NCBI GenBank assembly: GCA_016342355.1
Contig: JAEINP010000009.1
Span: forward strand, 1-64,000
DNA: 64,000 nt
DNA from: Desulfatibacillum sp.
GTDB lineage: Bacteria > Desulfobacterota > Desulfobacteria > Desulfobacterales > Desulfatibacillaceae
Direction of reading: 5' to 3'
The position numbers and the translations under genes were made by a program. The notes below the pieces were generated by a model. The model was not told the origin of the DNA. It saw only the letters and a program-made list of their open reading frames with translations, and made no database searches. Shown piece by piece: positions 1 through 64,000 of this stretch. Within the stretch, counting starts at the first letter, position 1; every line of letters starts with the position of its first letter.

Positions 1-36
1 CATATTTTTTAGGGTGTAATTATTGGTGAAAGGATT

Positions 37-1608
37 CTACAAAGGCCCATCAAAAGCCCAGGCAAGATAGGGGCCGTCGTGGCTGAGACTAAGGGTGACG
101 GGTAGGGGTTTATCCTTGCAATGGACCACAGGCGGACCCAGGCCATGTGGGCCATTTTTTCTGCGGATTTCCATGGTGGAATAGTCCAGTTTTGAAAATT
201 GTGAGATGTCTTTCAGGGCCAGCCGCCTGACCATGGCCGAGGAATCTGAGGGGTGAATTCCTGGCTTCCTGTAATCCAACGCAAAGTTTTCTCTCGTTTC
301 CACGGTCGGGGCGGGAACGCCTGCCCGGGTTTCCGTTTTTATCTCGTTCCCATGCTCTGCGTGGGAATGCATACCCTGAAATATAATTTCGGTGGCAGCA
401 TCTTCTGATAGGTCTTCTGCGATTGGAGGAAGGGCGGTTAACCGCGCAACATGCTGGCACGGAAATGTTCGGAGGCCGGCGGCCTGCAATCTTCGTCCCT
501 TCCCCCCTTGCGGGGGAAGGACAGGATGGGGGGTAAGGGTTTTCTTGTTCCCATGCTCCGGATGGTAACCCGGAAGGACACTAGGTCCCCGCGTTCCCGG
601 GGATGACGGCATGTGTGGGCGCTGGCTTCGCCATGGGTTGATTCCATCGTCACCCCCACCCCGGCCCTCCCCCGTCAAGGGGAAGGGAGGCAACGGCGCG
701 GCATTCCAGGCCATTGGAATGCCTTCCCCGGGCCAGGATATGTAAGGACAGGCCGTAGGTTCGGTCACGAAGCTCGCCCGTGGATCAGAAGCCCAACAAC
801 AACGATTTTGAACTTCGGATCCAACATCCAACGCCCGTATGCATTCCCACGCAGAGCATGGGAACGAGACGTGGGGCGTCCGCCTGGACGAGGGGATCAC
901 CCCCCTGCGATAGGCGGGCACATGGGCCGGGGTTTGTTGGATTTCGCGGGGCTCTACCCAACCTACGGAGGGCGGCAACCCCTGCGGCATGTATTTGTAG
1001 GGGCAGGGCTTGCCTTGCCCAATGGGCAGGGGGACCCTGCCCCTACACAGGGCGCAGCAAGCAGCGCCCCTGCGTGTAATCGAAATCCAAGCCGATTTGC
1101 AGGCCCCTATGCCTGCCCTCGCGGAGCTTGGGAACAAGGGGAAGTGACCGTATTCCGCATCCTTAGGAATCTCCGACTCCAGCCCTGCGTCCTCATTTAC
1201 CACCCCATCGTCGCAACCCGGCACCATGACGATGCCAAACCTGACCCTATCCAAATCCTCCGGGTCCATGGCTCCGATCGCATGAACGAACTTTTCCTGA
1301 AAAATCACCCGCACATACACTACGCCTGCGGGGGTTGTCACCCAACCCGCGCCTTTGTTTCCTTGTTTGTCCAATTCCACTTCGTATTTTTTGGGCCAGG
1401 AACTGACCCCGGGATTGTTTCGACTGACGGCCTTGTACGCGGCCTCTTTGCACGCCCACAGAGCCCAAAGCATAGGGCCGGGCTTCCGGGAACTGTGGAT
1501 CGTGTCCTGTTCCCGTGGAGTAAAAGCCCGGCCCACAAACCGCTGATCCAAATGTTTGTCCCTGGCTTCGGGCGCCAGGATGTCTACAATGTCGTTACCA
1601 ATGCTCAT
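37..1608 (-). CDS. 4'-phosphopantetheinyl transferase split by an in-frame repeat insertion
   Basis: The 523-residue frame carries PPTase signatures at both ends. The N-terminal part has GNDIVDI (Asp6) and W-x2-KEAAYK (Lys54, Glu55, Lys59). The C-terminal part has SLSHDG at 507-512. Between them, residues about 157-440 are low-complexity sequence made entirely of intergenic repeat families (nt 291-1137). Removing it leaves about 239 residues, a normal length for this PPTase group. It would activate the ACP encoded just upstream. It is the last gene of the fatty-acid cluster, 143 bp after the ACP gene. The frame has no stop, so a full protein could be made, but the inserted segment looks unlike folded protein. 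It may be a functional enzyme with a surface insertion or a fresh pseudogene whose frame stayed open by chance. PPTase identity is fairly sure; activity is not. Confidence 0.75.
   Translation of the reverse strand: MSIGNDIVDILAPEARDKHLDQRFVGRAFTPREQDTIHSSRKPGPMLWALWACKEAAYKAVSRNNPGVSSWPKKYEVELDKQGNKGAGWVTTPAGVVYVRVIFQEKFVHAIGAMDPEDLDRVRFGIVMVPGCDDGVVNEDAGLESEIPKDAEYGHFPLFPSSARAGIGACKSAWISITRRGAACCALCRGRVPLPIGQGKPCPYKYMPQGLPPSVGWVEPREIQQTPAHVPAYRRGVIPSSRRTPHVSFPCSAWECIRALDVGSEVQNRCCWASDPRASFVTEPTACPYISWPGEGIPMAWNAAPLPPFPLTGEGRGGGDDGINPWRSQRPHMPSSPGTRGPSVLPGYHPEHGNKKTLTPHPVLPPQGGKGRRLQAAGLRTFPCQHVARLTALPPIAEDLSEDAATEIIFQGMHSHAEHGNEIKTETRAGVPAPTVETRENFALDYRKPGIHPSDSSAMVRRLALKDISQFSKLDYSTMEIRRKNGPHGLGPPVVHCKDKPLPVTLSLSHDGPYLAWAFDGPL
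342..374 (+). repeat. palindromic repeat family A, copy 1
   Basis: A 33-bp element with the core CGTTCCCATGCTCTGCGTGG. It is identical over all 33 bases, in inverted orientation, to 837-869. It is internally quasi-palindromic (TTCCCA...TGGGAA), as expected for REP-like elements. Confidence 0.8.
487..537 (+). repeat. REP-like repeat family B, copy 1 (left half of pair)
   Basis: A 51-bp element with the hairpin CCTTCCCCCCTTGCGGGGGA followed by GGATGGGGGGT. All 51 bases are identical to 6031-6081. It is followed in inverted orientation by a diverged partner at 651-690, the arrangement of a REP doublet (REPIN). Confidence 0.8.
651..690 (-). repeat. REP-like repeat family B, copy 1 (right half, inverted)
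   Basis: Reads CACCCCCACCCCGGCCC then CCCCCGTCAAGGGG. It is the diverged reverse complement of the 487-537 element. A near-identical partner lies at 6105-6142, also downstream of a left half. Confidence 0.7.
837..869 (-). repeat. palindromic repeat family A, copy 2 (inverted)
   Basis: Exact reverse complement of 342-374 over 33 bases, 462 bp apart. The two copies could pair as a large stem or allow inversion of the segment between them. Confidence 0.8.
996..1074. repeat. GC-rich hairpin repeat family C, copy 1
   Basis: Perfect 13-bp inverted arms, TGTAGGGGCAGGG at 996-1008 and its complement at 1035-1047. They are followed by GGCGCAGCAAGCAGCGCCCC, which recurs unchanged at 5841-5860. Confidence 0.7.
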
Positions 1609-1706
1609 AATGGCAGGAATTTTTGTTTTAGAGTGGATAAATTCCCCGCACCCTGCTGTGTCTTTTCTCTAAGATACTTCTCAGCATGCTGCGGGAAGCC
1701 TCATCC

Positions 1707-1744
1707 GGCAGGGAAGGCGGTGAGGGGGGACCGCCCTCCCTGCC
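1707..1744 (-). terminator. strong hairpin after the ACP gene
   Basis: The arms GGCAGGGAAGGCGGT and ACCGCCCTCCCTGCC pair at 14 of 15 positions around an 8-nt loop, 7 nt past the ACP stop and before the PPTase gene. There is no T run on the minus strand, so it may act as an attenuator or mRNA-stabilising hairpin rather than a full terminator. It could let ACP be made in excess of PPTase. Confidence 0.5.
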
Positions 1745-1751
1745 TGTCCTA

Positions 1752-2018
1752 CTAACTCGGGTTGAGGGCGGGAGCCATTTTGCCCATGATGACCCTTACT
1801 GCGTCGCCGATGGTTTCGATGGAATCGGCCTCGTCGTCATCAATCTCCACCTGAAACACGTCTTCCGATTCGATGATGATGTCCACCATGCGGGCCGAAT
1901 TGACCTTCAGATCATCGATCAAATGGGTGTCCTTGGTGGCCCTTGCCAGGGCGCCGCGATCCTTGACAAAAGGGGTGAGTATTTCCAACATCTTATCAAA
2001 TACCTGTTGAAGTTCCAT
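1752..2018 (-). CDS. acyl carrier protein of the accessory fatty-acid cluster
   Basis: An 88-residue acidic helical protein of carrier-protein size. Ser41, in DDLKVNSARMVDII, is the likely phosphopantetheine attachment site. The usual D-S-L core is N-S-A here, which is atypical and suggests a dedicated carrier rather than the housekeeping ACP. The ATG start is preceded by GGAG at good spacing. It lies 15 bp after the KAS II gene and upstream of the PPTase, so the three are likely co-transcribed. The acyl chain would be built on this protein by the neighbouring enzymes. The family call is secure; the substrate is unknown. Confidence 0.85.
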   Translation of the reverse strand: MELQQVFDKMLEILTPFVKDRGALARATKDTHLIDDLKVNSARMVDIIIESEDVFQVEIDDDEADSIETIGDAVRVIMGKMAPALNPS

Positions 2019-2033
2019 GTGTAATCTCCTTTC

Positions 2034-3311
2034 CTATTCATTCCATTTGGTGAACACTAAACAACTGTTCACGTCCCCGAAACCAAAGCTGGCTTTCGCC
2101 AGGCATTGCAGTTCCGGGTAGTCCATGTATGTTCTGACGACTCTTTCCTCAAATGCAGCAATTTCCGGATGGATATCTTCACAATTGACCGATGGATGCA
2201 AAAACCCGTGATACATCTCCAGGGCCGCCGCAATGCTTTCCACAGCGCCCGCCGCGCCCAGGCAATGCCCGGTCATGGACTTGACGGAGTTGATAAGGGG
2301 AAAATCGCCCGGTTCGAGTCCCAGGGCTTTGCTCCAGTTTTGCACTTCAATGGGGTCCGCAAAGGTGGCGGTCAGATGGCCGGATATGGAGTCCACATCG
2401 CGGGGGTGCACGCCCGCGTCCTGTAACGCCCCGGCAATGCACCGCAACACCCCTTCGTTATTGGGAGCGGTCATGGTGCCGCCGCTCCGTTGTCCGCCGC
2501 AATTTGCATAAGCCCCGGAAACCCTGGCGTAGATGCGGGCGCCCCGGGCCACGGCGGTTTGTTCATCTTCCAGGACAAGGATTCCCGCCCCGGCGCCGGG
2601 CACAAAACCGCTTGCCGTGGCGCTCATGGGCCGGGAGGCTTGCTCCGGGCAGTCGTTAAACTTTTTGGGCAACACCCGCATGGCGTCGAACCCGCTCCAG
2701 GTGTAGGGGGACGGGCCTTCGGTGCCGCCCACCACCATGCGCTTGGCAAGGCCTGCGCGAATGCGCCAGACCGCCTCGGCCACGGCCTCGGCGCCTGTGC
2801 TGCACGCCGAGGAATTTGCCGTCGCCTGGTTGCCCAGGCCCAAAAGCCCCGACACCCTGGCGCAGGCCCCGGAGTTCATGACCTGTTCCACGATCCGGCT
2901 GCCCATGCGCCGCACGTTTTTTCCGTTGACCATAGGCACGATCCGCTGGGCGATGGTTTCCATATCGCCGATGCCCGTGCCGATGATGGCCCCGGTATCC
3001 CAGTCCACCGGGCTGTCCTCGTTGGGAACATCCAGGCCCGCGTCGCGCCATGCGTCCAGGGCGGCCACGGCAGCGTAGGCCGTGGCTTCGGTCATGACCG
3101 AGGACTCGTGGGAGGAAAAATACTGGGCCCGCACTGCGTTAAAATCCTTGGGAACCCCGGCGACGCAGCAGGAAAAATTCAATTCTTCCAGTTCCGGGAT
3201 AAACCGGATGCCGGACCGGCCTGTTTTCAGGGATTCCATGAATTCTTCCACCCCGTGGCCGATGGGGCTGACAACCCCCAATCCTGTGATAACAACTCCG
3301 TTATTTTTCAT
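2034..3311 (-). CDS. fabF: beta-ketoacyl-ACP synthase II (FabF-like)
   Basis: A 425-residue thiolase-fold condensing enzyme of normal KAS II length. It would elongate acyl-ACP with malonyl-ACP. The nucleophile is Cys170 in NSSACSTGAEA. The first active-site His is in SGHLTATFADP, replacing the common HGTGTPLND context. The second is in KSMTGHCLGAAG. The start ATG overlaps the end of the dehydratase gene by 11 bp, so translation is coupled. The unusual sequence around the first His, together with the non-canonical ACP, points to a specialised synthase. It could also belong to a polyketide-like subgroup; the KAS family itself is clear. Confidence 0.88.
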   Translation of the reverse strand: MKNNGVVITGLGVVSPIGHGVEEFMESLKTGRSGIRFIPELEELNFSCCVAGVPKDFNAVRAQYFSSHESSVMTEATAYAAVAALDAWRDAGLDVPNEDSPVDWDTGAIIGTGIGDMETIAQRIVPMVNGKNVRRMGSRIVEQVMNSGACARVSGLLGLGNQATANSSACSTGAEAVAEAVWRIRAGLAKRMVVGGTEGPSPYTWSGFDAMRVLPKKFNDCPEQASRPMSATASGFVPGAGAGILVLEDEQTAVARGARIYARVSGAYANCGGQRSGGTMTAPNNEGVLRCIAGALQDAGVHPRDVDSISGHLTATFADPIEVQNWSKALGLEPGDFPLINSVKSMTGHCLGAAGAVESIAAALEMYHGFLHPSVNCEDIHPEIAAFEERVVRTYMDYPELQCLAKASFGFGDVNSCLVFTKWNE

Positions 3312-3777
3312 TGAACCGCACTCCCGTTCCCGTAAGAATTCCCCGGCAGACAGGCCTGCCGTCCTCCAAAGTCATGGACACGTTGGACCGCAAGCTGCCC
3401 CGGCGATAGAAAACCTTTTCCCCGGTGACCATCACCCGCGTTCCAGGGGGAACCATGGTAAAAAACTCAATTTCGTCCGCCAGGGAAAACAGGGTCACTT
3501 GCTTTTGAATTTCCTCCATGGGCATGCCTTTTTGCATCATGAGAAAGATGCCATGGCCCACGGCCCCGGTCTGAGCCATGGTTTCCACCAAAATCACGCC
3601 CGGCGTGACGGGATTGCCCGGAAAATGGCCGGGATAAAAAAACTCGTCTTCCTTGAACCGATAGGTCCCCACAATCCTGTCCTCGTCCACTTCCAGTATT
3701 TCATCCACAAACCTAAACGGCGACTGCTGGGGGATGAGTTCCAATATTTGTTCCGGCATGTGTTTGTCAGGATGCAT
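3301..3777 (-). CDS. fabZ: 3-hydroxyacyl-ACP dehydratase (FabZ-like hotdog)
   Basis: A 158-residue single-hotdog protein. It shows the FabZ pattern SPFRFVDEI near residue 19, then YPGHFPGNPVTPGV with catalytic His51, and VETMAQTG with catalytic Glu65. It would remove water from 3-hydroxyacyl-ACP in the cytoplasm. A clear AAGGAG precedes the ATG. The gene overlaps the KAS III gene upstream and the KAS II gene downstream by 11 bp each, placing it firmly in the same transcript. Length and motifs are normal, so the family call is strong. Chain-length preference cannot be read from the sequence. Confidence 0.88.
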   Translation of the reverse strand: MHPDKHMPEQILELIPQQSPFRFVDEILEVDEDRIVGTYRFKEDEFFYPGHFPGNPVTPGVILVETMAQTGAVGHGIFLMMQKGMPMEEIQKQVTLFSLADEIEFFTMVPPGTRVMVTGEKVFYRRGSLRSNVSMTLEDGRPVCRGILTGTGVRFNEK

Positions 3778-4783
3778 AGTAATCTCCTTGCTCCCCTAAA
3801 CCGGCTGCCTGAAGCATGGCGTGTCCGTAGGTAAGGCCCCCGCCCACCACCACCATGGCAACATGGTCCCCGGGCATGAGATTGTCCCAGTTCTGGCTCA
3901 GGACCGAAGGAGCGCCGCTGCATCCGGTGTTGCCGAATTCCCGCACACTGTGCCAATGGTCCGCATCTTCAATGCCGCAACGCTGGGCCACATGGGAAAG
4001 CATCATGTAGTTGGCCTGATGCCCCACAAAGCGCATGCGGGGGGCTTCGGGGCCATATTTGGATTGCAAATGTTTAAGCGAATCCGTGGTCTTACGGATG
4101 GCGTATCCCTGGACCGCTCGGCCTTCCTGGTAAAAATGACCTCCTTGGGGGATGACGGCCTTGTCCCAGGAACCGGGGATGGAAAAAAACTCCGCGCCAA
4201 AGAATTCCAGTGGGGAAGATTCCTCCATGGAAACCACCGCCGCCGCTGCGCCGTCTCCGAACAATGGAGCGGAATTTCTGTCCGAATAGTCCACCGAATG
4301 GGTTACGTGCTCCAGGTTTACCACCAGAACAAACCGGGGCAAGGTGTCCAGGCGCATGGAGGCCAGGGTGCCCAATTGCACAATGAAGGTGCTGCATGCG
4401 GAATTGATGTCAAAGCAGGGCACTTCCAGACCCAGTTCCGCCGCAATGGTTGCGGCTTCCGCCGGGCACACCACAAGGGGGCTGGAAGAGCCGGAAATCA
4501 CCAAACCCAGGTCTTCCTTTTTCAAGCCTGCCCGGTCCAGGGCCATTTGGGAGGCCTGTGCGCCGCACCAGGCTCGGGTGCATATGCTGGCTTGCGCCGC
4601 GTCCCGGGGATCCCGGTTCAAGGTAAGCCGGATGTAATCCAGGTCCAGGGTGGTGCGCCGTTCCTCGATGCCCACCCGCTCCATGATCCATTTTTCGTCG
4701 CTGCCAATATCCAAATCGCTTAAAAAACGATTGGTTATGACGTTTTCAGGATGGTAATGGCCCATGCCATGCACATAAAGCAT
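3767..4783 (-). CDS. 3-oxoacyl-ACP synthase III-like enzyme
   Basis: A 338-residue initiating condensing enzyme of the KAS III superfamily. The triad is visible as Cys130 in NSACSTF, His in VGHQANYMM and Asn in EFGNTGCSGAP. KAS III normally condenses acyl-CoA with malonyl-ACP, so it would choose the starter unit of this cluster. It starts with ATG one base after the SDR gene ends and overlaps the dehydratase gene. A second KAS in one compact operon with its own ACP suggests a complete dedicated pathway. The starter could be branched or aromatic; nothing in the sequence decides this. Confidence 0.85.
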   Translation of the reverse strand: MLYVHGMGHYHPENVITNRFLSDLDIGSDEKWIMERVGIEERRTTLDLDYIRLTLNRDPRDAAQASICTRAWCGAQASQMALDRAGLKKEDLGLVISGSSSPLVVCPAEAATIAAELGLEVPCFDINSACSTFIVQLGTLASMRLDTLPRFVLVVNLEHVTHSVDYSDRNSAPLFGDGAAAAVVSMEESSPLEFFGAEFFSIPGSWDKAVIPQGGHFYQEGRAVQGYAIRKTTDSLKHLQSKYGPEAPRMRFVGHQANYMMLSHVAQRCGIEDADHWHSVREFGNTGCSGAPSVLSQNWDNLMPGDHVAMVVVGGGLTYGHAMLQAAGLGEQGDYYAS

Positions 4784-4784
4784 A

Positions 4785-5720
4785 TCAGGCTATCCTTTCC
4801 CCGCCGTCCACGGGAATCAACGAGCCGTTCACCCAGCCCGCCTCGTCCAGGCACAGCAAAAAGACCAGGTTGGCCACGTCTTGGGGGGTGGTAAGACGCC
4901 CCATGGGGTTGCGCATGACAGCCCGAGCCTCGATCTGCCGGTTTCCGGGAATGGCCCGAAAAGCTGGAGTGTCGGTCACGCCCGGTTGGATGACGTTGCA
5001 CCGGATACCGTAAGGGGCGAATTCCACGGCGATGGCCCGTGAAACCGCTTCCAAAGCCGCCTTGGCCGCTGAAACCGCCGCGTATCCCCGCCATGCCACA
5101 GCGTTGCCTTCGCTGGTAAGGCTCAGCACCCGGGCGTCTGCTGCGAACATTTTGCGATTAAACACGTCCTGGACCCATTCCACCAAACTGGTGCCCATGG
5201 CGTGGATAGTCCGGGAAAAATCGTCCTCTTCCAGCAAAAACCGGTTATTGAACTCGGCCTCGTCCGCCAGGGAGTGGAGCGCCGGACATCCTTCCTTAAA
5301 AAGGCCTTCCACAGTCTGATTAATCGCCTCAGGCATTACGGCCAAAAGATCGGCCAGTTTCTCCCTGGCGCGGGAGGGCTCCGCCGACCTTTCATAAGGC
5401 GCCAAGAGTTTGAGGTTGCCAAAAGCCAGGGAATGCATGAGCAGCCGCACCCGGCCTGTTTCGCCCAAGCGGTTGGACAAATCGTCCAGGGCAGTGGCGC
5501 GACCTTCCGGTGACAATGCGTCCAGGTTGAAGGTCAGCATTTCAACCCCGGTCGCCGCGATTTCGTCAAACGCGGGCTGGATGTTCTTCATGGAACCCCG
5601 CCGATCCCGATGGACCAGACACAGGTTCATGCCGTGGCTGGCCAATTTTTTGGCTGTCGCCAGACCAAACCCGCTGGATGCTCCTATAATGATTGCCCAA
5701 TATCCTGGTTCGAATTTCAT
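4785..5720 (-). CDS. enoyl-ACP reductase-like SDR (FabI/FabL type)
   Basis: A 311-residue short-chain dehydrogenase. The nucleotide loop is GASSGFG at 13-19. The catalytic pair is Tyr213 and Lys220, a Y-x6-K spacing typical of enoyl-ACP reductases rather than the Y-x3-K of ketoreductases. The C-terminus GWVNGSLIPVDGG is the usual SDR end. It is about 50 residues longer than FabI because of an extra segment around 105-175 with several charged residues. It would reduce the enoyl-ACP made by the dehydratase. As no separate ketoreductase is present in the cluster, a ketoreductase role cannot be fully excluded. The gene is followed after one base by KAS III and preceded by a 530-bp repeat-filled gap. 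Confidence 0.75.
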   Translation of the reverse strand: MKFEPGYWAIIIGASSGFGLATAKKLASHGMNLCLVHRDRRGSMKNIQPAFDEIAATGVEMLTFNLDALSPEGRATALDDLSNRLGETGRVRLLMHSLAFGNLKLLAPYERSAEPSRAREKLADLLAVMPEAINQTVEGLFKEGCPALHSLADEAEFNNRFLLEEDDFSRTIHAMGTSLVEWVQDVFNRKMFAADARVLSLTSEGNAVAWRGYAAVSAAKAALEAVSRAIAVEFAPYGIRCNVIQPGVTDTPAFRAIPGNRQIEARAVMRNPMGRLTTPQDVANLVFLLCLDEAGWVNGSLIPVDGGERIA

Positions 5721-5784
5721 ATTTTATCCTCTGTCGTGTTTTTCAGTATTTGCCTTGCCGCATTTTTCTTGTTTGCTGACAAAA

Positions 5785-5861
5785 AGCAGGGCAAGCCCTG
5801 CGGCTACACTTCCGGGCAGGGAGACCCTGCCCCTACGGAGGGCGCAGCAAGCAGCGCCCCT
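5785..5861. repeat. GC-rich repeat family C, copy 2
   Basis: Shares ACCCTGCCCCTAC and GGCGCAGCAAGCAGCGCCCC with the copy at 996-1074 inside the PPTase gene. The left arm has diverged (GCAGGGCAAGCCCTGC), so the long stem is replaced by a shorter one. Confidence 0.65.
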
Positions 5862-5925
5862 ATATATTCTGAATGCGGGGCAAGGAGCGTCCCTGCATAT
5901 TCTGAATGCGCGGCAAGCAGCGCCA
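5847..5925. repeat. tandem repeat, about 32-33 bp unit, 2.4 copies
   Basis: Units start GCAAGCAGCGCC / GGCAAGGAGCGTCC / GGCAAGCAGCGCC. The first two end in ATATTCTGAATGCG. The tandem grows out of the right end of the family C element. Confidence 0.6.
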
Positions 5926-6030
5926 ATACTTATGCGGCAAACAGTTTGTTAACAGCCGCCGGATCTTGCCACATGGAATTTGTGGCTATACAATCGCTTA
6001 ATTGGCGGCCATTCATAGGCCCAAGCCCTT

Positions 6031-6081
6031 CAATCTTCGTCCCTTCCCCCCTTGCGGGGGAAGGACAGGATGGGGGGTAAG
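6031..6081 (+). repeat. REP-like repeat family B, copy 2 (left half)
   Basis: Identical over 51 bases to 487-537 and followed 23 bp later by the inverted partner at 6105-6142. The pair is a compact REPIN-like doublet. Confidence 0.8.
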
Positions 6082-6104
6082 TTTCTGGAAAAATATAAAA
6101 ATAT

Positions 6105-6142
6105 CACCCCCACCCCGGCCCTCCCCCGTCAAGGGGGAGGGA
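6105..6142 (-). repeat. REP-like repeat family B, copy 2 (right half, inverted)
   Basis: Near-identical to 651-690. It is the diverged reverse complement of 6031-6081, so the pair can fold into one long hairpin. Confidence 0.7.
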
Positions 6143-6250
6143 GAAAAACCACCGTCTCCTTGGCCGAGGGTATGTGTTGCAGCACAGCCTGGGCGCATGG
6201 AATGAGAAAAGTACTTCACCATTTATCCTTTGCGATTTCTGCATGTTGGT

Positions 6251-7189
6251 TCATGCCGCAAACCGTTTGTGCGCCGCCGCCAAGCCGGTGATGGATTGGC
6301 ATTCCACGCCCATGGCCTTGAAAAAACCCCGCAAGGGCCGGTTCGCCCCCAGCTCCACAATGTCGTCCACTGCCTTTGCCAGCAAACCCATGTTTTGGGT
6401 CCATTGAACGGGGTTGCTTAACTGGGCCACCAGGGCGTCCAGGATCGCGGAGGCTTCCGGGATGTGGAATCCCCCCGTGTAGTTGCATGCCACCCGGGCT
6501 GCGCCTTCCGCCCTGATCTCCCCGGCTTCCTGCTCCAGAACCTGCCGGAAAGATTTTTCAATGCCTTTCATGAACCGGCTGTGAAAGGGTGCGCTTACGT
6601 TCAAGGGAACAAATCGTGGAGCGCCGCCGTTCAATGCGTCTTCTATGCGTTTTTGGGCCTGATCCATAAATTTTGCCTGGCCGCTGATGACCACTTGGTC
6701 CGGGGAATTGATATTGGCCAAGTCCACGGGCAAATCCCCCATGGCATGGGCCAGAACCTTTGCGTCCAGATCCTTGCCGATGATGGCGGCCATGGCGCCC
6801 ATGCCAACGGGACAGGCAGCCTGCATAAGCCTTCCCCGGGCCTGGACAATCTTTACCGCCGCGCTCAGGGGCAATACTTCCGCTCCCACCAGGGCCGTGT
6901 ATTCTCCCAGGCTGTGGCCTCCCCAGAAATCCGGGCTCAGGTCGAATTCACTTTTCAAAGCCCGCAGCATGGCGATTTCCGTGGTCACTATGCAGGGTTG
7001 GGCGAACTCCGTGAGGTTCAACTTTTCATCATCTCCGAAACACAGTTCCGCCACGTCCCATCCCAATGCCTGGGAGGCTTCGTCATAAACCATGGCGCTT
7101 TCCTCGCATTGTTCAAAAAAATCCTTGCCCATGCCCGGCCTTTGGGATCCTTGTCCTGGAAAAACTATGGCTGTAATCGCTTTTTTCAT
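6251..7189 (-). CDS. fabD: malonyl-CoA:ACP transacylase
   Basis: A 312-residue transacylase that loads malonate from CoA onto ACP. FPGQGSQRPGMG lies at the N-terminus, the nucleophile is Ser93 in GHSLGEY, and the His partner is in SAPFHSRFM near residue 200. Length is normal. The ATG follows GGAGG at ideal spacing. It is the first gene of the minus-strand fatty-acid cluster and is divergent from the sigma-54 activator gene. A sigma-54-like promoter lies 55-71 bp upstream. A 530-bp repeat block separates it from the next gene. Confidence 0.92.
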   Translation of the reverse strand: MKKAITAIVFPGQGSQRPGMGKDFFEQCEESAMVYDEASQALGWDVAELCFGDDEKLNLTEFAQPCIVTTEIAMLRALKSEFDLSPDFWGGHSLGEYTALVGAEVLPLSAAVKIVQARGRLMQAACPVGMGAMAAIIGKDLDAKVLAHAMGDLPVDLANINSPDQVVISGQAKFMDQAQKRIEDALNGGAPRFVPLNVSAPFHSRFMKGIEKSFRQVLEQEAGEIRAEGAARVACNYTGGFHIPEASAILDALVAQLSNPVQWTQNMGLLAKAVDDIVELGANRPLRGFFKAMGVECQSITGLAAAHKRFAA

Positions 7190-7243
7190 GCTTCCTCCGT
7201 AAAAATCCGGGCATTGTTTTGCCTGCCTTTGTCACTGTTATTA

Positions 7244-7260
7244 ATCAAGATGCGTGCCGG
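7244..7260 (-). promoter_or_regulatory. possible sigma-54 promoter for the fatty-acid cluster
   Basis: On the minus strand the sequence reads CCGGCACGCATCTTGAT. It matches the -24 part GGCACG and the -12 part TTG with correct 10-nt spacing, but the -12 GC is GA. Transcription would start about 45 nt before the fabD ATG. The sigma-54 activator gene next door supports the idea; the -12 mismatch weakens it. Confidence 0.4.
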
Positions 7261-7353
7261 ATTGACCAATATTTTTTAACCATCTAATTTAACAGGATAT
7301 AAAAATATTTTGCTTTTACAGCTTCCCTGTGGCAATGCTCTGGAACACGCATA

Positions 7354-7376
7354 CTGTGCACAGGCCATGTACATGG
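7354..7376. promoter_or_regulatory. two adjacent perfect palindromes, possible operator
   Basis: CTGTGCACAG at 7354-7363 and CCATGTACATGG at 7365-7376 are both perfect palindromes, one base apart. They lie in the divergent gap about 95-115 bp upstream of the sigma-54-like promoter, a usual distance for an activator site. They also lie upstream of the regulator's own ATG. Confidence 0.45.
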
Positions 7377-7442
7377 AGTGTATTTGCTCCCAATCACTCG
7401 AACCCGACAGGTATTGATCCTGGATGTTCAAGGGGAAGTTGA

Positions 7443-8933
7443 ATGACGAAAGAAAACAACCTTACCGCCCAGGAGCGGGAATTCTTTGTACTGGTGCAGG
7501 AGGCTGCCTTTGCCAATCCCTTTGGAGAACAAAGACTTAGCCTGGATTCGCGGATTGCTTCCGGAGAGGAAGCCGCCTCGGGGAATCATCAGATAGAAAA
7601 AACCCTTCGGGTGCTGGAAAACCAGTTACAAGTCCTGAGCGACTCTAACAGGGATAATTTGAACGCGTTTACGGGGGAAGACAGGGACCTTTTGGAGTCG
7701 GTTTTCCTGTTTGATTTTTTCTACAGATTCCGCAAGAAATTCGACGATCATATCCGCGCCCAAATTGCAGCGGACGACAAGCCGGTCAAACTGCTCTTTG
7801 CGGGGGAGGCAATCGCCGGACTTCAGAACAGGGGCTTTGACATCCCGGGCATCACACATGCCATTGAAATGGGGTACCAGCTAAGGCGGGCATTTTATTT
7901 CATCAACCAAAGCCTTATCGGCCGCAGCCCCATTATGAAAGGACTCCGCCGCGATCTGTGGAATAATATTTTCACCCACAACCTTAATTTGTACGATACC
8001 TACCTGCGGGGCCGCATGGAGGATTTCTCCACCCTCTTATTGGGAGAAACCGGCACGGGAAAAGGCACTGTGGCGGGGGCTATCGGTCGGTCCGGGTATA
8101 TCCCGTTTAATATGAAAAAACGGATATTCACCGATAGTTTTACCAGTAATTTCAAGTCCATCAATCTTTCCCAATATGCCGAAAACCTCATTGAGTCGGA
8201 ACTGTTCGGACACAAAAAGGGGTCCTTTACAGGCGCGGTGGAAAACTACTCGGGGGCGTTGGAAAATTGCAGCCCCCACGGGTCCATCCTCCTGGATGAA
8301 ATCGGAGAAATCAGCAACCCCGTCCAGATCAAACTGCTTCAGGTGCTCCAGGAGCGCTTTTTCTACCCCGTGGGCAGCCACATCAAGGTGCCCTTCCATG
8401 GCCGGGTGATCGGCGCCACCAACCGAAAAATCGATGAACTCCGCACCAGCGGCCAGTTCCGGGACGATTTTTTCTACCGACTGTGCTCGGACGTGATAAC
8501 CGTCCCGCCCCTGCGCCAACGCATTAGGGAAGACTCGCGGGAACTGGACGACCTCCTTTCCCATATCGTGAGCAAAACCGTGGGCAAACCCTCCCCGGAA
8601 CTGGTGGACATGGTCAAGAAGGTCATAGACAAAAACCTGGGCAGGGAATATCCTTGGTACGGTAATGTGCGGGAGCTGGAGCAGTGTGTCCGCAGGGTGC
8701 TGTTAAAAAGGGATTACGGCGGAGACAAAAAATATGTGGCCCCGGACCTCCGCTCCAAGCTGGCGGCTACCCTGGAAAGCGGCGACATGCCCGCCCAAAA
8801 GCTCATGGCAGGCTATTGCAAACTCCTGTACCGCCGCCACGGCACCTTTGAGGAAGTGGCCCGCCGCACATGTCTGGACCGGAGAACCGTCACCAAGTAC
8901 ATCAGCGAGTGGGACGACCAAGAGCACGATTGA
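7443..8933 (+). CDS. sigma-54-dependent transcriptional activator
   Basis: A 496-residue enhancer-binding protein. Residues 1-190 are an unrecognised helical region, not a receiver, PAS or GAF domain by eye. The AAA+ domain follows: Walker A GETGTGKG 201-208, sigma-54 contact loop GSFTGA 260-265 (normally GAFTGA), and Walker B LLDEIGEI 283-290. The C-terminus has a Fis-type helix-turn-helix (FEEVARRTCLDRRTVTKYI). The ATG is preceded by AAGGGGAAG. Its divergent position suggests it controls the fatty-acid cluster, probably through the paired palindromes in the gap. With no phosphorylation domain, it may sense a ligand or a partner protein. Confidence 0.88.
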   Translation: MTKENNLTAQEREFFVLVQEAAFANPFGEQRLSLDSRIASGEEAASGNHQIEKTLRVLENQLQVLSDSNRDNLNAFTGEDRDLLESVFLFDFFYRFRKKFDDHIRAQIAADDKPVKLLFAGEAIAGLQNRGFDIPGITHAIEMGYQLRRAFYFINQSLIGRSPIMKGLRRDLWNNIFTHNLNLYDTYLRGRMEDFSTLLLGETGTGKGTVAGAIGRSGYIPFNMKKRIFTDSFTSNFKSINLSQYAENLIESELFGHKKGSFTGAVENYSGALENCSPHGSILLDEIGEISNPVQIKLLQVLQERFFYPVGSHIKVPFHGRVIGATNRKIDELRTSGQFRDDFFYRLCSDVITVPPLRQRIREDSRELDDLLSHIVSKTVGKPSPELVDMVKKVIDKNLGREYPWYGNVRELEQCVRRVLLKRDYGGDKKYVAPDLRSKLAATLESGDMPAQKLMAGYCKLLYRRHGTFEEVARRTCLDRRTVTKYISEWDDQEHD

Positions 8934-8963
8934 TCCCGCTACCGTAAAACATGGAGTTTTCTT

Positions 8964-9815
8964 TTGAAATTTTATACGGATTGTTACGCCTGTTTTGTTC
9001 GCCAGACCATCAACGCCGCCCGTCATGCCGGTTGCGGCGAGGAACTCCAGCACACCCTCATCAACAAGGTCCTGGGTCTGCTTCAAAGTCTTGAACCCGG
9101 AATTACGCCCCCGGAAGTAGCCCGAAAGGTTCACGGCCTGATCCGCCAATTCAGCAATAATCCGGATCCCTACAAACAGGCCAAAACCCAATGCACCCAG
9201 GCCGCCCTGGCCCTGTATGACGACATGAAGGCCCTCATCCAAAAAAGCCCGGACCCTCTGGGCACGGCCCTGCGTTTGAGCATTGCCGGTAATATCATTG
9301 ACCTTGGAATATCGGACGAACACGAAGACCTGTGGCATACCGTGGACCGGGTATTGGTCCAGGACTATGCCGTGGATCATGAGGCCATCCTGCGCCAGGC
9401 CTTGGAAAAGGCGGACCATGTCCTGTATCTGGGGGATAACGCCGGAGAAACCGTGTTTGACCGACTGCTCATTGAAGTCCTGGATAAACCCGTAATCTAC
9501 GCGGTGCGGGGTATGCCCATCCTCAACGATGCGGTTATGGAAGACGCCCTGGAAGCAGGCCTGGACAAGGTGGCGACCCTGATAGACAACGGCGCGGACG
9601 CCCCCGGCACCATCCTGTCCCTGTGTAAGCCGGAATTCGTGGAGATTTACAACGCCGCTCCCGTGATCATCGCAAAAGGCCAGGGCAACTACGAAACCCT
9701 GAACGACGCAGGCCCCAAGGTGTTTTGCCTGTTGCAGGTCAAGTGCCCGGTCATTGAACGGGATATGGGCGCGTCCATGGGCGGGATTATTCTGCGGCAG
9801 AGTTCACCCCAATAA
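8964..9815 (+). CDS. DUF89/ARMT1-like metal-dependent phosphatase
   Basis: A 283-residue protein of the DUF89 family, whose members act as damage-control phosphatases on small sugar phosphates and related metabolites. The family signature is DNAGETVFDRLL near residue 157, where Asp and Asn bind the metal. The N-terminal CYACFVRQT is typical of the archaeal AF1104-like subgroup. The start is a TTG with GGAG 8 nt upstream. No in-frame ATG lies nearby that would keep CYACF. It follows the sigma-54 regulator by 30 bp and may be co-transcribed. The physiological substrate is unknown. Confidence 0.8.
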   Translation: MKFYTDCYACFVRQTINAARHAGCGEELQHTLINKVLGLLQSLEPGITPPEVARKVHGLIRQFSNNPDPYKQAKTQCTQAALALYDDMKALIQKSPDPLGTALRLSIAGNIIDLGISDEHEDLWHTVDRVLVQDYAVDHEAILRQALEKADHVLYLGDNAGETVFDRLLIEVLDKPVIYAVRGMPILNDAVMEDALEAGLDKVATLIDNGADAPGTILSLCKPEFVEIYNAAPVIIAKGQGNYETLNDAGPKVFCLLQVKCPVIERDMGASMGGIILRQSSPQ

Positions 9816-9823
9816 GCCTTTCC

Positions 9824-10723
9824 CTATCCCGCCGGACAACGTTCCCTGATAAAATCCCCCCCCTTGCCAAGGAGGTTGCGAATCCTGCCGGAAAACGGGG
9901 CCAGGGCCTGGAGCACATGGACAGGGCTTCGGTACGGCTTGTAGGTCACGTCCAACCCGGATTGCCGCGCTTTTTCCACCAATAAATCCGACTGCCTACG
10001 CAGGGGCTCGTTCTTTCCCACCGCTACAAACAGGGGGGGCAGGCCGGAAAGATCCCCGAAAACAGGCGAGATGAACGGATGGGCGGGATCGCTGGAGCCC
10101 ACATACATCTCGGCCATAAAATCCGAAAACCAATCCGCAACATCGGTCCGTTTGTATAGGGGCACGGAAAAACGCAGGTCGCTGCAACTCAAATCCACCC
10201 ACGGGCTCATGAGATAGGCGCAGGAAGGCAGGGGTTGGCCCATGGCCTTCAGGGCCAGCAGCAATGCCACGGTCAGGCCGCCTCCGGCGGAATCTCCTGA
10301 CAGGGCGATCCGGCTGGGGTCAATCCCTTCGTCCAGCAGAGAAAGATAGGCCTTGTAGGCATCCTCCAGGGCTGCAGGAAAAGGATGTTCCGGGGACCTG
10401 CGGTAATGGGGCACAATGGAATCAGCCCGGGCAATGCAGGCCAAGTGGGCGGCCAGGGACTTGTGGGTGCGTTGGGACCCCACCATGTACCCGCCGCCAT
10501 GTAAATATAGAATCATCCGCCCGGCGCTGTCCTGGTGTCCGGTAATCCGTTTGCACGGCACACCGCTACGGACTGTGCTGGTTACCAGGGTCCCTCGGGG
10601 TACGCCAAATAACGCGCTGCCCCCGTCCAGGGCGGCCCTATGCAGGGTAATATTTATGGGATGATTGCTCAATATGGCCCGGCACAAAGGCCCGGGTTTT
10701 CCATGGATGGGATGTTCGCGCAT
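9824..10723 (-). CDS. alpha/beta hydrolase, HSL-type esterase
   Basis: A 299-residue esterase of the hormone-sensitive lipase group. The oxyanion motif HGGG is at 75-78, the nucleophile Ser145 sits in GDSAGG, the acid is probably in the VAVGKNEPLR region, and a C-terminal His lies in SPVHVLQ. It would cleave short acyl esters in the cytoplasm, as no signal peptide is visible. The ATG follows GGAGG. It sits 98 bp after the Ste24-like protease gene on the same strand and converges with the DUF89 gene 8 bp away. Substrate unknown. Confidence 0.82.
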   Translation of the reverse strand: MREHPIHGKPGPLCRAILSNHPINITLHRAALDGGSALFGVPRGTLVTSTVRSGVPCKRITGHQDSAGRMILYLHGGGYMVGSQRTHKSLAAHLACIARADSIVPHYRRSPEHPFPAALEDAYKAYLSLLDEGIDPSRIALSGDSAGGGLTVALLLALKAMGQPLPSCAYLMSPWVDLSCSDLRFSVPLYKRTDVADWFSDFMAEMYVGSSDPAHPFISPVFGDLSGLPPLFVAVGKNEPLRRQSDLLVEKARQSGLDVTYKPYRSPVHVLQALAPFSGRIRNLLGKGGDFIRERCPAG

Positions 10724-10821
10724 ATTTCCTCCGAGTCAAACAGGCAAGGCTCCGATGTCCGAAACGACCTACCCATAACACAACGAAGGCGCTAACGCAA
10801 CGCGTCATTTCATCGAACGGG

Positions 10822-12063
10822 TTAATCTTTTCCCACCCGCTCAATAGCCCGAATCCTGTCCAATACCGGGGGGTGGGAGTAATTGAGAAATACATAAAAA
10901 GGATGGGGCCACAGATTGCTCAGGTTATCGCGGGAGAGTTTTTTCAGGGCGTCCACCATGGCCCGGGGATTTCCGGTGGTGGTGACGGCGAAACGGTCGG
11001 CCTCGTACTCATTTTTCCGGGAAAGCATGCTCAAACCAATCCCCAGGACGGTTTCCACCGGCGTGTACAACAGCCCGAAAAACAACAACCCTGCGTAAAC
11101 CGAAGCCTGCTCCATAAAAAAGGCGTCAAAAAGCCCCTGACGCGAAATAAACAGGGAAAGCAAAAAGAACATAAAACCCAAATGCAAAATGCTGATGCCC
11201 ATGTTCACAATAATATGCTTTTTCTTGTAATGTCCCACCTCGTGGGCCACCACGGCCACCAGTTCCTCGATGGTATGTTTTTCAATGAGGGTGTCAAACA
11301 GGGCGATGCGACGGCGTTTGCCGAATCCTGCAAAAAAAGCGTTGGACTTGGCCGAGCGTTTGGATCCGTCCATCATGAACAGGTTGTCCAGGGGAAAATC
11401 CACGCTCCTGGTATAGCCAAGCACGGCTTCTTTGATTTCCTCGTTTTCCAGGGGCAGGAATTTGTTGAACAGGGGCATAATCCATGTGGGCGCGACCATT
11501 TGGATCAGCAGGATAAACACGGTGACGCCCATCCAGCAGTATATCCAGGCATGGGGACCGGCCTGTCCCAGGAAAAACAATATGCCGCCGATGATGGGGC
11601 CTCCCAGGACCACTGCCAGGGCCAACATTTTTATCCGGTCCAGGATATAGGTCTTAAGGGTGGTCTTATTGAACCCGAACCGTTCCTCGATCACAAAGGT
11701 GGAATAGAGGGAAAATCCTGTGGAGAGAAAATTGCTCAATATCGCCAGGATGGCGTAAAAAACCAGACCAGTGAAAACAGATCCCCAGCCCAGGGACCGG
11801 GCCAGGCGGTCGGTGTAATCAAATCCCCCTGCAAACCAGAAGACAAGCATTGCCGCCAGAAACACCGTGGACGCTACCAGACCCAGGCGGGTGGTGGCCG
11901 CCAGGTATTGCTGGGACGCGGCGTACCGTTCCTTGTCCCAGACGTTGGCGAATTCCTCGGGCAACTCGTCCCGGATGTTTTTCAGGTTCAGGACATCGGC
12001 TGCCGTGCCCAACACATAGTCCAGCAGCAAAAAAGCCAGAATGATCCAAGCGTAAGAATTCAA
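10822..12063 (-). CDS. M48 family membrane metalloprotease (Ste24-like)
   Basis: A 413-residue integral membrane zinc protease resembling CAAX prenyl protease 1. It has several hydrophobic segments before the catalytic domain. HEVGH at 274-278 holds the two zinc His and the catalytic Glu, and NEYEADRF supplies the third zinc ligand. Bacterial members are thought to act in membrane protein quality control. The start is TTG, preceded by AGAGGAA. The next in-frame ATG would remove part of the family's N-terminus. The gene lies 39 bp after hypE, so it may be read with the hyp operon, without a known functional link. Confidence 0.82.
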   Translation of the reverse strand: MNSYAWIILAFLLLDYVLGTAADVLNLKNIRDELPEEFANVWDKERYAASQQYLAATTRLGLVASTVFLAAMLVFWFAGGFDYTDRLARSLGWGSVFTGLVFYAILAILSNFLSTGFSLYSTFVIEERFGFNKTTLKTYILDRIKMLALAVVLGGPIIGGILFFLGQAGPHAWIYCWMGVTVFILLIQMVAPTWIMPLFNKFLPLENEEIKEAVLGYTRSVDFPLDNLFMMDGSKRSAKSNAFFAGFGKRRRIALFDTLIEKHTIEELVAVVAHEVGHYKKKHIIVNMGISILHLGFMFFLLSLFISRQGLFDAFFMEQASVYAGLLFFGLLYTPVETVLGIGLSMLSRKNEYEADRFAVTTTGNPRAMVDALKKLSRDNLSNLWPHPFYVFLNYSHPPVLDRIRAIERVGKD

Positions 12064-12102
12064 CGGGTTCCTCTTTCAAAAAAAACACCCAAACCGCACG
12101 TG

Positions 12103-13113
12103 CTAACAGATCCGGGGCAATTGCTCGCCGGTAAGCATGTCCACAATACGGGCGCCGCCAATGGCGGTTTTCATAACCACTGTGCCTGGATGCTCCGAAA
12201 CCACCTCGCCGATAATGCACGCGTTCTCGCCATGGGCATCCTTGCGGCATGCTTCCAGGGCTGCTTGGGCCTGATCCGGGGGCACGATTGCCAGGAGTTT
12301 GCCCTCGTTGGCCACATACAGGGGGTCCAGGCCCAGAAGGTCGCAAAGCCCCATGACGGCCTGGCTTACCGGTATGGCCTGCTCAATGAGTTTCATGCCC
12401 ACCATGGATTTTTGGGCGATTTCGCATAAAGTAGTGCCTACCCCGCCCCGGGTGGGGTCCCTCAGCACATGCATGTCGGGAGCTGCCCGGAACATGGCTG
12501 CCGTCATTTTGTTGAGGGCTGCCGAGTCGCTTTGGATGGGAGTGTCAAACTCCAGGTTTTCCCGCAGGGTGAGAATGGTGACTCCGTGGTCGGCGATGTT
12601 GCCGCTGAGGATGATTTGATCCCCCGGTTTGGCCAGGGAGGAACTCACTTCAATGCCCTCGGGAATAAACCCAAAGCCCGAGGTGTTGATGAATATCTTG
12701 TCGCAGGCCCCCTTGGGCACCACCTTGGTGTCTCCGGTGACGATTTTCACCCCGGCCGCAGCCGCAGCCTTTGCCATGGTGGAAACGATTTCCTTGAGCT
12801 TATTGATGGAAAAGCCTTCCTCAATAATCAGGCCCACGCTCAGGTACTGGGGCACGCCGCCGCACATGGCTATGTCGTTGACCGTGCCATGGACTGCCAA
12901 GTCGCCTATGTTTCCCCCGGGAAAAAAAATGGGGTCCACCACAAAGGTGTCCGTGGAAAATGCCAACCGGCCCTTATTGACGGAAATCACTGCTCCGTCA
13001 TCCTGGGCGTTTAAGAAGGAGTTATCAAAAGCGGGAACTATAATCCGGCTTACCAGTTCGTTGGAAAGCTTACCTCCGCTGCCGTGATCCAGGAGAATGC
13101 TTTGGTCAGTCAT
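12103..13113 (-). CDS. hypE: hydrogenase maturation protein HypE
   Basis: A 336-residue AIR-synthase-fold protein that dehydrates a carbamoyl group on its C-terminal Cys to a thiocyanate for the NiFe cyanide ligand. The sequence ends in PRIC, the diagnostic carrier Cys. The N-terminus DHGSGGKLSNELV is typical of HypE. The start ATG at 13113 has AAAGGGA upstream; a longer reading from 13137 adds eight residues without support. It is the last hyp gene of the block hypC-F-D-E and would work with HypF, encoded upstream. Confidence 0.93.
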   Translation of the reverse strand: MTDQSILLDHGSGGKLSNELVSRIIVPAFDNSFLNAQDDGAVISVNKGRLAFSTDTFVVDPIFFPGGNIGDLAVHGTVNDIAMCGGVPQYLSVGLIIEEGFSINKLKEIVSTMAKAAAAAGVKIVTGDTKVVPKGACDKIFINTSGFGFIPEGIEVSSSLAKPGDQIILSGNIADHGVTILTLRENLEFDTPIQSDSAALNKMTAAMFRAAPDMHVLRDPTRGGVGTTLCEIAQKSMVGMKLIEQAIPVSQAVMGLCDLLGLDPLYVANEGKLLAIVPPDQAQAALEACRKDAHGENACIIGEVVSEHPGTVVMKTAIGGARIVDMLTGEQLPRIC

Positions 13114-13188
13114 GCGTCCCTTTCTATGGGCGAACATAGTTGGTTAATCTTGTCTTTGGTCACAGAATAAAACATGCTGTCCGCACGA

Positions 13189-14292
13189 TCAATATATCTT
13201 GGTCGAGGCTCCATGGTACCTGTAATAAGCTGCGCAGGTGCCTTCCGAGGATACCATACAGGGGCCCAGAGGGTCCGTGGGGGTGCATTCAATCTTGTAC
13301 TTGGGACACTCTAAAGGAATTTTCTTGCCTGTAAGAATGGCGCCACAGATACACCCCTTGAAAGCTGCAGTACGCGCCGCGGGCAGTTCAAAGGCCTTGG
13401 AGGCGTCAAAACGTTCATATTCTTCCCGGATGGACAGGCCGCTTTCGGGAATAACGCCCAGGCCCCTCCATGTGGCGTCCACGCATTCAAACACCTGGCC
13501 CATGACATCCCGGGCCTTTAGGTTGCCCTCGGGCGAAACAGCCCTGGCGTAGGTATTTTCTAAACGCGATTCCCCTGCTTCCTTTTGCTGGACCAGGGTG
13601 AGGATGGAGGACAGGATATCGTTGGGTTCAAACCCGGCTATGGCGCAGGGTATATTGAATTTTTCCACAAGGGGAAGATAGGCGTTGGCGCCAATGATAA
13701 CAGACACATGCCCGGGCATCATAAAGCCGTCGGTTATATTGTCCATGGACATAAGGGCGTCCAGGGCCGGAGGCACGGTCTTATGGGCCGAGTAAACGTA
13801 AAAATTCTTCAGACCTTGTTTGTCCGCCTCCAGGATGCAGGCCCCCACGGTGGGGGCGGTGGTTTCGAACCCCACCCCGCAGAACACGATTTTTTTCTTG
13901 GGATTATTGGCAGCCAAGGACAGGGCGTCAAAGGCGGAATAAACCACCTTGACCTTGCGCCCCTGAGCCCGTTGCTTCTGGAGGGAAGACTGGGTGCCTG
14001 GCACCCGCAGCAAATCCCCGAAGGTAGCCAGGATAACACTCTTCTGCCTGGAAAGCTGGATGAAGTCGTCTATCTCTTTCTGGTCCGTGACGCACACAGG
14101 GCATCCCGGCCCTGAAACCAACGTAATGTTCTCGGGCAGCATATCGCGGATACCATTGCGAAAAATGGATACCGTATGGGTGCCGCAAACCTCCATGATG
14201 CGCATGGGGCCTTGACAGGAATCCGCAATGAGACCGGACAAGGTTTTAGCCATCTCAGGATCCCTAAACGAATCCAGGTTTTGGTAAGACAT
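13189..14292 (-). CDS. hypD: hydrogenase maturation protein HypD
   Basis: A 367-residue iron-sulfur scaffold on which the Fe(CN)2CO group is assembled together with HypC. Conserved stretches include MEVCGTHTVSIFRNG, GPGCPVCVT and a Cys-rich C-terminal region that binds a 4Fe-4S cluster (GCICGAI, LECPKYKIEC, STEGTCAAYY-like end). Length is normal. The ATG follows a GGGGGAA stretch. It lies 49 bp after hypF and 75 bp before hypE. No NiFe hydrogenase structural gene or hypA/hypB is in the window, so the client enzyme is encoded elsewhere. Confidence 0.93.
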   Translation of the reverse strand: MSYQNLDSFRDPEMAKTLSGLIADSCQGPMRIMEVCGTHTVSIFRNGIRDMLPENITLVSGPGCPVCVTDQKEIDDFIQLSRQKSVILATFGDLLRVPGTQSSLQKQRAQGRKVKVVYSAFDALSLAANNPKKKIVFCGVGFETTAPTVGACILEADKQGLKNFYVYSAHKTVPPALDALMSMDNITDGFMMPGHVSVIIGANAYLPLVEKFNIPCAIAGFEPNDILSSILTLVQQKEAGESRLENTYARAVSPEGNLKARDVMGQVFECVDATWRGLGVIPESGLSIREEYERFDASKAFELPAARTAAFKGCICGAILTGKKIPLECPKYKIECTPTDPLGPCMVSSEGTCAAYYRYHGASTKIY

Positions 14293-14341
14293 GGTTCCCC
14301 CTTATTAGAATTGCCCGCCTGAGTAATGCCAAGCCTGCCGG

Positions 14342-16618
14342 TTATTGATCCATGGAAGCCGCAGCAACCATGGCCTGTCCCAGACTAAGGCCTCCGTCGT
14401 TTGTGGGGCAAATTTTATGAGTGATGACTTCAAAGCCCCTGCCTTCCAATTCCCTGGTCAGCCCTGTCAGCAACAGAACGTTCTGGAAGGAGCCTCCGGA
14501 AAGGGCCACCCGGTTCAACCGGGTTTTTGTTCTCAGAACCTGGCACACATGGACAAAGACCTGGACCAAGGTGGCATGAAATCGTCCTGCCACTTCGGAA
14601 ACCGGCCTGCCCTGCTCCACATCCCTTGCCACCCCGCGAATGATGGGGGCTGTCAATAATACCATGGGATCCTCCCCCTCCAACGCCCACTCATAGGGTC
14701 TGTCCTCCCCGGGGTCGGCAGCCATCTCCAATTCCATGGCAGCCTGTCCGTCGTAAGAGGCGACATTTCGCAAACCGGCAATGGCGGCTACTGCGTCAAA
14801 AAGCCTTCCGGTGCTGGATGTGGGGGGCGCGTTGATGCTCCGGGTGATCATTTGGTCGATAGTTTGGATCCCGGCATAATCTACAGTATCCACTAAAGGG
14901 AGCTTTATGTCCAGAAAAGCCTTGCCAAAGGCATTTTTCAGGTGGCTGATGGCCATGCGCCAGGGCTCCCTCACCGCCATGTTCCCCCCGGGCATGGCCA
15001 CGTAGGAAAAATGTGCGGCCCGCGTAAAATCCCGCATTCCGCAAATCAATACCTCACCGCCCCATATGGCCCTGTCCGTGCCCAGGCCGGTGCCGTCCAG
15101 AGCCAGGCCAATAACCTCGCCTTCCACCTGATTTTCAGCCATACAGGACACAATATGGGCGTGATGGTGCTGGACCGCCACCTTGGGCAGGTCAAGTTCC
15201 TTGGCAAAGACCGTGCTCAAATAGTCCGGGTGCAGGTCATGGGCCACCACCCGGGGTTTGATATCCAGGATCCGTTGCAAATGGTTGATAGTCAGGCGGA
15301 AAAAATCCAGGGTCTCCAGATTTTCCAGGTCCCCGATGTGTTGGCTCACAAAAGCCTGATCCCCCCTGGTGAGGCAAACGGTATTTTTCAGCAAAGCCCC
15401 ACAGGCCAAAATCGGCGGCGCTTTGGCTTTCAGGAAAACCGGCACAGGAACATAACCCCTGCTGCGGCGCATGAATCGGGTGTCCCCTGCACTGTGGCGC
15501 ACGATGGAATCGTCGCTCCTCAGGTAGATATCCCGGTTATGGACCAGGAAAAAGTCCGCAATATGGCCCAGCCGGGCAAAGGCGTCCTGGTTGTCGATGC
15601 AAATGGGCTCATCGCTCAGGTTACCGGAGGTCATGACCAGGGCCTTTGGACTGTGTTCCATGAGTACGTAATGCAGGGGCGTGTAAGGCAGCATGAGGCC
15701 AATGTAACGATTATTTGGGGCCGTTTCCGGGGCCAGGGCTTCAGGCAACCGTTTTCGCAACAACACGATGGGACGGCGAAACCCGGTCAGCAGGGCTTCT
15801 TCTTCCGGGCTGATTTTCGCCAGTTCCCGGGCAGCGTCCATATCCGGGACCATGACGGCCAGGGGTTTTTCCTCCCGATGCTTGCGTCGCCGCAGCAGGC
15901 TTACGGCCCGGGAGTTGTTGGCGTCCGCCGCCAGGTGAAAGCCGCCCAACCCCTTGATGGCCGCAATATGCCCCTGCTTCAAAAGCTCCCCTGTATGGGC
16001 CAAAGGATCCGGATGGAAAATTGCGTTGCCCTGGTTATCCAGCAACTGCACTTGGGGACCACACACAGGGCAGGCATTGGGCTGGGCATGAAAGCGCCTG
16101 TCCGCCGGGCGTTCATATTCCCCCTGGCATTGGGGACACATGGTAAAACCGGCCATGCTGGTTTTGGGCCGGTCATAGGGGATGTCGTTGATGATGGTAT
16201 AACGCGGGCCGCAATTGGTGCAATTGATGAACGGATATCTATATCGCCGGTCCCGGGGGTCAAAAAGCTCTTTAAGGCAGTCCAGGCAGACGGAGACATC
16301 GGGAGAAATAAGGGTGGCCCGGGCTGGACCCGCCTCACTTTTTATAATGGAAAATTGTTTAAAGCCCTTGGGGACCGTGTCCGTGGCTTCCACATAGGTG
16401 ATGATAGCCAGGACAGGCGGCTTGGTTTGCAGGTCATGGAGAAAGGCGTCCAGGTTTTCGGACAGGCCTTCCAGGAAGATATACACCCCTGTGGAGGTAT
16501 TGGAGACCTCCCCGGCCAAGCCGAAATGCTCAGCCAGTTGGTAGATAAAGGGGCGAAAGCCAATACCCTGGACAATGCCGCCTACGGCGATTTCTTTGGC
16601 TACTACGGTTTTGGCCAT
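14342..16618 (-). CDS. hypF: carbamoyltransferase HypF
   Basis: A 758-residue multidomain protein that makes carbamoyl adenylate from carbamoyl phosphate and passes the group to HypE. Visible in order are an N-terminal acylphosphatase domain (about 1-92, GIVQGIGFRPFIYQLA), two zinc-finger motifs (CLDCLKEL...CTNCG and CPQCQ...CPVCG, about 105-180), a YrdC-like domain (KGLGGFHLAADA), and a Kae1-like C-terminal domain with HHHAHIVSCMAE. Length and order are complete. It follows hypC by 18 bp. Confidence 0.94.
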   Translation of the reverse strand: MAKTVVAKEIAVGGIVQGIGFRPFIYQLAEHFGLAGEVSNTSTGVYIFLEGLSENLDAFLHDLQTKPPVLAIITYVEATDTVPKGFKQFSIIKSEAGPARATLISPDVSVCLDCLKELFDPRDRRYRYPFINCTNCGPRYTIINDIPYDRPKTSMAGFTMCPQCQGEYERPADRRFHAQPNACPVCGPQVQLLDNQGNAIFHPDPLAHTGELLKQGHIAAIKGLGGFHLAADANNSRAVSLLRRRKHREEKPLAVMVPDMDAARELAKISPEEEALLTGFRRPIVLLRKRLPEALAPETAPNNRYIGLMLPYTPLHYVLMEHSPKALVMTSGNLSDEPICIDNQDAFARLGHIADFFLVHNRDIYLRSDDSIVRHSAGDTRFMRRSRGYVPVPVFLKAKAPPILACGALLKNTVCLTRGDQAFVSQHIGDLENLETLDFFRLTINHLQRILDIKPRVVAHDLHPDYLSTVFAKELDLPKVAVQHHHAHIVSCMAENQVEGEVIGLALDGTGLGTDRAIWGGEVLICGMRDFTRAAHFSYVAMPGGNMAVREPWRMAISHLKNAFGKAFLDIKLPLVDTVDYAGIQTIDQMITRSINAPPTSSTGRLFDAVAAIAGLRNVASYDGQAAMELEMAADPGEDRPYEWALEGEDPMVLLTAPIIRGVARDVEQGRPVSEVAGRFHATLVQVFVHVCQVLRTKTRLNRVALSGGSFQNVLLLTGLTRELEGRGFEVITHKICPTNDGGLSLGQAMVAAASMDQ

Positions 16619-16636
16619 GCAAAACCTGTCGGGAGA

Positions 16637-16867
16637 TCAGCCATCCTCCAGGGAGGCCTCTACCAATTCACGGATGTAATCCAGGGACACGGCCGCTTCC
16701 ACCTCATCAATCACGCTGATGGCAAAGCCGGCATGGACCAGCACATAATCCCCGATCCGGGCATTGTCCAACAGGGCCATGTTGATGATTCGGGTGACCC
16801 CTTCCAGGTCAATGGTGCCCACATCGCCTTGGATGTCCACAATTCTTGATGGTATTGCCAAACACAT
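16637..16867 (-). CDS. hypC: hydrogenase maturation chaperone HypC
   Basis: A 76-residue protein starting MCLAIPSRI. The Cys2 exposed after Met removal carries the iron centre between HypD and the hydrogenase large subunit. HAGFAISVID in the middle is also family-typical. The ATG has AGGA about 9 nt upstream. It is the first gene of the minus-strand hypC-F-D-E block and begins after a 390-bp gap. Confidence 0.94.
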   Translation of the reverse strand: MCLAIPSRIVDIQGDVGTIDLEGVTRIINMALLDNARIGDYVLVHAGFAISVIDEVEAAVSLDYIRELVEASLEDG

Positions 16868-17260
16868 GAGTGTAATTTCCTGGCCCTTTTACGGCAGCGG
16901 GTTAGGAGGCGCCCACTCTGTGAAAAACAATTTGCAAGAGTAAGCAGCCCAGCTGACCATGGACCTCATTTTTGTATCCTATCATAAACATTGTATTTTT
17001 GCACGATATATCCTCAGGGCCAAATATTCAGCCCTTAAAAAGCTCAAGTATGGGCCAACAATTGCACGGGGGCGTGCCAAAAATCGCGAGAATGAAACAA
17101 GACCGGGAAGATAAGGTTAAAAACTGAAAATAGAAAGTATCTCCAGGCCACTAAAAAGGGCGAAATCAAAAAATCTGTCCTGGTCAGGCTGAGTGACTCC
17201 TTGACAAGCCGGTCCGCAGGAAATAAGTTTCCGCCAGAAGCGGATTCAAAGGAGCAGTCA
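16868..17260. other. divergent gap between hypC and the Sel1 gene
   Basis: About 390 bp, AT-richer than the flanking genes. It holds one clear inverted repeat at 17062-17080 and should contain the promoters of both flanking genes, but no convincing sigma-70 or sigma-54 site was recognised. A TTG at 17201 could extend the Sel1 frame, but the Shine-Dalgarno sequence argues for 17261. Confidence 0.5.
17062..17080. promoter_or_regulatory. inverted repeat upstream of hypC
   Basis: TTGCACGGGGGCGTGCCAA is a near-palindrome with TTG-CACG and CGTG-C-CAA arms. On the minus strand it resembles a sigma-54 site (TGGCACG...TGCAA), but the -24/-12 spacing is one base too long. It could be an operator for the hyp genes. 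Confidence 0.3.
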
Positions 17261-17656
17261 ATGAAAAATCCCCATTATATCTATGCGAAGGCCTTTAAAG
17301 GCTATAAAACCCTGGCTGCCCAGGGGAACCCCGATAGTCAGCGTTACTTGGGCATGATGTACGAGAACGGACAGGGTGTGCCTAAAAACTGCCTGGAAGC
17401 CTCGCGCTGGTATGAAAAGGCGGCATCCCAAGGGGATGTGGGAGCGGTCGTGCGGCTGGGCCTCCTTTTTGCCAATGGCCGGGGCGTCACCAAAAATTTT
17501 GTGGAAGCATACAAGCTGTTTTTGGTGGCCAGGGAACTGGGATACGAAAACGCCCAATCCCTGTTGGACCAGTTGACGCCCAAAATGACCCGGGAACAAC
17601 TGGACCAGTCCACGGAATTGGCAGGGGAATGGTCGCCCACCCGGCCAACCGAATAG
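17261..17656 (+). CDS. small Sel1-repeat protein
   Basis: A 131-residue protein with two full Sel1-like repeats and part of a third (YLGMMYENGQGVPKN, RLGLLFANGRGVTKN, followed by EAYKLFLVA). Such repeats form alpha-solenoids used for protein binding. No signal peptide is visible, so it is probably cytoplasmic. The ATG at 17261 is chosen because AAAGGAG lies 7 nt upstream; an upstream TTG would add 20 residues without a ribosome site. It stands alone between the hyp operon and convergent cstA. Its partner is unknown. Confidence 0.8.
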   Translation: MKNPHYIYAKAFKGYKTLAAQGNPDSQRYLGMMYENGQGVPKNCLEASRWYEKAASQGDVGAVVRLGLLFANGRGVTKNFVEAYKLFLVARELGYENAQSLLDQLTPKMTREQLDQSTELAGEWSPTRPTE

Positions 17657-17738
17657 TGCACATCATCCGTTAATTGCCGTCTATGCACAAAAACAAGCCG
17701 GCTTGGAAAAGGGCGCCCCACTTTTTCGCTGCATTTGG

Positions 17739-19445
17739 TCAGGCAGGAGCCTTCAAATCCCCGTCCGAAACCTTGCCGTTGGCCCTTTCCTTTACCACGG
17801 AAACCACGGCCGCCGCAAATATCACCAGGGCCAGGGCTATCAAGGCCAGGCTGATTATCGCCAAACCCACGTCCCTGCCCGCCCCTGCTCCCAGGTAACC
17901 GTTCCCGCTGAACACGGACCAGCCCAAAGCGCCTATGGTGGTGGCCAGCATAAAAAAGGCCGAAAAAATAACCGGCGTAATGGCGCGCCGCCGTTGCGCC
18001 AACCATGCCGTAATAACAAACAGGCCGATAGCCGCAATCAACTGGTTGGAGGCGCCAAATAGTTTCCAGATGGTTTTCCAATTACCCGTGGCAGCCAAAT
18101 AATAAGCAGGCAGCAGGGTAACCAGGGTAGCCGCCAAGCTATTCTTTAAAAGGGGGATTTTTGGAAACAGGGTTTCCATAAAAATAAAACGCCCCAGCCG
18201 GGTGGAGGTGTCCAGGGATGTCATGATAAAGGTTTTGACCATGACGCCGCCCAAAAGGGCAGCCACCCCCGCGCTAAGATAGGGCAGTCCTGCATCACCT
18301 ACAATTCGGCCAAAGCCGTTGCTGAAAGCCACAATCCAGCCCTGAGCCAGGGAGGAGGCGAAATACGCGCCCACGGCTTCTCCGGCCGGAGCCTGTCCCC
18401 ATTTCAGCCCGGCGCCCACTACTATGACCACCAGGGCGGCAAGCACCCCTTCCATAATCATGCCGCCATAGCCCACCACCTTACCGTGGCTTTCCTTATC
18501 CAACTGTTTGGAGGTGGTGCCTGTTCCCACCAAACAATGAAAACCGCTAACTGCTCCACATGCCAGGGTAATGAACATGATAGGCCATACCGGCTTGCCT
18601 GAATCAAGCACAAAGGCCGGAGCCGAAAATTCAGGTCTGGCGATCAGCACCCCTATGAAACCAAGAGTCAGGCCCACAAAGAGCTTGACCGACGAAATAA
18701 AATCCCTGGGTTGGAGCAGCAGCCACACAGGCAGCATGGAGGCAATCAGGCAATACGCCATAAGAAAGCCCAGGAAAAGGCTCACCTTGCCTTCGTGGGT
18801 CCACCCATCCAGGGGAAGAGGATTGTGAAAGCCTATATAGATTAAAAAATATGCGAGAATAACAGCCACAACCGATGCAAAAACCACATTGACCTTAAAA
18901 CGGTACACGGCCAAGCCCAGAAAAAAAGCCACCACACAAACCCCGAATGTGGGGATGACCAGTTCCGGCATATTGGCCAGGGCGTTGGCTGCACTGACGG
19001 CAAAAACGGCAATGATGAACACCAGGGTGATCCAGATAAGAATGGCAAAAGAATAGCGGGTTACGTTGCCCAGAGTGTCCCCGGCTACTTCCGAAATTCC
19101 CCGGCCGTCATGGCGCACGGAAAGCATAAGGGCCAGGTAATCGTGCACCGCCCCAATAAACACGCACCCCAAGGCGATCCACAGGATACAAGGCGCCCAT
19201 CCAAACCAGGCCGTCGCCAGAATGGGTCCGATGATGGGTCCGGCCCCGGCGATGGAGGAAAAATGATGCCCCCACAAAAAGCTGACACGGGCCGGGGAAT
19301 AGTCCACGCCGTCCTCATGCGTATGGGCGGGAGTGGGCCGGGAATCATCCGGCTTAACGAGATTCTTTTCCACCCATTTTCCATAAAACCGGTAGCTCAG
19401 GGCAAACCATACCAAGACGCCTGCCATTACAATAAATGCGTTCAT
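17739..19445 (-). CDS. cstA: carbon starvation protein CstA family transporter
   Basis: A 568-residue polytopic membrane protein with about 14-16 hydrophobic segments. The conserved N-terminal signature LWGHHFSSIAGAGPIIGP is diagnostic of CstA/BtsT, which take up pyruvate or peptides. The C-terminus is charged and cytoplasmic. Length is short of E. coli CstA (about 700) but usual for the shorter family members found in anaerobes. The ATG follows a strong GGGGGGGAGA. It is convergent with the Sel1 gene and divergent from maf. In a sulfate reducer, pyruvate or a peptide is a plausible substrate. Confidence 0.9.
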   Translation of the reverse strand: MNAFIVMAGVLVWFALSYRFYGKWVEKNLVKPDDSRPTPAHTHEDGVDYSPARVSFLWGHHFSSIAGAGPIIGPILATAWFGWAPCILWIALGCVFIGAVHDYLALMLSVRHDGRGISEVAGDTLGNVTRYSFAILIWITLVFIIAVFAVSAANALANMPELVIPTFGVCVVAFFLGLAVYRFKVNVVFASVVAVILAYFLIYIGFHNPLPLDGWTHEGKVSLFLGFLMAYCLIASMLPVWLLLQPRDFISSVKLFVGLTLGFIGVLIARPEFSAPAFVLDSGKPVWPIMFITLACGAVSGFHCLVGTGTTSKQLDKESHGKVVGYGGMIMEGVLAALVVIVVGAGLKWGQAPAGEAVGAYFASSLAQGWIVAFSNGFGRIVGDAGLPYLSAGVAALLGGVMVKTFIMTSLDTSTRLGRFIFMETLFPKIPLLKNSLAATLVTLLPAYYLAATGNWKTIWKLFGASNQLIAAIGLFVITAWLAQRRRAITPVIFSAFFMLATTIGALGWSVFSGNGYLGAGAGRDVGLAIISLALIALALVIFAAAVVSVVKERANGKVSDGDLKAPA

Positions 19446-19581
19446 TCTCCCCCCCTGTTGGATTGAAGACCTATTGAACGTGCGGAAAGAATAGCGGAGA
19501 GTCTAATCTTTGCCGTCACGCAAAGAATTCTCATGTGTAGCGGGGCTTGCCAAGGGCAAGGTCCAATGTTACAAACAAACC

Positions 19582-20205
19582 ATGAAAAATTCCATACCAC
19601 ACAAATGCCTTAATGAGCCACTAATTTTAGCGTCCGCATCACCCAGGCGCAGTTATCTGCTGGAACAGGCAGGCCTGGATTTTGAAGTCATTGTGAGCGA
19701 GGTGGACGAAACCTGCCCCGCAGGAGCCTCTCCCGAAGAATGCGTGGCCATGCTGAGCGAAAAAAAGGCCCTGGCCGTGGCGATTGACCACCCTGATTGC
19801 TGGGTTTTGGGAGCAGATACCATTGTGGTGGCGGACGGCCGCATCTGCGGCAAGCCAGGCTCCACGAAAGAAGCCAGGGAGATGCTCACCCTTTTGGGCG
19901 GGCGCACTCACCACGTTTTAACCGGATGTTGCATACTCCATGAAGCCCGGGGCATCCGTCACACCGAAGTGGTGAGCACCCGGGTGACGTTCAAAAGCCT
20001 CACGCCCGACGAGATCGAATGGTACCTGGATACAGGGGAGCCCTTTGACAAAGCCGGGGCTTACGCCATCCAGGGAATCGGGACCTTCCTTGTCAAAAGC
20101 ATATCCGGGTCTTACACTAATGTTGTTGGTCTGCCAGTGTGCGAGGTCATCGAGTATTTTATGGCTCAAGGCATAATCAACCGAAACAGTGATAGTAATG
20201 ACTAA
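19582..20205 (+). CDS. maf: Maf family nucleotide pyrophosphatase
   Basis: A 207-residue Maf protein that hydrolyses non-canonical or pyrimidine nucleoside triphosphates. Seen are LASASPRRSYLLEQAG near the start, VLGADTIV with the catalytic Asp, and DKAGAYAIQG near the C-terminus. The ATG at 19582 is chosen; a TTG at 19510 would add 24 residues not expected in the family. It overlaps the start of the YggS gene by 8 bp, so the two are translationally coupled. This gene, yggS and queH form a compact housekeeping operon. Confidence 0.88.
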   Translation: MKNSIPHKCLNEPLILASASPRRSYLLEQAGLDFEVIVSEVDETCPAGASPEECVAMLSEKKALAVAIDHPDCWVLGADTIVVADGRICGKPGSTKEAREMLTLLGGRTHHVLTGCCILHEARGIRHTEVVSTRVTFKSLTPDEIEWYLDTGEPFDKAGAYAIQGIGTFLVKSISGSYTNVVGLPVCEVIEYFMAQGIINRNSDSND

Positions 20206-20899
20206 CGAGATACGGCAAAATTTAACGGAAATTCAAGATCGTATCACCCGGGCTGCGAAACAGTGCGGTCGGGCGCCCGAGTCGGTCCGGCTGGTGGCTG
20301 TCTCCAAGACCAAGCCTGCAAAAATGCTCAAAGAGGCTGTGGAAGCGGGCGCGACCATCCTGGGGGAGAATTACATCCAGGAGGCCCTGGAGAAAACCGC
20401 CGAACTGGCCGGATTGGACGTGGCATGGCATTTTATCGGGCATTTGCAATCCAACAAGGCTAAGTATGCCGTGCCTCATTTTTCCCTGATTCATTCCGTG
20501 GATTCGTTGAAGCTGGCCCGAGAGATCGACAAACAGGCCGCAAAGATAAACAAAATCCAGGACATCCTGGTGCAGGTGAATATTTCCGGCGAAGCCACCA
20601 AGTCCGGCGCAACAGACCAGGAGGCCGTGGAACTGGTGGAGGAAATCGCCCGACTGGAAAACGTCCGCATCAAGGGGCTCATGACCATGCCCCCTTATTT
20701 TGATGATCCGGACAGGGCCAAGCCCTTTTTCCGGCAATTGAAGGAACTGGCCGGGGAAATCAGGTCCAGAGGCATTGCCAACGTGAGCATGAACGAACTC
20801 TCCATGGGCATGACCGGCGATTTTGAGGCCGCCATCGAGGAAGGCGCCACCCTGGTGAGGGTGGGCACGGCCATTTTCGGCGCCAGGAGTTACCAGTGA
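20198..20899 (+). CDS. YggS/PLPBP family PLP homeostasis protein
   Basis: A 233-residue single-domain PLP-binding barrel without known catalytic activity, involved in balancing pyridoxal phosphate and amino acid pools. PLP would be held by the Lys in VAVSKTKP. GENYIQEA and WHFIGHLQSNK are highly conserved family motifs. The ATG at 20198 lies inside the end of maf; a GTG three codons earlier is possible. The stop codon overlaps the GTG start of queH, giving tight coupling. Confidence 0.9.
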   Translation: MTNEIRQNLTEIQDRITRAAKQCGRAPESVRLVAVSKTKPAKMLKEAVEAGATILGENYIQEALEKTAELAGLDVAWHFIGHLQSNKAKYAVPHFSLIHSVDSLKLAREIDKQAAKINKIQDILVQVNISGEATKSGATDQEAVELVEEIARLENVRIKGLMTMPPYFDDPDRAKPFFRQLKELAGEIRSRGIANVSMNELSMGMTGDFEAAIEEGATLVRVGTAIFGARSYQ

Positions 20900-21447
20900 A
20901 AATTCTAATGAACATATGCTGCGGTCCCTGCTCCATTTATCCGGTTAAAGTGCTGCGGGACCAGGGCCACGAGCTTATGGGCTCCTTTTACCGGCACAAC
21001 ATCCATCCTTTTACGGAATGCATGCGCCGGGAGGATACACTGCGGGAATATGCCGCATCCCAGGATCTGAGGATGATCTGGCAGCAAGACTATGAAATGG
21101 AGGAATTCCTGAGAAACGTGGCGTTCCGGGAAGCGGATCGGTGCCGGTATTGCTATCATAGTAGGTTGAAAGCCACGGCCATGATCGCAAAAAAAGGCAA
21201 GTTCGACGCCTTTACCACCACCCTTTTGTACAGCAAGTTTCAGAAGCACGGGTTGATCCGGGAAATCGGGGAGGCTTTGGGCAAACAGTATTCCGTACCG
21301 TTTTATTACCATGATTTCCGGGAAGGATGGAAACATGGCATTGAGGAGTCCAAAAGGCTGGGCATGTACCGGCAGCAATATTGCGGTTGCATATACAGTG
21401 AAAAGGACCGTTTCTATAATCCCAAGCAAAACCAGGAGGCCGGTTAA
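20896..21447 (+). CDS. queH: epoxyqueuosine reductase QueH
   Basis: A 183-residue DUF208 protein that reduces epoxyqueuosine to queuosine in tRNA. Conserved Cys cluster as NICCGPCS at 7-14 and YCGCIYSE near the C-terminus, with CRYCYHSRL between; these bind an iron-sulfur cluster and a second metal. The start is GTG in a GTGA overlap with the preceding stop. QueH replaces QueG in many anaerobes, consistent with the host. The motifs are complete. Confidence 0.9.
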   Translation: MKILMNICCGPCSIYPVKVLRDQGHELMGSFYRHNIHPFTECMRREDTLREYAASQDLRMIWQQDYEMEEFLRNVAFREADRCRYCYHSRLKATAMIAKKGKFDAFTTTLLYSKFQKHGLIREIGEALGKQYSVPFYYHDFREGWKHGIEESKRLGMYRQQYCGCIYSEKDRFYNPKQNQEAG

Positions 21448-21456
21448 CCGCCGTTT

Positions 21457-23289
21457 ATGTTCACCAATCTGATTATTCTAATGGCGGTCCTGGTCAGTTA
21501 CGAATATGCCCCGGAATCCCGCGACCTGTTGTTCTTCCAGGGCAAGATCTGGCACACAGCCTATCTTGCCGCGCTTTTTTTCGTAATCACCCGATTGCGT
21601 TTTTCCGGCTTGATGCGCCGGATTCCGCGCCTTTCCAAAAGCCGCAGCATGGCTGTTGCGGACAGGATGGTGGTCCAGCAAATGCTATTGGCCATCCTGT
21701 TTTTTGTGACCTCCTTATTCATGACCCCGTTCAAGCCCGTTCTTTTGGGGCTTCCCCTATTGCGTGAGGTTCCCACCCTGGCGGCGATCCTGGCCATGCT
21801 GTTGTTTTTGGCCCATCTTGCCGTGGTGTGGTTTTATTCCCATCCAATATACAAAATCCTTAACCAGACCATTGTTCCCCGCATTGAGTACGTCAAACAG
21901 CAGGTGGTGCTGGTTCTGCCCCTGCTTTTGCCCTGGGTGGTGTTTTACGCGGTCCAGGATCTATTGTTGCTGGTTCCGTACCAGCCTTGGCAGGCCGTGC
22001 TTATGAGCACTGCCGGACAAATTGGCTACATTGTGGTCATGATGACCTTTCTCATCCTGTTGGGTCCTGTGGCTATATTGAAGTTCTGGGGATGCACGCC
22101 GATCCCGCCCGGACCTGTAAGAGCCCGCATGGAAGCCTTGTGCCAAAGGGCAGATTTCACCTGCGCCCAAATCCTGCAATGGCCCTTGTTCGGCGGACAC
22201 ATGATTACGGCTGCCGTGTTCGGCATAGTCAGCCGGTTCCGGTACATCCTCATGACAGACGCCATGTTGCGGGTTGCAACCCCTGAGGAACTGGACGCGG
22301 TGCTCACCCATGAAATCGGCCATGCCAAAAAAAAACACATGCTATTGTTCCTGCTCATTGTGGGAACCATGGCCCCGGCTGGATATCTGCTTTGGAGTAT
22401 TTTCGACTTGGCCATCCTGTATCTGGTGAACCGTTTTACGCCTCCGACCATGGATGGGAACACCATGGCCATGCTGCTAAGGACGACGCAGGGCCTGTTT
22501 TTCGTATCCTTCGCCGTGCTGTATTTGCGGTTTGTGTTCGGGTATTTTTTACGAAATTTCGAAAGGCAGGCAGACTTGTACGTCTACGAAGTCCTGCCAA
22601 GCGCCCTGCCCCTGGTGACCATGTTCCGCAAGATCGCCTATTATTCGGGCCGGTCTGCTGACGAACCCAACTGGCACCATTTTGGGATTAACCAGCGCAT
22701 TAACTATATTTTGCAATGCGAATCCAACAAGCAATGGATAGGCATGCATCACGCAAAGGTCAGGAAGTCTCTGGCCGTCCTGGTGGCCTGTCTGGTGGTG
22801 GTGCTGGCCAGCCAGGGAGCTTTGGCCTGGAACAACACCCACCAACGCCTTCGGTTGGGTGTGAGTCTGGCAGGCCTGGAAGGCAAGCCGGGTGGAATGG
22901 CGGAGCTTACGGGCTCTCCCGGTCTTATCGGGGATTTGTACCTGGACACAAAAATTTTCGACCAGGCCATTGCAGCCTACGAAAGCGCCCTGAAGGAACA
23001 TCCCAACGACGCCAATCTTCTCAATAATCTGGCATGGACATACGCCACCTGCGAAAAGGAAGAGTTGCGCAATCCCCAACGGGCCTTGGAACTGGCTGCC
23101 AGAGCTGCGGAGTTGGAGCCTGCCCCCCATATCCTGGACACCCTGGCGGAGAGCTATTTTGTAAACAGCATGTTTGACCTGGCTGTGGAAACGGAAATCC
23201 GGGCCATGGAGGCCATGGGGGATTCCCCGGAAAGCCCGGAATACAGGGAGCATTTGGAAAAGTATAAAGCTGCTCGGGACGGGAAATAG
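21457..23289 (+). CDS. M48 membrane metalloprotease fused to TPR domain
   Basis: A 610-residue protein with several membrane segments in residues 1-210, then a zinc protease core with HEIGH at 285-289 followed by KKKH, and ERQADLYVYE as the likely third ligand region. A further hydrophobic segment near 430-450 precedes about 140 residues with TPR-like repeats (QAIAAYESALKEHPNDANLLNNLAW, then a second). The TPRs may recruit substrates or partners outside the membrane. It is the second M48 protease in the window and is longer than usual. It follows queH by 9 bp. A tRNA-derived terminator lies directly downstream. Confidence 0.83.
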   Translation: MFTNLIILMAVLVSYEYAPESRDLLFFQGKIWHTAYLAALFFVITRLRFSGLMRRIPRLSKSRSMAVADRMVVQQMLLAILFFVTSLFMTPFKPVLLGLPLLREVPTLAAILAMLLFLAHLAVVWFYSHPIYKILNQTIVPRIEYVKQQVVLVLPLLLPWVVFYAVQDLLLLVPYQPWQAVLMSTAGQIGYIVVMMTFLILLGPVAILKFWGCTPIPPGPVRARMEALCQRADFTCAQILQWPLFGGHMITAAVFGIVSRFRYILMTDAMLRVATPEELDAVLTHEIGHAKKKHMLLFLLIVGTMAPAGYLLWSIFDLAILYLVNRFTPPTMDGNTMAMLLRTTQGLFFVSFAVLYLRFVFGYFLRNFERQADLYVYEVLPSALPLVTMFRKIAYYSGRSADEPNWHHFGINQRINYILQCESNKQWIGMHHAKVRKSLAVLVACLVVVLASQGALAWNNTHQRLRLGVSLAGLEGKPGGMAELTGSPGLIGDLYLDTKIFDQAIAAYESALKEHPNDANLLNNLAWTYATCEKEELRNPQRALELAARAAELEPAPHILDTLAESYFVNSMFDLAVETEIRAMEAMGDSPESPEYREHLEKYKAARDGK

Positions 23290-23295
23290 CAATCC

Positions 23296-23338
23296 GCAAA
23301 ACCGTTATTCTCCGGTTTAAATCCAGATGCCGCCCCCA
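23296..23338 (+). pseudogene. decayed 3' half of tRNA-Cys
   Basis: From the anticodon GCA to the terminal CCA, 39 of 43 bases match the intact tRNA-Cys at 35018-35092, and similarity continues about 50 bp into the downstream terminator. T-loop and T-stem changes show decay, and the 5' half is absent. The copy is inverted relative to the intact gene. Confidence 0.75.
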
Positions 23339-23351
23339 CAATAAAGCCAAG

Positions 23352-23384
23352 AGGGTTAGCTCTATTTGGGCTATCCCTGTTTTG
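23352..23384 (+). terminator. terminator copied with the tRNA-Cys fragment
   Basis: AGGGTTAGCTC and GGGCTATCCCT pair at 10 of 11 positions around a 5-nt loop, followed by TGTTTT. It matches the terminator of the intact tRNA-Cys with one broken pair. It lies 62 bp after the M48-TPR stop and probably ends that operon. Confidence 0.6.
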
Positions 23385-23421
23385 GATCAACTCCCCCCCC
23401 TAAATGGGGTGGTATGATGGT

Positions 23422-23468
23422 GACCCTAAAAGGGTCAATATACTTGGGGGAACAGCTGAAGCTGTTCC
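23422..23468. other. two further hairpins in the gap before the TetR gene
   Basis: GACCCTAAAAGGGTC at 23422-23436 and GGAACAGCTGAAGCTGTTCC at 23449-23468 (perfect 8-bp stem, TGAA loop). There is no T run after either. The 464-bp gap from 23290 to 23753 otherwise holds the tRNA relic and the TetR operator. Confidence 0.45.
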
Positions 23469-23603
23469 TGGCTTCGGTCTTTATCCACTTGGCCTCGCAT
23501 TATGCGGAAACGGTATTTAGGGCGCCTGATTTTTTTGCTTGACTAATTTTTTCCTGTGTGGAATGCTTTTACCCGAACAACGCCATTGTTCTTTTTTTTG
23601 GCC

Positions 23604-23651
23604 CCTTGACCGACCGAGCGTCCGGTCTATAAGCCGGTTGGTCGGTCAAGG
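23604..23651. promoter_or_regulatory. TetR-type operator, long inverted repeat
   Basis: Perfect 12-bp arms, CCTTGACCGACC and GGTCGGTCAAGG, flank a centre containing GACCGAGCGTCCGGTC. The GACCGACC/GGTCGGTC pattern is typical of TetR family operators. It lies about 100 bp upstream of the TetR gene and very likely mediates autoregulation and control of the acyl-CoA operon. Confidence 0.65.
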
Positions 23652-23753
23652 CCGCCACACTCCCCTGCAGCCCAATTTCCAACCTCAGGCAAACCCCCGG
23701 GCCAAAGGGAAATTTCCAAGACAACAACCTGTCCCCGCAACCATGGAGCGCCC

Positions 23754-24371
23754 ATGCCCCCGATTCCCGAACTGGAAGAAATCCGCCGCAAGCAAATCAT
23801 CGACGCCACTTTGCTCACCCTGTCCCACAAGGGCTACGCCAAAGCCACCATGGCGGAAATCGCCGCCGCCGCCAACATGTCCAAGGGCGGGCTGGCCCAC
23901 TATTTTCAGTCCAAGCAAGAGCTGTTCAAGGCGGCTTTCACCGAGTTTTACCGCCTGATCTTTGACCGGGTGGAACGGGAAGCCGATCTCATTGACGATC
24001 CCCTGGACAAGCTCCTGGGCTTTGAAAGCCTTTTTGCCGCCGATGATCCCGACGTGGAATGGGGCTATCCCCTTTTATTCGACTGCATGTCCGTGGCGGG
24101 CCGGGACCCGGAATACCGCACCCTGTTTTCCCGGTGGGTGGACAACTGGGTGGTCCTTTTGTCCCGGATCATCCGGGAGGGCATGGACGCAGGCCTGTTT
24201 TCCCCCCTGGAGCCCGAGCCCATGGCGCGCACCATATCCGCCATTTATCAGGGGGTGGCAACCCGGTGGTTTCTGGCGCCGGAAGATCACAGCTACGAAT
24301 GGGCATTTCATTCCTATCAAACCGCCATCCGGGGGCTTATGGCCCCTTACATAATCGCCAACCAACCCTGA
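23754..24371 (+). CDS. TetR family transcriptional regulator
   Basis: A 205-residue repressor with an N-terminal helix-turn-helix (ATMAEIAAAANMSKGGLAHYF, about 31-51) and a helical ligand domain. The pattern KGGLAHYFQSKQELF is typical for regulators of acyl-CoA metabolism. The ATG has GGAG 6 nt upstream. A long GACCGACC inverted repeat upstream is its probable operator. It precedes SCP2, acyl-CoA dehydrogenase, ligase, nitroreductase and thiolase genes on the same strand and likely controls them in response to a CoA ester. The inducer is unknown. Confidence 0.88.
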   Translation: MPPIPELEEIRRKQIIDATLLTLSHKGYAKATMAEIAAAANMSKGGLAHYFQSKQELFKAAFTEFYRLIFDRVEREADLIDDPLDKLLGFESLFAADDPDVEWGYPLLFDCMSVAGRDPEYRTLFSRWVDNWVVLLSRIIREGMDAGLFSPLEPEPMARTISAIYQGVATRWFLAPEDHSYEWAFHSYQTAIRGLMAPYIIANQP

Positions 24372-24435
24372 CCCTGCACCTATCGGTTTGGGGGGAGCCA
24401 AACCCGCCAACGCTGGCTAAACACAAGGAGGAGAC

Positions 24436-24834
24436 ATGGCTGTATTCGAAAGTACGGAAAAAATGTACGAAGTCCTGGGGGGGCTGTTTACCGGCCTGAT
24501 GAACAACGAGGAGGTGCTTGCAAAAGTCCTTAAAGCCAATATCACCATCATGTTTGACATTACCGAACCCAAAGGCCAGATCTGGCTGGACCCCAATGGG
24601 GGCGGGGTGATCTGCGGCAAGGCCGACCTCAAACCGGACGTCACCATGAGCCTTTCCGGCGATACCTGCCACCATTTCTGGCTCAAAAACATATCCCTGC
24701 CCGTGGCCATCGCAAAGCGTAAGGTCAAAACCAAGGGGCCCTTGCCCAAGGTGCTCAAACTGCTGCCCCTGCTGAAACCCGCTCACGACGCCTACCCGGA
24801 AATCGCCAAGGCCAACGGTCTTCCCCTCAAATAA
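24436..24834 (+). CDS. SCP2 sterol-transfer domain protein
   Basis: A 132-residue stand-alone SCP2-fold lipid-binding protein. The sequence has the alternating pattern of the fold, with IWLDPNGGGVICGKADLKPDVTMSLSGD in the sheet region. Such proteins bind fatty acyl-CoA or sterols in a hydrophobic tunnel. AAGGAGGAGAC precedes the ATG. It lies 64 bp after the TetR gene and 13 bp before the acyl-CoA dehydrogenase gene. With an SCPx-like thiolase at the end of the operon, it suggests a bulky or branched substrate carried between enzymes. Confidence 0.82.
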   Translation: MAVFESTEKMYEVLGGLFTGLMNNEEVLAKVLKANITIMFDITEPKGQIWLDPNGGGVICGKADLKPDVTMSLSGDTCHHFWLKNISLPVAIAKRKVKTKGPLPKVLKLLPLLKPAHDAYPEIAKANGLPLK

Positions 24835-24847
24835 AAGGAGTCCCTCC

Positions 24848-26068
24848 ATGACTTACAACGACCTCAACATCGACCTTACCGACGAGCAGATCACCTTAAA
24901 ACGGGAAACCCATAAATTCGCCAAGGAAGTCATGCGGCCCGCAGCCATTGAACTGGACATGCTGGCGGACCCCGAGGCGGTCATCAACAGCCCCATCTAT
25001 TGGGACGTGATGAAAAAGGGCTACCAACTGGGATACCACTCCGTATTTATCCCCGATACATGGGGCGGCATGGGCCTGGACCCCCTGGACGTGCACATTG
25101 TCCTGGAAGAACTGGGCTGGGGCGCGGGCGACCTTGCCATTGGCATGTGCGTGGGATGCTTTCCCGCCTTTTTCAGCTCCATGGTGCCCAACGAAAAACT
25201 GATCGACGACATTATTTTGCCCTTTTGCGAATGCGAAGACGCGTCCTTTATAGGATGCTGGGGAATCACCGAGCCCGACCACGGAACCGACACCTTGTCC
25301 CCGGGCACGGAAATGTTCACCAACCCCGATATCACCTGCGACGTAAAGGCCCGTCTGGACGGGGACGAATGGGTGATCTCCGGACAAAAATCCGCCTGGG
25401 TTTCCAACGGCACCGTGGCCACCCACTGCCTGTGCTTTTTGACCATTGATCCGGCAATGGGCATGGCCGGAGGCGGGATTTGCGTCATTCCCACGGATTT
25501 GCCCGGAGTCCGCAAAGGCAAGCCTCTGGACAAAATGGGCCAACGGGCTTTGAACCAGGGCGAATTATTTTTCGACAACGTGCGCATTCCCAAGGATTAC
25601 ATGATGGTGGACCAGGAAGCCTATGACGGCATCCTGGATCTTACCCTGGCAACGGCCAACGCCTCCATGGGCGCTATTTTTACGGGCGTGGCCCGGTCTG
25701 CGTTCGATCTGGCCCTGGATTATTCCAAAAAGCGCATCCAGGGCGGCAAGCCCATTTTCGAGCACCAGATGATCAAGCACAAGCTGTTTTCCATGTTCAT
25801 GAAGGTGGAGGCGGCCCGCGCCCTTTCCCGGGCGGCCTTTGTATACAACCTGAACAACTCGCCGCCCCTGACCCAATACTCCATCGCCTCCAAGGTGTTC
25901 TGCACCCAGACCGCCCTGGAAGTAGCCAATGACGCGGTGCAGATTTTCGGCGGCATCGGCCTTAGTAAGGAGTATCCCATTGAAAAGATATTCAGGGACG
26001 CACGGGCTTCCCTCATTGAGGACGGCGCCAACGACACCCTGATGATCACGGCGGCCCATCTGTTTTAG
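24848..26068 (+). CDS. acyl-CoA dehydrogenase
   Basis: A 406-residue FAD enzyme that makes a double bond next to a CoA thioester. Conserved parts are GCWGITEPDHGTD in the middle domain and EVANDAVQIFGGIGLSKEYPIEKIFRDAR near the C-terminus. The catalytic Glu should be in the EYPIEKIFRD or a preceding helix; I could not fix it by eye. The ATG has AAAGGAG upstream. It is the second structural gene of the TetR operon. Electrons would pass to an ETF not encoded here. Substrate unknown; the SCP2 neighbour hints at cyclic or branched acids. Confidence 0.88.
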   Translation: MTYNDLNIDLTDEQITLKRETHKFAKEVMRPAAIELDMLADPEAVINSPIYWDVMKKGYQLGYHSVFIPDTWGGMGLDPLDVHIVLEELGWGAGDLAIGMCVGCFPAFFSSMVPNEKLIDDIILPFCECEDASFIGCWGITEPDHGTDTLSPGTEMFTNPDITCDVKARLDGDEWVISGQKSAWVSNGTVATHCLCFLTIDPAMGMAGGGICVIPTDLPGVRKGKPLDKMGQRALNQGELFFDNVRIPKDYMMVDQEAYDGILDLTLATANASMGAIFTGVARSAFDLALDYSKKRIQGGKPIFEHQMIKHKLFSMFMKVEAARALSRAAFVYNLNNSPPLTQYSIASKVFCTQTALEVANDAVQIFGGIGLSKEYPIEKIFRDARASLIEDGANDTLMITAAHLF

Positions 26069-26192
26069 GAGCCAATCCATCGGATTAAGGGGACATGACC
26101 TTGTCTCAAAAAAGGGATATTGCGCGTCAAACATTACGCGTGAGTTAAGGATCGCGTCTCCCGAAATTGCAAGCTGACACAAGGGGGAAAAC

Positions 26193-27791
26193 ATGCCAAG
26201 CAACATGGACAACCTGCCCATCTTCCAGATGGTGGGCGCCAAGGACATCAACCCGGACAAAACCGCCTACATTTTCGTCAGAGACGACGGCAGCGACGAA
26301 GTCATCTCCTTCGGAAAACTCTTTGAAAACACCAACCGCATGTCCCGGGCCTTGAGCCAGGCAGGGGTGGGCAAGGGGGACGCCTTCGCCCTGATCATGC
26401 GCAATCACCCGGAATTCCTGTACGCCCTGTACGGCGCCCTTACCATCGGTGCGGTGGCGGTGCCCGTGGATCCCCGATCCACAGGAAGAAAACTGGCCTT
26501 CCAGATCAACAACACCCAATGCAAGGGTATTATTGTGGAGGACAGCCTGGTCAAGGCCCTCCAGGATGTGCAAGACGACATTAAAGGCGTGCCTGTGGTC
26601 GGGGTGGTCTACAAAGATCACCACGGCGTGGCCCCCATTGCCGGATATCCCGCCATGCACGAGGTTCTGGAAGCCCAAAGCCCGGAACTGCCCGACAACA
26701 TGGTTCCCCTGGACTTTGCCGCTCCGGCCCAGATCATCCACACCTCGGGAACCACCGGCGATCCCAAAGGCGTGGTCCTCAAGGCCGACCGCTATATGGT
26801 TTACGCCTTGCTTGGCCAAATCATCTGGCAATACGATGACTCCGACGTCCTTTACACCGGCCTTTCCATGTCCCACGGCAACGCCCAGTCCGCCACGGTC
26901 ATACCCAGTTTAGGCAAGGGCATTCCCGCTGTGGTTTCGGAGCGATTCACCAAAAGCAAGCTGTGGGATATCTGCCGCAAGTACGGTTGCACTTCCTTTT
27001 CTTTATTGGGCGGCATGATGGCGGGCATCTACAACGAGCCTCCCAAGGCCAATGACGGGGACAACCCGGTCAAACGGGTTCTTAGCGCAGGCACCCCCCT
27101 GGCAATCTGGGAGGATTTTGAAAAACGCTTTAACGTGAAAATCCACGAATGGTACGGGGCCGTGGAAGGGGGCCTGGCCCACCAGCCTCCGGGAACCGGT
27201 CCTGCGGGATCGTTCGGCAAGCCGCCTGAAGCCCTCATTGAAATGAAAATCGTGGATGAAAACGATCAGGAAGCGCCCCACGGTCAGATGGGCGAACTCA
27301 TCTCCCGCATGAAAAGCGGCGAAACCACCGTGGATTATTACGGCAAGAAAGAAGCCTCGGCGGAAAAAACCCGGGGAGGCTGGCTCCGCAGCGGCGACAT
27401 CTGCCACCGGGATTTGGAAGGCAATTACTACTTTGACTTCCGCAAGGGCGGCGGACTCCGCAGGCAGGGGGATTTTATCCAGCCCGACTATGTGGAGCGG
27501 ATTATCGGCGAGCACGAAAGCGTGTCCGAAGTCTGCGTGTACGGCATTCCCGCTGCCTCGGGCTCGCCCGGCGAAAGCGACTTGGTGGCGGCCATCGCCC
27601 CTTTTGAAGGAGGGGCTGTGGACACGGCGGCGGTCAAGGCCCTGTGCCTGGAAAAGCTGGAAAAAAACTCCGTGCCATCCTATTTTCAATTGGTGGACGA
27701 AATCCCCAAGACCATCAGCGAAAAGGCCCTGGACAGGGTTTTGAAAGACAGCTTCGCACCGGACGCGGATAACGTGGTTTCGGTGTTCTGA
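26193..27791 (+). CDS. AMP-dependent acyl-CoA ligase
   Basis: A 532-residue member of the adenylate-forming family that activates a carboxylic acid to its CoA ester using ATP. The P-loop-like motif HTSGTTGDPKGVVL lies at about 187-200. WYGAVEGGLAH corresponds to the A5 motif, and GWLRSGDICHRD to A7. The usual C-terminal catalytic Lys is expected in KTISEKALDRVL. It follows the acyl-CoA dehydrogenase after 124 bp and precedes the nitroreductase gene by 15 bp. It probably supplies the CoA ester that the rest of the operon degrades. The acid is not identifiable. Confidence 0.88.
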   Translation: MPSNMDNLPIFQMVGAKDINPDKTAYIFVRDDGSDEVISFGKLFENTNRMSRALSQAGVGKGDAFALIMRNHPEFLYALYGALTIGAVAVPVDPRSTGRKLAFQINNTQCKGIIVEDSLVKALQDVQDDIKGVPVVGVVYKDHHGVAPIAGYPAMHEVLEAQSPELPDNMVPLDFAAPAQIIHTSGTTGDPKGVVLKADRYMVYALLGQIIWQYDDSDVLYTGLSMSHGNAQSATVIPSLGKGIPAVVSERFTKSKLWDICRKYGCTSFSLLGGMMAGIYNEPPKANDGDNPVKRVLSAGTPLAIWEDFEKRFNVKIHEWYGAVEGGLAHQPPGTGPAGSFGKPPEALIEMKIVDENDQEAPHGQMGELISRMKSGETTVDYYGKKEASAEKTRGGWLRSGDICHRDLEGNYYFDFRKGGGLRRQGDFIQPDYVERIIGEHESVSEVCVYGIPAASGSPGESDLVAAIAPFEGGAVDTAAVKALCLEKLEKNSVPSYFQLVDEIPKTISEKALDRVLKDSFAPDADNVVSVF

Positions 27792-27806
27792 GCAAAGGAG
27801 AAAGCA

Positions 27807-28814
27807 ATGTTTGAGAATTGGAAGCAAGCCTACCTTCCCGACTCCACCTTTCCCAAACGCACGGTGGACAAGGAAAAATGCAGCCGCTGCAAACGCTGCT
27901 ACGATGCCTGTCCCACCTACGGCTTTGAGTTGGACAAGGACGGCTATCCTGCGCCCATCGGCTACGGAGGCATGGAGCAGGCTTGCCTGAACTGCTGGAA
28001 CTGCGTGGCCGTATGTCCCACCGGGGCCATGGACATGGACGGGCCGTATCTTGTGGAAAATGGGCCTTTCAAGACCCAACTCCAGGGAACCATGACTTAT
28101 CCCGACCCCCTGGGGCTAAATGGTACCCGGCCTTACGAGGATTTTCGGGAAGACCTTACCCCCACGGAACGGGTGATCTACGAACGCCGGTCCAACCGCC
28201 TGTTCAAGAAGAAGCCCGTGCCCAAGGAAACCATTCTCCGAATCCTGGAGGCGGGACGCTTCGCACCCTCGGCGGGCAATTGCCAGCCATACAAATTCAT
28301 TGTGGTTACCAACAAGAACGTGATCAAACTCATGGAGCGGGAAGCCATGAAGACGCTCAAGTTCATGAAGAACCTCTACCACAACAAGGACGGCAAAAAG
28401 CCCGCATGGAAAACCGCCTTGTTTACCGCCCTGAGCCAGGTTATGGTCAATGAAATGGACCCCCGGCCTTATACGGCGGTGGAAAAGGCCGAACGGTGCG
28501 ATAACGCCATTTATTGGGACTGCCCGGCCATGATCATGATCTTGAAAAACACCCACGGCATCAGCAACCCGGATCTTGACCTGGGCATTTGCGCCCAGAA
28601 CATGGTATTGGCGGCTCATTCCCTGGGCGTGGGCACCTGCTATATCAGTTTGTCCATTAAGCCGTTAACCTACCCCCACATGAAGTCGTTTAAACGAAAA
28701 CTGGGTATTACCCCCCCGTGGGAACCCGTGACCTCCATTGCCTTGGGATACCCCAAAGGCAAGATTGACGCGGCGGTCAAAAGGGATTCCCCACAAGTTG
28801 ATTGGATTGAATAG
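27807..28814 (+). CDS. ferredoxin-nitroreductase fusion protein
   Basis: A 335-residue protein. The N-terminus has two 4Fe-4S motifs: Cys25, 28, 31, 35 (CSRCKRCYDACP) and Cys60, 63, 66, 70 (CLNCWNCVAVCP). The rest is an FMN nitroreductase domain with RRSNRLFKKKPV and GRFAPSAGNCQPYKF. Such fusions move low-potential electrons onto FMN and reduce enones, nitro groups or related bonds. AAAGGAGAAAGC precedes the ATG. Inside a CoA degradation operon it may reduce a ring or double bond that the dehydrogenase cannot handle. This is an inference. Confidence 0.87.
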   Translation: MFENWKQAYLPDSTFPKRTVDKEKCSRCKRCYDACPTYGFELDKDGYPAPIGYGGMEQACLNCWNCVAVCPTGAMDMDGPYLVENGPFKTQLQGTMTYPDPLGLNGTRPYEDFREDLTPTERVIYERRSNRLFKKKPVPKETILRILEAGRFAPSAGNCQPYKFIVVTNKNVIKLMEREAMKTLKFMKNLYHNKDGKKPAWKTALFTALSQVMVNEMDPRPYTAVEKAERCDNAIYWDCPAMIMILKNTHGISNPDLDLGICAQNMVLAAHSLGVGTCYISLSIKPLTYPHMKSFKRKLGITPPWEPVTSIALGYPKGKIDAAVKRDSPQVDWIE

Positions 28815-28828
28815 GAGGGAAAATCAGT

Positions 28829-30070
28829 ATGGAAAATGTGTACATCATCGGCCTTGGAATGATCCGTTTTCAAAAATATGCGGATCGCACCGTCCGGGAC
28901 ATGGCCCGGGAGGCCACGGAACTGGCCCTGGCGGACGCGGGCATCACCAAGGAAGACCTTACGGCGGCGTATTTCTCCAATACCTTTTGGGGAATGTACA
29001 CCAACCAGCATTCCATCCGGGGCCAGTGCATCATGCGTTCCATGGGCATTGGCTGCATACCCGTGACCAATGTGGAAAACGCCTGCGCCGGCGCTTCCAC
29101 CGCGCTGAATATGGCGGTCAATGGCATCCGATCCGGCGCCCACGACGTGGCCCTGGCCCTGGGATCGGAAAAAATCACCCACGAAAACAAGGGATTCGCC
29201 CTGGGGGCCTATGCCTCGTGCATGGACTTGGAACGCATCGAGGATTCCATCAAGCTCTTTGAGGAAATGGGCAAACGCCTGAGCCCGGGCAAGGCCGGGG
29301 AGGACGGAGCCCCGGGCGAAGGCCGGAGCATTTTTATGGACGCTTACGCCATGGGATGCCGTTGGCATATGCAGACCTTCGGCTCCACTCAGGAGCAACT
29401 GGCCCTGATTTGCTCCAAGAATCATTTCCACGGCTCCCTCAACCCTCTGGCCCAATACCAAATGCCCATGACTCCCGAAGAGGTCCTGGCCGACAGAAAG
29501 GTGGCCTATCCCCTGACCCGGGCAATGTGCGCGCCCGTGGGCGATGGGGCTGCGGCCGCCATTGTGTGTTCCGAAAGCTATTTGAAAAAGTTGACGGCCC
29601 CCCGCCCCGTGAAGATTTTGGCGTCCATCCTGGGAACAGGGCGGGACAGGGAACTGGACGGCGAGGACATCGGCGAAAGGCTGGTGAAAATCGCCTACGC
29701 CAAAGCCGGGGTAGGACCCAAGGATATCAGCCTGGCTGAACTCCATGACGCCACCACCTACGGCGAACTCCACCAGACCGAGGCCATGGGATTCTGTCCC
29801 ATGGGCGAGGGCGGAACCTGGGCCGAAACCGGCGCCACCCGCCTGGGCGGCAAACAGCCCGTGAACACATCCGGGGGCCTGGAATGCCGTGGCCATCCTA
29901 TTGGCGCGTCCGGCCTGGCCCAGATTTACGAATTGGGCGTTCAGTTGCGGGGCGAGGCTGGCAAACGCCAGGTGGAAGGCGCCCGCCTGGGCCTGGCTGA
30001 AAACGGCGGCGGCAACATTGGCGTGGAAGAAGCCGCCATGTGCATCCACATCCTGGAAAAAGCCAATTAG
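28829..30070 (+). CDS. thiolase family protein, SCPx-like
   Basis: A 413-residue thiolase, last gene of the TetR operon. The nucleophilic Cys86 is in NVENACAGAST. The His partner is in GGLECRGHPIGASG near the C-terminus, with HQTEAMGF also conserved in the SCPx/non-decarboxylating branch. It would split a 3-ketoacyl-CoA with CoA. AGGAGGGAAAATC precedes the ATG. No hydratase or hydroxyacyl-CoA dehydrogenase is in the operon, so these steps must be supplied elsewhere or the pathway is short. A hairpin follows at 30122. Confidence 0.86.
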   Translation: MENVYIIGLGMIRFQKYADRTVRDMAREATELALADAGITKEDLTAAYFSNTFWGMYTNQHSIRGQCIMRSMGIGCIPVTNVENACAGASTALNMAVNGIRSGAHDVALALGSEKITHENKGFALGAYASCMDLERIEDSIKLFEEMGKRLSPGKAGEDGAPGEGRSIFMDAYAMGCRWHMQTFGSTQEQLALICSKNHFHGSLNPLAQYQMPMTPEEVLADRKVAYPLTRAMCAPVGDGAAAAIVCSESYLKKLTAPRPVKILASILGTGRDRELDGEDIGERLVKIAYAKAGVGPKDISLAELHDATTYGELHQTEAMGFCPMGEGGTWAETGATRLGGKQPVNTSGGLECRGHPIGASGLAQIYELGVQLRGEAGKRQVEGARLGLAENGGGNIGVEEAAMCIHILEKAN

Positions 30071-30121
30071 GCTGTCATGAACTAACTTTACAGGCTGGCC
30101 GAAGTGCTGAGAACTTTCACC

Positions 30122-30150
30122 GGGGGAATTCCTTCATAAGGGATTCCCCC
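30122..30150 (+). terminator. hairpin after the acyl-CoA operon
   Basis: GGGGGAATTCC and GGGATTCCCCC form an 11-bp stem (one G-T pair) with a 7-nt loop, 52 bp after the thiolase stop. The run of T that follows is poor, so termination may be partial. Confidence 0.55.
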
Positions 30151-30260
30151 GAATTGTTTATAACCCCCATGGCGCTGTTTGTTATGGCGGCCGCCCGTCA
30201 CCATTGTGGAAAGCGCATACCCACGATTTGTTTGATGGCGGTTTTGTCTTATCCTGTTCA

Positions 30261-30277
30261 GGCACAATTTGTGCAAT
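30261..30277 (+). promoter_or_regulatory. possible sigma-54 promoter or operator of the B12/PAS operon
   Basis: GGCACAATTTGTGCAAT has GG and GC exactly 10 nt apart, as in a -24/-12 promoter, and would start transcription about 40 nt before the ATG at 30326. The centre GCACAATTTGTGC is also a palindrome around one T, so it may instead be an operator. Confidence 0.4.
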
Positions 30278-30325
30278 ATTGGCTTGCACCACTAACTCAA
30301 GGGAGAGCACTACGGGAATAACCCT

Positions 30326-30961
30326 ATGATTTCAGAAATGCTTTATACTACGTATTTTGAACATCTTTTGAAGGGCCGGAGAGCCGAGTGCGCCCGGATA
30401 GTCCAGAGCCTGCTTGATCAACAAATTGATATTAAAAAACTTTATGAAGATCTATTTCAAAAAAGCCTTTATGAAGTGGGCCGACTTTGGGAAACCAACA
30501 GGATTTCTGTCGCCAGGGAGCATTTGGTTACCGCCATGACGGAAGGCCTCCTGAATCTGGTCTATCCTACCTTGTTTCTGGGAAAAAAAATCAATAAGAA
30601 AGTCGTGATTTCTTGCGCCGCCAATGAGTTTCATCAGATTGGCGGCAAAATGGCGGCGGACATATTTGAAATCCATGGCTGGGATTCCCATTTTTTGGGC
30701 GCCAATACTCCTTTGGATCAACTGCTTACTTTTATAGACGAGGTGAAACCGGATCTTGTTGGCATGTCTTTGAGTGTCTATTTCAACATGCCCTCATTGA
30801 TAGAGGGCATAGAGGCGATAAGATCTGCGTTTGGCGATCTTGATATCGCCGTGGGCGGACAAGCCCTCAATTGGGGAGGCTTGGACAGAATTGCAAAGTA
30901 TTCCAATACGGTTTGTATTCGTTCTATGGTGGAACTTGAAGATATTTTTAAATCGTCATGA
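30326..30961 (+). CDS. free-standing B12-binding protein with CarH-like motif
   Basis: A 211-residue protein with a helical cap domain (about 1-85) and a Rossmann-type cobalamin domain (about 90-210). The cap has Trp55 followed after nine residues by Glu65-His66, the W-x9-E-H motif of light-sensing AdoCbl proteins such as CarH. The lower ligand His103 is in EFHQIG, an E-x-H-x-x-G motif. The position after Trp55, which in Thermus CarH holds the second cobalt His, is Glu here. There is no MerR DNA-binding domain. It starts a three-gene set with a PAS protein and an unknown protein. It is a candidate B12 photoreceptor, redox or oxygen sensor. A corrinoid methyltransferase carrier is the main alternative, but no methyltransferase is nearby. 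Confidence 0.82.
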   Translation: MISEMLYTTYFEHLLKGRRAECARIVQSLLDQQIDIKKLYEDLFQKSLYEVGRLWETNRISVAREHLVTAMTEGLLNLVYPTLFLGKKINKKVVISCAANEFHQIGGKMAADIFEIHGWDSHFLGANTPLDQLLTFIDEVKPDLVGMSLSVYFNMPSLIEGIEAIRSAFGDLDIAVGGQALNWGGLDRIAKYSNTVCIRSMVELEDIFKSS

Positions 30962-30985
30962 ATCAAAGAGTGTCTGGGGGGGGCA

Positions 30986-31591
30986 ATGAGTTCCGAGACG
31001 TTTTATGAGTACATAAATGATTACGCGCCTGTCCTTTTTTTCAGGCTTGACCGCGAAGGACGTATTTTGTCAACGAATCGCTATGCCCGTCAAATTTGTG
31101 GCGATCTACCCACTGAAACACGATTCCAGGAAATTCTAATAGATTTTCAAGCGCTGTTTGACTTTAAAAATATGACAGACAATCCTTCGGGCAAAAGGTT
31201 ATTCAGCATCAAGACCGTTTCCGGTTTTCCGCACAGCTATCTGTTCGTGTTTAAAAATATTGGAGAGGAGACTTTGGCCTTTGGCCATTTTGATCTGGAA
31301 GATATTGAATTACTGCGGACTGAGGTCCTTTCGCTAAACCAGGAATTGGGAAATCTGACACGCAGTCTGCATAAAAAAAATGCGGAACTCAAATATGCCC
31401 TGGATCACGTGAAAACCCTTCAGGGTATCATTCCTATTTGCATGCACTGCCATAAAATTCGGGACGAAAAGCAAATCTGGGACAGGCTCGAAAAATATTT
31501 GACGGAACGTACAAGTGCGGAGTTAAGTCATAGTATATGCCCGGAATGTATGGAAAAATACTATCCTGAGCTACACGATGAAGATTTCTGA
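30986..31591 (+). CDS. PAS domain protein with C-terminal Cys-rich module
   Basis: A 201-residue protein. A PAS-like domain (about 8-105, FFRLDREGRILSTNRYARQIC) is followed by a coiled coil (about 108-145, EVLSLNQELGNLTRSL). The C-terminus has PICMHCHKIRDEKQIWDRL and SHSICPECMEKYYPE. The two C-x2-C pairs could bind a metal. This C-terminal module is common at the end of PAS proteins and response regulators; its role is not established. The ATG follows GGGGGGGCA. It starts 24 bp after the B12 protein and likely shares its transcript, so it may relay the B12 signal. Confidence 0.8.
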   Translation: MSSETFYEYINDYAPVLFFRLDREGRILSTNRYARQICGDLPTETRFQEILIDFQALFDFKNMTDNPSGKRLFSIKTVSGFPHSYLFVFKNIGEETLAFGHFDLEDIELLRTEVLSLNQELGNLTRSLHKKNAELKYALDHVKTLQGIIPICMHCHKIRDEKQIWDRLEKYLTERTSAELSHSICPECMEKYYPELHDEDF

Positions 31592-31686
31592 TTCAGTTGT
31601 CTCCGGCTATCTGCCGTTTTTTTGGGTTTAGCATCTAATCTTGCATCGTAAAAATGGAGCATTAATTAGAAATTTTGGAGGGTGTC

Positions 31687-32157
31687 ATGAAAGAGCGGCT
31701 TGTAAATACAGCTTCAGAGCTTGTCCAGCCTTCACAATCAGCGGTCCAGGCCTTTTCTCAAAAGCGTGATCAACTGTCCGCCAAGGGAAATCAAATAATG
31801 GGAGAACGTCAAGACCTGGAAAAGCTGCTGGGGCCTGGCAATGTGCGGATGGCGGAAGACAATAACCGCAATTTCGCCAGATTTATGGAATCCATGTTTC
31901 TGGAATACGACCCAAAGGTATTGGTGGAAACCGTGCTGTGGGTTTTTCGCGCCTATCGGTCTCATGGTTTCCAAACAACCTACTGGGCGGCCAATCTGAA
32001 TATTTGGGTTGGCATGATCAACCAGGAGCTTCCAAGGGAAACCTTTGAAGCCATTTACCCCTTTTATAACTGGCTGATTGTCAATATTCCGATTTTTGTT
32101 AAACTCACCGAGGAAAATTGCGGGGATTGTTCCTCAGAAGGCATCCCCGCACATTGA
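31687..32157 (+). CDS. unrecognised mostly helical protein, third of the B12/PAS set
   Basis: A 156-residue protein of unknown family. The first 50 residues are polar and Gln-rich. The rest is predicted to be helical with many aromatics, including VETVLWVFRAYRSHGFQTTYW and YPFYNWLIVNIPIF. It ends with ENCGDC. The pattern loosely resembles globin-like or four-helix sensor domains, but no family signature was recognised. The ATG at 31687 has GGAGGGTG upstream; an earlier TTG overlaps that site. It follows the PAS gene by 95 bp. Composition is AT-rich like its two partners. It may bind a cofactor or be the output of the set. Confidence 0.65.
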   Translation: MKERLVNTASELVQPSQSAVQAFSQKRDQLSAKGNQIMGERQDLEKLLGPGNVRMAEDNNRNFARFMESMFLEYDPKVLVETVLWVFRAYRSHGFQTTYWAANLNIWVGMINQELPRETFEAIYPFYNWLIVNIPIFVKLTEENCGDCSSEGIPAH

Positions 32158-32471
32158 TCGGTATAAACCTGGGGGAGGAATTGCTCCAGGCTTACACAAA
32201 ATCGCCGTCAAGCAAATGCCTGGCGTATTTTTGCTACAATGTTATCCCGCCATAAGAAAGAAGGCCTGTTTCACCCAAGACCAGCGTCATGGAACTGAAA
32301 AACAGGCGTTCTTCCTGCAATCCGGCCATCCCCCCAAACAAAAGACTCTGGACACCGCCTGAAAAAAGCAGTATCCCTAAAGCATGTTCAGAGGCCGAAG
32401 AGCAAGGCTCTGACAAGATTGTTCCGCCAGAATCCGTTTTATACAAACAAGATCCATACGGGGGAATTTCA
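32158..32471. other. gap before the transglutaminase-like gene
   Basis: About 314 bp. It has an imperfect long inverted repeat, AAGAAGGCCTGTTT near 32257 with its 13-of-14 complement near 32299. A reading frame from 32289 runs into the next gene, but the ribosome site places that start at 32472. No other gene is seen. Confidence 0.45.
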
Positions 32472-33149
32472 ATGAAGCCTCAAAAACAGCATTTGCAACC
32501 CACGCCCATTATCAATTCTGATCACAAATCCGTCATAGAATACGCCCATGAACACGCGGGCAGTTCCGCCGATCCCCTGGACCAGGCTGTCAGCCTGTAT
32601 TTTGCAGTCCGGGACGGAATTCGCTATAATCCCTATAAATTTGTTCTTACTGTGGAAGGCCTCAAGGCGTCTACGACTCTGGAAGTGGGCGAGGCATGGT
32701 GCGTGCCCAAGGCCGCGCTTTTGGCGGCCTGTTGCCGGGTGTTGGGCATACCGGCCCGTTTGGGCTATGCCGATGTCCAAAACCATCTGTCCACAAAACG
32801 CATGCGGGAGCAAATGCAGACAGACGTATTTCATTGGCACGGGTATACCTCCATTTATCTCAATGAAAAGTGGGTGAAGGCCACGCCGGCCTTCAATGTG
32901 GAGTTGTGCGAAAAATTCCGCCTGAGAACCCTGGATTTTGACGGATTGAACGACTCCATCTATCACCCCTTTGACCTGGACGGCAATAAGCACATGGACT
33001 ACATCCTGCTCCGGGGCGAGTACGACGACGTTCCCCTGGACGAGATGCTGGAGACCTTCAAAAACCTGTATGGCGCCGATGCCTTTGCCAATGAGGACGC
33101 CGATTTCCACGAAGACGTCAATAAGGAACAAGCCGGTATTTCCAAATAG
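32472..33149 (+). CDS. transglutaminase-like cysteine peptidase
   Basis: A 225-residue protein with a transglutaminase core. The likely nucleophile is the Cys in GEAWCVPKAALLAACCR (about residue 87) and the likely His is in FHWHGYTSIYLN. The third position, usually Asp in W-x-x-x-D-P-T, reads WVKATPAFN, so the Asp is absent or elsewhere. Members cleave peptides or amides. The ATG at 32472 follows CGGGGGAA. It lies upstream of the DUF362 gene by 58 bp. No signal peptide is visible, so it is probably cytoplasmic. Confidence 0.8.
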   Translation: MKPQKQHLQPTPIINSDHKSVIEYAHEHAGSSADPLDQAVSLYFAVRDGIRYNPYKFVLTVEGLKASTTLEVGEAWCVPKAALLAACCRVLGIPARLGYADVQNHLSTKRMREQMQTDVFHWHGYTSIYLNEKWVKATPAFNVELCEKFRLRTLDFDGLNDSIYHPFDLDGNKHMDYILLRGEYDDVPLDEMLETFKNLYGADAFANEDADFHEDVNKEQAGISK

Positions 33150-33207
33150 ATGATGAAGCAATCGGTTTGTACGAAAAGTAAAAGCTCAGGGAAGGGGAGG
33201 GGGGAAC

Positions 33208-34341
33208 ATGAAAAATCAGGAAAAATACCGGGTGATGTTATTTGACGCCTCATACGAGGACGGGTCTTTACAAGGCGTCATGGACGAGATTTTTCGCCAG
33301 TTTCCCCTGGACCTGAACGGAAAGAAAGTCCTGGTCAAGCCCAATATCCTGGCGGGAGAACCGCCGGAAAAAGGCGTGACCACCCATCCCGCGGTGGTGA
33401 AAGCCGTGGTGGAAAAGTTAAAGGCGGAAGGCGCTTTGGTCATGGTGGGCGACAATCCGGGAGTGTTTGGCTACGGCAAGTCGGTAAAAGCCGCCGATAC
33501 AGCCCAAATCTCCCAGGCCGCCGGGGACTCCTTTGTGCACCTGGGGCAACACCCGGTCAAGACCAAGCTCCCGTCCAAGGACATTCCCCATGTCATGATT
33601 TCACGAGACGTGCTGGAAGCGGATCTGGTGATCAACCTGCCCAAACTCAAGACCCATGGCCTCACCTTCTACACAGGGGCCATCAAGAATACCTTTGGCT
33701 ATGTGGTGGGCGGGGATAAAATGCGGGTGCACTCCCAGGCGGTCACCCCCAAACGTTTCGCCCAGGCTTTGGTGGATATCTTTTCGGTCCGCCCCCCGGA
33801 CCTGACCATCATGGACGCAGTGATTGCCATGGAGGGCAACGGCCCCCATCACGGCAACCTGCGGAATGTGGGAAAAATTCTGGCCAGTTCCAATGCGGTG
33901 TGCCTGGACGCCGTGGCCGTCACCATGATCGGCAAAGATCCGAAATCCGTCCTGCACCTGAATATCGCAGCGGAAAAAGGACTGGGAACCCTCGACCTGG
34001 ACCGGATTTCCCTGAACCGGGAGATCACCCCCATACCCGATTTCAAGATGCCGGTGACCTTTGTGCCGGGAATTGCAGGGATGGTGCTCAACCGTTTCCT
34101 GGCCCGGTGGATCAATTGCCTGCCCCAGATCGACCAGGATAAATGCAAGCAATGCGGATTGTGCGTCAAGCACTGCCCCACACAAGCCATGACCATGCAA
34201 AAAAAGTCCTATCCCAGCGCGGACAAGAACATTTGCATCAACTGTTATTGCTGTCAGGAAATGTGCCCGGAAGACGCCATCGCCCTCAAAGGCCGCACCC
34301 TTAATTTTATCCGTAGAACCTCCAAGAAAAAACCTGCCTGA
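33208..34341 (+). CDS. DUF362 protein with C-terminal ferredoxin domain
   Basis: A 377-residue protein. Residues 1-290 form a DUF362 domain (VLVKPNILAGEPPEKGVTTHP, GDNPG, NLPKLKTHGLTFYTGAIKN). The C-terminus has two 4Fe-4S motifs (CKQCGLCVKHCP and CINCYCCQEMCP). The family is common in anaerobes and thought to be redox active; no reaction is established. A strong GGGGAGGGGGGAA precedes the ATG. A transposase remnant begins right after the stop. Confidence 0.87.
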   Translation: MKNQEKYRVMLFDASYEDGSLQGVMDEIFRQFPLDLNGKKVLVKPNILAGEPPEKGVTTHPAVVKAVVEKLKAEGALVMVGDNPGVFGYGKSVKAADTAQISQAAGDSFVHLGQHPVKTKLPSKDIPHVMISRDVLEADLVINLPKLKTHGLTFYTGAIKNTFGYVVGGDKMRVHSQAVTPKRFAQALVDIFSVRPPDLTIMDAVIAMEGNGPHHGNLRNVGKILASSNAVCLDAVAVTMIGKDPKSVLHLNIAAEKGLGTLDLDRISLNREITPIPDFKMPVTFVPGIAGMVLNRFLARWINCLPQIDQDKCKQCGLCVKHCPTQAMTMQKKSYPSADKNICINCYCCQEMCPEDAIALKGRTLNFIRRTSKKKPA

Positions 34342-34358
34342 TGGCATGTTGTGCGGTG

Positions 34359-34800
34359 GACCCGGAGGCGGAATACAGCGGCCGCAAACAGGGGTATCAA
34401 GCCCAGGTCAATGGAGACCTACTCCGACTCGGAGCTTGGAGAGGGCGAAATCAAGCCTCTACGCTTGGCCTCCCATGTGGCCGTGGAACCGGCCCACGCC
34501 CACGACAGCCAAGCTCTGGTGGTTCCGGCCATCAAGTCGGCCCGGGAAAAAGGCCTGGGGCCACAATCCGTATCGGCCGACACCCATTACGGCGGCGATG
34601 AAAACGTGAAAAAGGCCGCGGGTCTGGGCGTGACGTTGATTGCACCGGTTCCTTCGGGCCAGGGCGAAAAAAAGGGGCGGCTTGGGCTCGCCGATTTCAC
34701 CATCCGGGAAAAGCGGGCGGCTGCCTGTCCCCCGGGCTACGCTCCGGGGAATACGAAAAATGGGAAGAACGGCTTACGCGCACATTTTGATGCGGCGCTC
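34359..34800 (+). pseudogene. remnant of an IS1182-like DDE transposase
   Basis: Translation gives VDPEAEYSGRKQGYQAQV in one frame and, after a shift near 34405, METYSDSEL...VEPAHAHDSQALVVPAI...SADTHYGGDENVKKAAGLGVTLIAPV. The ADTHYGGDENV stretch matches the second catalytic Asp region of IS1182-type transposases. The N-terminal half, the end of the protein and the terminal repeats are missing. It is a decayed insertion and shows past mobile DNA next to the tRNA-Cys gene. Confidence 0.7.
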
Positions 34801-34973
34801 TGTATAATTCGGTTTTGGGGTTGATGAGTATTCAGTTAGCCTAGCCAATGGACCCATCGACGTTGACAGAAGCGGATACAATTATGTTGCGTTCCATTTT
34901 GGCTATACACACAGATATAAATGAGATTAAACAATTTAGGCACAATTTAGGCACAATCGGCCATTTTTGAACC

Positions 34974-35006
34974 AAAAAAGGGTCAGCCCAAAATGAGCTA
35001 ACCCTC
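34974..35006 (-). terminator. terminator of the tRNA-Gly/tRNA-Cys operon
   Basis: On the minus strand AGGGTTAGCTC and GGGCTGACCCT form an 11-bp stem (two G-T pairs) followed by TTTTTT. It lies about 12 nt after tRNA-Cys and is the parent of the decayed copy at 23352-23384. Confidence 0.8.
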
Positions 35007-35017
35007 TGATTTCATTG

Positions 35018-35092
35018 TGGAGGCGGCATCCGGATTTGAACCGGAGAATAACGGATTTGCAGTCCGCTGCCTTACCACTTGGCTATGCCGCC
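35018..35092 (-). tRNA. tRNA-Cys (GCA)
   Basis: A 75-nt cloverleaf with acceptor GGCGGCA/TGCCGCC, anticodon arm CGGACTGCAAATCCG with anticodon GCA, T arm TCCGGTTCAAATCCGGA, and encoded CCA. It follows tRNA-Gly by 8 nt. Confidence 0.97.
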
Positions 35093-35100
35093 AAAAAAAA

Positions 35101-35176
35101 TGGAGCGGGAAACGGGAATTGAACCCGCGACTTCGACCTTGGCAAGGTCGCACTCTACCGCTGAGTTATTCCCGCT
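35101..35176 (-). tRNA. tRNA-Gly (GCC)
   Basis: A 76-nt cloverleaf with acceptor AGCGGGA/TCCCGCT, anticodon arm CGACCTTGCCAAGGTCG with anticodon GCC, T arm GCGGGTTCAATTCCCGT, and encoded CCA. It is the first of two tRNAs in a minus-strand operon. Confidence 0.97.
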
Positions 35177-35186
35177 CAGCGACCCC

Positions 35187-35216
35187 TACTTACTCAGAAC
35201 AGGGGCCCTTTGTCAA
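35187..35216 (-). promoter_or_regulatory. possible sigma-70 promoter of the tRNA operon
   Basis: A perfect -35 TTGACA (35216-35211, minus) stands 18 bp from a weak -10 TAAGTA, ending 10 nt before tRNA-Gly. The -10 is poor, so the exact site is uncertain. Confidence 0.35.
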
Positions 35217-35245
35217 CTAAAAAAACGCTAAAAGAAGCCTAAAAA

Positions 35246-35833
35246 TCAACTTCTGATCACTTTTGAGTAATTCCTGAAATACTCCGCGCCCGACCAGATA
35301 GTAAAAACCAGAGCAATCCACAAAACCCAGTAGCCCACCTGCCCGAAATCAAGGAAAAAATCCCCCGCAATAATCAATTTGTGGTGCAGCAGCAACGGGA
35401 TGATGGCACCTATCTGGAATCCCATTTTATACTTCCCCAGTTTTTCAGCGGCAATGACTTTTCCTTGCTCCGCTGCAATGCCCCGCAGTCCGGTCACGGC
35501 CAGTTCCCGACCAACGATAATGCAGGCCATCCACCCGGGAATCCATTGATGCCACGTCAACATGGTGAGGGTGGACATTACCAGGAGCTTGTCGGCCAGG
35601 GGATCCATGAACTTGCCGAAATTGGATACCAAACCCAGAGATCTGGCGTAATAGCCGTCCAGACCATCACTGATGGCTGCCAAGGAAAACAAAGCGGCGG
35701 CGAGCATGCAGAAAAGCCTGCTGGGTTCCGGAGGCAAGAGCAACAGGATAATTCCTGGAATGGTAACCACCCGGAACAACGTCAGGGAATTGGGGTGCAG
35801 CACTATGTCCTTGAAAGAGCGACCTGAAGCCAT
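35246..35833 (-). CDS. pgsA: CDP-diacylglycerol-glycerol-3-phosphate phosphatidyltransferase
   Basis: A 195-residue membrane enzyme that makes phosphatidylglycerol phosphate from CDP-diacylglycerol. The CDP-alcohol phosphotransferase motif is complete: DGLDGYYAR, then Gly, then MDPLADK (D-x2-D-G-x2-A-R-x8-G-x3-D-x3-D). Several hydrophobic segments follow. The ATG has AGGAATACC upstream. It lies 29 bp downstream of the transaldolase gene on the same strand and just upstream of the tRNA operon. Confidence 0.92.
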   Translation of the reverse strand: MASGRSFKDIVLHPNSLTLFRVVTIPGIILLLLPPEPSRLFCMLAAALFSLAAISDGLDGYYARSLGLVSNFGKFMDPLADKLLVMSTLTMLTWHQWIPGWMACIIVGRELAVTGLRGIAAEQGKVIAAEKLGKYKMGFQIGAIIPLLLHHKLIIAGDFFLDFGQVGYWVLWIALVFTIWSGAEYFRNYSKVIRS

Positions 35834-35862
35834 GGGTATTCCTATCGCAGGGCCTTTTGGGC

Positions 35863-36507
35863 CTACTTTTGGGACTTCGCGTGATCAGCCAAAAAGGCGG
35901 CCAGTCCCTTGTCCGTGAGGGGGTGGCTCATCATTTTCTTGATAACGCCAAAGGGGATGGTGGCCACATCCGCACCCATCATGGCTGCTTCCAGCACATG
36001 GAGGGGGTTGCGAATGCTGGCGACCAGAACCTCGGCATCAAAGCCGTAGTTATTGAATATGGTCACCATCTGCTCGATCAGGAGCATGCCTTCGCTGGCC
36101 AGGTCGTCCAGGCGTCCCACAAAAGGACTGACAAAAGCAGCGCCCGCCTTGGCGGCCACCAGAGCCTGAAGAGGAGAGAAAACCAGGGTCACGTTGACGG
36201 GAATGCCTTCCGACGCTAAGGCGCGGGTGGCTTTCATGCCATCGGGGATCATGGGAATCTTGACCACGATATTTTCATGGATGGCGGCCAGTTTTTGGCC
36301 TTCTGCGATCATGGCCTTGGCTTCGGTGCTGATGACTTCGGCGCTGATGGGGCCGTCCACTTCCGCGCAGATATCCTTAATGATATCTTCAAAGGGCCTG
36401 CCTTCTTTTGCAATCAGGGACGGGTTGGTCGTGACGCCGTCCACCATTCCCATGCTGTTGGCCTCTTTGATTTCGTCGATATTGGCCGTATCTATAAAAA
36501 ACTTCAT
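35863..36507 (-). CDS. tal: transaldolase-like (fructose-6-phosphate aldolase family)
   Basis: A 214-residue short transaldolase/TalC type. Conserved parts are [35 protein letters not shown] with the Schiff-base Lys, and [18 protein letters not shown]. It would move dihydroxyacetone units between sugar phosphates in the non-oxidative pentose phosphate route. The length fits the 214-220-residue family. The ATG follows AAGGAGCGCGGCGG. Short members can be either transaldolases or fructose-6-phosphate aldolases; the sequence does not decide. Confidence 0.9.
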
Positions 36508-36535
36508 CCGCCGCGCTCCTTGTTTGGTTGTTTTG

Positions 36536-36796
36536 TTATTGTTTGCTGTTTTGTTTGAAATATTTTTCCATGCATTCTTCGCTGCAAAAATGTATAATTT
36601 GGCCGTCCACTCTGGCTGTCACCCCTTCCCGCCGGGGGAAATACACCTTGCACACGGGGTCCTGCACCATCACGTCGTCTATCTGTTTGGGCTGGGAACT
36701 ATCCATCCGGGGCCGGGACTTTTCTGGCCCGGGGCCTGCCAGGGCCTTGTACACCAGATATCCCAAACCTGCAAAAATTATGAATTTAAGCCACAT
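36536..36796 (-). CDS. PP0621-like membrane-anchored metal-binding protein
   Basis: An 86-residue protein with an N-terminal membrane helix ([17 protein letters not shown]), a polar linker, and a TRASH/YHS-like end ([29 protein letters not shown]) with Cys for a metal. Function is unknown. It sits between folK and the transaldolase gene. Such proteins are frequent in Desulfobacterota and Betaproteobacteria. Confidence 0.72.
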
Positions 36797-36828
36797 GCGC
36801 CAACCCCCTATAGGGCTATAAGGCCTTG

Positions 36829-37365
36829 CTAAAGAGCCAGGACCTGTGCTGGAATTTCAAGGACTTGATCCAGAATTGTAACGTCCTTGCCGCCGTCATC
36901 CAGTTTTTCCAGCAAAGAGCTAACTGTCTTTTTTAAAACCGGATGTTGCAATTCTGGAGCTATATCACAAAGCGGGGCCAAAACAAACCGCCTTTTATGA
37001 AGCCGGGGATGGGGTATGTCCAGGTCTCCGTCCTCCATGACAAGCTCGTTATAGAACAGGATATCCATATCCAAGACCCTGGGGCCAAAGCGGGGACCGG
37101 AGTTCGTGCGGCCCGCTTCCTTTTCCAGAGATTTCAACAAAGCCAGCAGGTCCCGGGGTTCCAGGCTGGTTTTAATCCGGGCGGCGCCGTTTAAAAAACG
37201 GTCTTGGGCTTCGAAATCCACCGGTTCGGTGTCGTACAGCCTGGAAATCTGCTCCACGGCACACAGGCCGGACTGATTCAACCGGTCCATGGCCCACTGG
37301 CAGTTTTTTTTAAGATCTCCCATATTGGAGCCGAACCCGATGTATGCTGTATGCTGCAAATCCAC
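36829..37365 (-). CDS. folK: HPPK, folate biosynthesis kinase FolK
   Basis: A 178-residue enzyme that moves pyrophosphate from ATP to 6-hydroxymethyl-dihydropterin. The start AYIGFGSNMGDL and the signature RFGPRVLDMDILFYNE, with the metal-binding Asp pair, are clear. The start is GTG, 4 nt after the dapL stop; the ribosome site AAGGA is very close, so a slightly later start is possible. It is read with dapL, dapF and lysA. Confidence 0.92.
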   Translation of the reverse strand: MDLQHTAYIGFGSNMGDLKKNCQWAMDRLNQSGLCAVEQISRLYDTEPVDFEAQDRFLNGAARIKTSLEPRDLLALLKSLEKEAGRTNSGPRFGPRVLDMDILFYNELVMEDGDLDIPHPRLHKRRFVLAPLCDIAPELQHPVLKKTVSSLLEKLDDGGKDVTILDQVLEIPAQVLAL

Positions 37366-37369
37366 TTCC

Positions 37370-38536
37370 TTACAGGTTCATGCCCTGCATGCGTTTGACC
37401 ACCTCTGCGATGCGGTACTTGTTCTGGGTGAGGGCCATGCGGAAATAGCCTTCGCCGGGGGCGCCGAACCCGTTGCCGGGGGTGGCCACAATGCCGGCCT
37501 CGGTCAGGAGCTTTGTGCAGAAATCGGCCGAGGTATACCCTTTGGGAACTTCCACCCACATATAAAAAGTGGCCTTGGGCGGCGTGCACTTGAGTCCCAA
37601 TGAGGCAAAACCTTCCATAAGGATGTCCCGTCGTTCCTGGTAGATTTTGGAATTATCCGCCACGCACTGTTGATCCCCGTCCAGGGCTTCGATACCGGCC
37701 ATTTGCACGGCGTCAAAGGCGCCGGAGTCGATATTGCTTTTGACCTTGCCCAAAGCGCCGATCACCTCGGCGTTGCCCACGGCAAAGCCCAGACGCCAGC
37801 CGGTCATGTTGTATGTCTTGGACAGGGAGTGGAATTCGATCCCCACGTCCTTGGCTCCCTCCACTTCCATGAAGCTCATGGGGGAGTAGCCGTCGAAGGA
37901 CATTTCGGAATAAGCGAGGTCATGACAGACGATGATCTTATATTTTTTGGCGAAAGCAACCACCTTTTGGAAAAAAGCCTTGTCCGCAGTGGCTGCCGTA
38001 GGGTTGTTGGGATAATTGATGAACATGAGCTTGGCCTTGGAAGCCACGTCTTCGGGTATGGCGTCCAGGTCCGGAAGAAAGCTGTTTTCCTTGGTCAGGG
38101 GCATGATGTGGCATGTTCCGCCGCAAAATTCCACGCCGACCTGATAGACAGGATAGGCCGGGCTTGGCACCAGGGCCACGTCCCCGGGATTGATGTATGC
38201 CAGGGGAATGTGGGCGATGCCTTCCTTGGAGCCAATGAGGGTAATGATTTCATTTAACTCCAGACTCACGCCAAACCGTTTTTGATAAAAGCGGGCTACG
38301 GCCTTGTTAAAAGCGCCCATGCCGGAGTAGGACGGATAACGGTGGTATCTGGGGTCCTTGGCGGCCTCATTGAGGGCCTGGATAATGTGGTCCGGTGTGG
38401 GCAGGTCCGGGTCGCCTACGCCCAGATCGATAATATCCACACCTTTGGCCCGCACTTCTTCCTTTTTCCGGTCAATTTCCGCAAACAGATAGGGAGGGAG
38501 TTGTTTGAGCCTGTCCGCCTTTTCAAATGTATCCAT
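37370..38536 (-). CDS. dapL: LL-diaminopimelate aminotransferase
   Basis: A 388-residue PLP aminotransferase of fold type I that converts tetrahydrodipicolinate directly to LL-diaminopimelate. Conserved features are LGVGDPDLPTP, YPNNPTAA, and SLSKTYNMTGWRLGFAVG with the PLP Lys. DapL replaces the succinylase branch in many anaerobes, which agrees with its place next to dapF and lysA. The start is set at 38536 (MDTFEKADRLKQLPP), the usual family N-terminus; a longer frame upstream is antisense-like junk overlapping dapF. Confidence 0.9.
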   Translation of the reverse strand: MDTFEKADRLKQLPPYLFAEIDRKKEEVRAKGVDIIDLGVGDPDLPTPDHIIQALNEAAKDPRYHRYPSYSGMGAFNKAVARFYQKRFGVSLELNEIITLIGSKEGIAHIPLAYINPGDVALVPSPAYPVYQVGVEFCGGTCHIMPLTKENSFLPDLDAIPEDVASKAKLMFINYPNNPTAATADKAFFQKVVAFAKKYKIIVCHDLAYSEMSFDGYSPMSFMEVEGAKDVGIEFHSLSKTYNMTGWRLGFAVGNAEVIGALGKVKSNIDSGAFDAVQMAGIEALDGDQQCVADNSKIYQERRDILMEGFASLGLKCTPPKATFYMWVEVPKGYTSADFCTKLLTEAGIVATPGNGFGAPGEGYFRMALTQNKYRIAEVVKRMQGMNL

Positions 38537-38559
38537 GATGCGCTCAATCCTTTCAACTT

Positions 38560-39393
38560 TTATTTTTGGGCCATTTTCAATGCATCGGGACCCAGTTCGC
38601 CTTGGTAAATAATCTGTGCATCCCCTTCCAGATAAATTTGGCCGAAACCGTCCTTGGTTCTGCGGTAGTGGACCAGCAGGTATTGGCCGCTTCGGGTCAG
38701 AACCTTCACCGGGGAAAGTGCTGCATCGGCAGCCACACGGGCCAGGGCCGAAGCCACGGCGCCGGTTCCGCATGCCAGGGTTTCGCCTTCCACTCCGCGC
38801 TCGTAGGTACGTACTGCCAGTTCGCCGCGGCGGAACTCCACAAAGTTGACATTGGTTCCGGCTGGGGCGAATGCTTTGTGGAATCGGATTTTACGGCCCA
38901 TTTCTTCCACGTCGGGTTGTTCAATATCTCCCACCAGGAGCACCACATGGGGCACACCCGTGTTCATGCTGGTGATGTTGCACTTTACCCCGTCCACTTC
39001 CAGGGGGTAGAAATATTTGACGTCCGTGGGGTCGGTCAACCCGACCTTGACGTTCTCTCCCATGACCTGGGCGTGGATGACGCCCGCCAGGGTTTCAAAG
39101 GTCATGTCTTCCCCGGCCATTTTGTTGAGGTAGGCATAGCGGGCCACGCAACGGGCTCCGTTGCCGCACATTTCGGCCTCGCTGCCGTCCGCATTATAAA
39201 ACTGCCATTTGAAGTCGCACTGGCTGCTGTTTTCCACGAGGATCAGCCCGTCAGCGCCCACGGAAATTTTCCGGGCGCACAGGGCTTTGGCAAGACCCGG
39301 CAAATCGTCCTTGGCAATTTTTCCGTCACGATTATCCGCAATAATAAAATCATTGCCGCTTCCGCTCATCTTGTAAAACTGCAAACCAGTCAT
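38560..39393 (-). CDS. dapF: diaminopimelate epimerase
   Basis: A 277-residue cofactor-free epimerase that turns LL- into meso-diaminopimelate. The two catalytic Cys lie in EMCGNGARC and LACGTGAVA. The N-terminus FYKMSGSGNDFI is typical. Length is normal. It lies 12 bp after lysA and 23 bp before dapL, so the last steps of lysine synthesis are in one operon; dapA and dapB are not here. Confidence 0.94.
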   Translation of the reverse strand: MTGLQFYKMSGSGNDFIIADNRDGKIAKDDLPGLAKALCARKISVGADGLILVENSSQCDFKWQFYNADGSEAEMCGNGARCVARYAYLNKMAGEDMTFETLAGVIHAQVMGENVKVGLTDPTDVKYFYPLEVDGVKCNITSMNTGVPHVVLLVGDIEQPDVEEMGRKIRFHKAFAPAGTNVNFVEFRRGELAVRTYERGVEGETLACGTGAVASALARVAADAALSPVKVLTRSGQYLLVHYRRTKDGFGQIYLEGDAQIIYQGELGPDALKMAQK

Positions 39394-39405
39394 TGTAATA
39401 TATTC

Positions 39406-40659
39406 CTATAGGAAGGTTGGAATATTCTCCCCCCTGGTTAGATCTTCATAAGTTTCTCTGGCCCGGATGACTTCAAAGGCCTGCCCCTTGACCATGACTT
39501 CGCAGGCCCTGGGACGGGAATTGTAATTGGAAGACATGGCGAAGCCATAGGCGCCGGAACTCATTACAGCCAAAAAATCCCCGGAAGTGACAGCGCCAAT
39601 TTCACGGTCCTTGGCCAGGAAGTCCGTGGATTCGCAAATGGGTCCCACCACGTCGCCTGTGATGGGGTTTCCCTCGCGCATATTCACGGGCTGGATCAGG
39701 TGGTACGCGTCATAGATGGAAGGCCGCACCAAATCGTTCATGCCGGCATCCACAATAATAAAATTCTTGGTGGTCCCTTCCTTGAGGTACAGAACCTTGG
39801 TTACCATAATACCCGCGTTGCCCACCATGGCCCGGCCCGGCTCCAGCACCACGGTGATGGGAAAGTCGGCGATGACCTTACAGATAGCCTTGGCGTACTC
39901 ATCGGGCTCGGGTGGAGCTTCGTCCTTATAGTTGATGCCCAGGCCGCCGCCCACGTCCAGGTATTTGACATTAATTCCTAGGTCCCTGAGGTCCGAAGCC
40001 AGGGCCTTGACGCTTTCCATGGCTTCCACAAAGGGCCCAACCTGGGTGATTTGGGAGCCGATGTGGAAATCAATCCCCACCACGTCCGTGGCTTCCAGGG
40101 CGTTGGCTGCTTTGTAGGCCTCCAGGACCGCTTCCTTGGCGATGCCGAACTTGTTCTTTTTCATGCCCGTTGAAATATAGGGATGGGTTTTGGCATCCAC
40201 GTTGGGATTAACCCGCAAGGAGATAGGAGCCTTTTTTCCAAGAGCCTTGGCCCGGGCGTTTATCGCCTGCAATTCTTCAAAGGATTCCACATTGAACATG
40301 AGGATGCCGGAATTGATGGCAAGATCAATTTCATTTTGGGTTTTGCCCACGCCGGCATAGGCGATTTTATTGGCCGGAATCCCCGCCGCCAGTCCCCGAT
40401 GAAGTTCTCCGCCGGAAACCACGTCCAGGCCGCTTCCCATATTGGCGAAGAGCTTGAGGATAGCGCCGTTGGTGTTGGCCTTGGCGGAATAGCAGATGAT
40501 GTGATCCACGTTGCCGAAGGCTTTGTCAAAGGCCTGATAATGGCGCGTGAGCGTGGCATGGCTGTATACAAAAAGGGGCGTGCCCAGTTTAGCGGCGATT
40601 TGGGCCACGGGCACATCCTCACAATAGAGGTCCTTATCCTTGTACTGAAAATGATTCAT
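39406..40659 (-). CDS. lysA: diaminopimelate decarboxylase
   Basis: A 417-residue PLP enzyme of alanine racemase fold that forms lysine from meso-diaminopimelate. The PLP Lys is in CYSAKANTNGA. The conserved GGGLGI (phosphate binding) and CESTDFLAKDRE (substrate side, with the cross-subunit Cys) are visible. The ATG is followed by the usual N-terminal strand. It comes 46 bp after the small lipoprotein gene. Confidence 0.94.
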   Translation of the reverse strand: MNHFQYKDKDLYCEDVPVAQIAAKLGTPLFVYSHATLTRHYQAFDKAFGNVDHIICYSAKANTNGAILKLFANMGSGLDVVSGGELHRGLAAGIPANKIAYAGVGKTQNEIDLAINSGILMFNVESFEELQAINARAKALGKKAPISLRVNPNVDAKTHPYISTGMKKNKFGIAKEAVLEAYKAANALEATDVVGIDFHIGSQITQVGPFVEAMESVKALASDLRDLGINVKYLDVGGGLGINYKDEAPPEPDEYAKAICKVIADFPITVVLEPGRAMVGNAGIMVTKVLYLKEGTTKNFIIVDAGMNDLVRPSIYDAYHLIQPVNMREGNPITGDVVGPICESTDFLAKDREIGAVTSGDFLAVMSSGAYGFAMSSNYNSRPRACEVMVKGQAFEVIRARETYEDLTRGENIPTFL

Positions 40660-40705
40660 TGCAAAACGGTCCTTAATTGACGATACGGTTTTGAATATTC
40701 TTTAA

Positions 40706-41170
40706 TCAGGGAGCGGTCCGGTCAACTTCCACAAAAATCCTTTCGGAATCCCGTGCGTCCCCTCCCGGCCCGAATGCCACAACTTTGAATATGTAACGAT
40801 AGCCTTCCAGTACCGGCTCCATGTGGACGGCCTTATCCGGCTGGGTCTGCCAGGGGTTGGATTTCCCCACATGAACGATGGACACCTGCTGAAAATTCAT
40901 GGGGCAGTTTTTACAGGCATCCTTATCCAGTCTTTCCCGGGCCATGAACACGTTAAAACCGTCCACCTCGCCTCCGGAGGCGCACACGGTCTGATTCCAG
41001 GTGAGACGCGCCCTGCTGTCATCAAGCAATTCAATTGCCAAGCCGCAGGCCGAAGCCGGGGGCTGGGTGTGGGGCGGTCTTGGGGGGCCTTTTTTTCCGC
41101 AACCCATGCTCACGGCAAAAAGCAACACCAAGGCCCACATGAAGTATTGTCGCATTCCTGATCTTGTCAA
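40706..41170 (-). CDS. small lipoprotein with FN3-like region
   Basis: A 154-residue secreted protein. The lipobox is AVSMGCG, giving a lipid-modified Cys near residue 24, followed by KKGPPRPP, common in small outer-membrane lipoproteins near lysA/argH. The rest looks like a fibronectin III sandwich with RLTWNQ and GYRYIFKVVAFGPGGD. The TTG start is supported by GGGAG 7 nt upstream; an ATG five codons later has no room for a ribosome site. Function unknown. Confidence 0.78.
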   Translation of the reverse strand: MTRSGMRQYFMWALVLLFAVSMGCGKKGPPRPPHTQPPASACGLAIELLDDSRARLTWNQTVCASGGEVDGFNVFMARERLDKDACKNCPMNFQQVSIVHVGKSNPWQTQPDKAVHMEPVLEGYRYIFKVVAFGPGGDARDSERIFVEVDRTAP

Positions 41171-41172
41171 GG

Positions 41173-42570
<1,398 letters not shown>

Positions 42571-42580
42571 CCCCGCGCTC

Positions 42581-43783
42581 CTATTTTTTCAACATGGACT
42601 GAATACGGAGTCTCAGGGAATTGAGCCTGATAAAACCTTCCGCGTCCTTTTGGCGATAGACCTCGTCCTCCTCGAAGGTGGCGAAATCCATGCGGTACAG
42701 GGACATATCGGACCTGCGTCCCAAAACCCGGCAATTGCCTTTGTAAAGTTCCAGGCGCACCTCGCCCTGGACGTTCTCCTGTGTGGCGTCGATCATGCCC
42801 TGGAGCAGTCGCATTTCCGGGGAGAACCAGAACCCGTTGTACACCAGTTCGGCGTATTTGGGGATCAGGGAATCCCGCATATGGGCCACTTCGCGGTCCA
42901 TGGTCAGGGTTTCCATGTTCATGTGGGCGATACGCAGGATGGTTCCGCCGGGGGTTTCGTACACGCCCCGGGACTTCATTCCCACGAAACGGTTTTCCAC
43001 AATATCCATACGGCCTATGCCGTGCTTGCCGCCCAGTTCGTTGAGTTTGGCAAGGAGGTTGGCCGGAGAGAGTTTTTCGCCGTTCACGGCAATGGGGTTT
43101 CCCTTTTCGAACTCAATGGTCACTTCCTCGGGCGTATCCGGCGCATTTTGGGGAGACACGGAAAGAAGAAACATGTCCTCTTCCGGCGGCATCCAGGGGT
43201 CTTCCAGCACTCCTCCTTCAAAACTGATATGCAGCAGATTCCTGTCCGAGCTGTATGGCTTGGCCTGGGTGGTGGGAACGGGAATGCCGTGCTTTTTGGC
43301 GTAGTCCATGAGCTTGGTCCGGGAGTTGAGGTCCCAATCCCTCCAGGGGGCGATGATCTTGATAAAAGGATCAATGGCCAGATAGCTCAGTTCAAAACGC
43401 ACCTGATCGTTACCCTTGCCGGTCGCTCCGTGGCTGACGGCATCGGCGCCTTCGGCCTTGGCGATTTCCATCTGCCTTTTGGCGATGAGGGGCCGGGCCA
43501 GGGATGTGCCCAAAAGGTATTGGCCCTCGTAGATGGCGTTGGCCCGAAAAGCGGGAAACACATAATCCCGCACAAATTCTTCCCGCAGGTCGTCGATATA
43601 CACGGCGCATGCGCCGCTGGCTTCGGCCTTGCCGCGGACAGGCTCCAGCTCTTCGCCCTGCCCGATATCAGCGGAGAACGCCACCACGTCACACTGATAG
43701 GTTTCCACCAGCCATTTAAGAATGACGGAGGTATCCAGTCCGCCGGAATATGCCAGGACGACCTTTTTGATATTTTTTCCCAT
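42581..43783 (-). CDS. argG: argininosuccinate synthase
   Basis: A 400-residue enzyme joining citrulline and aspartate with ATP. The P-loop [15 protein letters not shown] is at the N-terminus, and [15 protein letters not shown] is the second signature. Length is normal. The ATG has GGAGAGG upstream. It lies 11 bp after argF and 10 bp before argH. Confidence 0.95.
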
Positions 43784-43794
43784 GAAAACCTCTC

Positions 43795-44715
43795 CTATTT
43801 CCAGAGCCTTATCAAGGCGTCCAAAATCGCCTTGTGCATGTGCATTTTATTTTCCGCCTGATCCCAGACCACCGAATTGGGGCCTTCCAGGACATCTTCA
43901 GAAATTTCCTCACCCCGGTGGGCGGGCAGGCAGTGCATCACCATAACATCCTTGGCAGCCAGGTCAACCAGGGTCTGATCCACGGTGTATCCCTGGAAGG
44001 CTGTTCTTCTGACGCGGCTTTCCGACTCCTGGCCCATGCTGGCCCACACGTCGGTATAGATCACGTCCGCGCCTTCCACCGCTTTTTTGGGGTCGGAGAT
44101 CACCCGAATGCTGCCTTTGACCTCGCGCTGGGCTTTTTCCACAATCCAACCCAAAGGCTGATGCTCTTTGGGGCAGGCAAGGACCAGATCAAAACCCAGC
44201 ACGGAAGCCGCGTTGATCCAGGAATGGGCCACGTTATTGCCATCGCCGACCCAGGCCACCTTAACGCCTTCGTAGCCGCCCTTGACCTCGATGACGGTCA
44301 ATAGGTCGCTCAAAATCTGGCAGGGATGATAGATGTCCGTAAGGGCATTCACAATGGGAATGCTGGATTCCCTGGCCAGATCGTTCAAGAGTTCCTGGGA
44401 ATAGGTGCGCACCACCAGGGCGTCCAGATACCGGGAAAGAACCCGGGCCGTATCTTCGATAGGCTCCTTGCGGATGAGCTGGGTGTCCTTGGTATTGATA
44501 TACATGGGAACTCCGCCAAGTTGAATCATGGCGGCTTCAAAGGAAACCCTTGTGCGTGTGGAGGGTTTGTCAAAAACCAGACCCACGGTTCTTCCCTGGA
44601 GTTTGGGTTCCAGGATACCTTGTTTTTGTTTTTTCTTTCCTTCCAGGGCATTGGCAAAGAGGATGTCGATCTGCTCCTTGGACAAATCCGAGAGAGTGGT
44701 GATATCAACCTTCAT
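43795..44715 (-). CDS. argF: ornithine carbamoyltransferase
   Basis: A 306-residue enzyme forming citrulline from ornithine and carbamoyl phosphate. The carbamoyl phosphate motif is [21 protein letters not shown] is the ornithine-side signature with the catalytic Cys. The start ATG follows GGAGGTTAGTAT. It lies between argD and argG in the arginine operon. Confidence 0.95.
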
Positions 44716-44754
44716 ATACTAACCTCCTAAAGCGGATTCCAACCCGCATTGCAT

Positions 44755-45942
44755 TTACTGCTGCTCGGCCAAAATGCTGTCCAAAGCGGCTATCAGGCCG
44801 TCCACATCCTTCCGGGTAATTATTAAGGGCGGCACAAACCGCAGGACATTGGCCTGGGTAACATTGAAAATGTACCCCATTTCCATGGCTTTGGCTACTA
44901 TGGGGCCGCCCTCCATGGACAACTTGAGTCCCAGCAAAAGGCCCAGGCCCCGGACTTCCTCCACGCAGGTGAACTTTTCCTTTAAAAGCAGCAACTGATT
45001 CTTGAAGTAGTCCCCTACGGATATGGACATCTCCAGAATGTCCTGATCCTGAAGCGCGACAAGAACGGCCAGTGCCGCAGCCGTCACCAGGGGAGTGCCT
45101 CCAAACGTCGTGGCGTGGGAGCCGGGGGTGAACGCTGCGGCCACATCTTCGGTGGCCAGGGCTGCGCCGATGGGCAGGCCGTTGGCCAGTCCTTTGGCCA
45201 GGGTCATGATATCGGGGGTGGCGCCCATTTGCTGATGGGCGAACAGGGTGCCTGTCCGGCCCATGCCTGTCTGCACTTCGTCAAAAATCAGGAGGATGCC
45301 TTTTTTGTCGCAAAGCTCCCGCAAACCCGGAAGATATCCGGGAAAGGGAACCATAACCCCGCCTTCGGCCTGGATGGGCTCGGTAAGAATGGCGCAGGTT
45401 TCGTCCGTAATGGCCTTTTCCACCGCTTCCAGGTCATTGAAAGGCACATGATCGAAGCCGTCCATCATGGGTTCGAAGCCTTTTTTGATTTTATCCTGGC
45501 CGGTGGCGGCCATAGTGGCGAAAGTCCGTCCATGGAAGGAATGCTCCATGGAAATGACCCGATACCGCTGGGGCTGGCCATTTTCCTTGAAATATTTCCG
45601 GGCCATTTTTATGGCTGCTTCGTTGGCTTCGGCCCCGCTGTTGCAAAAAAACACCCGGTCCGCAAAGCAACTTTTGACCAATTGCTCCGCCAGAAGAGTC
45701 TGGGGCTCGGTATAGAATAAATTGGAAACATGGACCAGTTTGGCGGCTTGTTTAGCCACGGCGTCGGTCACGGCGGGATGGGCGTGGCCCAGGATGCACA
45801 CGGCGATTCCTGCCAAAAAGTCGGTATATTCCTTGCCGTTGGAGTCCCACAGGGTGGCGCCCTGCCCTTTAACCAGGCAAATGGGGTTCCGCGCGTAAGT
45901 TTTGGCAAATACCTGGTCTGCAATGTCTTTTATGTTTTTCAT
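44755..45942 (-). CDS. argD: acetylornithine aminotransferase
   Basis: A 395-residue class III PLP aminotransferase. DEVQTGMGRTG binds PLP and LAKGLANGLPIGA holds the PLP Lys. It converts N-acetylglutamate semialdehyde to N-acetylornithine and may also serve in lysine synthesis in other bacteria, although DapL covers that here. It follows argB by 28 bp. Confidence 0.94.
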   Translation of the reverse strand: MKNIKDIADQVFAKTYARNPICLVKGQGATLWDSNGKEYTDFLAGIAVCILGHAHPAVTDAVAKQAAKLVHVSNLFYTEPQTLLAEQLVKSCFADRVFFCNSGAEANEAAIKMARKYFKENGQPQRYRVISMEHSFHGRTFATMAATGQDKIKKGFEPMMDGFDHVPFNDLEAVEKAITDETCAILTEPIQAEGGVMVPFPGYLPGLRELCDKKGILLIFDEVQTGMGRTGTLFAHQQMGATPDIMTLAKGLANGLPIGAALATEDVAAAFTPGSHATTFGGTPLVTAAALAVLVALQDQDILEMSISVGDYFKNQLLLLKEKFTCVEEVRGLGLLLGLKLSMEGGPIVAKAMEMGYIFNVTQANVLRFVPPLIITRKDVDGLIAALDSILAEQQ

Positions 45943-45970
45943 GGTTTATCGGCCTTTCGGTTATTTTAGA

Positions 45971-46855
45971 TCACGCTTTGAATTCAGTTCCTATTCCTTT
46001 GTCTGTGAGCAGTTCCAGCAATAAAGCGTGTCGTCGTCGGCCATTGATAATATGCACCTTGTTTACGCCCTGGCTGATGGCTTCCAGAGCGCAGTTGACC
46101 TTGGGGATCATGCCTCCGGCGATTGTGCCATCCTCAATGAGGGTATTGGCGGTCCGGGCGTCCATGGAGGAAATGAGAGAGCCTTCCTTGTCCTTGACAC
46201 CGTCCACGTCGGTCACCAGGATCAGGCGGCCCGCCTTGAGAGCCGTTGCAACCCGGGAGGCCACCAGGTCGGCGTTGATATTGAAGGTCTCGCCATTTTC
46301 CCCGGCGCCCACGGGAGCGATGATGGGAATAAAGCCTTCCCGGGTGAGGGTGTTGATAATCCTGGGGTCGACCTCGGTCACCTCCCCTACCAGTCCCGGA
46401 TCTATAATTTCAGGCGGGCTGTCCGCGGTTTCCTGGTGCATGATGGTCATCTTACGGGCCATGATAAGGCCGCCGTCCTTACCGGATAACCCCACGGCCC
46501 GACCGCCCTGTTTGTTGATCTGGGCCACTATGGATTTGTTGACCTTGCCGCCCAGGACCATTTCCACCACGTCCATGGTGGGCTCGTCCGTAATGCGCAT
46601 GCCTTTTACAAAACGGGAACAAATGCCCATCTGGTCCAGGACCTTGTTGATCTGGGGACCTCCGCCATGTACCACCACGGGATTGGCCCCTACCAGCTTC
46701 AAAAGGGTGATGTCCCGTGCAAAGGCTTCCTTGAGTTCCTCGTCCACCATGGCATGCCCACCATACTTAACCACAATGGTCATGCCAGTGAATTGGCGGA
46801 TATAGGGAAGGGCTTCCACCAAAATGTCCGCAACAGTTTTTTCCATGACTTCCAT
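45971..46855 (-). CDS. argB: acetylglutamate kinase
   Basis: A 294-residue amino acid kinase, first gene of the arginine operon. [13 protein letters not shown] (ATP site), VHGGGPQIN (substrate site) and [16 protein letters not shown] are clear. The N-terminal helix is present, as in arginine-inhibited hexameric forms, so feedback control is possible. Two in-frame ATGs are three codons apart; the first is used. It lies 36 bp after hslU. Confidence 0.94.
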
Positions 46856-46891
46856 GACTCACCCAAGTGTGAGGGACTGGCCCGGTTTCGC

Positions 46892-48265
46892 CTACAGAAT
46901 ATACCGGGAAAGATCCTCGTCCTCTTTGATGGATTCCAGTTTGGCCCGCACCATTTCAGCCCCTATGACAATGCGTTTTTCCGGTACTTCAGGGGCGTCA
47001 AAAAGAATGTCTTCCAGCAGGCATTCCATGACGGTATGAAGCCTGCGGGCGCCTATATTTTCCGTTCTGTCGTTCACTTCCTTGGCAATGGAGGCGATTT
47101 CCGCCACCGCGTCGTCCTGGAAGACCAGTTCAACGCCTTCGGTTTTCAGCAATTCACAATATTGCAGGACGATGGCGTTTTTCGGCTCGGTCAGGATGCG
47201 CACGAAGTCGTTTTCGGTCAAAGAATCCAGTTCCACCCGAATGGGAAAACGGCCCTGGAGTTCCGGCACCAAATCCGAAGGCTTGGTCATATGAAAAGCC
47301 CCGGAAGCAATGAACAGGATATGGTCCGTCTTGACCATGCCGTACTTTGTGTTGACCGTGGTGCCTTCCACAATGGGCAGAAGGTCCCGCTGAACCCCTT
47401 CCCGGCTGACGTCCGGCCCTTGGCTTTTGCCGTTGCTCACCGCGATTTTGTCGATCTCGTCCAGGAATATGATACCGGACTCTTCCACGCGGGTGAGGGC
47501 CTTTTTGACCACCTTGTCCATGTCAATCAGCCCCTGAGCTTCCTGCTGGGTAAGGATTTCCATGGCTTCGCTGACCTTGACCTTGCGCTTTTTGGTGTTT
47601 TTGGGCATGAGACCGCCCAGCATATCCTTAAAGTTAAAGCCCACCTCTTCCATGCCCATGTTGGAGAAAATCTCCACCACCGGGGTGTTGCGCTCGGTCA
47701 CGTCCAGGTCTACAAACCGGTCGTCCAGCTTGCCGGAATGGAGCATTTTCCGGAGTTTTTCCCTGGTGGAATCCTGGTTGGACCCGTTGCGTGTGACGAT
47801 TTCCAGAGTGGTTTCCCCGTCGGTATCGGCAAAAGGCTGGGATTCACGCCGGGGAGGCAGGAGGATATCCAGTATGCGTTCCTCGGCGGCCGCCATGGCG
47901 GGCCCCAGGACGTCCTCTTCCTCTTTTTCCCGGACCATGTTCACGGTGACCTCAACCAGGTCGCGAATCATGGACTCCACATCCCTGCCCACATAGCCCA
48001 CTTCCGTGAACTTGGTGGCTTCCACTTTGAGAAAAGGCACTTCGGCCAGTTTGGCAAGCCTTCTGGCGATCTCGGTTTTGCCCACCCCTGTGGGGCCTAT
48101 GAGGATGATATTTTTGGGAGCGATTTCATCCCGCAATTCCTCGGGGACCTGGCGTCTGCGCCAACGGTTTCTCAAGGCAATGGCCACAAACCGTTTGGCA
48201 TGGCCCTGCCCTATGATATACTTGTCCAGTTCCTGAACAATCTCCCTGGGTTTTAGGTCTTCCAT
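46892..48265 (-). CDS. hslU: HslU unfoldase ATPase
   Basis: A 457-residue AAA+ protein that unfolds substrates for HslV. Walker A GPTGVGKT is at 57-64, the pore motif is GYVGRDVE, and FLDEIDKIA is Walker B. The C-terminus ends in LSRYIL, the tail that activates HslV. The start [17 protein letters not shown] at 48265 is chosen; the longer frame has no support. It directly follows hslV. Confidence 0.95.
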
Positions 48266-48273
48266 ACCAGTCC

Positions 48274-48816
48274 TCAAATTTCGTGCAGGGTAACCACCTG
48301 ATTGGTATAAATGCATATGGAGGCGGCCACGTCCATGGCTGCCGCTGCAATGGCCGAAGCGTCCAGGCTGGAATGCCTGAGCAGACTGGTTGCCGCCGCC
48401 TGGGCGTAGGGTCCGCCGGAACCTATGCCGATAACTCCTTCGTCGGGCTCGATGATGTCGCCGTTGCCGGAAATCAAAAACATGCGTTCGCTGTCCACGG
48501 CGATCATCATGGCTTCCAGGCGGCGCAGGTATTTGTCTGTGCGCCAGTCCTTGGCCAGTTCCACGGCGGCCCGGGTAAGGTTTCCGTTGTATTGCTCCAG
48601 CTTGGCCTCAAACTTGTCAAAGAGGTTCAAGGCGTCGGCAGTGGCCCCTGCAAAGCCCACCACAATTTTATCGTGGTAGATTTTGCGGACTTTCTGGGCC
48701 GTGTGTTTGACCACCGTGGCGCCCAGGGTCACCTGTCCGTCTCCCGCGATGGCGGTTTTGCCGTCCTTGCGAACCGCCAGGATGGTGGTTCCCCGAAAAT
48801 CCAGAGGGTTGCTCAT
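48274..48816 (-). CDS. hslV: HslV peptidase
   Basis: A 180-residue proteasome-like threonine peptidase. The catalytic Thr is expected in [13 protein letters not shown]; with the ATG at 48816 it is residue 10, so a nine-residue propeptide must be removed. GDGQVTLG and [11 protein letters not shown] are typical. An upstream frame to 48882 adds residues lying in xerC downstream sequence and is rejected. It works with HslU, 8 bp downstream. Confidence 0.93.
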
Positions 48817-48847
48817 GGTCAAAGGTCCTTTATCAGGCCGTTTTGGG

Positions 48848-49795
48848 TCAACTTTTTTCGCCCCTCGGGTGCGCCTTGTCATAGGCGGCCATCAGGCGGT
48901 CGATGCTCACATGGGTATAACGCCCCGTGGTGGAAAGGCTGGCGTGTCCCAGCAATTCCTGGACCGACCTGAGATCCGCGCCATTGTCCAGCATATGCGT
49001 GGCAAAGGTATGGCGCAACCCATGGGGGGAAAGGGGGCGATTCAGGCCCATTTCCCTCACGATTTTTTCCAGGATGCGGCGGATGGACCGGGTGGTGAGG
49101 CGTCCCCCGTTTTTATTGAGGAATACCGCCTTGGGGTCTGTCGTTTTTGGGCCTTCCGCTGCCAGCCTGTCTGTATAAACACGAATATGCCCGAGAGCCT
49201 TGGCTCCCACTGGCACGATCCGTTCCTTGTTTCCCTTGCCCAAAACCCTAAGGGTTTTGCCCGAAAAATCAATATTACCCAAATCCAGGCCCGCCAGTTC
49301 CGAAACCCGGATGCCCGTGGAATACAGGCACTCAAACATGGCCCTGTCCCGAGCCCCTGCCAGGCTGTCATCCAAAATGGAATCCAGCAAGCCAAAGGCT
49401 TCGTCCACGGTGAGGTGGGTTGCCACGGTTTTCTTGCGTTTGGGCGTCACCACGGCTTGCGCCGGGTTGACAGCCACACGGCCTCGTTTTTCCAGAAAAC
49501 GGTAGAAGGATCTGAGGGAGGAGAGTTTCCGGGCCATGGTGCTTTTTTCATTTTTCTTATGCAAAAAGCCCAAATACCCCCGGATGGTGAGGTTGTCCAC
49601 CCTGCCTACGTCCGCGTTTTCCGGTAGGATTTCTCCCTGGAGGCCCGACCCGGCCACATAGGAAAAAAACTCGCGCAAGTCCTTCCCGTAAGCCAGGCAG
49701 GTTGCCGGGGAATACCTTCTTTCCGTGGCAAGAGACTCCAGAAATGTCTCTATCCAAACAAAAGCGCCTTGGGTTTCTAAAGCCCCATGATGCAT
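48848..49795 (-). CDS. xerC: tyrosine recombinase XerC
   Basis: A 315-residue site-specific recombinase with an N-terminal SAM-like domain (FLESLATERRYSPATCLAYGKDL) and a catalytic domain: Arg in STGIRVSELAGL, His-x-x-Arg in HGLRHTFATHML, His in GHASLSTT, and nucleophile Tyr in GRYTHVS. It resolves chromosome dimers at dif. It overlaps the upstream phosphatase gene by 19 bp. Its place beside hslVU is common in Gram-negative genomes, so it is housekeeping rather than a phage integrase. Confidence 0.92.
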   Translation of the reverse strand: MHHGALETQGAFVWIETFLESLATERRYSPATCLAYGKDLREFFSYVAGSGLQGEILPENADVGRVDNLTIRGYLGFLHKKNEKSTMARKLSSLRSFYRFLEKRGRVAVNPAQAVVTPKRKKTVATHLTVDEAFGLLDSILDDSLAGARDRAMFECLYSTGIRVSELAGLDLGNIDFSGKTLRVLGKGNKERIVPVGAKALGHIRVYTDRLAAEGPKTTDPKAVFLNKNGGRLTTRSIRRILEKIVREMGLNRPLSPHGLRHTFATHMLDNGADLRSVQELLGHASLSTTGRYTHVSIDRLMAAYDKAHPRGEKS

Positions 49796-50355
49796 GGAAG
49801 AAGCTCTTCCCAGGACCCTACCTCCTTAAAAGGATGGGGCCTGCGGTTCCACGGCTGTCGGAAAAGGACCGGATTGATCCCTGCGTCCGCCAAAAGGAAG
49901 CAGGTTTCCAGCCGGTCCTCCACAAACCAGTTGCGGCCGTGTTGGGCCAGGACATCGATCTTGGCCTCAAAACTGCCCGTGGCTTCTATATGCATGTCGC
50001 CGTTACCAATACCCAGCGTTTTGCGAAGCCATGTTTCCACGGGCGATTTTCGGGGCCTGGCCGTGACAAACAAGAGGGGGGCGCCCAAAGCGCGGATACG
50101 CCCAAGGGACTCCACAGCCCCCTCGATGGGCGAAAGGATTTCCTTGTGGGTTCCGTTGATGATCTCCTTGATAACATCCAGGATGATCTCGGAATCCATG
50201 TCCAGGCAATCCTCCAGCATATAGCTGGTGATGTCCTCTTTGGTAATACCGCTGACGCCATGTTTGTTCCTCGCAATTTCCAGGAACAAAGTCATGGCGT
50301 CGGCCACCACACCGTCAATGTCAAAAGCCAGGGCAGCCGGATCAATTTTATCCAT
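49777..50355 (-). CDS. HAD superfamily phosphatase-like protein
   Basis: A 192-residue HAD protein. Motif I is AFDIDGVVADA with both Asp, motif II is FVTARP, and motif IV FVEDRLETCF, where the usual D-D pair is E-D. It probably removes phosphate from a small metabolite or nucleotide; the substrate is unknown. The ATG at 50355 is preferred over a TTG two codons earlier. It overlaps xerC by 19 bp and is in the same transcript. Confidence 0.82.
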   Translation of the reverse strand: MDKIDPAALAFDIDGVVADAMTLFLEIARNKHGVSGITKEDITSYMLEDCLDMDSEIILDVIKEIINGTHKEILSPIEGAVESLGRIRALGAPLLFVTARPRKSPVETWLRKTLGIGNGDMHIEATGSFEAKIDVLAQHGRNWFVEDRLETCFLLADAGINPVLFRQPWNRRPHPFKEVGSWEELLPCIMGL

Positions 50356-50402
50356 TTTCAATAATTCTTTTTGAAAAGAACGGGTCTGACCGAAACCGCT
50401 TT

Positions 50403-50729
50403 TTATGCCGCCCTGCGAGTCTTTTTCTTCAACTTGCTGATTTTGCGGCGCAGGATGGTCATTTGGTCCTTATCCTTGGCCTCAATCGCAGTGCTGCGCG
50501 CTGTTTTAAGCGCACCGATTTTTTGTTTAAGAGCCCGGATTACGCCGGTGTCCTTTTTGGGTCCGTCATCCACAATACCCCGGGCTTCCTTAATATCGGA
50601 TAGAAGCTCCACCTTACTCATGGAATGAACACCATTAATGCCTTGAATTCCCTTTGCCACTTCCCGGAGTTCCTTGGCAGTCATTTTATCCAGGGGTTTT
50701 TCCTTGGCCGCTTTTTTCTTGCCACCCAT
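50403..50729 (-). CDS. small basic protein with SAP/Rho-N-like fold
   Basis: A 108-residue protein rich in Lys (about one residue in five). Residues 12-50 resemble a SAP or Rho N-terminal motif (KMTAKELREVAKGIQGINGV, MSKVELLSDIKE), a nucleic-acid-binding helix-extended-helix. Residues 60-104 are basic and helical (RALKQKIGALKTAR, RRKISKLKKKTRR), likely a coiled coil. GAGAGGATTACC precedes the ATG. It could bind DNA or RNA. It is the first gene of this minus-strand run. Confidence 0.75.
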   Translation of the reverse strand: MGGKKKAAKEKPLDKMTAKELREVAKGIQGINGVHSMSKVELLSDIKEARGIVDDGPKKDTGVIRALKQKIGALKTARSTAIEAKDKDQMTILRRKISKLKKKTRRAA

Positions 50730-51202
50730 GGTAATCCTCTCTGTGCAAGTTTTGATGAATCATGGTTACTAAAAATGTAACGGAGGCATGAGAAAACACA
50801 CCTCCGCCCCGGAAACAACACGCTTCCAGTAAAGGGATAACTTATAGGGCAGGCTTCACCACTTTGTCAAGAATTGATTGACTTTTCGGTTTGCCATGGA
50901 ACCAAATAGTGGTCCTGAGACCAGCGCCCATAGCTTAAAAACCTGTTAAAAGCCTAAAAAATACTCCGGCGCGCAGTCAATAATCCGGAATGCCTTCGTG
51001 TCCGTCAGGTGATGGATTCCATACATCCCCTTTGCTCAGACCCTGGAAGCAAAAAACGCTGCCACGGCCACCCTGCGGCAAGTAGCGGCCCCTGCGTGCG
51101 GCAGCCAGTCCGTTTGAGGACGTAGGCTGCGGGGCTTGCCCTGCCCGCATTTGTAGTTTGGCCGGAGTACCGTGGGAACCAACAACGCAGGGTTTGCCCT
51201 GC
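50730..51202. other. gap with degenerate repeat sequence
   Basis: About 470 bp between the basic protein gene and the thioesterase gene. The part 51060-51200 resembles family C repeats in decayed form (GCGGCAAGTAGCGGCCCCTG, GCGGGGCTTGCCCTGCCCGC, CAGGGTTTGCCCTGC). The rest shows no gene. Confidence 0.5.
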
Positions 51203-51994
51203 TCATTTGGCGCGCTTGAACTGGGCCACCTGACGGGAGACGGCCACCAACTGGTTGTTTTCGTCCCAGACCTCGCCGTCTTCCTGCAAAAAGCCCCGGC
51301 TCATGAAATGGGTGCGAAACCGGCATTTGAGCCACTTTGTTTGGGGAACCCGATGCATGTTGATGGAAAGCTCCACCGTGGGCACCCAGGCCACGGCGCC
51401 CTGGCTGGCCAGGATGGGCGGGGGAAAGGCGTCGGCCATAAGCAGAACGGACAGGGGATCAAAGGGCCTGTCCTCCTTGAACTTGATCCAGCCTTTCATT
51501 TCCGACTTGAGGCTGAGTTTGCCCACAAACCAGCCAGCGCATTCCGGGTCCAGGTACATGTCCACATTATCAAACAAGGTGTATTTGGGCATTTGAGGGA
51601 CTAAGACGCATTGGTCCATGGGGGCCAGTAGAGGCGGGTCTTTTTCGTAGCGGTCATCGTTCCGGTCCTGGGAGGACTGGCAAAAGGTTCCCATGGCCCG
51701 GACGCGTTCCTTGCCATCCTGGATGAGCCGGGTTTCAAACCGGTCCATATTCAGGGAAGCGGCGAAATTCTCCACGGCAAGATCCACAGGGCCGGGACGC
51801 AGCCGGGAAAGATAAGCTGCGGTCACCACCACAATGTTGTCGTTTTTGCTTTCCTGGAGCATGGCGTTGGTGAGGAGAGCCATAAGGTACCCGCCGTTGG
51901 GAATGCCGTTGATGGACCAATTATCCGAAACATTCCCGGCATATAAAAAATCCCCCTTGGGGGTTATGGCAACATCTTTATCAAATTGAAACAT
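51203..51994 (-). CDS. acyl-CoA thioesterase (TesB-like double hotdog)
   Basis: A 263-residue protein of the TesB-like/thioesterase 3 group. PNGGYLMALLTNAMLQ begins the first hotdog helix, and the second hotdog includes DQCVLVPQMPKYTLFDN and VPTVELSINMHR. It would hydrolyse acyl-CoA. The ATG has AAGGAATACC upstream. It stands alone, 103 bp after the formate dehydrogenase operon end. Confidence 0.83.
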   Translation of the reverse strand: MFQFDKDVAITPKGDFLYAGNVSDNWSINGIPNGGYLMALLTNAMLQESKNDNIVVVTAAYLSRLRPGPVDLAVENFAASLNMDRFETRLIQDGKERVRAMGTFCQSSQDRNDDRYEKDPPLLAPMDQCVLVPQMPKYTLFDNVDMYLDPECAGWFVGKLSLKSEMKGWIKFKEDRPFDPLSVLLMADAFPPPILASQGAVAWVPTVELSINMHRVPQTKWLKCRFRTHFMSRGFLQEDGEVWDENNQLVAVSRQVAQFKRAK

Positions 51995-52097
51995 GTCCGG
52001 TATTCCTTATTGTATGGATTTCTGTGTTCAGGCCGCAAAACTAAGCCCATCGTACACATTACCGGAGTTATTGGTCAACTTGTGAAGCGCTATCCGA

Positions 52098-53351
52098 TTA
52101 TTCCTGGTCGTGGATAGGCAACTGGCTGGTGGCCCATGTGTAGGCCAAAAGGCCCATGGAGAGAATCCCCAGAGTGATGAAAATCTCGAAAAAACTGGGA
52201 TAGTAGGTGTGCCAGCGTTGGACTTCCACACCCACAATGGCCACATTAACACGGTTGACCACCAGACCTGCGACCACCAGGACCGACACCACGGCCAGCC
52301 CTGCCCTTTTGCTTATAAGCCCGGGGGCAACATACAGGGCCAAAGGAAGAAAAACGCCCAGGCTCATTTCCACCCACCACATGGCGGCAGGAACATGGGG
52401 GGTGAGCAAAATACCGCCCTGGCCCCGGAGCAATATGTCTCCAATTTTCAAGGCCGCGTAAACAATGAGCAAAATCGGGATTTTGTAGGCCAGGGCAAAG
52501 AGGGGTTCCAAGGGTGTTTTGTGACCCAGAATGCTTTCCACAGCCAGGGATTCCAGGATGATCATAGCGATACCCGCCACAATGGCCGAAACCAGAAATA
52601 AAACGGGCAGGATAGGGCTATGCCATAAGGGATTCAGGGTATGGGGAGTCATAAGGTACAGGCTTCCCAAGGACGATTGGTGGAGAAAGGAAAGCATGAC
52701 GCCTGCCGCAATGAGCAGGACAGGCGTCTGCCCCTTCCGGCCCATGACGCCGATTTCCATCATCAATTCCCAGCCGAGCAGGATGCTTGCCACGGCCAGG
52801 GTCCAGGCCAGGGAAAAGGTCATGGCCCAGGTAAACAGGGAAAGGAGCGCGACGACCAGCCAGGGAGATGTGCGCTGCCAGATTTTATAAGCCCGATCCA
52901 TGGAAAATCTTTCAAACACGGGGGGCAAAAGTTCCAGCGCCAGCACCAGGGTGTAAAGGAAAGCGCACCAGCCGATTTCATATAGTGGGGACTGGTGATT
53001 GCCTATGAATATATAGAACATGTGCCAGGGCCGCCCCATGTCCACAACCAAACCCAGGACAAACATGAGGTAGCCCAGGAAAGCGGTGAGAACCGCGGGC
53101 CGCGCCAGCCCGGCGAATTGTTTGCCGCCAAAAATATAAACCAACCCGGCCACCACAAATCCTCCGGCGGCCAGGGCCACCCCTGCCAGGATGTCAATAG
53201 CCACCCACAAGCCCCAGGGATATCCGTCGGACAGGTTGGCAACTGCGCCGATTCCTACCCAAAACCGATAAATAATGGCTGCCAGGCCCAAAAAGGCCAG
53301 CCCCCTTAGCAGGATAAGTCCGGGAGGGGTGGGGGAGGAGGTTCTGTTCAT
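52098..53351 (-). CDS. NrfD/HybB-type membrane subunit of formate dehydrogenase
   Basis: A 417-residue polytopic protein with about 10 membrane segments. GYPWGLWVAIDILAGVALAAGG and DMGRPWHMFYIF are typical of HybB/NrfD quinone-interacting subunits. It has no obvious heme-binding His pairs of the FdnI cytochrome b type. It overlaps the iron-sulfur subunit gene by an ATGA. It probably passes electrons between the quinone pool and the periplasmic formate dehydrogenase. Confidence 0.87.
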   Translation of the reverse strand: MNRTSSPTPPGLILLRGLAFLGLAAIIYRFWVGIGAVANLSDGYPWGLWVAIDILAGVALAAGGFVVAGLVYIFGGKQFAGLARPAVLTAFLGYLMFVLGLVVDMGRPWHMFYIFIGNHQSPLYEIGWCAFLYTLVLALELLPPVFERFSMDRAYKIWQRTSPWLVVALLSLFTWAMTFSLAWTLAVASILLGWELMMEIGVMGRKGQTPVLLIAAGVMLSFLHQSSLGSLYLMTPHTLNPLWHSPILPVLFLVSAIVAGIAMIILESLAVESILGHKTPLEPLFALAYKIPILLIVYAALKIGDILLRGQGGILLTPHVPAAMWWVEMSLGVFLPLALYVAPGLISKRAGLAVVSVLVVAGLVVNRVNVAIVGVEVQRWHTYYPSFFEIFITLGILSMGLLAYTWATSQLPIHDQE

Positions 53352-54139
53352 GATTGTTCCTCAGTGTCTTCCTTGAAAGATTCCAGCCTGCGGTTGATTA
53401 TCCAGTAAAGGGCTCCCAGAGCCAGGGCGGTTCCTGACAAAGCAAAGGGAATAGCGGCCATGGCCCTGTGGACCTCCTGGGAAAATGGCGTGTTTGGCAG
53501 TCCGGTGGTAAAGCCCATTTGTTCAAAAGGGACCTTGGACAGATAAAGCACGCAGGTCCCCCCAACTTCGTGTTCCCCGTAAATATGGGAAACATACCGG
53601 TCCGGCCTTTTTGCAATGCGGGTTCGGGCCATTTCCAGGAGTTCATCCCTGTCTCCGAAAATCAGGGCGTTGGAAGAGCATGACTGGGAGCAGGCAGGTT
53701 CCTGGCCTAAGGCAAGCCTGTCAACACACAGGGTGCATTTGCGGATTTCCGGGTCTCGTTTGCCCCATTCAAAACGGGGCGCGTTGAAGGGACACACCAC
53801 CTGGCAATACCGGCAGCCAATGCAGCGGGATTCGTCGTAACAAACAGGCCCTTCGGGAGATTTGGTCAGCGCCGCCACGGGGCAGGCGGACACGCAGGCG
53901 GGTTCCAGGCAATGGTTGCACTGGCGTCTGCCAAAGGCCCAGTCCAGGGTATCCTGACGGGAGACCTCGTTGAAGGTGATGAGGTTCCAGGTTTCGGAAG
54001 ACCGGTGGGGGGGGTTTTGATAGCCGCCGCCCACAAAAAAAACGGTTTGCTCGGCTGGCAGTTGGTTCCATTGTTTGCAGGCCACCTGACAACCCCGGCA
54101 TGCCACGCAAAATGTGGTGTCCATGAGCAGGGCTTTCAT
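53348..54139 (-). CDS. iron-sulfur subunit of formate dehydrogenase
   Basis: A 263-residue 4Fe-4S protein with four Cys motif groups (CVACRGCQVACKQW, CNHCLEPACVSACPV, CIGCRYCQVVCPFNAP, CTLCVDRLALGQEPACSQSC). A C-terminal membrane helix (AALPFALSGTALALGALYWII-like, about 228-248) anchors it, as in FdnH. The start overlaps the fdnG-like stop and the end overlaps the NrfD start. It carries electrons from the catalytic subunit to the membrane subunit. Confidence 0.92.
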   Translation of the reverse strand: MKALLMDTTFCVACRGCQVACKQWNQLPAEQTVFFVGGGYQNPPHRSSETWNLITFNEVSRQDTLDWAFGRRQCNHCLEPACVSACPVAALTKSPEGPVCYDESRCIGCRYCQVVCPFNAPRFEWGKRDPEIRKCTLCVDRLALGQEPACSQSCSSNALIFGDRDELLEMARTRIAKRPDRYVSHIYGEHEVGGTCVLYLSKVPFEQMGFTTGLPNTPFSQEVHRAMAAIPFALSGTALALGALYWIINRRLESFKEDTEEQS

Positions 54140-57100
54140 GAGCGGCTCCTTTCGGCTTTATAAACCTGACACAGGAAAGCCTTGAATTCCGGAATCATGG
54201 TATTGGCGTCACCCACGTTGGGGGTGAGCAGGTTGGCGCTGTCTCCCTGGGCAAGGCCCTGATATCCGAAATGCCAGATCAGCCCCACCTGATGGGTGGT
54301 CCGTCCTTCCAGTTCAAAGGAAGGAATGCGCGGACTAACCAGGGCGTAAACTTCCATTTTGCCCCGGGCGGATTCCACGGTTATCTTGTCGCCGTTTGCT
54401 ATGCCCTTTTCCCGGGCCAGTACCGGGCTGATTTCGGCGAACACATTGGGCACCAGTTCGGCGAGCCAGGGGGTGTTGCGGGTCATGGCCCCGCCCAGCC
54501 AATGCTCGGTCATGCGGTAGGTGGTGGCGATCAGGGGAAAACGGTCCCTGGAGCCAAAAGGGTTATCCTCTCCGGGTTTGTCGCGCCAGATTTTAACCGC
54601 CGGGTTATTCTGGCTGCGGGACAAGGGATTGGTCATGGGGCTTTCAAAGGGCTCGTAATGCTCGGGCAGAGGGCCGTCCGCCAGAAACCTTGCCCACAAC
54701 TGGCCGTGGCCGTCGGGCTGCATGATAAAAGGATGCTTGGCGCCGGGAGGCCAGCCGCCGTCGGGCACGTCCCCTTCCCAGGAGGAAGTGACTGGATTCC
54801 ATCGGATCACAAAGCGGTCGGGATTCCAGGGGCGACCCTGTTCGTCCACGGAAGCGCGGTTGTACAAAATGCGCCGGTTCACAGGCCAGCACCATGTCCA
54901 GTCCGGGAAAAGGCCTATGTTGCTGGCGGCGTCCTCTTTGCCCCTTCGGGCCATGCGGTTGTCTGTTTTTTCCAGCCCGGTGTAGGAATTGCAATAAAGC
55001 CAATTGCCCGAGCAGGTGGAGCCGTCGTCCCCAAGGAAGGCGAAGGAGGGAACCTGATCCCCTTTGGCGAACGCCTTGCCCTTGACGGTCACGTCCCTGG
55101 TGAAATACCCGTTGACTTCCCGGGCCACCTTATGGGGGTCGGGCTCTCCGTGGGGATCGTCTTTCGGGGTGTAATCCCAATTAAGGTGGAGGATGGGCTC
55201 GGGAAATACGCCTCCGGCCTTGTATTCTTCCCGGACAGCCCTGAAAATGGAATCCAGCACATAAAGGTCGGGTCTGGCCTGTCCTGGGGGCTTGACCGCC
55301 CTGTACCGCCATTGGGCCCAGCGTCCGCTATTGGTGATGCTCCCTTCCTTTTCCACGGACGCGGCTGCGGGAAGGAGGAACACCTCGGTGGAAATATCCT
55401 TGGAGTCCACGCCGGGCCGTTTCCAGAATCCGGCGGTTTCGGTCTCGAACAGGTCCACGGCCACCATCCATTTCAGGTTGGCCAGGGAATTCCGTTCCCT
55501 GTTCGCGTGGGGGCCGCTAACAGCCGGATTTTGGCCAAAGAGGATCAGGCCCTGGATATCGCCCTGGTGCATGGCTTCGAATAGGGAAATGTAGGACCGG
55601 TTGCCGCTGTACTTGGGCAGGTAATCAAAGGCAAAGCTGGTTTCGGGCGTGGCATGTTCCCCGTACCAAGCCTTGAGGAGCGAAACCACATACTTGGGCG
55701 TGTTGCTCCACCAATTGGCGGACTGGGCGTCGTTGCTCACGGGGGTGCAGCGTTTTAAATATTGATCCAAGCTGAGATCGCCGTCCTTGGGGCTTTTCAA
55801 ATATCCGGGCAGAATATGAAAAAGCAGGGCCATGTCCGTGGAACCCTGGACATTGGACTCTCCCCGGAGGGCGTTGACTCCGCCGCCCGCTATGCCAATG
55901 TTGCCTAAAAGAAGTTGGAGAATGGCGTAGGTTCGGATGTTCTGGGTGCCGTGCGTACTTTGGGTGGCGCCCATGGCGTACAGCCAGGTTCCCGCCTTGC
56001 CGGGCGTGGCGGACGCGGTATAGAGGTCGCAAGTTTTTTCGTAGGCTTCCCGGGGGGCGCCGGTGATGCTGCACACGGTCTGGGGATCGTAACGGTCAAA
56101 GTGCTTTTTGAGCAATTGGAACACGCAGCGATCGTGGGTGAGGCTGAGATCCTTGACAGGATTGTCCGAGGCGTCGGTTTCGTAAACCCACGAGGCTTTT
56201 GCATAGGAGCGGGACGCGGGATCGTATCCGGAAAAAAGGCCTTCTTCAAAATCGTAATCTTTGGAGATAATAAAGGAAGCGTTGGTATACCGGGCCACGT
56301 ACTCATGGTGGATGCGATCGTTTTCCAGGGCGTAGCGGATCATGCCGCCCACAAAGGCGATATCCGTGCCGCTGCGTAAGGGGCAATAATGATCGGCAAA
56401 AGCGGAGGTCCGTGTAAACCGGGGGTCCACGGACAATATCACCGCGCCTTTTTCCCTGGCCTTTTGGAGCCACCGGGTTGCTATGGGATGGTTTTCCACC
56501 ACATTGGACCCGCAAACCATGACCACGTCAGCGTTGGCCATGTCGATCCAGTGGTTTGTCATGGCTCCTCTACCAAAGGTTGCCGCCAGACTGGCGACCG
56601 TGGCGCTATGTCAGATACGGGCCTGATGTTCCAGGTAGACGACTCCCAAGGCACGCGCCATCTTGGCGTAGAGGTAGCATTCCTCGTTGTCCAGGGCGGC
56701 CCCGCCCAGGCAGGCCATGCCTTCGTTCCGGTTGACGGCGTGGCCGTCCTTTTCCTGCACAAGGGTGGCGTCCCGGGTGTCCTTGATGAGCCGGGCGATT
56801 CGCGGCAACGCCCATTCCCAGGATTTTTCCTCCCACTTGTCGCTTCCCGGCGCCCGGTACCGGACGGTTTGTATGCGTCCCGGACTGTTGACGGTCTGGG
56901 AAAAAGCCAGGCCCTTGGAGCACAGCGCGCCCTGGTTGATGGGGTGTTCCGGGTCTCCGTCAATATGGACCACCTTTCCATCCAGGGATTTAACGATGGT
57001 TCCGCAGCCCACGGCGCAAAACGGGCAGACCGAGGTGGTGGAAGCGGCTCCGGCAAAGGGATCTTCACGGACTGGCAAGGCCGCCAGGGATTGTTTTGCC

Positions 57101-57171
57101 TGGCCGCCTAAAACGCCGGTAGCCGCCCCTGCCCCGGCTGTCTTAAAAAAGCCCCTGCGAGAAATCTTCAT
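54136..57171 (-). CDS. fdnG: selenocysteine formate dehydrogenase, catalytic subunit
   Basis: A 1011-residue molybdopterin enzyme read through an in-frame TGA at 56613-56611, which encodes Sec187. The frame before it ends VYLEHQARI and continues HSATVASLAATFGRGAM, the normal context of the formate dehydrogenase active site. The Tat signal is SRRGFFKTAGAG (4-15), so it is exported. One 4Fe-4S cluster is bound by Cys49, 52, 56 and 84. Length matches FdnG. A hairpin just after the TGA fits a bacterial SECIS. It oxidises formate, or reduces CO2, in the periplasm together with the two downstream subunits. Standard gene callers would split it at the TGA into a 186-residue and an 808-residue product. 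Confidence 0.94.
56578..56613 (-). promoter_or_regulatory. bacterial SECIS element
   Basis: Starts with the UGA Sec codon. After 11 nt comes GGT-CGCC-AGTCT-GGCG-GCA-ACC: a stem with a 3-nt bulge and a 5-nt apical loop containing GU, as SelB recognises. Distance and size match the E. coli fdhF element. Confidence 0.75.
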
Positions 57172-57552
57172 CTACTGCTCCTGTCAAACACCTAACTATT
57201 AAATCGGAATTATCTGCTGTGGGATAGTTCCTGATTCTGAACGGTCACCATTTTCTGCGGCGCTGGAACAAGATTAGGAATTATGCCAAATAAACAATAT
57301 GTTGTCGAGATTGTGCAGCGGGTATGTCAGGCCTGAAACTTCAAATGAATGCATAGCACAAACCCTACCGGTAAGCAATCACTTGCCTGGCACATATTGA
57401 CTTATCGGCATTCCCGTGGAAAATATGAACCCACGGCAGCCGGATAATTGGTTGTATAGTGGCTGCCATGTTTTGCCAAAGCTCCGCCACTGGCTGATTT
57501 TGGAGCAATACCATGGTTTAATTGCGCATGCCTCGCATTGCAGGGAGTTTGA
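57172..57552. other. divergent gap between formate dehydrogenase and amidohydrolase genes
   Basis: About 380 bp, AT-richer than the genes. A possible sigma-70 site for the plus-strand gene is TTGACT at 57397-57402 with AAATAT 18 bp later. CAGGAGCAGTAG precedes the fdnG ATG. No clear promoter for the formate dehydrogenase was found. Confidence 0.4.
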
Positions 57553-58731
57553 ATGAACGCCAATCATAGTTTGAAAGCCGGGTGGATTGTGGACGGCACA
57601 GGGGACCCGGCCCGAAAAAATATTTTTATAACCATAAATAAGGGCCGGATTTCCAGCCTGGATACAGCCCTGCCTTTGAAGGCGGAGTCCCCTGCCCTGC
57701 TTGATTATTCGGGATGCACGGTGATCCCGGGTTTGGTGGACGCCCATGTGCATCTGGTCATGTCCGGCGCCGTGGACCCGGTAATCCGGGAAGCCCAGCT
57801 TTTTGCGTCCTATGAAAAGGCCGCGCCTGTCATAAATCGGCATTTGGATGAAGCCCTGGCAAGCGGCGTGGTAGCCCTCCGGGACGGAGGCGACTGGGGA
57901 GGCCATGCCCTGCAGTTTGTGCGGGAGGCAGGGCCAATGCCAGTTATCGCCAAATGCGCGGGCAAGGCGTGGCGGGCCAGTAAAAGATACGGCAAGTTAG
58001 TGGGCCGGGCGCCGGTTGAGGGGCAGTCTTTGGCTGAAGCCCTGAAAAATGATGATCAAAGCCCGGATTTCATCAAGGTGGTGGGCTCGGGCTTGAACAG
58101 CTTGGTGGAATTCGGCAAGCAGACCCCGCCCCAGTTCTCCCTGGAGGAATTGACCGAGGCGGTGGAAGCTGCCAGGAGCATGGGCCTGGATGTGATGGTC
58201 CACGCCAACGGGGACGAGCCGGTGCGCATTGCCGTGGAAGCAGGATGCCAGTCGGTGGAGCACGGTTTTTTCATGGGCCGGGAGAATCTAAAGCGTATGG
58301 CCGACAAAGGAACCGTGTGGGTTCCCACGGCGGTCACCATGGAGAGTTACGCCCAATCCCTTCCCATGGAAGATCCCCAAAGAGACGGGGCATTACGGAA
58401 CCTGGAAGCCCAGGTGAAGCTGATTTCCCTTGCCCGGGAGTTGGGGGTGACTCTGGCTGTTGGCACGGATGCAGGAAGCACCGGGGTGCACCATGGCCGA
58501 TCCCTATGGCGAGAGATGGCATTATTCATGGAGGCGGGTTTTTCGGTGGAAGAAGTGATTCAGGCGACATGCCGGACCGGCGCGGGGCTCCTGGAATTAC
58601 CCGATTTGGGGGTTTTGGAGGCAGGAAAGGAAGCCACCCTGGTGGTGGTCAAGGGTTCGCCAAAGGATTTGCCGCAAAGCCTGAAAAACCCTGTGGCGGT
58701 CATTGTCCGGGGGGAGGTTCAAACCCCGTGA
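57553..58731 (+). CDS. amidohydrolase family metallohydrolase
   Basis: A 392-residue TIM-barrel hydrolase. Metal ligands are seen in VDAHVHL (His-x-His) and HANGDEPVRIAVEAGCQSVEHG (two His), with the catalytic Asp in GTDAGSTG. The pattern fits the imidazolonepropionase/prolidase-like Xaa-Pro group more than dihydroorotase. It would hydrolyse a cyclic amide or dipeptide. CAGGGAGTTTGA precedes the ATG. It converges with the sirtuin gene after 23 bp. Substrate unknown. Confidence 0.83.
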   Translation: MNANHSLKAGWIVDGTGDPARKNIFITINKGRISSLDTALPLKAESPALLDYSGCTVIPGLVDAHVHLVMSGAVDPVIREAQLFASYEKAAPVINRHLDEALASGVVALRDGGDWGGHALQFVREAGPMPVIAKCAGKAWRASKRYGKLVGRAPVEGQSLAEALKNDDQSPDFIKVVGSGLNSLVEFGKQTPPQFSLEELTEAVEAARSMGLDVMVHANGDEPVRIAVEAGCQSVEHGFFMGRENLKRMADKGTVWVPTAVTMESYAQSLPMEDPQRDGALRNLEAQVKLISLARELGVTLAVGTDAGSTGVHHGRSLWREMALFMEAGFSVEEVIQATCRTGAGLLELPDLGVLEAGKEATLVVVKGSPKDLPQSLKNPVAVIVRGEVQTP

Positions 58732-58754
58732 AACAATCCACCGAAATGTGACGT

Positions 58755-59516
58755 TTATTTCCTCAGTTCTTCCACCATATCCGCGATGGTTTCCAAAACC
58801 GGGCCTGCCTTTTCCCTCACCAGCACATGGCAGGCTTTGTCGTAAGGTGTTTCCGACAAATTGACGATAGCCAAAAAAGCCCCGGCCCGCCGGGCGTATT
58901 CAGGCATAAGCGCCGCCGGATGGACCACCAGGGTGGAGCCCACCACCAGAAAAAAATCGCAGGACGCAGAGAGTTCCGTGGCCCGTTCCACTTCGGCATG
59001 GGGCATGGCCTGTCCGAATGAGATGGTGTCGGGCTTGAGGTATCCGCCGCAATGGCAATCCGGGGCCGGGTCTCCGTGTTCGATACGTTTTTTTGCCGCA
59101 GCCACAGTGGACACCTCGCCGCAAGTCATGCACCGAACCCTGCGGGTATTCCCGTGAAGTTCGATTACTTTATCTCCGGGTATGCCCGATTCCTGATGGA
59201 GCCCGTCAATATTCTGTGTGATGACCGCGTCCAGCAATCCCAGGTTGAAAAGTTTTGCCAGGGCCATATGGCCCAGGTTGGGACGGGCTTTTTCCAGCCC
59301 GTCCCACATGGCGATTTTCTGGTCCCAATAGCGTATTCTCGCATCCCGGGAGGACATGAACTCATCAAAGTACACGGGCCGGTATTGGTCCCAGATCCCC
59401 CCCTGGCTGCGAAAGTCGGGAATACCGGATTCTGTGGATATCCCCGCGCCGGTGAAGACGATGTTCCTGCCTCCCTGTGCGATTTTTTTGGCTATGGTTT
59501 CCAGTTTGTCTTGCAT
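58755..59516 (-). CDS. cobB: Sir2 family NAD-dependent deacylase
   Basis: A 253-residue sirtuin. NAD motifs are FTGAGISTESGIPDFRS (22-37) and TQNIDGLH, and the catalytic His is in IELHGNTRRV. Zinc Cys lie in RCMTCGEV and DCHCGGYLKP. The class looks like CobB class III or U by length; the YxxR desuccinylase signature was not seen. It may reset lysine acylation on metabolic enzymes such as acyl-CoA ligases. The start ATG follows GGAGCACCC. It lies 11 bp after the DUF1566 gene on the same strand. Confidence 0.9.
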   Translation of the reverse strand: MQDKLETIAKKIAQGGRNIVFTGAGISTESGIPDFRSQGGIWDQYRPVYFDEFMSSRDARIRYWDQKIAMWDGLEKARPNLGHMALAKLFNLGLLDAVITQNIDGLHQESGIPGDKVIELHGNTRRVRCMTCGEVSTVAAAKKRIEHGDPAPDCHCGGYLKPDTISFGQAMPHAEVERATELSASCDFFLVVGSTLVVHPAALMPEYARRAGAFLAIVNLSETPYDKACHVLVREKAGPVLETIADMVEELRK

Positions 59517-59527
59517 GGGTGCTCCAT

Positions 59528-61864
59528 TTACAAAGTATTGAAATAAGCGATGGCGTCGTCCAGGTTCATGGTAACGGGAATACCCATGACCGTCGTGGAC
59601 ACCGTGGGATTTTCGCAGGTGGTCTGTGAAAAGTCAAAGGTCATGCTATTGACCGTAATGGTTCCACCTGTGGGGACGCCGCATGTCTGGTCGATAACCA
59701 GGTTGGTTATAGTCAGGGTATAGGTGTCGTCTCCGTACTGGATTTCCATGGTTCCGTTAAAGGTCTGGGCGCCGCCGTTATAGGTCATGCTTTCGCAGGT
59801 GACCGTCACCGGCACACCATCCACACTATAGGAGTATACCACATCGGTGAGGGTGACGGACTCCACGGCCATGGTGGCGATATTATAAGTGACGGCGATG
59901 GTTCCGTTAAGGGCGGTTCCGCACACCGTAAGATTATCGATATCCTGTGTGATGATCAACTGATTGCCGTTGACTGATACCTTGGTGGTGGACTCGCCGT
60001 TGATGGTGCAAGTGGTGGTCTGGAGGTTTTGACACTCCACTTCGAACAGAATACCTGTTTCCGCCGAATAGGTGGGGGTGATGATCAGAACCCCGGAAAC
60101 GGAATTGCAGGCCGGAGCCCCGGAGAAGGTAAAGGTGAAGGTGTTGACTTCCCGGCTGAATGTTCCGCATTCTGAGGCGGCTGCGAGAATACCACGCAGG
60201 CTTTCGGCAACGGCCACAAGTCCGCCTCCGGAAACATCCTGGATTCCCAGTTCAGTAAGCACCTCATTGAGGCTGCCCAGGTCTTCCCATCCGCCCTGGC
60301 TGTCCACCAGGGAGGAGGAGGCGAGGTTCAGTAGGTCTTCCACCTTTTGAAATTCCTCCATTTCCTCCTTGGTGAAAAGATGCCCGTGGCCGCCCACGTC
60401 CTTGAGGATAAAGAGCGCGTCTTCCAGATTGAGTACGCCGTCCGCGTTGGCGTCTGCAAGGTCCATATCAGGCGCAAAACCAGGATCAATACCATTGAGA
60501 ATTTGCAGCAAAATCATAGCATCCGCCTCGGTAACGGAGTCATCTCCGTTCACGTCACCCACCTTGGGCGGGATAGGAGCAATGGACTGGCCGCGGACAG
60601 CGGTCACATACTGGTCATTGGTTTTGCTGCTGCGGGGAATATTTCCGAAACGCATATTCACGGACCACACACTGGCGGGCGTGGGAGCATAGGTTGTGGA
60701 ACTCCAATACCAGTTTTGCGCCACGTTGAGGAACGGATGACCAGAGGGAATTACGCAGCTTGCCGTGGGAATGGACCAGTCAATCAGGCTCACCAATTCA
60801 GTGCGGTTGGGCAAGCGCCAGTCACCATAATTCGCCGTGTAACTGGTACAGGAGTAAGTGCTGGGCGTGGCATTGAAGTTGTTGATATAAGTCAGAGCTT
60901 CATCCCAATGATGATTGCCGGTTCCGCCCAGGCAATTAAAGTCCTGGAGCCACATGAGACCGGTGAGGTTGTCGGTAATGGTGCCGTCACTGTTGTCCGT
61001 AAACCGGGGAGAAGGCCATGTAATACCGCGCTGGTATTCCCCGTCTTCGCCGGTGCCCGCGCAGTTGCGCACAGTACCTGCATCATCATAGCAAAGGGTT
61101 TGACCTGTTTTTTGTACGTTTGCGGGCCAGGCCGGGTTGTTCGTGCCCGTGGGGCCGCTGCGGACCGCCCAGGTCAGGCAATATCCATTGGTCTTTTGAA
61201 TTATCATCTGGGAGTTGCTGCCGCTAACATCCGCCTGAAAATCAAATACCCAGGCATCGTTTGTATTCTGGTTATCGGTGGTGGAAGACCAGTATGGATA
61301 GGTGCTGACGTTTTCAAAGCCCTGGCTTGTCAGCCAGGCTGTAGGATCGCTTGCACCTGGGTTTAACAGGCTGTTTAATTCGTTCATGTTGGGCAGCCGC
61401 CAGTCGGAATAGGATGCCGAATACTCGACGCAGTTCAGACCCAAGTCCGCACAGGAGTCGAGGTCGTAGGTTCCTGCGTTGATCCCTGCTACGAAATCCA
61501 GGGCTTCCTGCCATTTCATGTATCCGGAACAAACCTGGGGGAGCAATATACAGTTTCCCACGGGTGCACCGTCCGCGGGGTCCACGGTGGTCATGCCGAT
61601 ATTGGCGTTTTGCAACCACATGAGGCCTGTGAGGTTGTCGGTGATGGTGCCGTCGCCGTTGTTGGTAAAGCGGGCGCCGGGCCAAGCCACGCCCGCCTGA
61701 GTTTGTCCGTCCTGCCCTGTCCCGGAGCAGTCAATTATACTACCATCCACCGCGTAGCAGATTTTTTGTCCGGTTTGGGGCAGACCTAAAGCAGAGGCGA
61801 AGCAAAACGCGGGCAGGACTAATAGCAGGCACAACGACAGGGAAAGGGTTAATCGGGCTTTCAT
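59528..61864 (-). CDS. large secreted DUF1566 and dockerin-like protein
   Basis: A 778-residue secreted protein. The signal peptide is about 1-23 (LSLCLLLVLPAFCFA). Two DUF1566/Lcl repeats follow (about 27-245 and 255-432), each with GLPQTGQ- or NVQKTGQ-like starts, RFTNNGDGTITDNLTGLMWLQ or its twin, and WRLPN. A dockerin-like calcium pair follows (about 437-497, DVNGDDSVTEADA and DANADGVLNLEDA). The C-terminal 280 residues are Thr- and Val-rich beta strands. Paired Cys suggest disulfides. It may be a surface adhesin or lectin. The ATG follows AAGGAGGTTCCCACA. Confidence 0.82.
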   Translation of the reverse strand: MKARLTLSLSLCLLLVLPAFCFASALGLPQTGQKICYAVDGSIIDCSGTGQDGQTQAGVAWPGARFTNNGDGTITDNLTGLMWLQNANIGMTTVDPADGAPVGNCILLPQVCSGYMKWQEALDFVAGINAGTYDLDSCADLGLNCVEYSASYSDWRLPNMNELNSLLNPGASDPTAWLTSQGFENVSTYPYWSSTTDNQNTNDAWVFDFQADVSGSNSQMIIQKTNGYCLTWAVRSGPTGTNNPAWPANVQKTGQTLCYDDAGTVRNCAGTGEDGEYQRGITWPSPRFTDNSDGTITDNLTGLMWLQDFNCLGGTGNHHWDEALTYINNFNATPSTYSCTSYTANYGDWRLPNRTELVSLIDWSIPTASCVIPSGHPFLNVAQNWYWSSTTYAPTPASVWSVNMRFGNIPRSSKTNDQYVTAVRGQSIAPIPPKVGDVNGDDSVTEADAMILLQILNGIDPGFAPDMDLADANADGVLNLEDALFILKDVGGHGHLFTKEEMEEFQKVEDLLNLASSSLVDSQGGWEDLGSLNEVLTELGIQDVSGGGLVAVAESLRGILAAASECGTFSREVNTFTFTFSGAPACNSVSGVLIITPTYSAETGILFEVECQNLQTTTCTINGESTTKVSVNGNQLIITQDIDNLTVCGTALNGTIAVTYNIATMAVESVTLTDVVYSYSVDGVPVTVTCESMTYNGGAQTFNGTMEIQYGDDTYTLTITNLVIDQTCGVPTGGTITVNSMTFDFSQTTCENPTVSTTVMGIPVTMNLDDAIAYFNTL

Positions 61865-62165
61865 TGTGGGAACCTCCTTGGTTACGAATTTTTATGGTCA
61901 GTCATTTTGGTTTGGCAGGGAATGGACTTGGCTGGTCCAATTATTGCATCTATACTGGCGCTATAATCCACTGGCAGGCAGATTGGGCCGAACAACTCGG
62001 GGGAGATGGCGTTCCCCCTCATATTTTTAAAATATTGTGCCCTATAGTACCTATGCGCAAAGGTGGGGTCAATCTTTTTTGTCCATGATTTATCAGACTT
62101 TTACCTTGTAATCTTAGTCACTTGGCCATCAAAAAATACTATCAGATCAATATAAGGAGTAAGCT
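61865..62165. other. AT-rich gap upstream of the DUF1566 gene
   Basis: About 300 bp, clearly AT-richer than its surroundings. It holds a hairpin at 61999-62018 (GGGGGA/TCCCCC, 8-nt loop) followed by ATATTTTTAAAA. It must also hold the promoter of the DUF1566 gene; no clear site was found. Confidence 0.45.
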
Positions 62166-62252
62166 ATGAAAATAGCGATTTTAACTTCCCTGATATTCCT
62201 GTTGATTCTGCCAGAGGCAAAGGGGGTGGTATTGGGGGATAAGATTGGTTAA
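62166..62252 (+). CDS. possible 28-residue hydrophobic peptide
   Basis: Encodes MKIAILTSLIFLLILPEAKG then VVLGDKIG. AAGGAG ends 6 nt before the ATG, an ideal ribosome site. The first 15 residues form one hydrophobic segment, like a signal peptide or a type I toxin/small membrane protein. A terminator follows 20 bp after the stop. The locus is AT-rich. There is no homology evidence, so this could also be a signal peptide relic of a lost gene. Confidence 0.5.
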   Translation: MKIAILTSLIFLLILPEAKGVVLGDKIG

Positions 62253-62270
62253 GCTGGGATTTAAAAATGC

Positions 62271-62298
62271 AAAAGGAGGGCCGAAGCCCTCCCTTTTT
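62271..62298. terminator. bidirectional terminator
   Basis: A perfect 7-bp stem GGAGGGC/GCCCTCC with a CGAA loop on plus and TTCG (a C-UUCG-G tetraloop) on minus. AAAA and TTTTT flank it, so it can stop the 28-residue frame on plus and the methyltransferase gene on minus. Confidence 0.75.
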
Positions 62299-62328
62299 GT
62301 TCATGCAATTCCAGAGTCAAGATTGTTG

Positions 62329-63921
62329 TCAGGCAACCAACAGGGCATTGTTTGCCAAGTATTTAAGGCTATTTTTAACCACTTCTTTCAGGGTTGTTTC
62401 CAGGGCTTTCGGGTCCGTGACGGGCTCCCCTTTTTGTTTGATGGAAAGGGTCCCATCCTTAACCAAGGCTATCATGCCTTCCAGCAATGCTTTCTTGTCC
62501 CGGGTTCCGTCCACCAAGGGGATAATATTGACAAGAGCGGCGTCCAGGGGAACGGTTTCGTGGCGCTGGTTGACTGTCCGGGGGTTCATGCGGGCATACT
62601 TGACGGCCAGGGGGCTGACCTTGGGTTTCTTACTGATTTCCGATACAAAATCCGCCTGCCAGGTATAGTATTCCACCAGATTGATGGTCAGGCCTTGAAG
62701 AAGGTCACCGGCCAGGACCTGTTTGAATTGCTTGTCCGCGACAGCGGCCTGGTCTTTTAGGCCTGCTTCTTCCAGGCGTTTTTTGCTTGCCGCAACGAGT
62801 TCATCCAGGGTCATGGCTTGGGGCCAGACTTCCCTGAGAGCCATAAGGGCGGCCTTGGTGAGGGGCCTGTTGGTGGAGATGCTGGGCCCCTTGGGGCTTT
62901 TGAAGGTGATACGGGTTTCCGCTGACAAGTCTGTCTTGTCCTCCTCGGGCTTGGCCGCTGTGGCGAAGGAGTAATTGTGGAGCCTGTCCTGGCTGATGTT
63001 CCGGTTGATGGCGGCGCCCTTTTTACATAAAAGAGTCTGGCGGAACATGCGGTTGCGGACAAAGTCCATGTACTGCTCGGTCTGTATGATATTTTTACTG
63101 ATTCTTTTAAGGGTATCGGAGACTTCCTTGGCGAATCCGCTGGTGAGCATGGTGCTGAATTCCGACTCTCCCAGGTACTGGAGGCCATGTTTGTCGGCGC
63201 TTTCAGCAAACTGGTGGAAGTACATGGGCAGATTTTCTTCTTCCAGATGATCGTGAAACAGATAATAGTCCTTGCTTTTTTTCAGGAGGTCCATTTCATT
63301 TTTCAAAATCAAGCCGTAATAATTATTCTCCGTGGGCACGGATTTGGCGAGAAAATCCACCAATGCCCTGGCCTGCTGGACTTTACGGCCCTGTTCCTCG
63401 AACTGGGCCGTGTGGTACAACATCATATGGCGGATCATGCCCCGCATATGCCATCCGGGATACACATTGTAGGAAAAGTAGGCCAATCCTTCATCATTAA
63501 GGTTTTCCGACGCCACAGCCAGCATTTTTTCCTGAACCTCGGGGGGAACCCACGAAAAAACCCCGTGGGTGATGATGTAGTCGAACTTTCCCCAGGACTG
63601 ATCAATATCCAGGATACTGGCGTTTTCTATTTTGATATTCGTGAGGCCCAAGTCGGAGATGACCTCACGGCCTACCTTGACCTGTTCCAGGGCCAAGTCC
63701 ACCCCCACAAATTCGGATTCCGGCAGATGAAAAGCCATGGGAATGATGTTGCCGCCGGACGCGCACCCCATTTCCAAAACCCGGCACTTGTGTATATCAG
63801 GCGGATTAACGCCAAAAAGAGAGGCAAGGGCGGCCAGGCGCTGGGGATGGGTCTGGGGAAACGGGTTGCTTTCGTAGGGTACATCATCGTAGGAGGTGCG
63901 TTGCACAATTTCCTGAGTCAT
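62329..63921 (-). CDS. SAM methyltransferase with regulatory domain
   Basis: A 530-residue protein. The N-terminal class I methyltransferase has VLEMGCASGGNIIPMA (motif I, about 48-63), FVGVDLALEQV, and YIITHGVFSWVPPEVQ. A predicted methyltransferase regulatory domain follows (about 215-300, FHDHLEEENLPMYFHQFAESADKHGL), and then a 200-residue C-terminal region with a winged-helix-like segment. Proteins of this layout occur near surface polysaccharide or secreted protein genes; the target is unknown. It is the last gene in the window. Confidence 0.82.
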   Translation of the reverse strand: MTQEIVQRTSYDDVPYESNPFPQTHPQRLAALASLFGVNPPDIHKCRVLEMGCASGGNIIPMAFHLPESEFVGVDLALEQVKVGREVISDLGLTNIKIENASILDIDQSWGKFDYIITHGVFSWVPPEVQEKMLAVASENLNDEGLAYFSYNVYPGWHMRGMIRHMMLYHTAQFEEQGRKVQQARALVDFLAKSVPTENNYYGLILKNEMDLLKKSKDYYLFHDHLEEENLPMYFHQFAESADKHGLQYLGESEFSTMLTSGFAKEVSDTLKRISKNIIQTEQYMDFVRNRMFRQTLLCKKGAAINRNISQDRLHNYSFATAAKPEEDKTDLSAETRITFKSPKGPSISTNRPLTKAALMALREVWPQAMTLDELVAASKKRLEEAGLKDQAAVADKQFKQVLAGDLLQGLTINLVEYYTWQADFVSEISKKPKVSPLAVKYARMNPRTVNQRHETVPLDAALVNIIPLVDGTRDKKALLEGMIALVKDGTLSIKQKGEPVTDPKALETTLKEVVKNSLKYLANNALLVA

Positions 63922-64000
63922 GTTTTCTGCCTTTCACTCTGAATACTTTTTCTGAGATTGGGAGTGGGAACCAAGCCGGTGAAAAAAAACATGCCGGGCC

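Follow-up and report, generated by a model that had tools for sequence, protein, structure and literature searches.

Organization and composition of the locus

The analyzed stretch of DNA (referred to here as the window; 64,000 nucleotides from Desulfatibacillum sp.) contains a triad of same-strand open reading frames (ORFs), arranged head to tail and separated by gaps of 24 and 95 bases. The genes and a nearby signal are as follows:

30326..30961, + strand: gene 1, stand-alone B12-binding protein with helical B12-binding_2 and Rossmann B12-binding domains, 211 aa
30986..31591, + strand: gene 2, putative divergent PAS domain, conserved coiled coil and Cys4 module, 201 aa
31687..32157, + strand: gene 3, predicted photoglobin-type non-heme globin, 156 aa
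30121..30151, + strand: candidate terminator-like hairpin of 14 pairs, found by a consensus scan 3' of the thiolase gene

The start of gene 3 is placed at an ATG that has GGAGG 5' of the codon; the mechanically delimited ORF begins with the TTG at 31675. Upstream of the triad lies a run of acyl-CoA ligase, nitroreductase and thiolase genes, and the hairpin candidate stands between the last of these and gene 1. Genes 1, 2 and 3 have GC contents of 43.7, 42.1, and 47.6% (window ORF mean, 55.7 ± 3.5%) and GC3 values of 47, 45, and 52% (window ORF mean, 65.6 ± 6.3%), which bears out the original prediction of an AT-rich composition unlike that of the neighboring genes. This AT-richness, combined with the upstream hairpin candidate, suggests that the triad is a separate unit, probably acquired by horizontal transfer. 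As also predicted, the ORF list and Pfam searches reveal no methyltransferase in the genes flanking the triad on either side; Pfam detects no B12 synthesis or transport genes among its immediate neighbors.

In D. alkenivorans, the triad likewise lies 3' of a ligase/nitroreductase/thiolase run and is followed by a partial second copy. This tandem B12-PAS copy (locus L040:8849-10101; also L075) has its B12 frame split in two and lacks a second globin, so that it represents either a decaying recent duplication or a sequencing error.

The B12-binding protein

The product of gene 1 matches the Pfam domains B12-binding_2 (PF02607, E value of 1.2e-14) and B12-binding (PF02310, E value of 2.5e-14), both far above the cut-off, and contains no MerR domain recognizable by Pfam, in agreement with its initial description as a free B12-binding unit. 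Two cofactor-binding motifs can be read directly from the sequence:

30488..30523, + strand: W-x9-EH adenosyl-pocket motif, codons W55 to H66
30626..30643, + strand: E-x-H-x-x-G, codons E101 to G106, including His103, the predicted lower cobalt ligand

The residues W55, E65, H66, E101, H103, and G106 occupy exactly the places initially assigned to them and are invariant in all 14 aligned sequences; given that these are 30 to 76% identical to gene 1, the motif is not due to chance. The best PDB sequence matches are the photocobilins 8j2w, 8j2x, and 8j2y (E values from 7e-17 to 4e-16), with CtMerR, corrinoid proteins, and CarH ranking lower. Light-responsive B12 domains carry the four-part signature GxxW/EH/GxxH/GxxxP (PMC11796333). 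Three of these four parts are present in gene 1, and the glycine of GxxH is replaced by Asn100 (NxxH).

In a maximum likelihood tree of 62 B12 domains, the branch that divides 47 W-x9-EH proteins (from the window, split, fused, and photocobilin) from 15 other corrinoid proteins has support values of 100/99; the motif itself is found in 47 of 47 members of the former group and in none of the latter. Clustering of gene 1 with methanol/methylamine corrinoid proteins, named at the outset as a result that would speak against a sensor, is therefore not seen. Phyla are intermixed within the gene 1 clade, a pattern that horizontal transfer would produce. The NCBIfam CarH model (NF052513) gives 49.3 bits against a cut-off of 400 and the DNA-binding domain is absent, which rules out a CarH-like repressor. 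The supply of adenosylcobalamin (AdoCbl) in the host is likely because the window's genome encodes the CobA/CobO cob(I)alamin adenosyltransferase.

The PAS-coiled-coil protein and its Cys4 module

Gene 2 had been described as a PAS/coiled-coil/Cys-rich protein. The coiled coil and the C-x2-C pairs are real and conserved, but the PAS match stays under the cut-offs: TIGR00229 gives 17.5 bits against 22.9, and Pfam PAS_8 is also below threshold. Conservation in the PAS-coiled-coil (PAS-CC) proteins is highest in the coiled coil, with N118 retained in 99%, R126 in 100%, L128 in 96%, and L135 in 100% of 71 sequences. The coiled coil is likely to serve as the reading surface. The conserved C-x2-C...C-x2-C arrangement forms a C-terminal module, delimited with a profile of 10 sequences:

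31418..31570, + strand: Cys4 module of gene 2, PICMHCHKIRD...SHSICPECMEKYYP

This module is present in 9 copies in the window's genome, always at protein ends, with the consensus LPICxxCKKIRDDxGYWxxxExYIxxHxxxxFSHGICPxC. The parts N-terminal to it are GAF, PAS, membrane, or response-regulator regions, mostly with a coiled coil (domains assigned by eye in loci L164 to L171 and the window). Searches of Pfam and PDB with the module returned no match. The Cys4 module is thus a common uncharacterized signaling module; most likely, it binds zinc and acts as a contact module relaying the signal to a partner encoded elsewhere, which is the weakest link in the mechanism proposed below.

Identity of the globin

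Gene 3 had been viewed as a helical protein of no recognized family. It is indeed helical, and Pfam, NCBIfam, and PDB sequence searches all returned no match, with nothing credible found in PDB by a profile of the gene 3 branch, either. However, it is not an orphan. The AlphaFold model, built from six sequences, is a confident globin (pLDDT of 90.9). In VIA-align comparisons, it shows Z scores of 13.7 with smURFP, an engineered biliverdin-binding phycobiliprotein, 13.3 with the EcDosC globin, about 12 to 13 with allophycocyanins, and 11.7 with the photocobilin globin domain 8j2x. Heme globin-coupled sensors score equally with bilin globins, a comparison in which the fold alone fits both classes.

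The profile of the gene 3 branch matches a set of six photoglobins (A5, globin domains taken from B12-fused proteins of relatives, together with the 8J2W domain) with an hhalign probability of 95.5 and an E value of 1.6e-8. Pfam Phycobilisome (PF00502) matches 5 of these 6 photoglobins and, above the cut-off, none of 13 members of the gene 3 branch. The profile match and the Phycobilisome matches of the set together place gene 3 in the photoglobin/BBAG-2 lineage, in which, by sequence profile, it forms an outlying branch of non-heme globins. Its link to the photocobilin globins depends on the intermediate photoglobin group, because the direct match to the actinobacterial photocobilin globins alone is weak (probability of 2.4%, E value of 0.019). 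The predicted F helix (residues 76 to 92) contains no His; the nearest one, His93, is replaced by Arg in 10 of 93 homologues.

Conserved linkage and gene fusions

Scanning GTDB genomes with the globin branch revealed 80 loci in Desulfobacterota, Bacteroidota, Planctomycetota, SAR324, Myxococcota, Acidobacteriota, one archaeal metagenome-assembled genome (MAG), and others. Sulfate reducers, Bacteroidales, cable bacteria, and MAGs from mats or sediments make up most of the carriers. With profiles built in this analysis, globin, B12, and PAS-CC genes were found within 3 kb of each other in 48 of the 51 loci whose flanks reach at least 2.5 kb in each direction. The proposed co-occurrence of the three families, and with it the idea of a non-DNA-binding, B12-based sensor triad that behaves as a conserved unit, has therefore held up. 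Among 71 complete sets, the order is B12-PAS-globin in 30, B12-globin-PAS in 21, globin-B12-PAS in 19, and different in 1. Near the globin, B12 and PAS-CC genes occur at 0.21 and 0.22 per kb, respectively, compared to 0.005 and 0.007 per kb farther away in the same loci; since the PAS-CC profile was built from globin neighbors, this 30- to 40-fold enrichment shows linkage rather than independent discovery. As outputs, PAS-CC parts are joined to a histidine kinase in 56 cases, to GGDEF in 7, and to the Cys4 module in 6.

In a genome of the same family and at least 6 others, the globin and the B12 domain form one chain, globin first, and the next gene encodes a PAS-CC-GGDEF protein. Natural fusions of this kind are a classical indication that the separately encoded proteins work together. 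The best solved structural relative of a fused homologue is the photocobilin 8j2w (Z score of 25.8), although the domain order of the homologue is reversed relative to that of 8j2w. Plasmid pILYOP01 of the anaerobic fusobacterium Ilyobacter polytropus (L161:4425-6468) encodes a globin-B12 fusion and, after it, a GGDEF protein of the PAS-coiled-coil type, which makes this cultured organism a model for the fused form. Genome G053 carries two copies (L043 and L044) of a globin/PAS-GGDEF/B12 set, with one of the globins apparently frameshifted.

Globin pocket and pigment supply

In the photocobilin SasPcob, Asp270 anchors biliverdin through its A, B, and C pyrrole rings and Trp296 contacts the corrin and bilin ring D; a His in place of Asp270 reduces affinity in AbPcob (PMC10979010). 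Profile alignment assigns the following codons of gene 3 to these two positions:

31861..31863, + strand: N59 codon, aligned with the biliverdin-holding Asp270 of SasPcob
31939..31941, + strand: W85 codon, aligned with Trp296 of SasPcob

Both residues are invariant in the branch, with Asn and Trp, respectively, in 93 of 93 homologues, while the photoglobin group that matches Phycobilisome and 8j2w have Asp at the position equivalent to N59. The alignment of N59 with Asp270 is based on profiles and spacing (26 residues to the Trp in both proteins), not on a solved structure. The 8J2W globin sequence was recovered via a Streptomyces homologue, with SasPcob numbering equal to the chain index plus 6, as checked on Trp61 and His108. 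SasPcob His137 aligns with Gln132 of gene 3.

Neither heme oxygenase nor bilin reductase is encoded in the window's genome, whose completeness the tool puts at 100%, and bilin reductase is absent from all 34 genomes carrying the globin branch that were searched for it. As for ChuW/HutW as an anaerobic source of bilins, this candidate was rejected, the only strong radical-SAM match being HemW (TIGR00539, 269 bits). Heme oxygenase, searched for without the IsdG and HugZ families, is absent in 52 of 57 genomes carrying the globin branch, including the host, and present in 5; many of these are MAGs of unknown completeness, so that its absence in any single MAG carries little weight. It is found in 1 of the 16 carriers with a completeness of 90% or more and a contamination of 5% or less, and the baseline for the phylum is 4 of 297. 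Such globins generally accompany heme oxygenase (PMC10151467), a rule from which the carriers of this branch depart. Given the carriers without heme oxygenase and the invariant Asn at the biliverdin-Asp position, the pigment of the gene 3 globin may have been lost or exchanged.

Three loci (L069:112-1392, L155, and L156) contain heme oxygenase ORFs of ∼430 aa whose C-terminal extension looks globin/BBAG-like on visual inspection; the gene 3 globin branch is present in the same genomes. In genome G394, one extended heme oxygenase ORF adjoins a stop-interrupted remnant of this branch.

Proposed mechanism and alternative explanations

The triad is probably related to the photocobilin light sensor, with the parts divided among three proteins. 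CarH and photocobilin (PMC10442372, PMC10979010) serve as the models from which we infer AdoCbl binding, light as the stimulus, complex formation, and the direction of signaling. In the dark, the gene 1 protein would take up AdoCbl in the base-off form via His103, with the adenosyl group packed onto Trp55, and would dimerize via Glu65-His66, while the gene 3 globin would cap the exposed corrin edge via Trp85. Light, probably green, would cleave the Co-C bond; the adenosyl group would depart, the Glu65-His66 helix would shift, and the B12/globin assembly would be remodeled in its shape or oligomerization. The gene 2 coiled coil would sense this change and relay it to the output. In most relatives, the output is a GGDEF domain or a histidine kinase; in this host, it would be the Cys4 module. 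A stand-alone photocobilin activates a diguanylate cyclase in trans, and photocobilin fused to such an enzyme drives it in cis (PMC10979010); the trans-activation is a direct precedent for triad signaling through contacts. Several observations count against a photocobilin-like sensor. Besides the NxxH element, the missing biliverdin-holding Asp, and the genome without heme oxygenase, these include the replacement by Glu56 of His132, the second ligand in CarH (photocobilins lack that His, too), the fold that leaves bilin and heme globins undivided, and the sub-threshold PAS call. Further, CarH requires O2 for full conversion to the light state (PMC10442372), which counts against such a sensor in an anaerobic genus like Desulfatibacillum.

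The same requirement could itself be the signal, if anaerobic photolysis halted at Co(II) and only O2 drove the full switch, warning the cell of lit, oxic conditions. CarH without O2 yields a stable Co(II) intermediate (PMC10442372), and the mainly sulfate-reducing, sediment- or mat-associated carriers listed above fit this light-and-oxygen (redox) sensing, but the light-state ligations of SasPcob and CtMerR are different (PMC10979010, PMC11796333); we regard it as possible though somewhat doubtful, and as a refinement of the photocobilin-like explanation, not its opposite. Were light incidental, the triad could report corrinoid availability, with AdoCbl-bound assemblies differing from apo assemblies and AdoCbl distinguished from other corrinoids. 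A ligand-level readout is possible in principle, as CarH forms tetramers with AdoCbl only and not with OHCbl or MeCbl (PMC10442372). However, the strictly kept adenosyl-pocket motif and a photoglobin that always accompanies it point to photochemistry, and the immediate neighbors of the triad include no genes for B12 synthesis or transport, making this explanation unlikely.

Alternatively, the globin could sense heme or a gas in the manner of globin-coupled sensors, and the B12 protein could supply a second input. This would account for the structural scores, but it is improbable in view of the His-free F helix, the variable His93, and the profile match to photoglobins that themselves match Phycobilisome; a heme globin is accordingly disfavored, even though the fold alone would permit it. 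Least probable is a role of gene 1 as the corrinoid protein of a methyltransferase system. It belongs to the same B12-domain superfamily and weakly matches the NCBIfam models pyl_corrinoid, MtgC, MtbC, and MtaC, all far below the cut-off, but no methyltransferase adjoins it, and the tree and the motif speak strongly against a methyl carrier of the MtaC/MtbC/MttC type.

Returning to the photocobilin-like sensor, a more specific version can be put forward tentatively, with slightly less than even confidence. The globin would be a photoglobin that has moved off biliverdin, through the invariant Asp-to-Asn change, in mostly anaerobic bacteria without heme oxygenase, and would serve, in apo form or with another ligand, as a subunit of an AdoCbl-based receptor for light (or for light plus oxygen) that acts via the dedicated PAS-coiled-coil adaptor on interchangeable outputs, including Cys4.

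Comparison with known systems

Photocobilins (SasPcob and AbDPcob) similarly pair a B12 domain carrying the W-x-EH and E-x-H motifs with a photoglobin domain and regulate signaling enzymes (GGDEF) in cis or via protein contacts (PMC10979010). Gene 1 fits the general photocobilin pattern of W-x9/10-EH plus E/D-x-H. Photocobilins are further characterized by binding of both AdoCbl and biliverdin and by a change from dimer to monomer in the light. In contrast to their single chain, the window encodes the B12 protein and the globin in separate genes, the latter two genes on; Trp296 is kept as W85, whereas Asp270 and His137 are changed to N59 and Gln132. The triad also differs in its PAS-coiled-coil partner, which nearly always adjoins, and in its host without heme oxygenase. 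BBAG-2 globins, two tested members of which bind biliverdin, are likewise encoded by separate genes next to B12-binding genes (Rockwell et al. 2023, PMC10151467). They accompany heme oxygenase and partly pre-PcyA, unlike the gene 3 branch with its 52 of 57 genomes without heme oxygenase and 0 of 34 with bilin reductase. Because of the photocobilin-diguanylate cyclase systems described in 2024, acting in cis and in trans (PMC10979010), and the BBAG-2 globins found beside B12 proteins in 2023 (PMC10151467), the original prediction that a B12 sensor working through protein partners would be new no longer stands. CarH/LitR AdoCbl photoreceptors share the W-x9-EH and E-x-H-x-x-G pocket of gene 1 but have the MerR DNA-binding domain and His132 that it lacks, in line with its low NCBIfam CarH score.

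The triad would extend B12-based light sensing to a widespread multiprotein, two-component-like form in anaerobes, where light sensing has been little studied. It also raises the question of which ligand is used by a phycobiliprotein-type globin in a host unable to make bilins by heme oxygenase. A receptor divided in this way, with outputs that can be exchanged, would lend itself to the design of green-light tools controlling kinases or cyclases.

The coupling of photoglobins to B12 domains in light sensors is known; the triad would be a novel form of it in that it is spread over three proteins, one of them a PAS-CC partner of its own, has an altered globin pocket, occurs without heme oxygenase, and uses Cys4 as its output. 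Schneider et al. 2022 reportedly surveyed photoglobin domain architectures and neighborhoods and may have priority for the linkage itself. Like other photoglobins, gene 3 encodes a non-heme globin of phycobiliprotein kin tied to B12-binding and signaling domains; its branch differs from them in having no Pfam Phycobilisome match and in the Asn at the ligand-Asp position. A second photoglobin group (loci L047 to L051), which retains the Asp, matches Pfam Phycobilisome, and is fused N-terminally to B12 domains, occurs in the same order of sulfate reducers.
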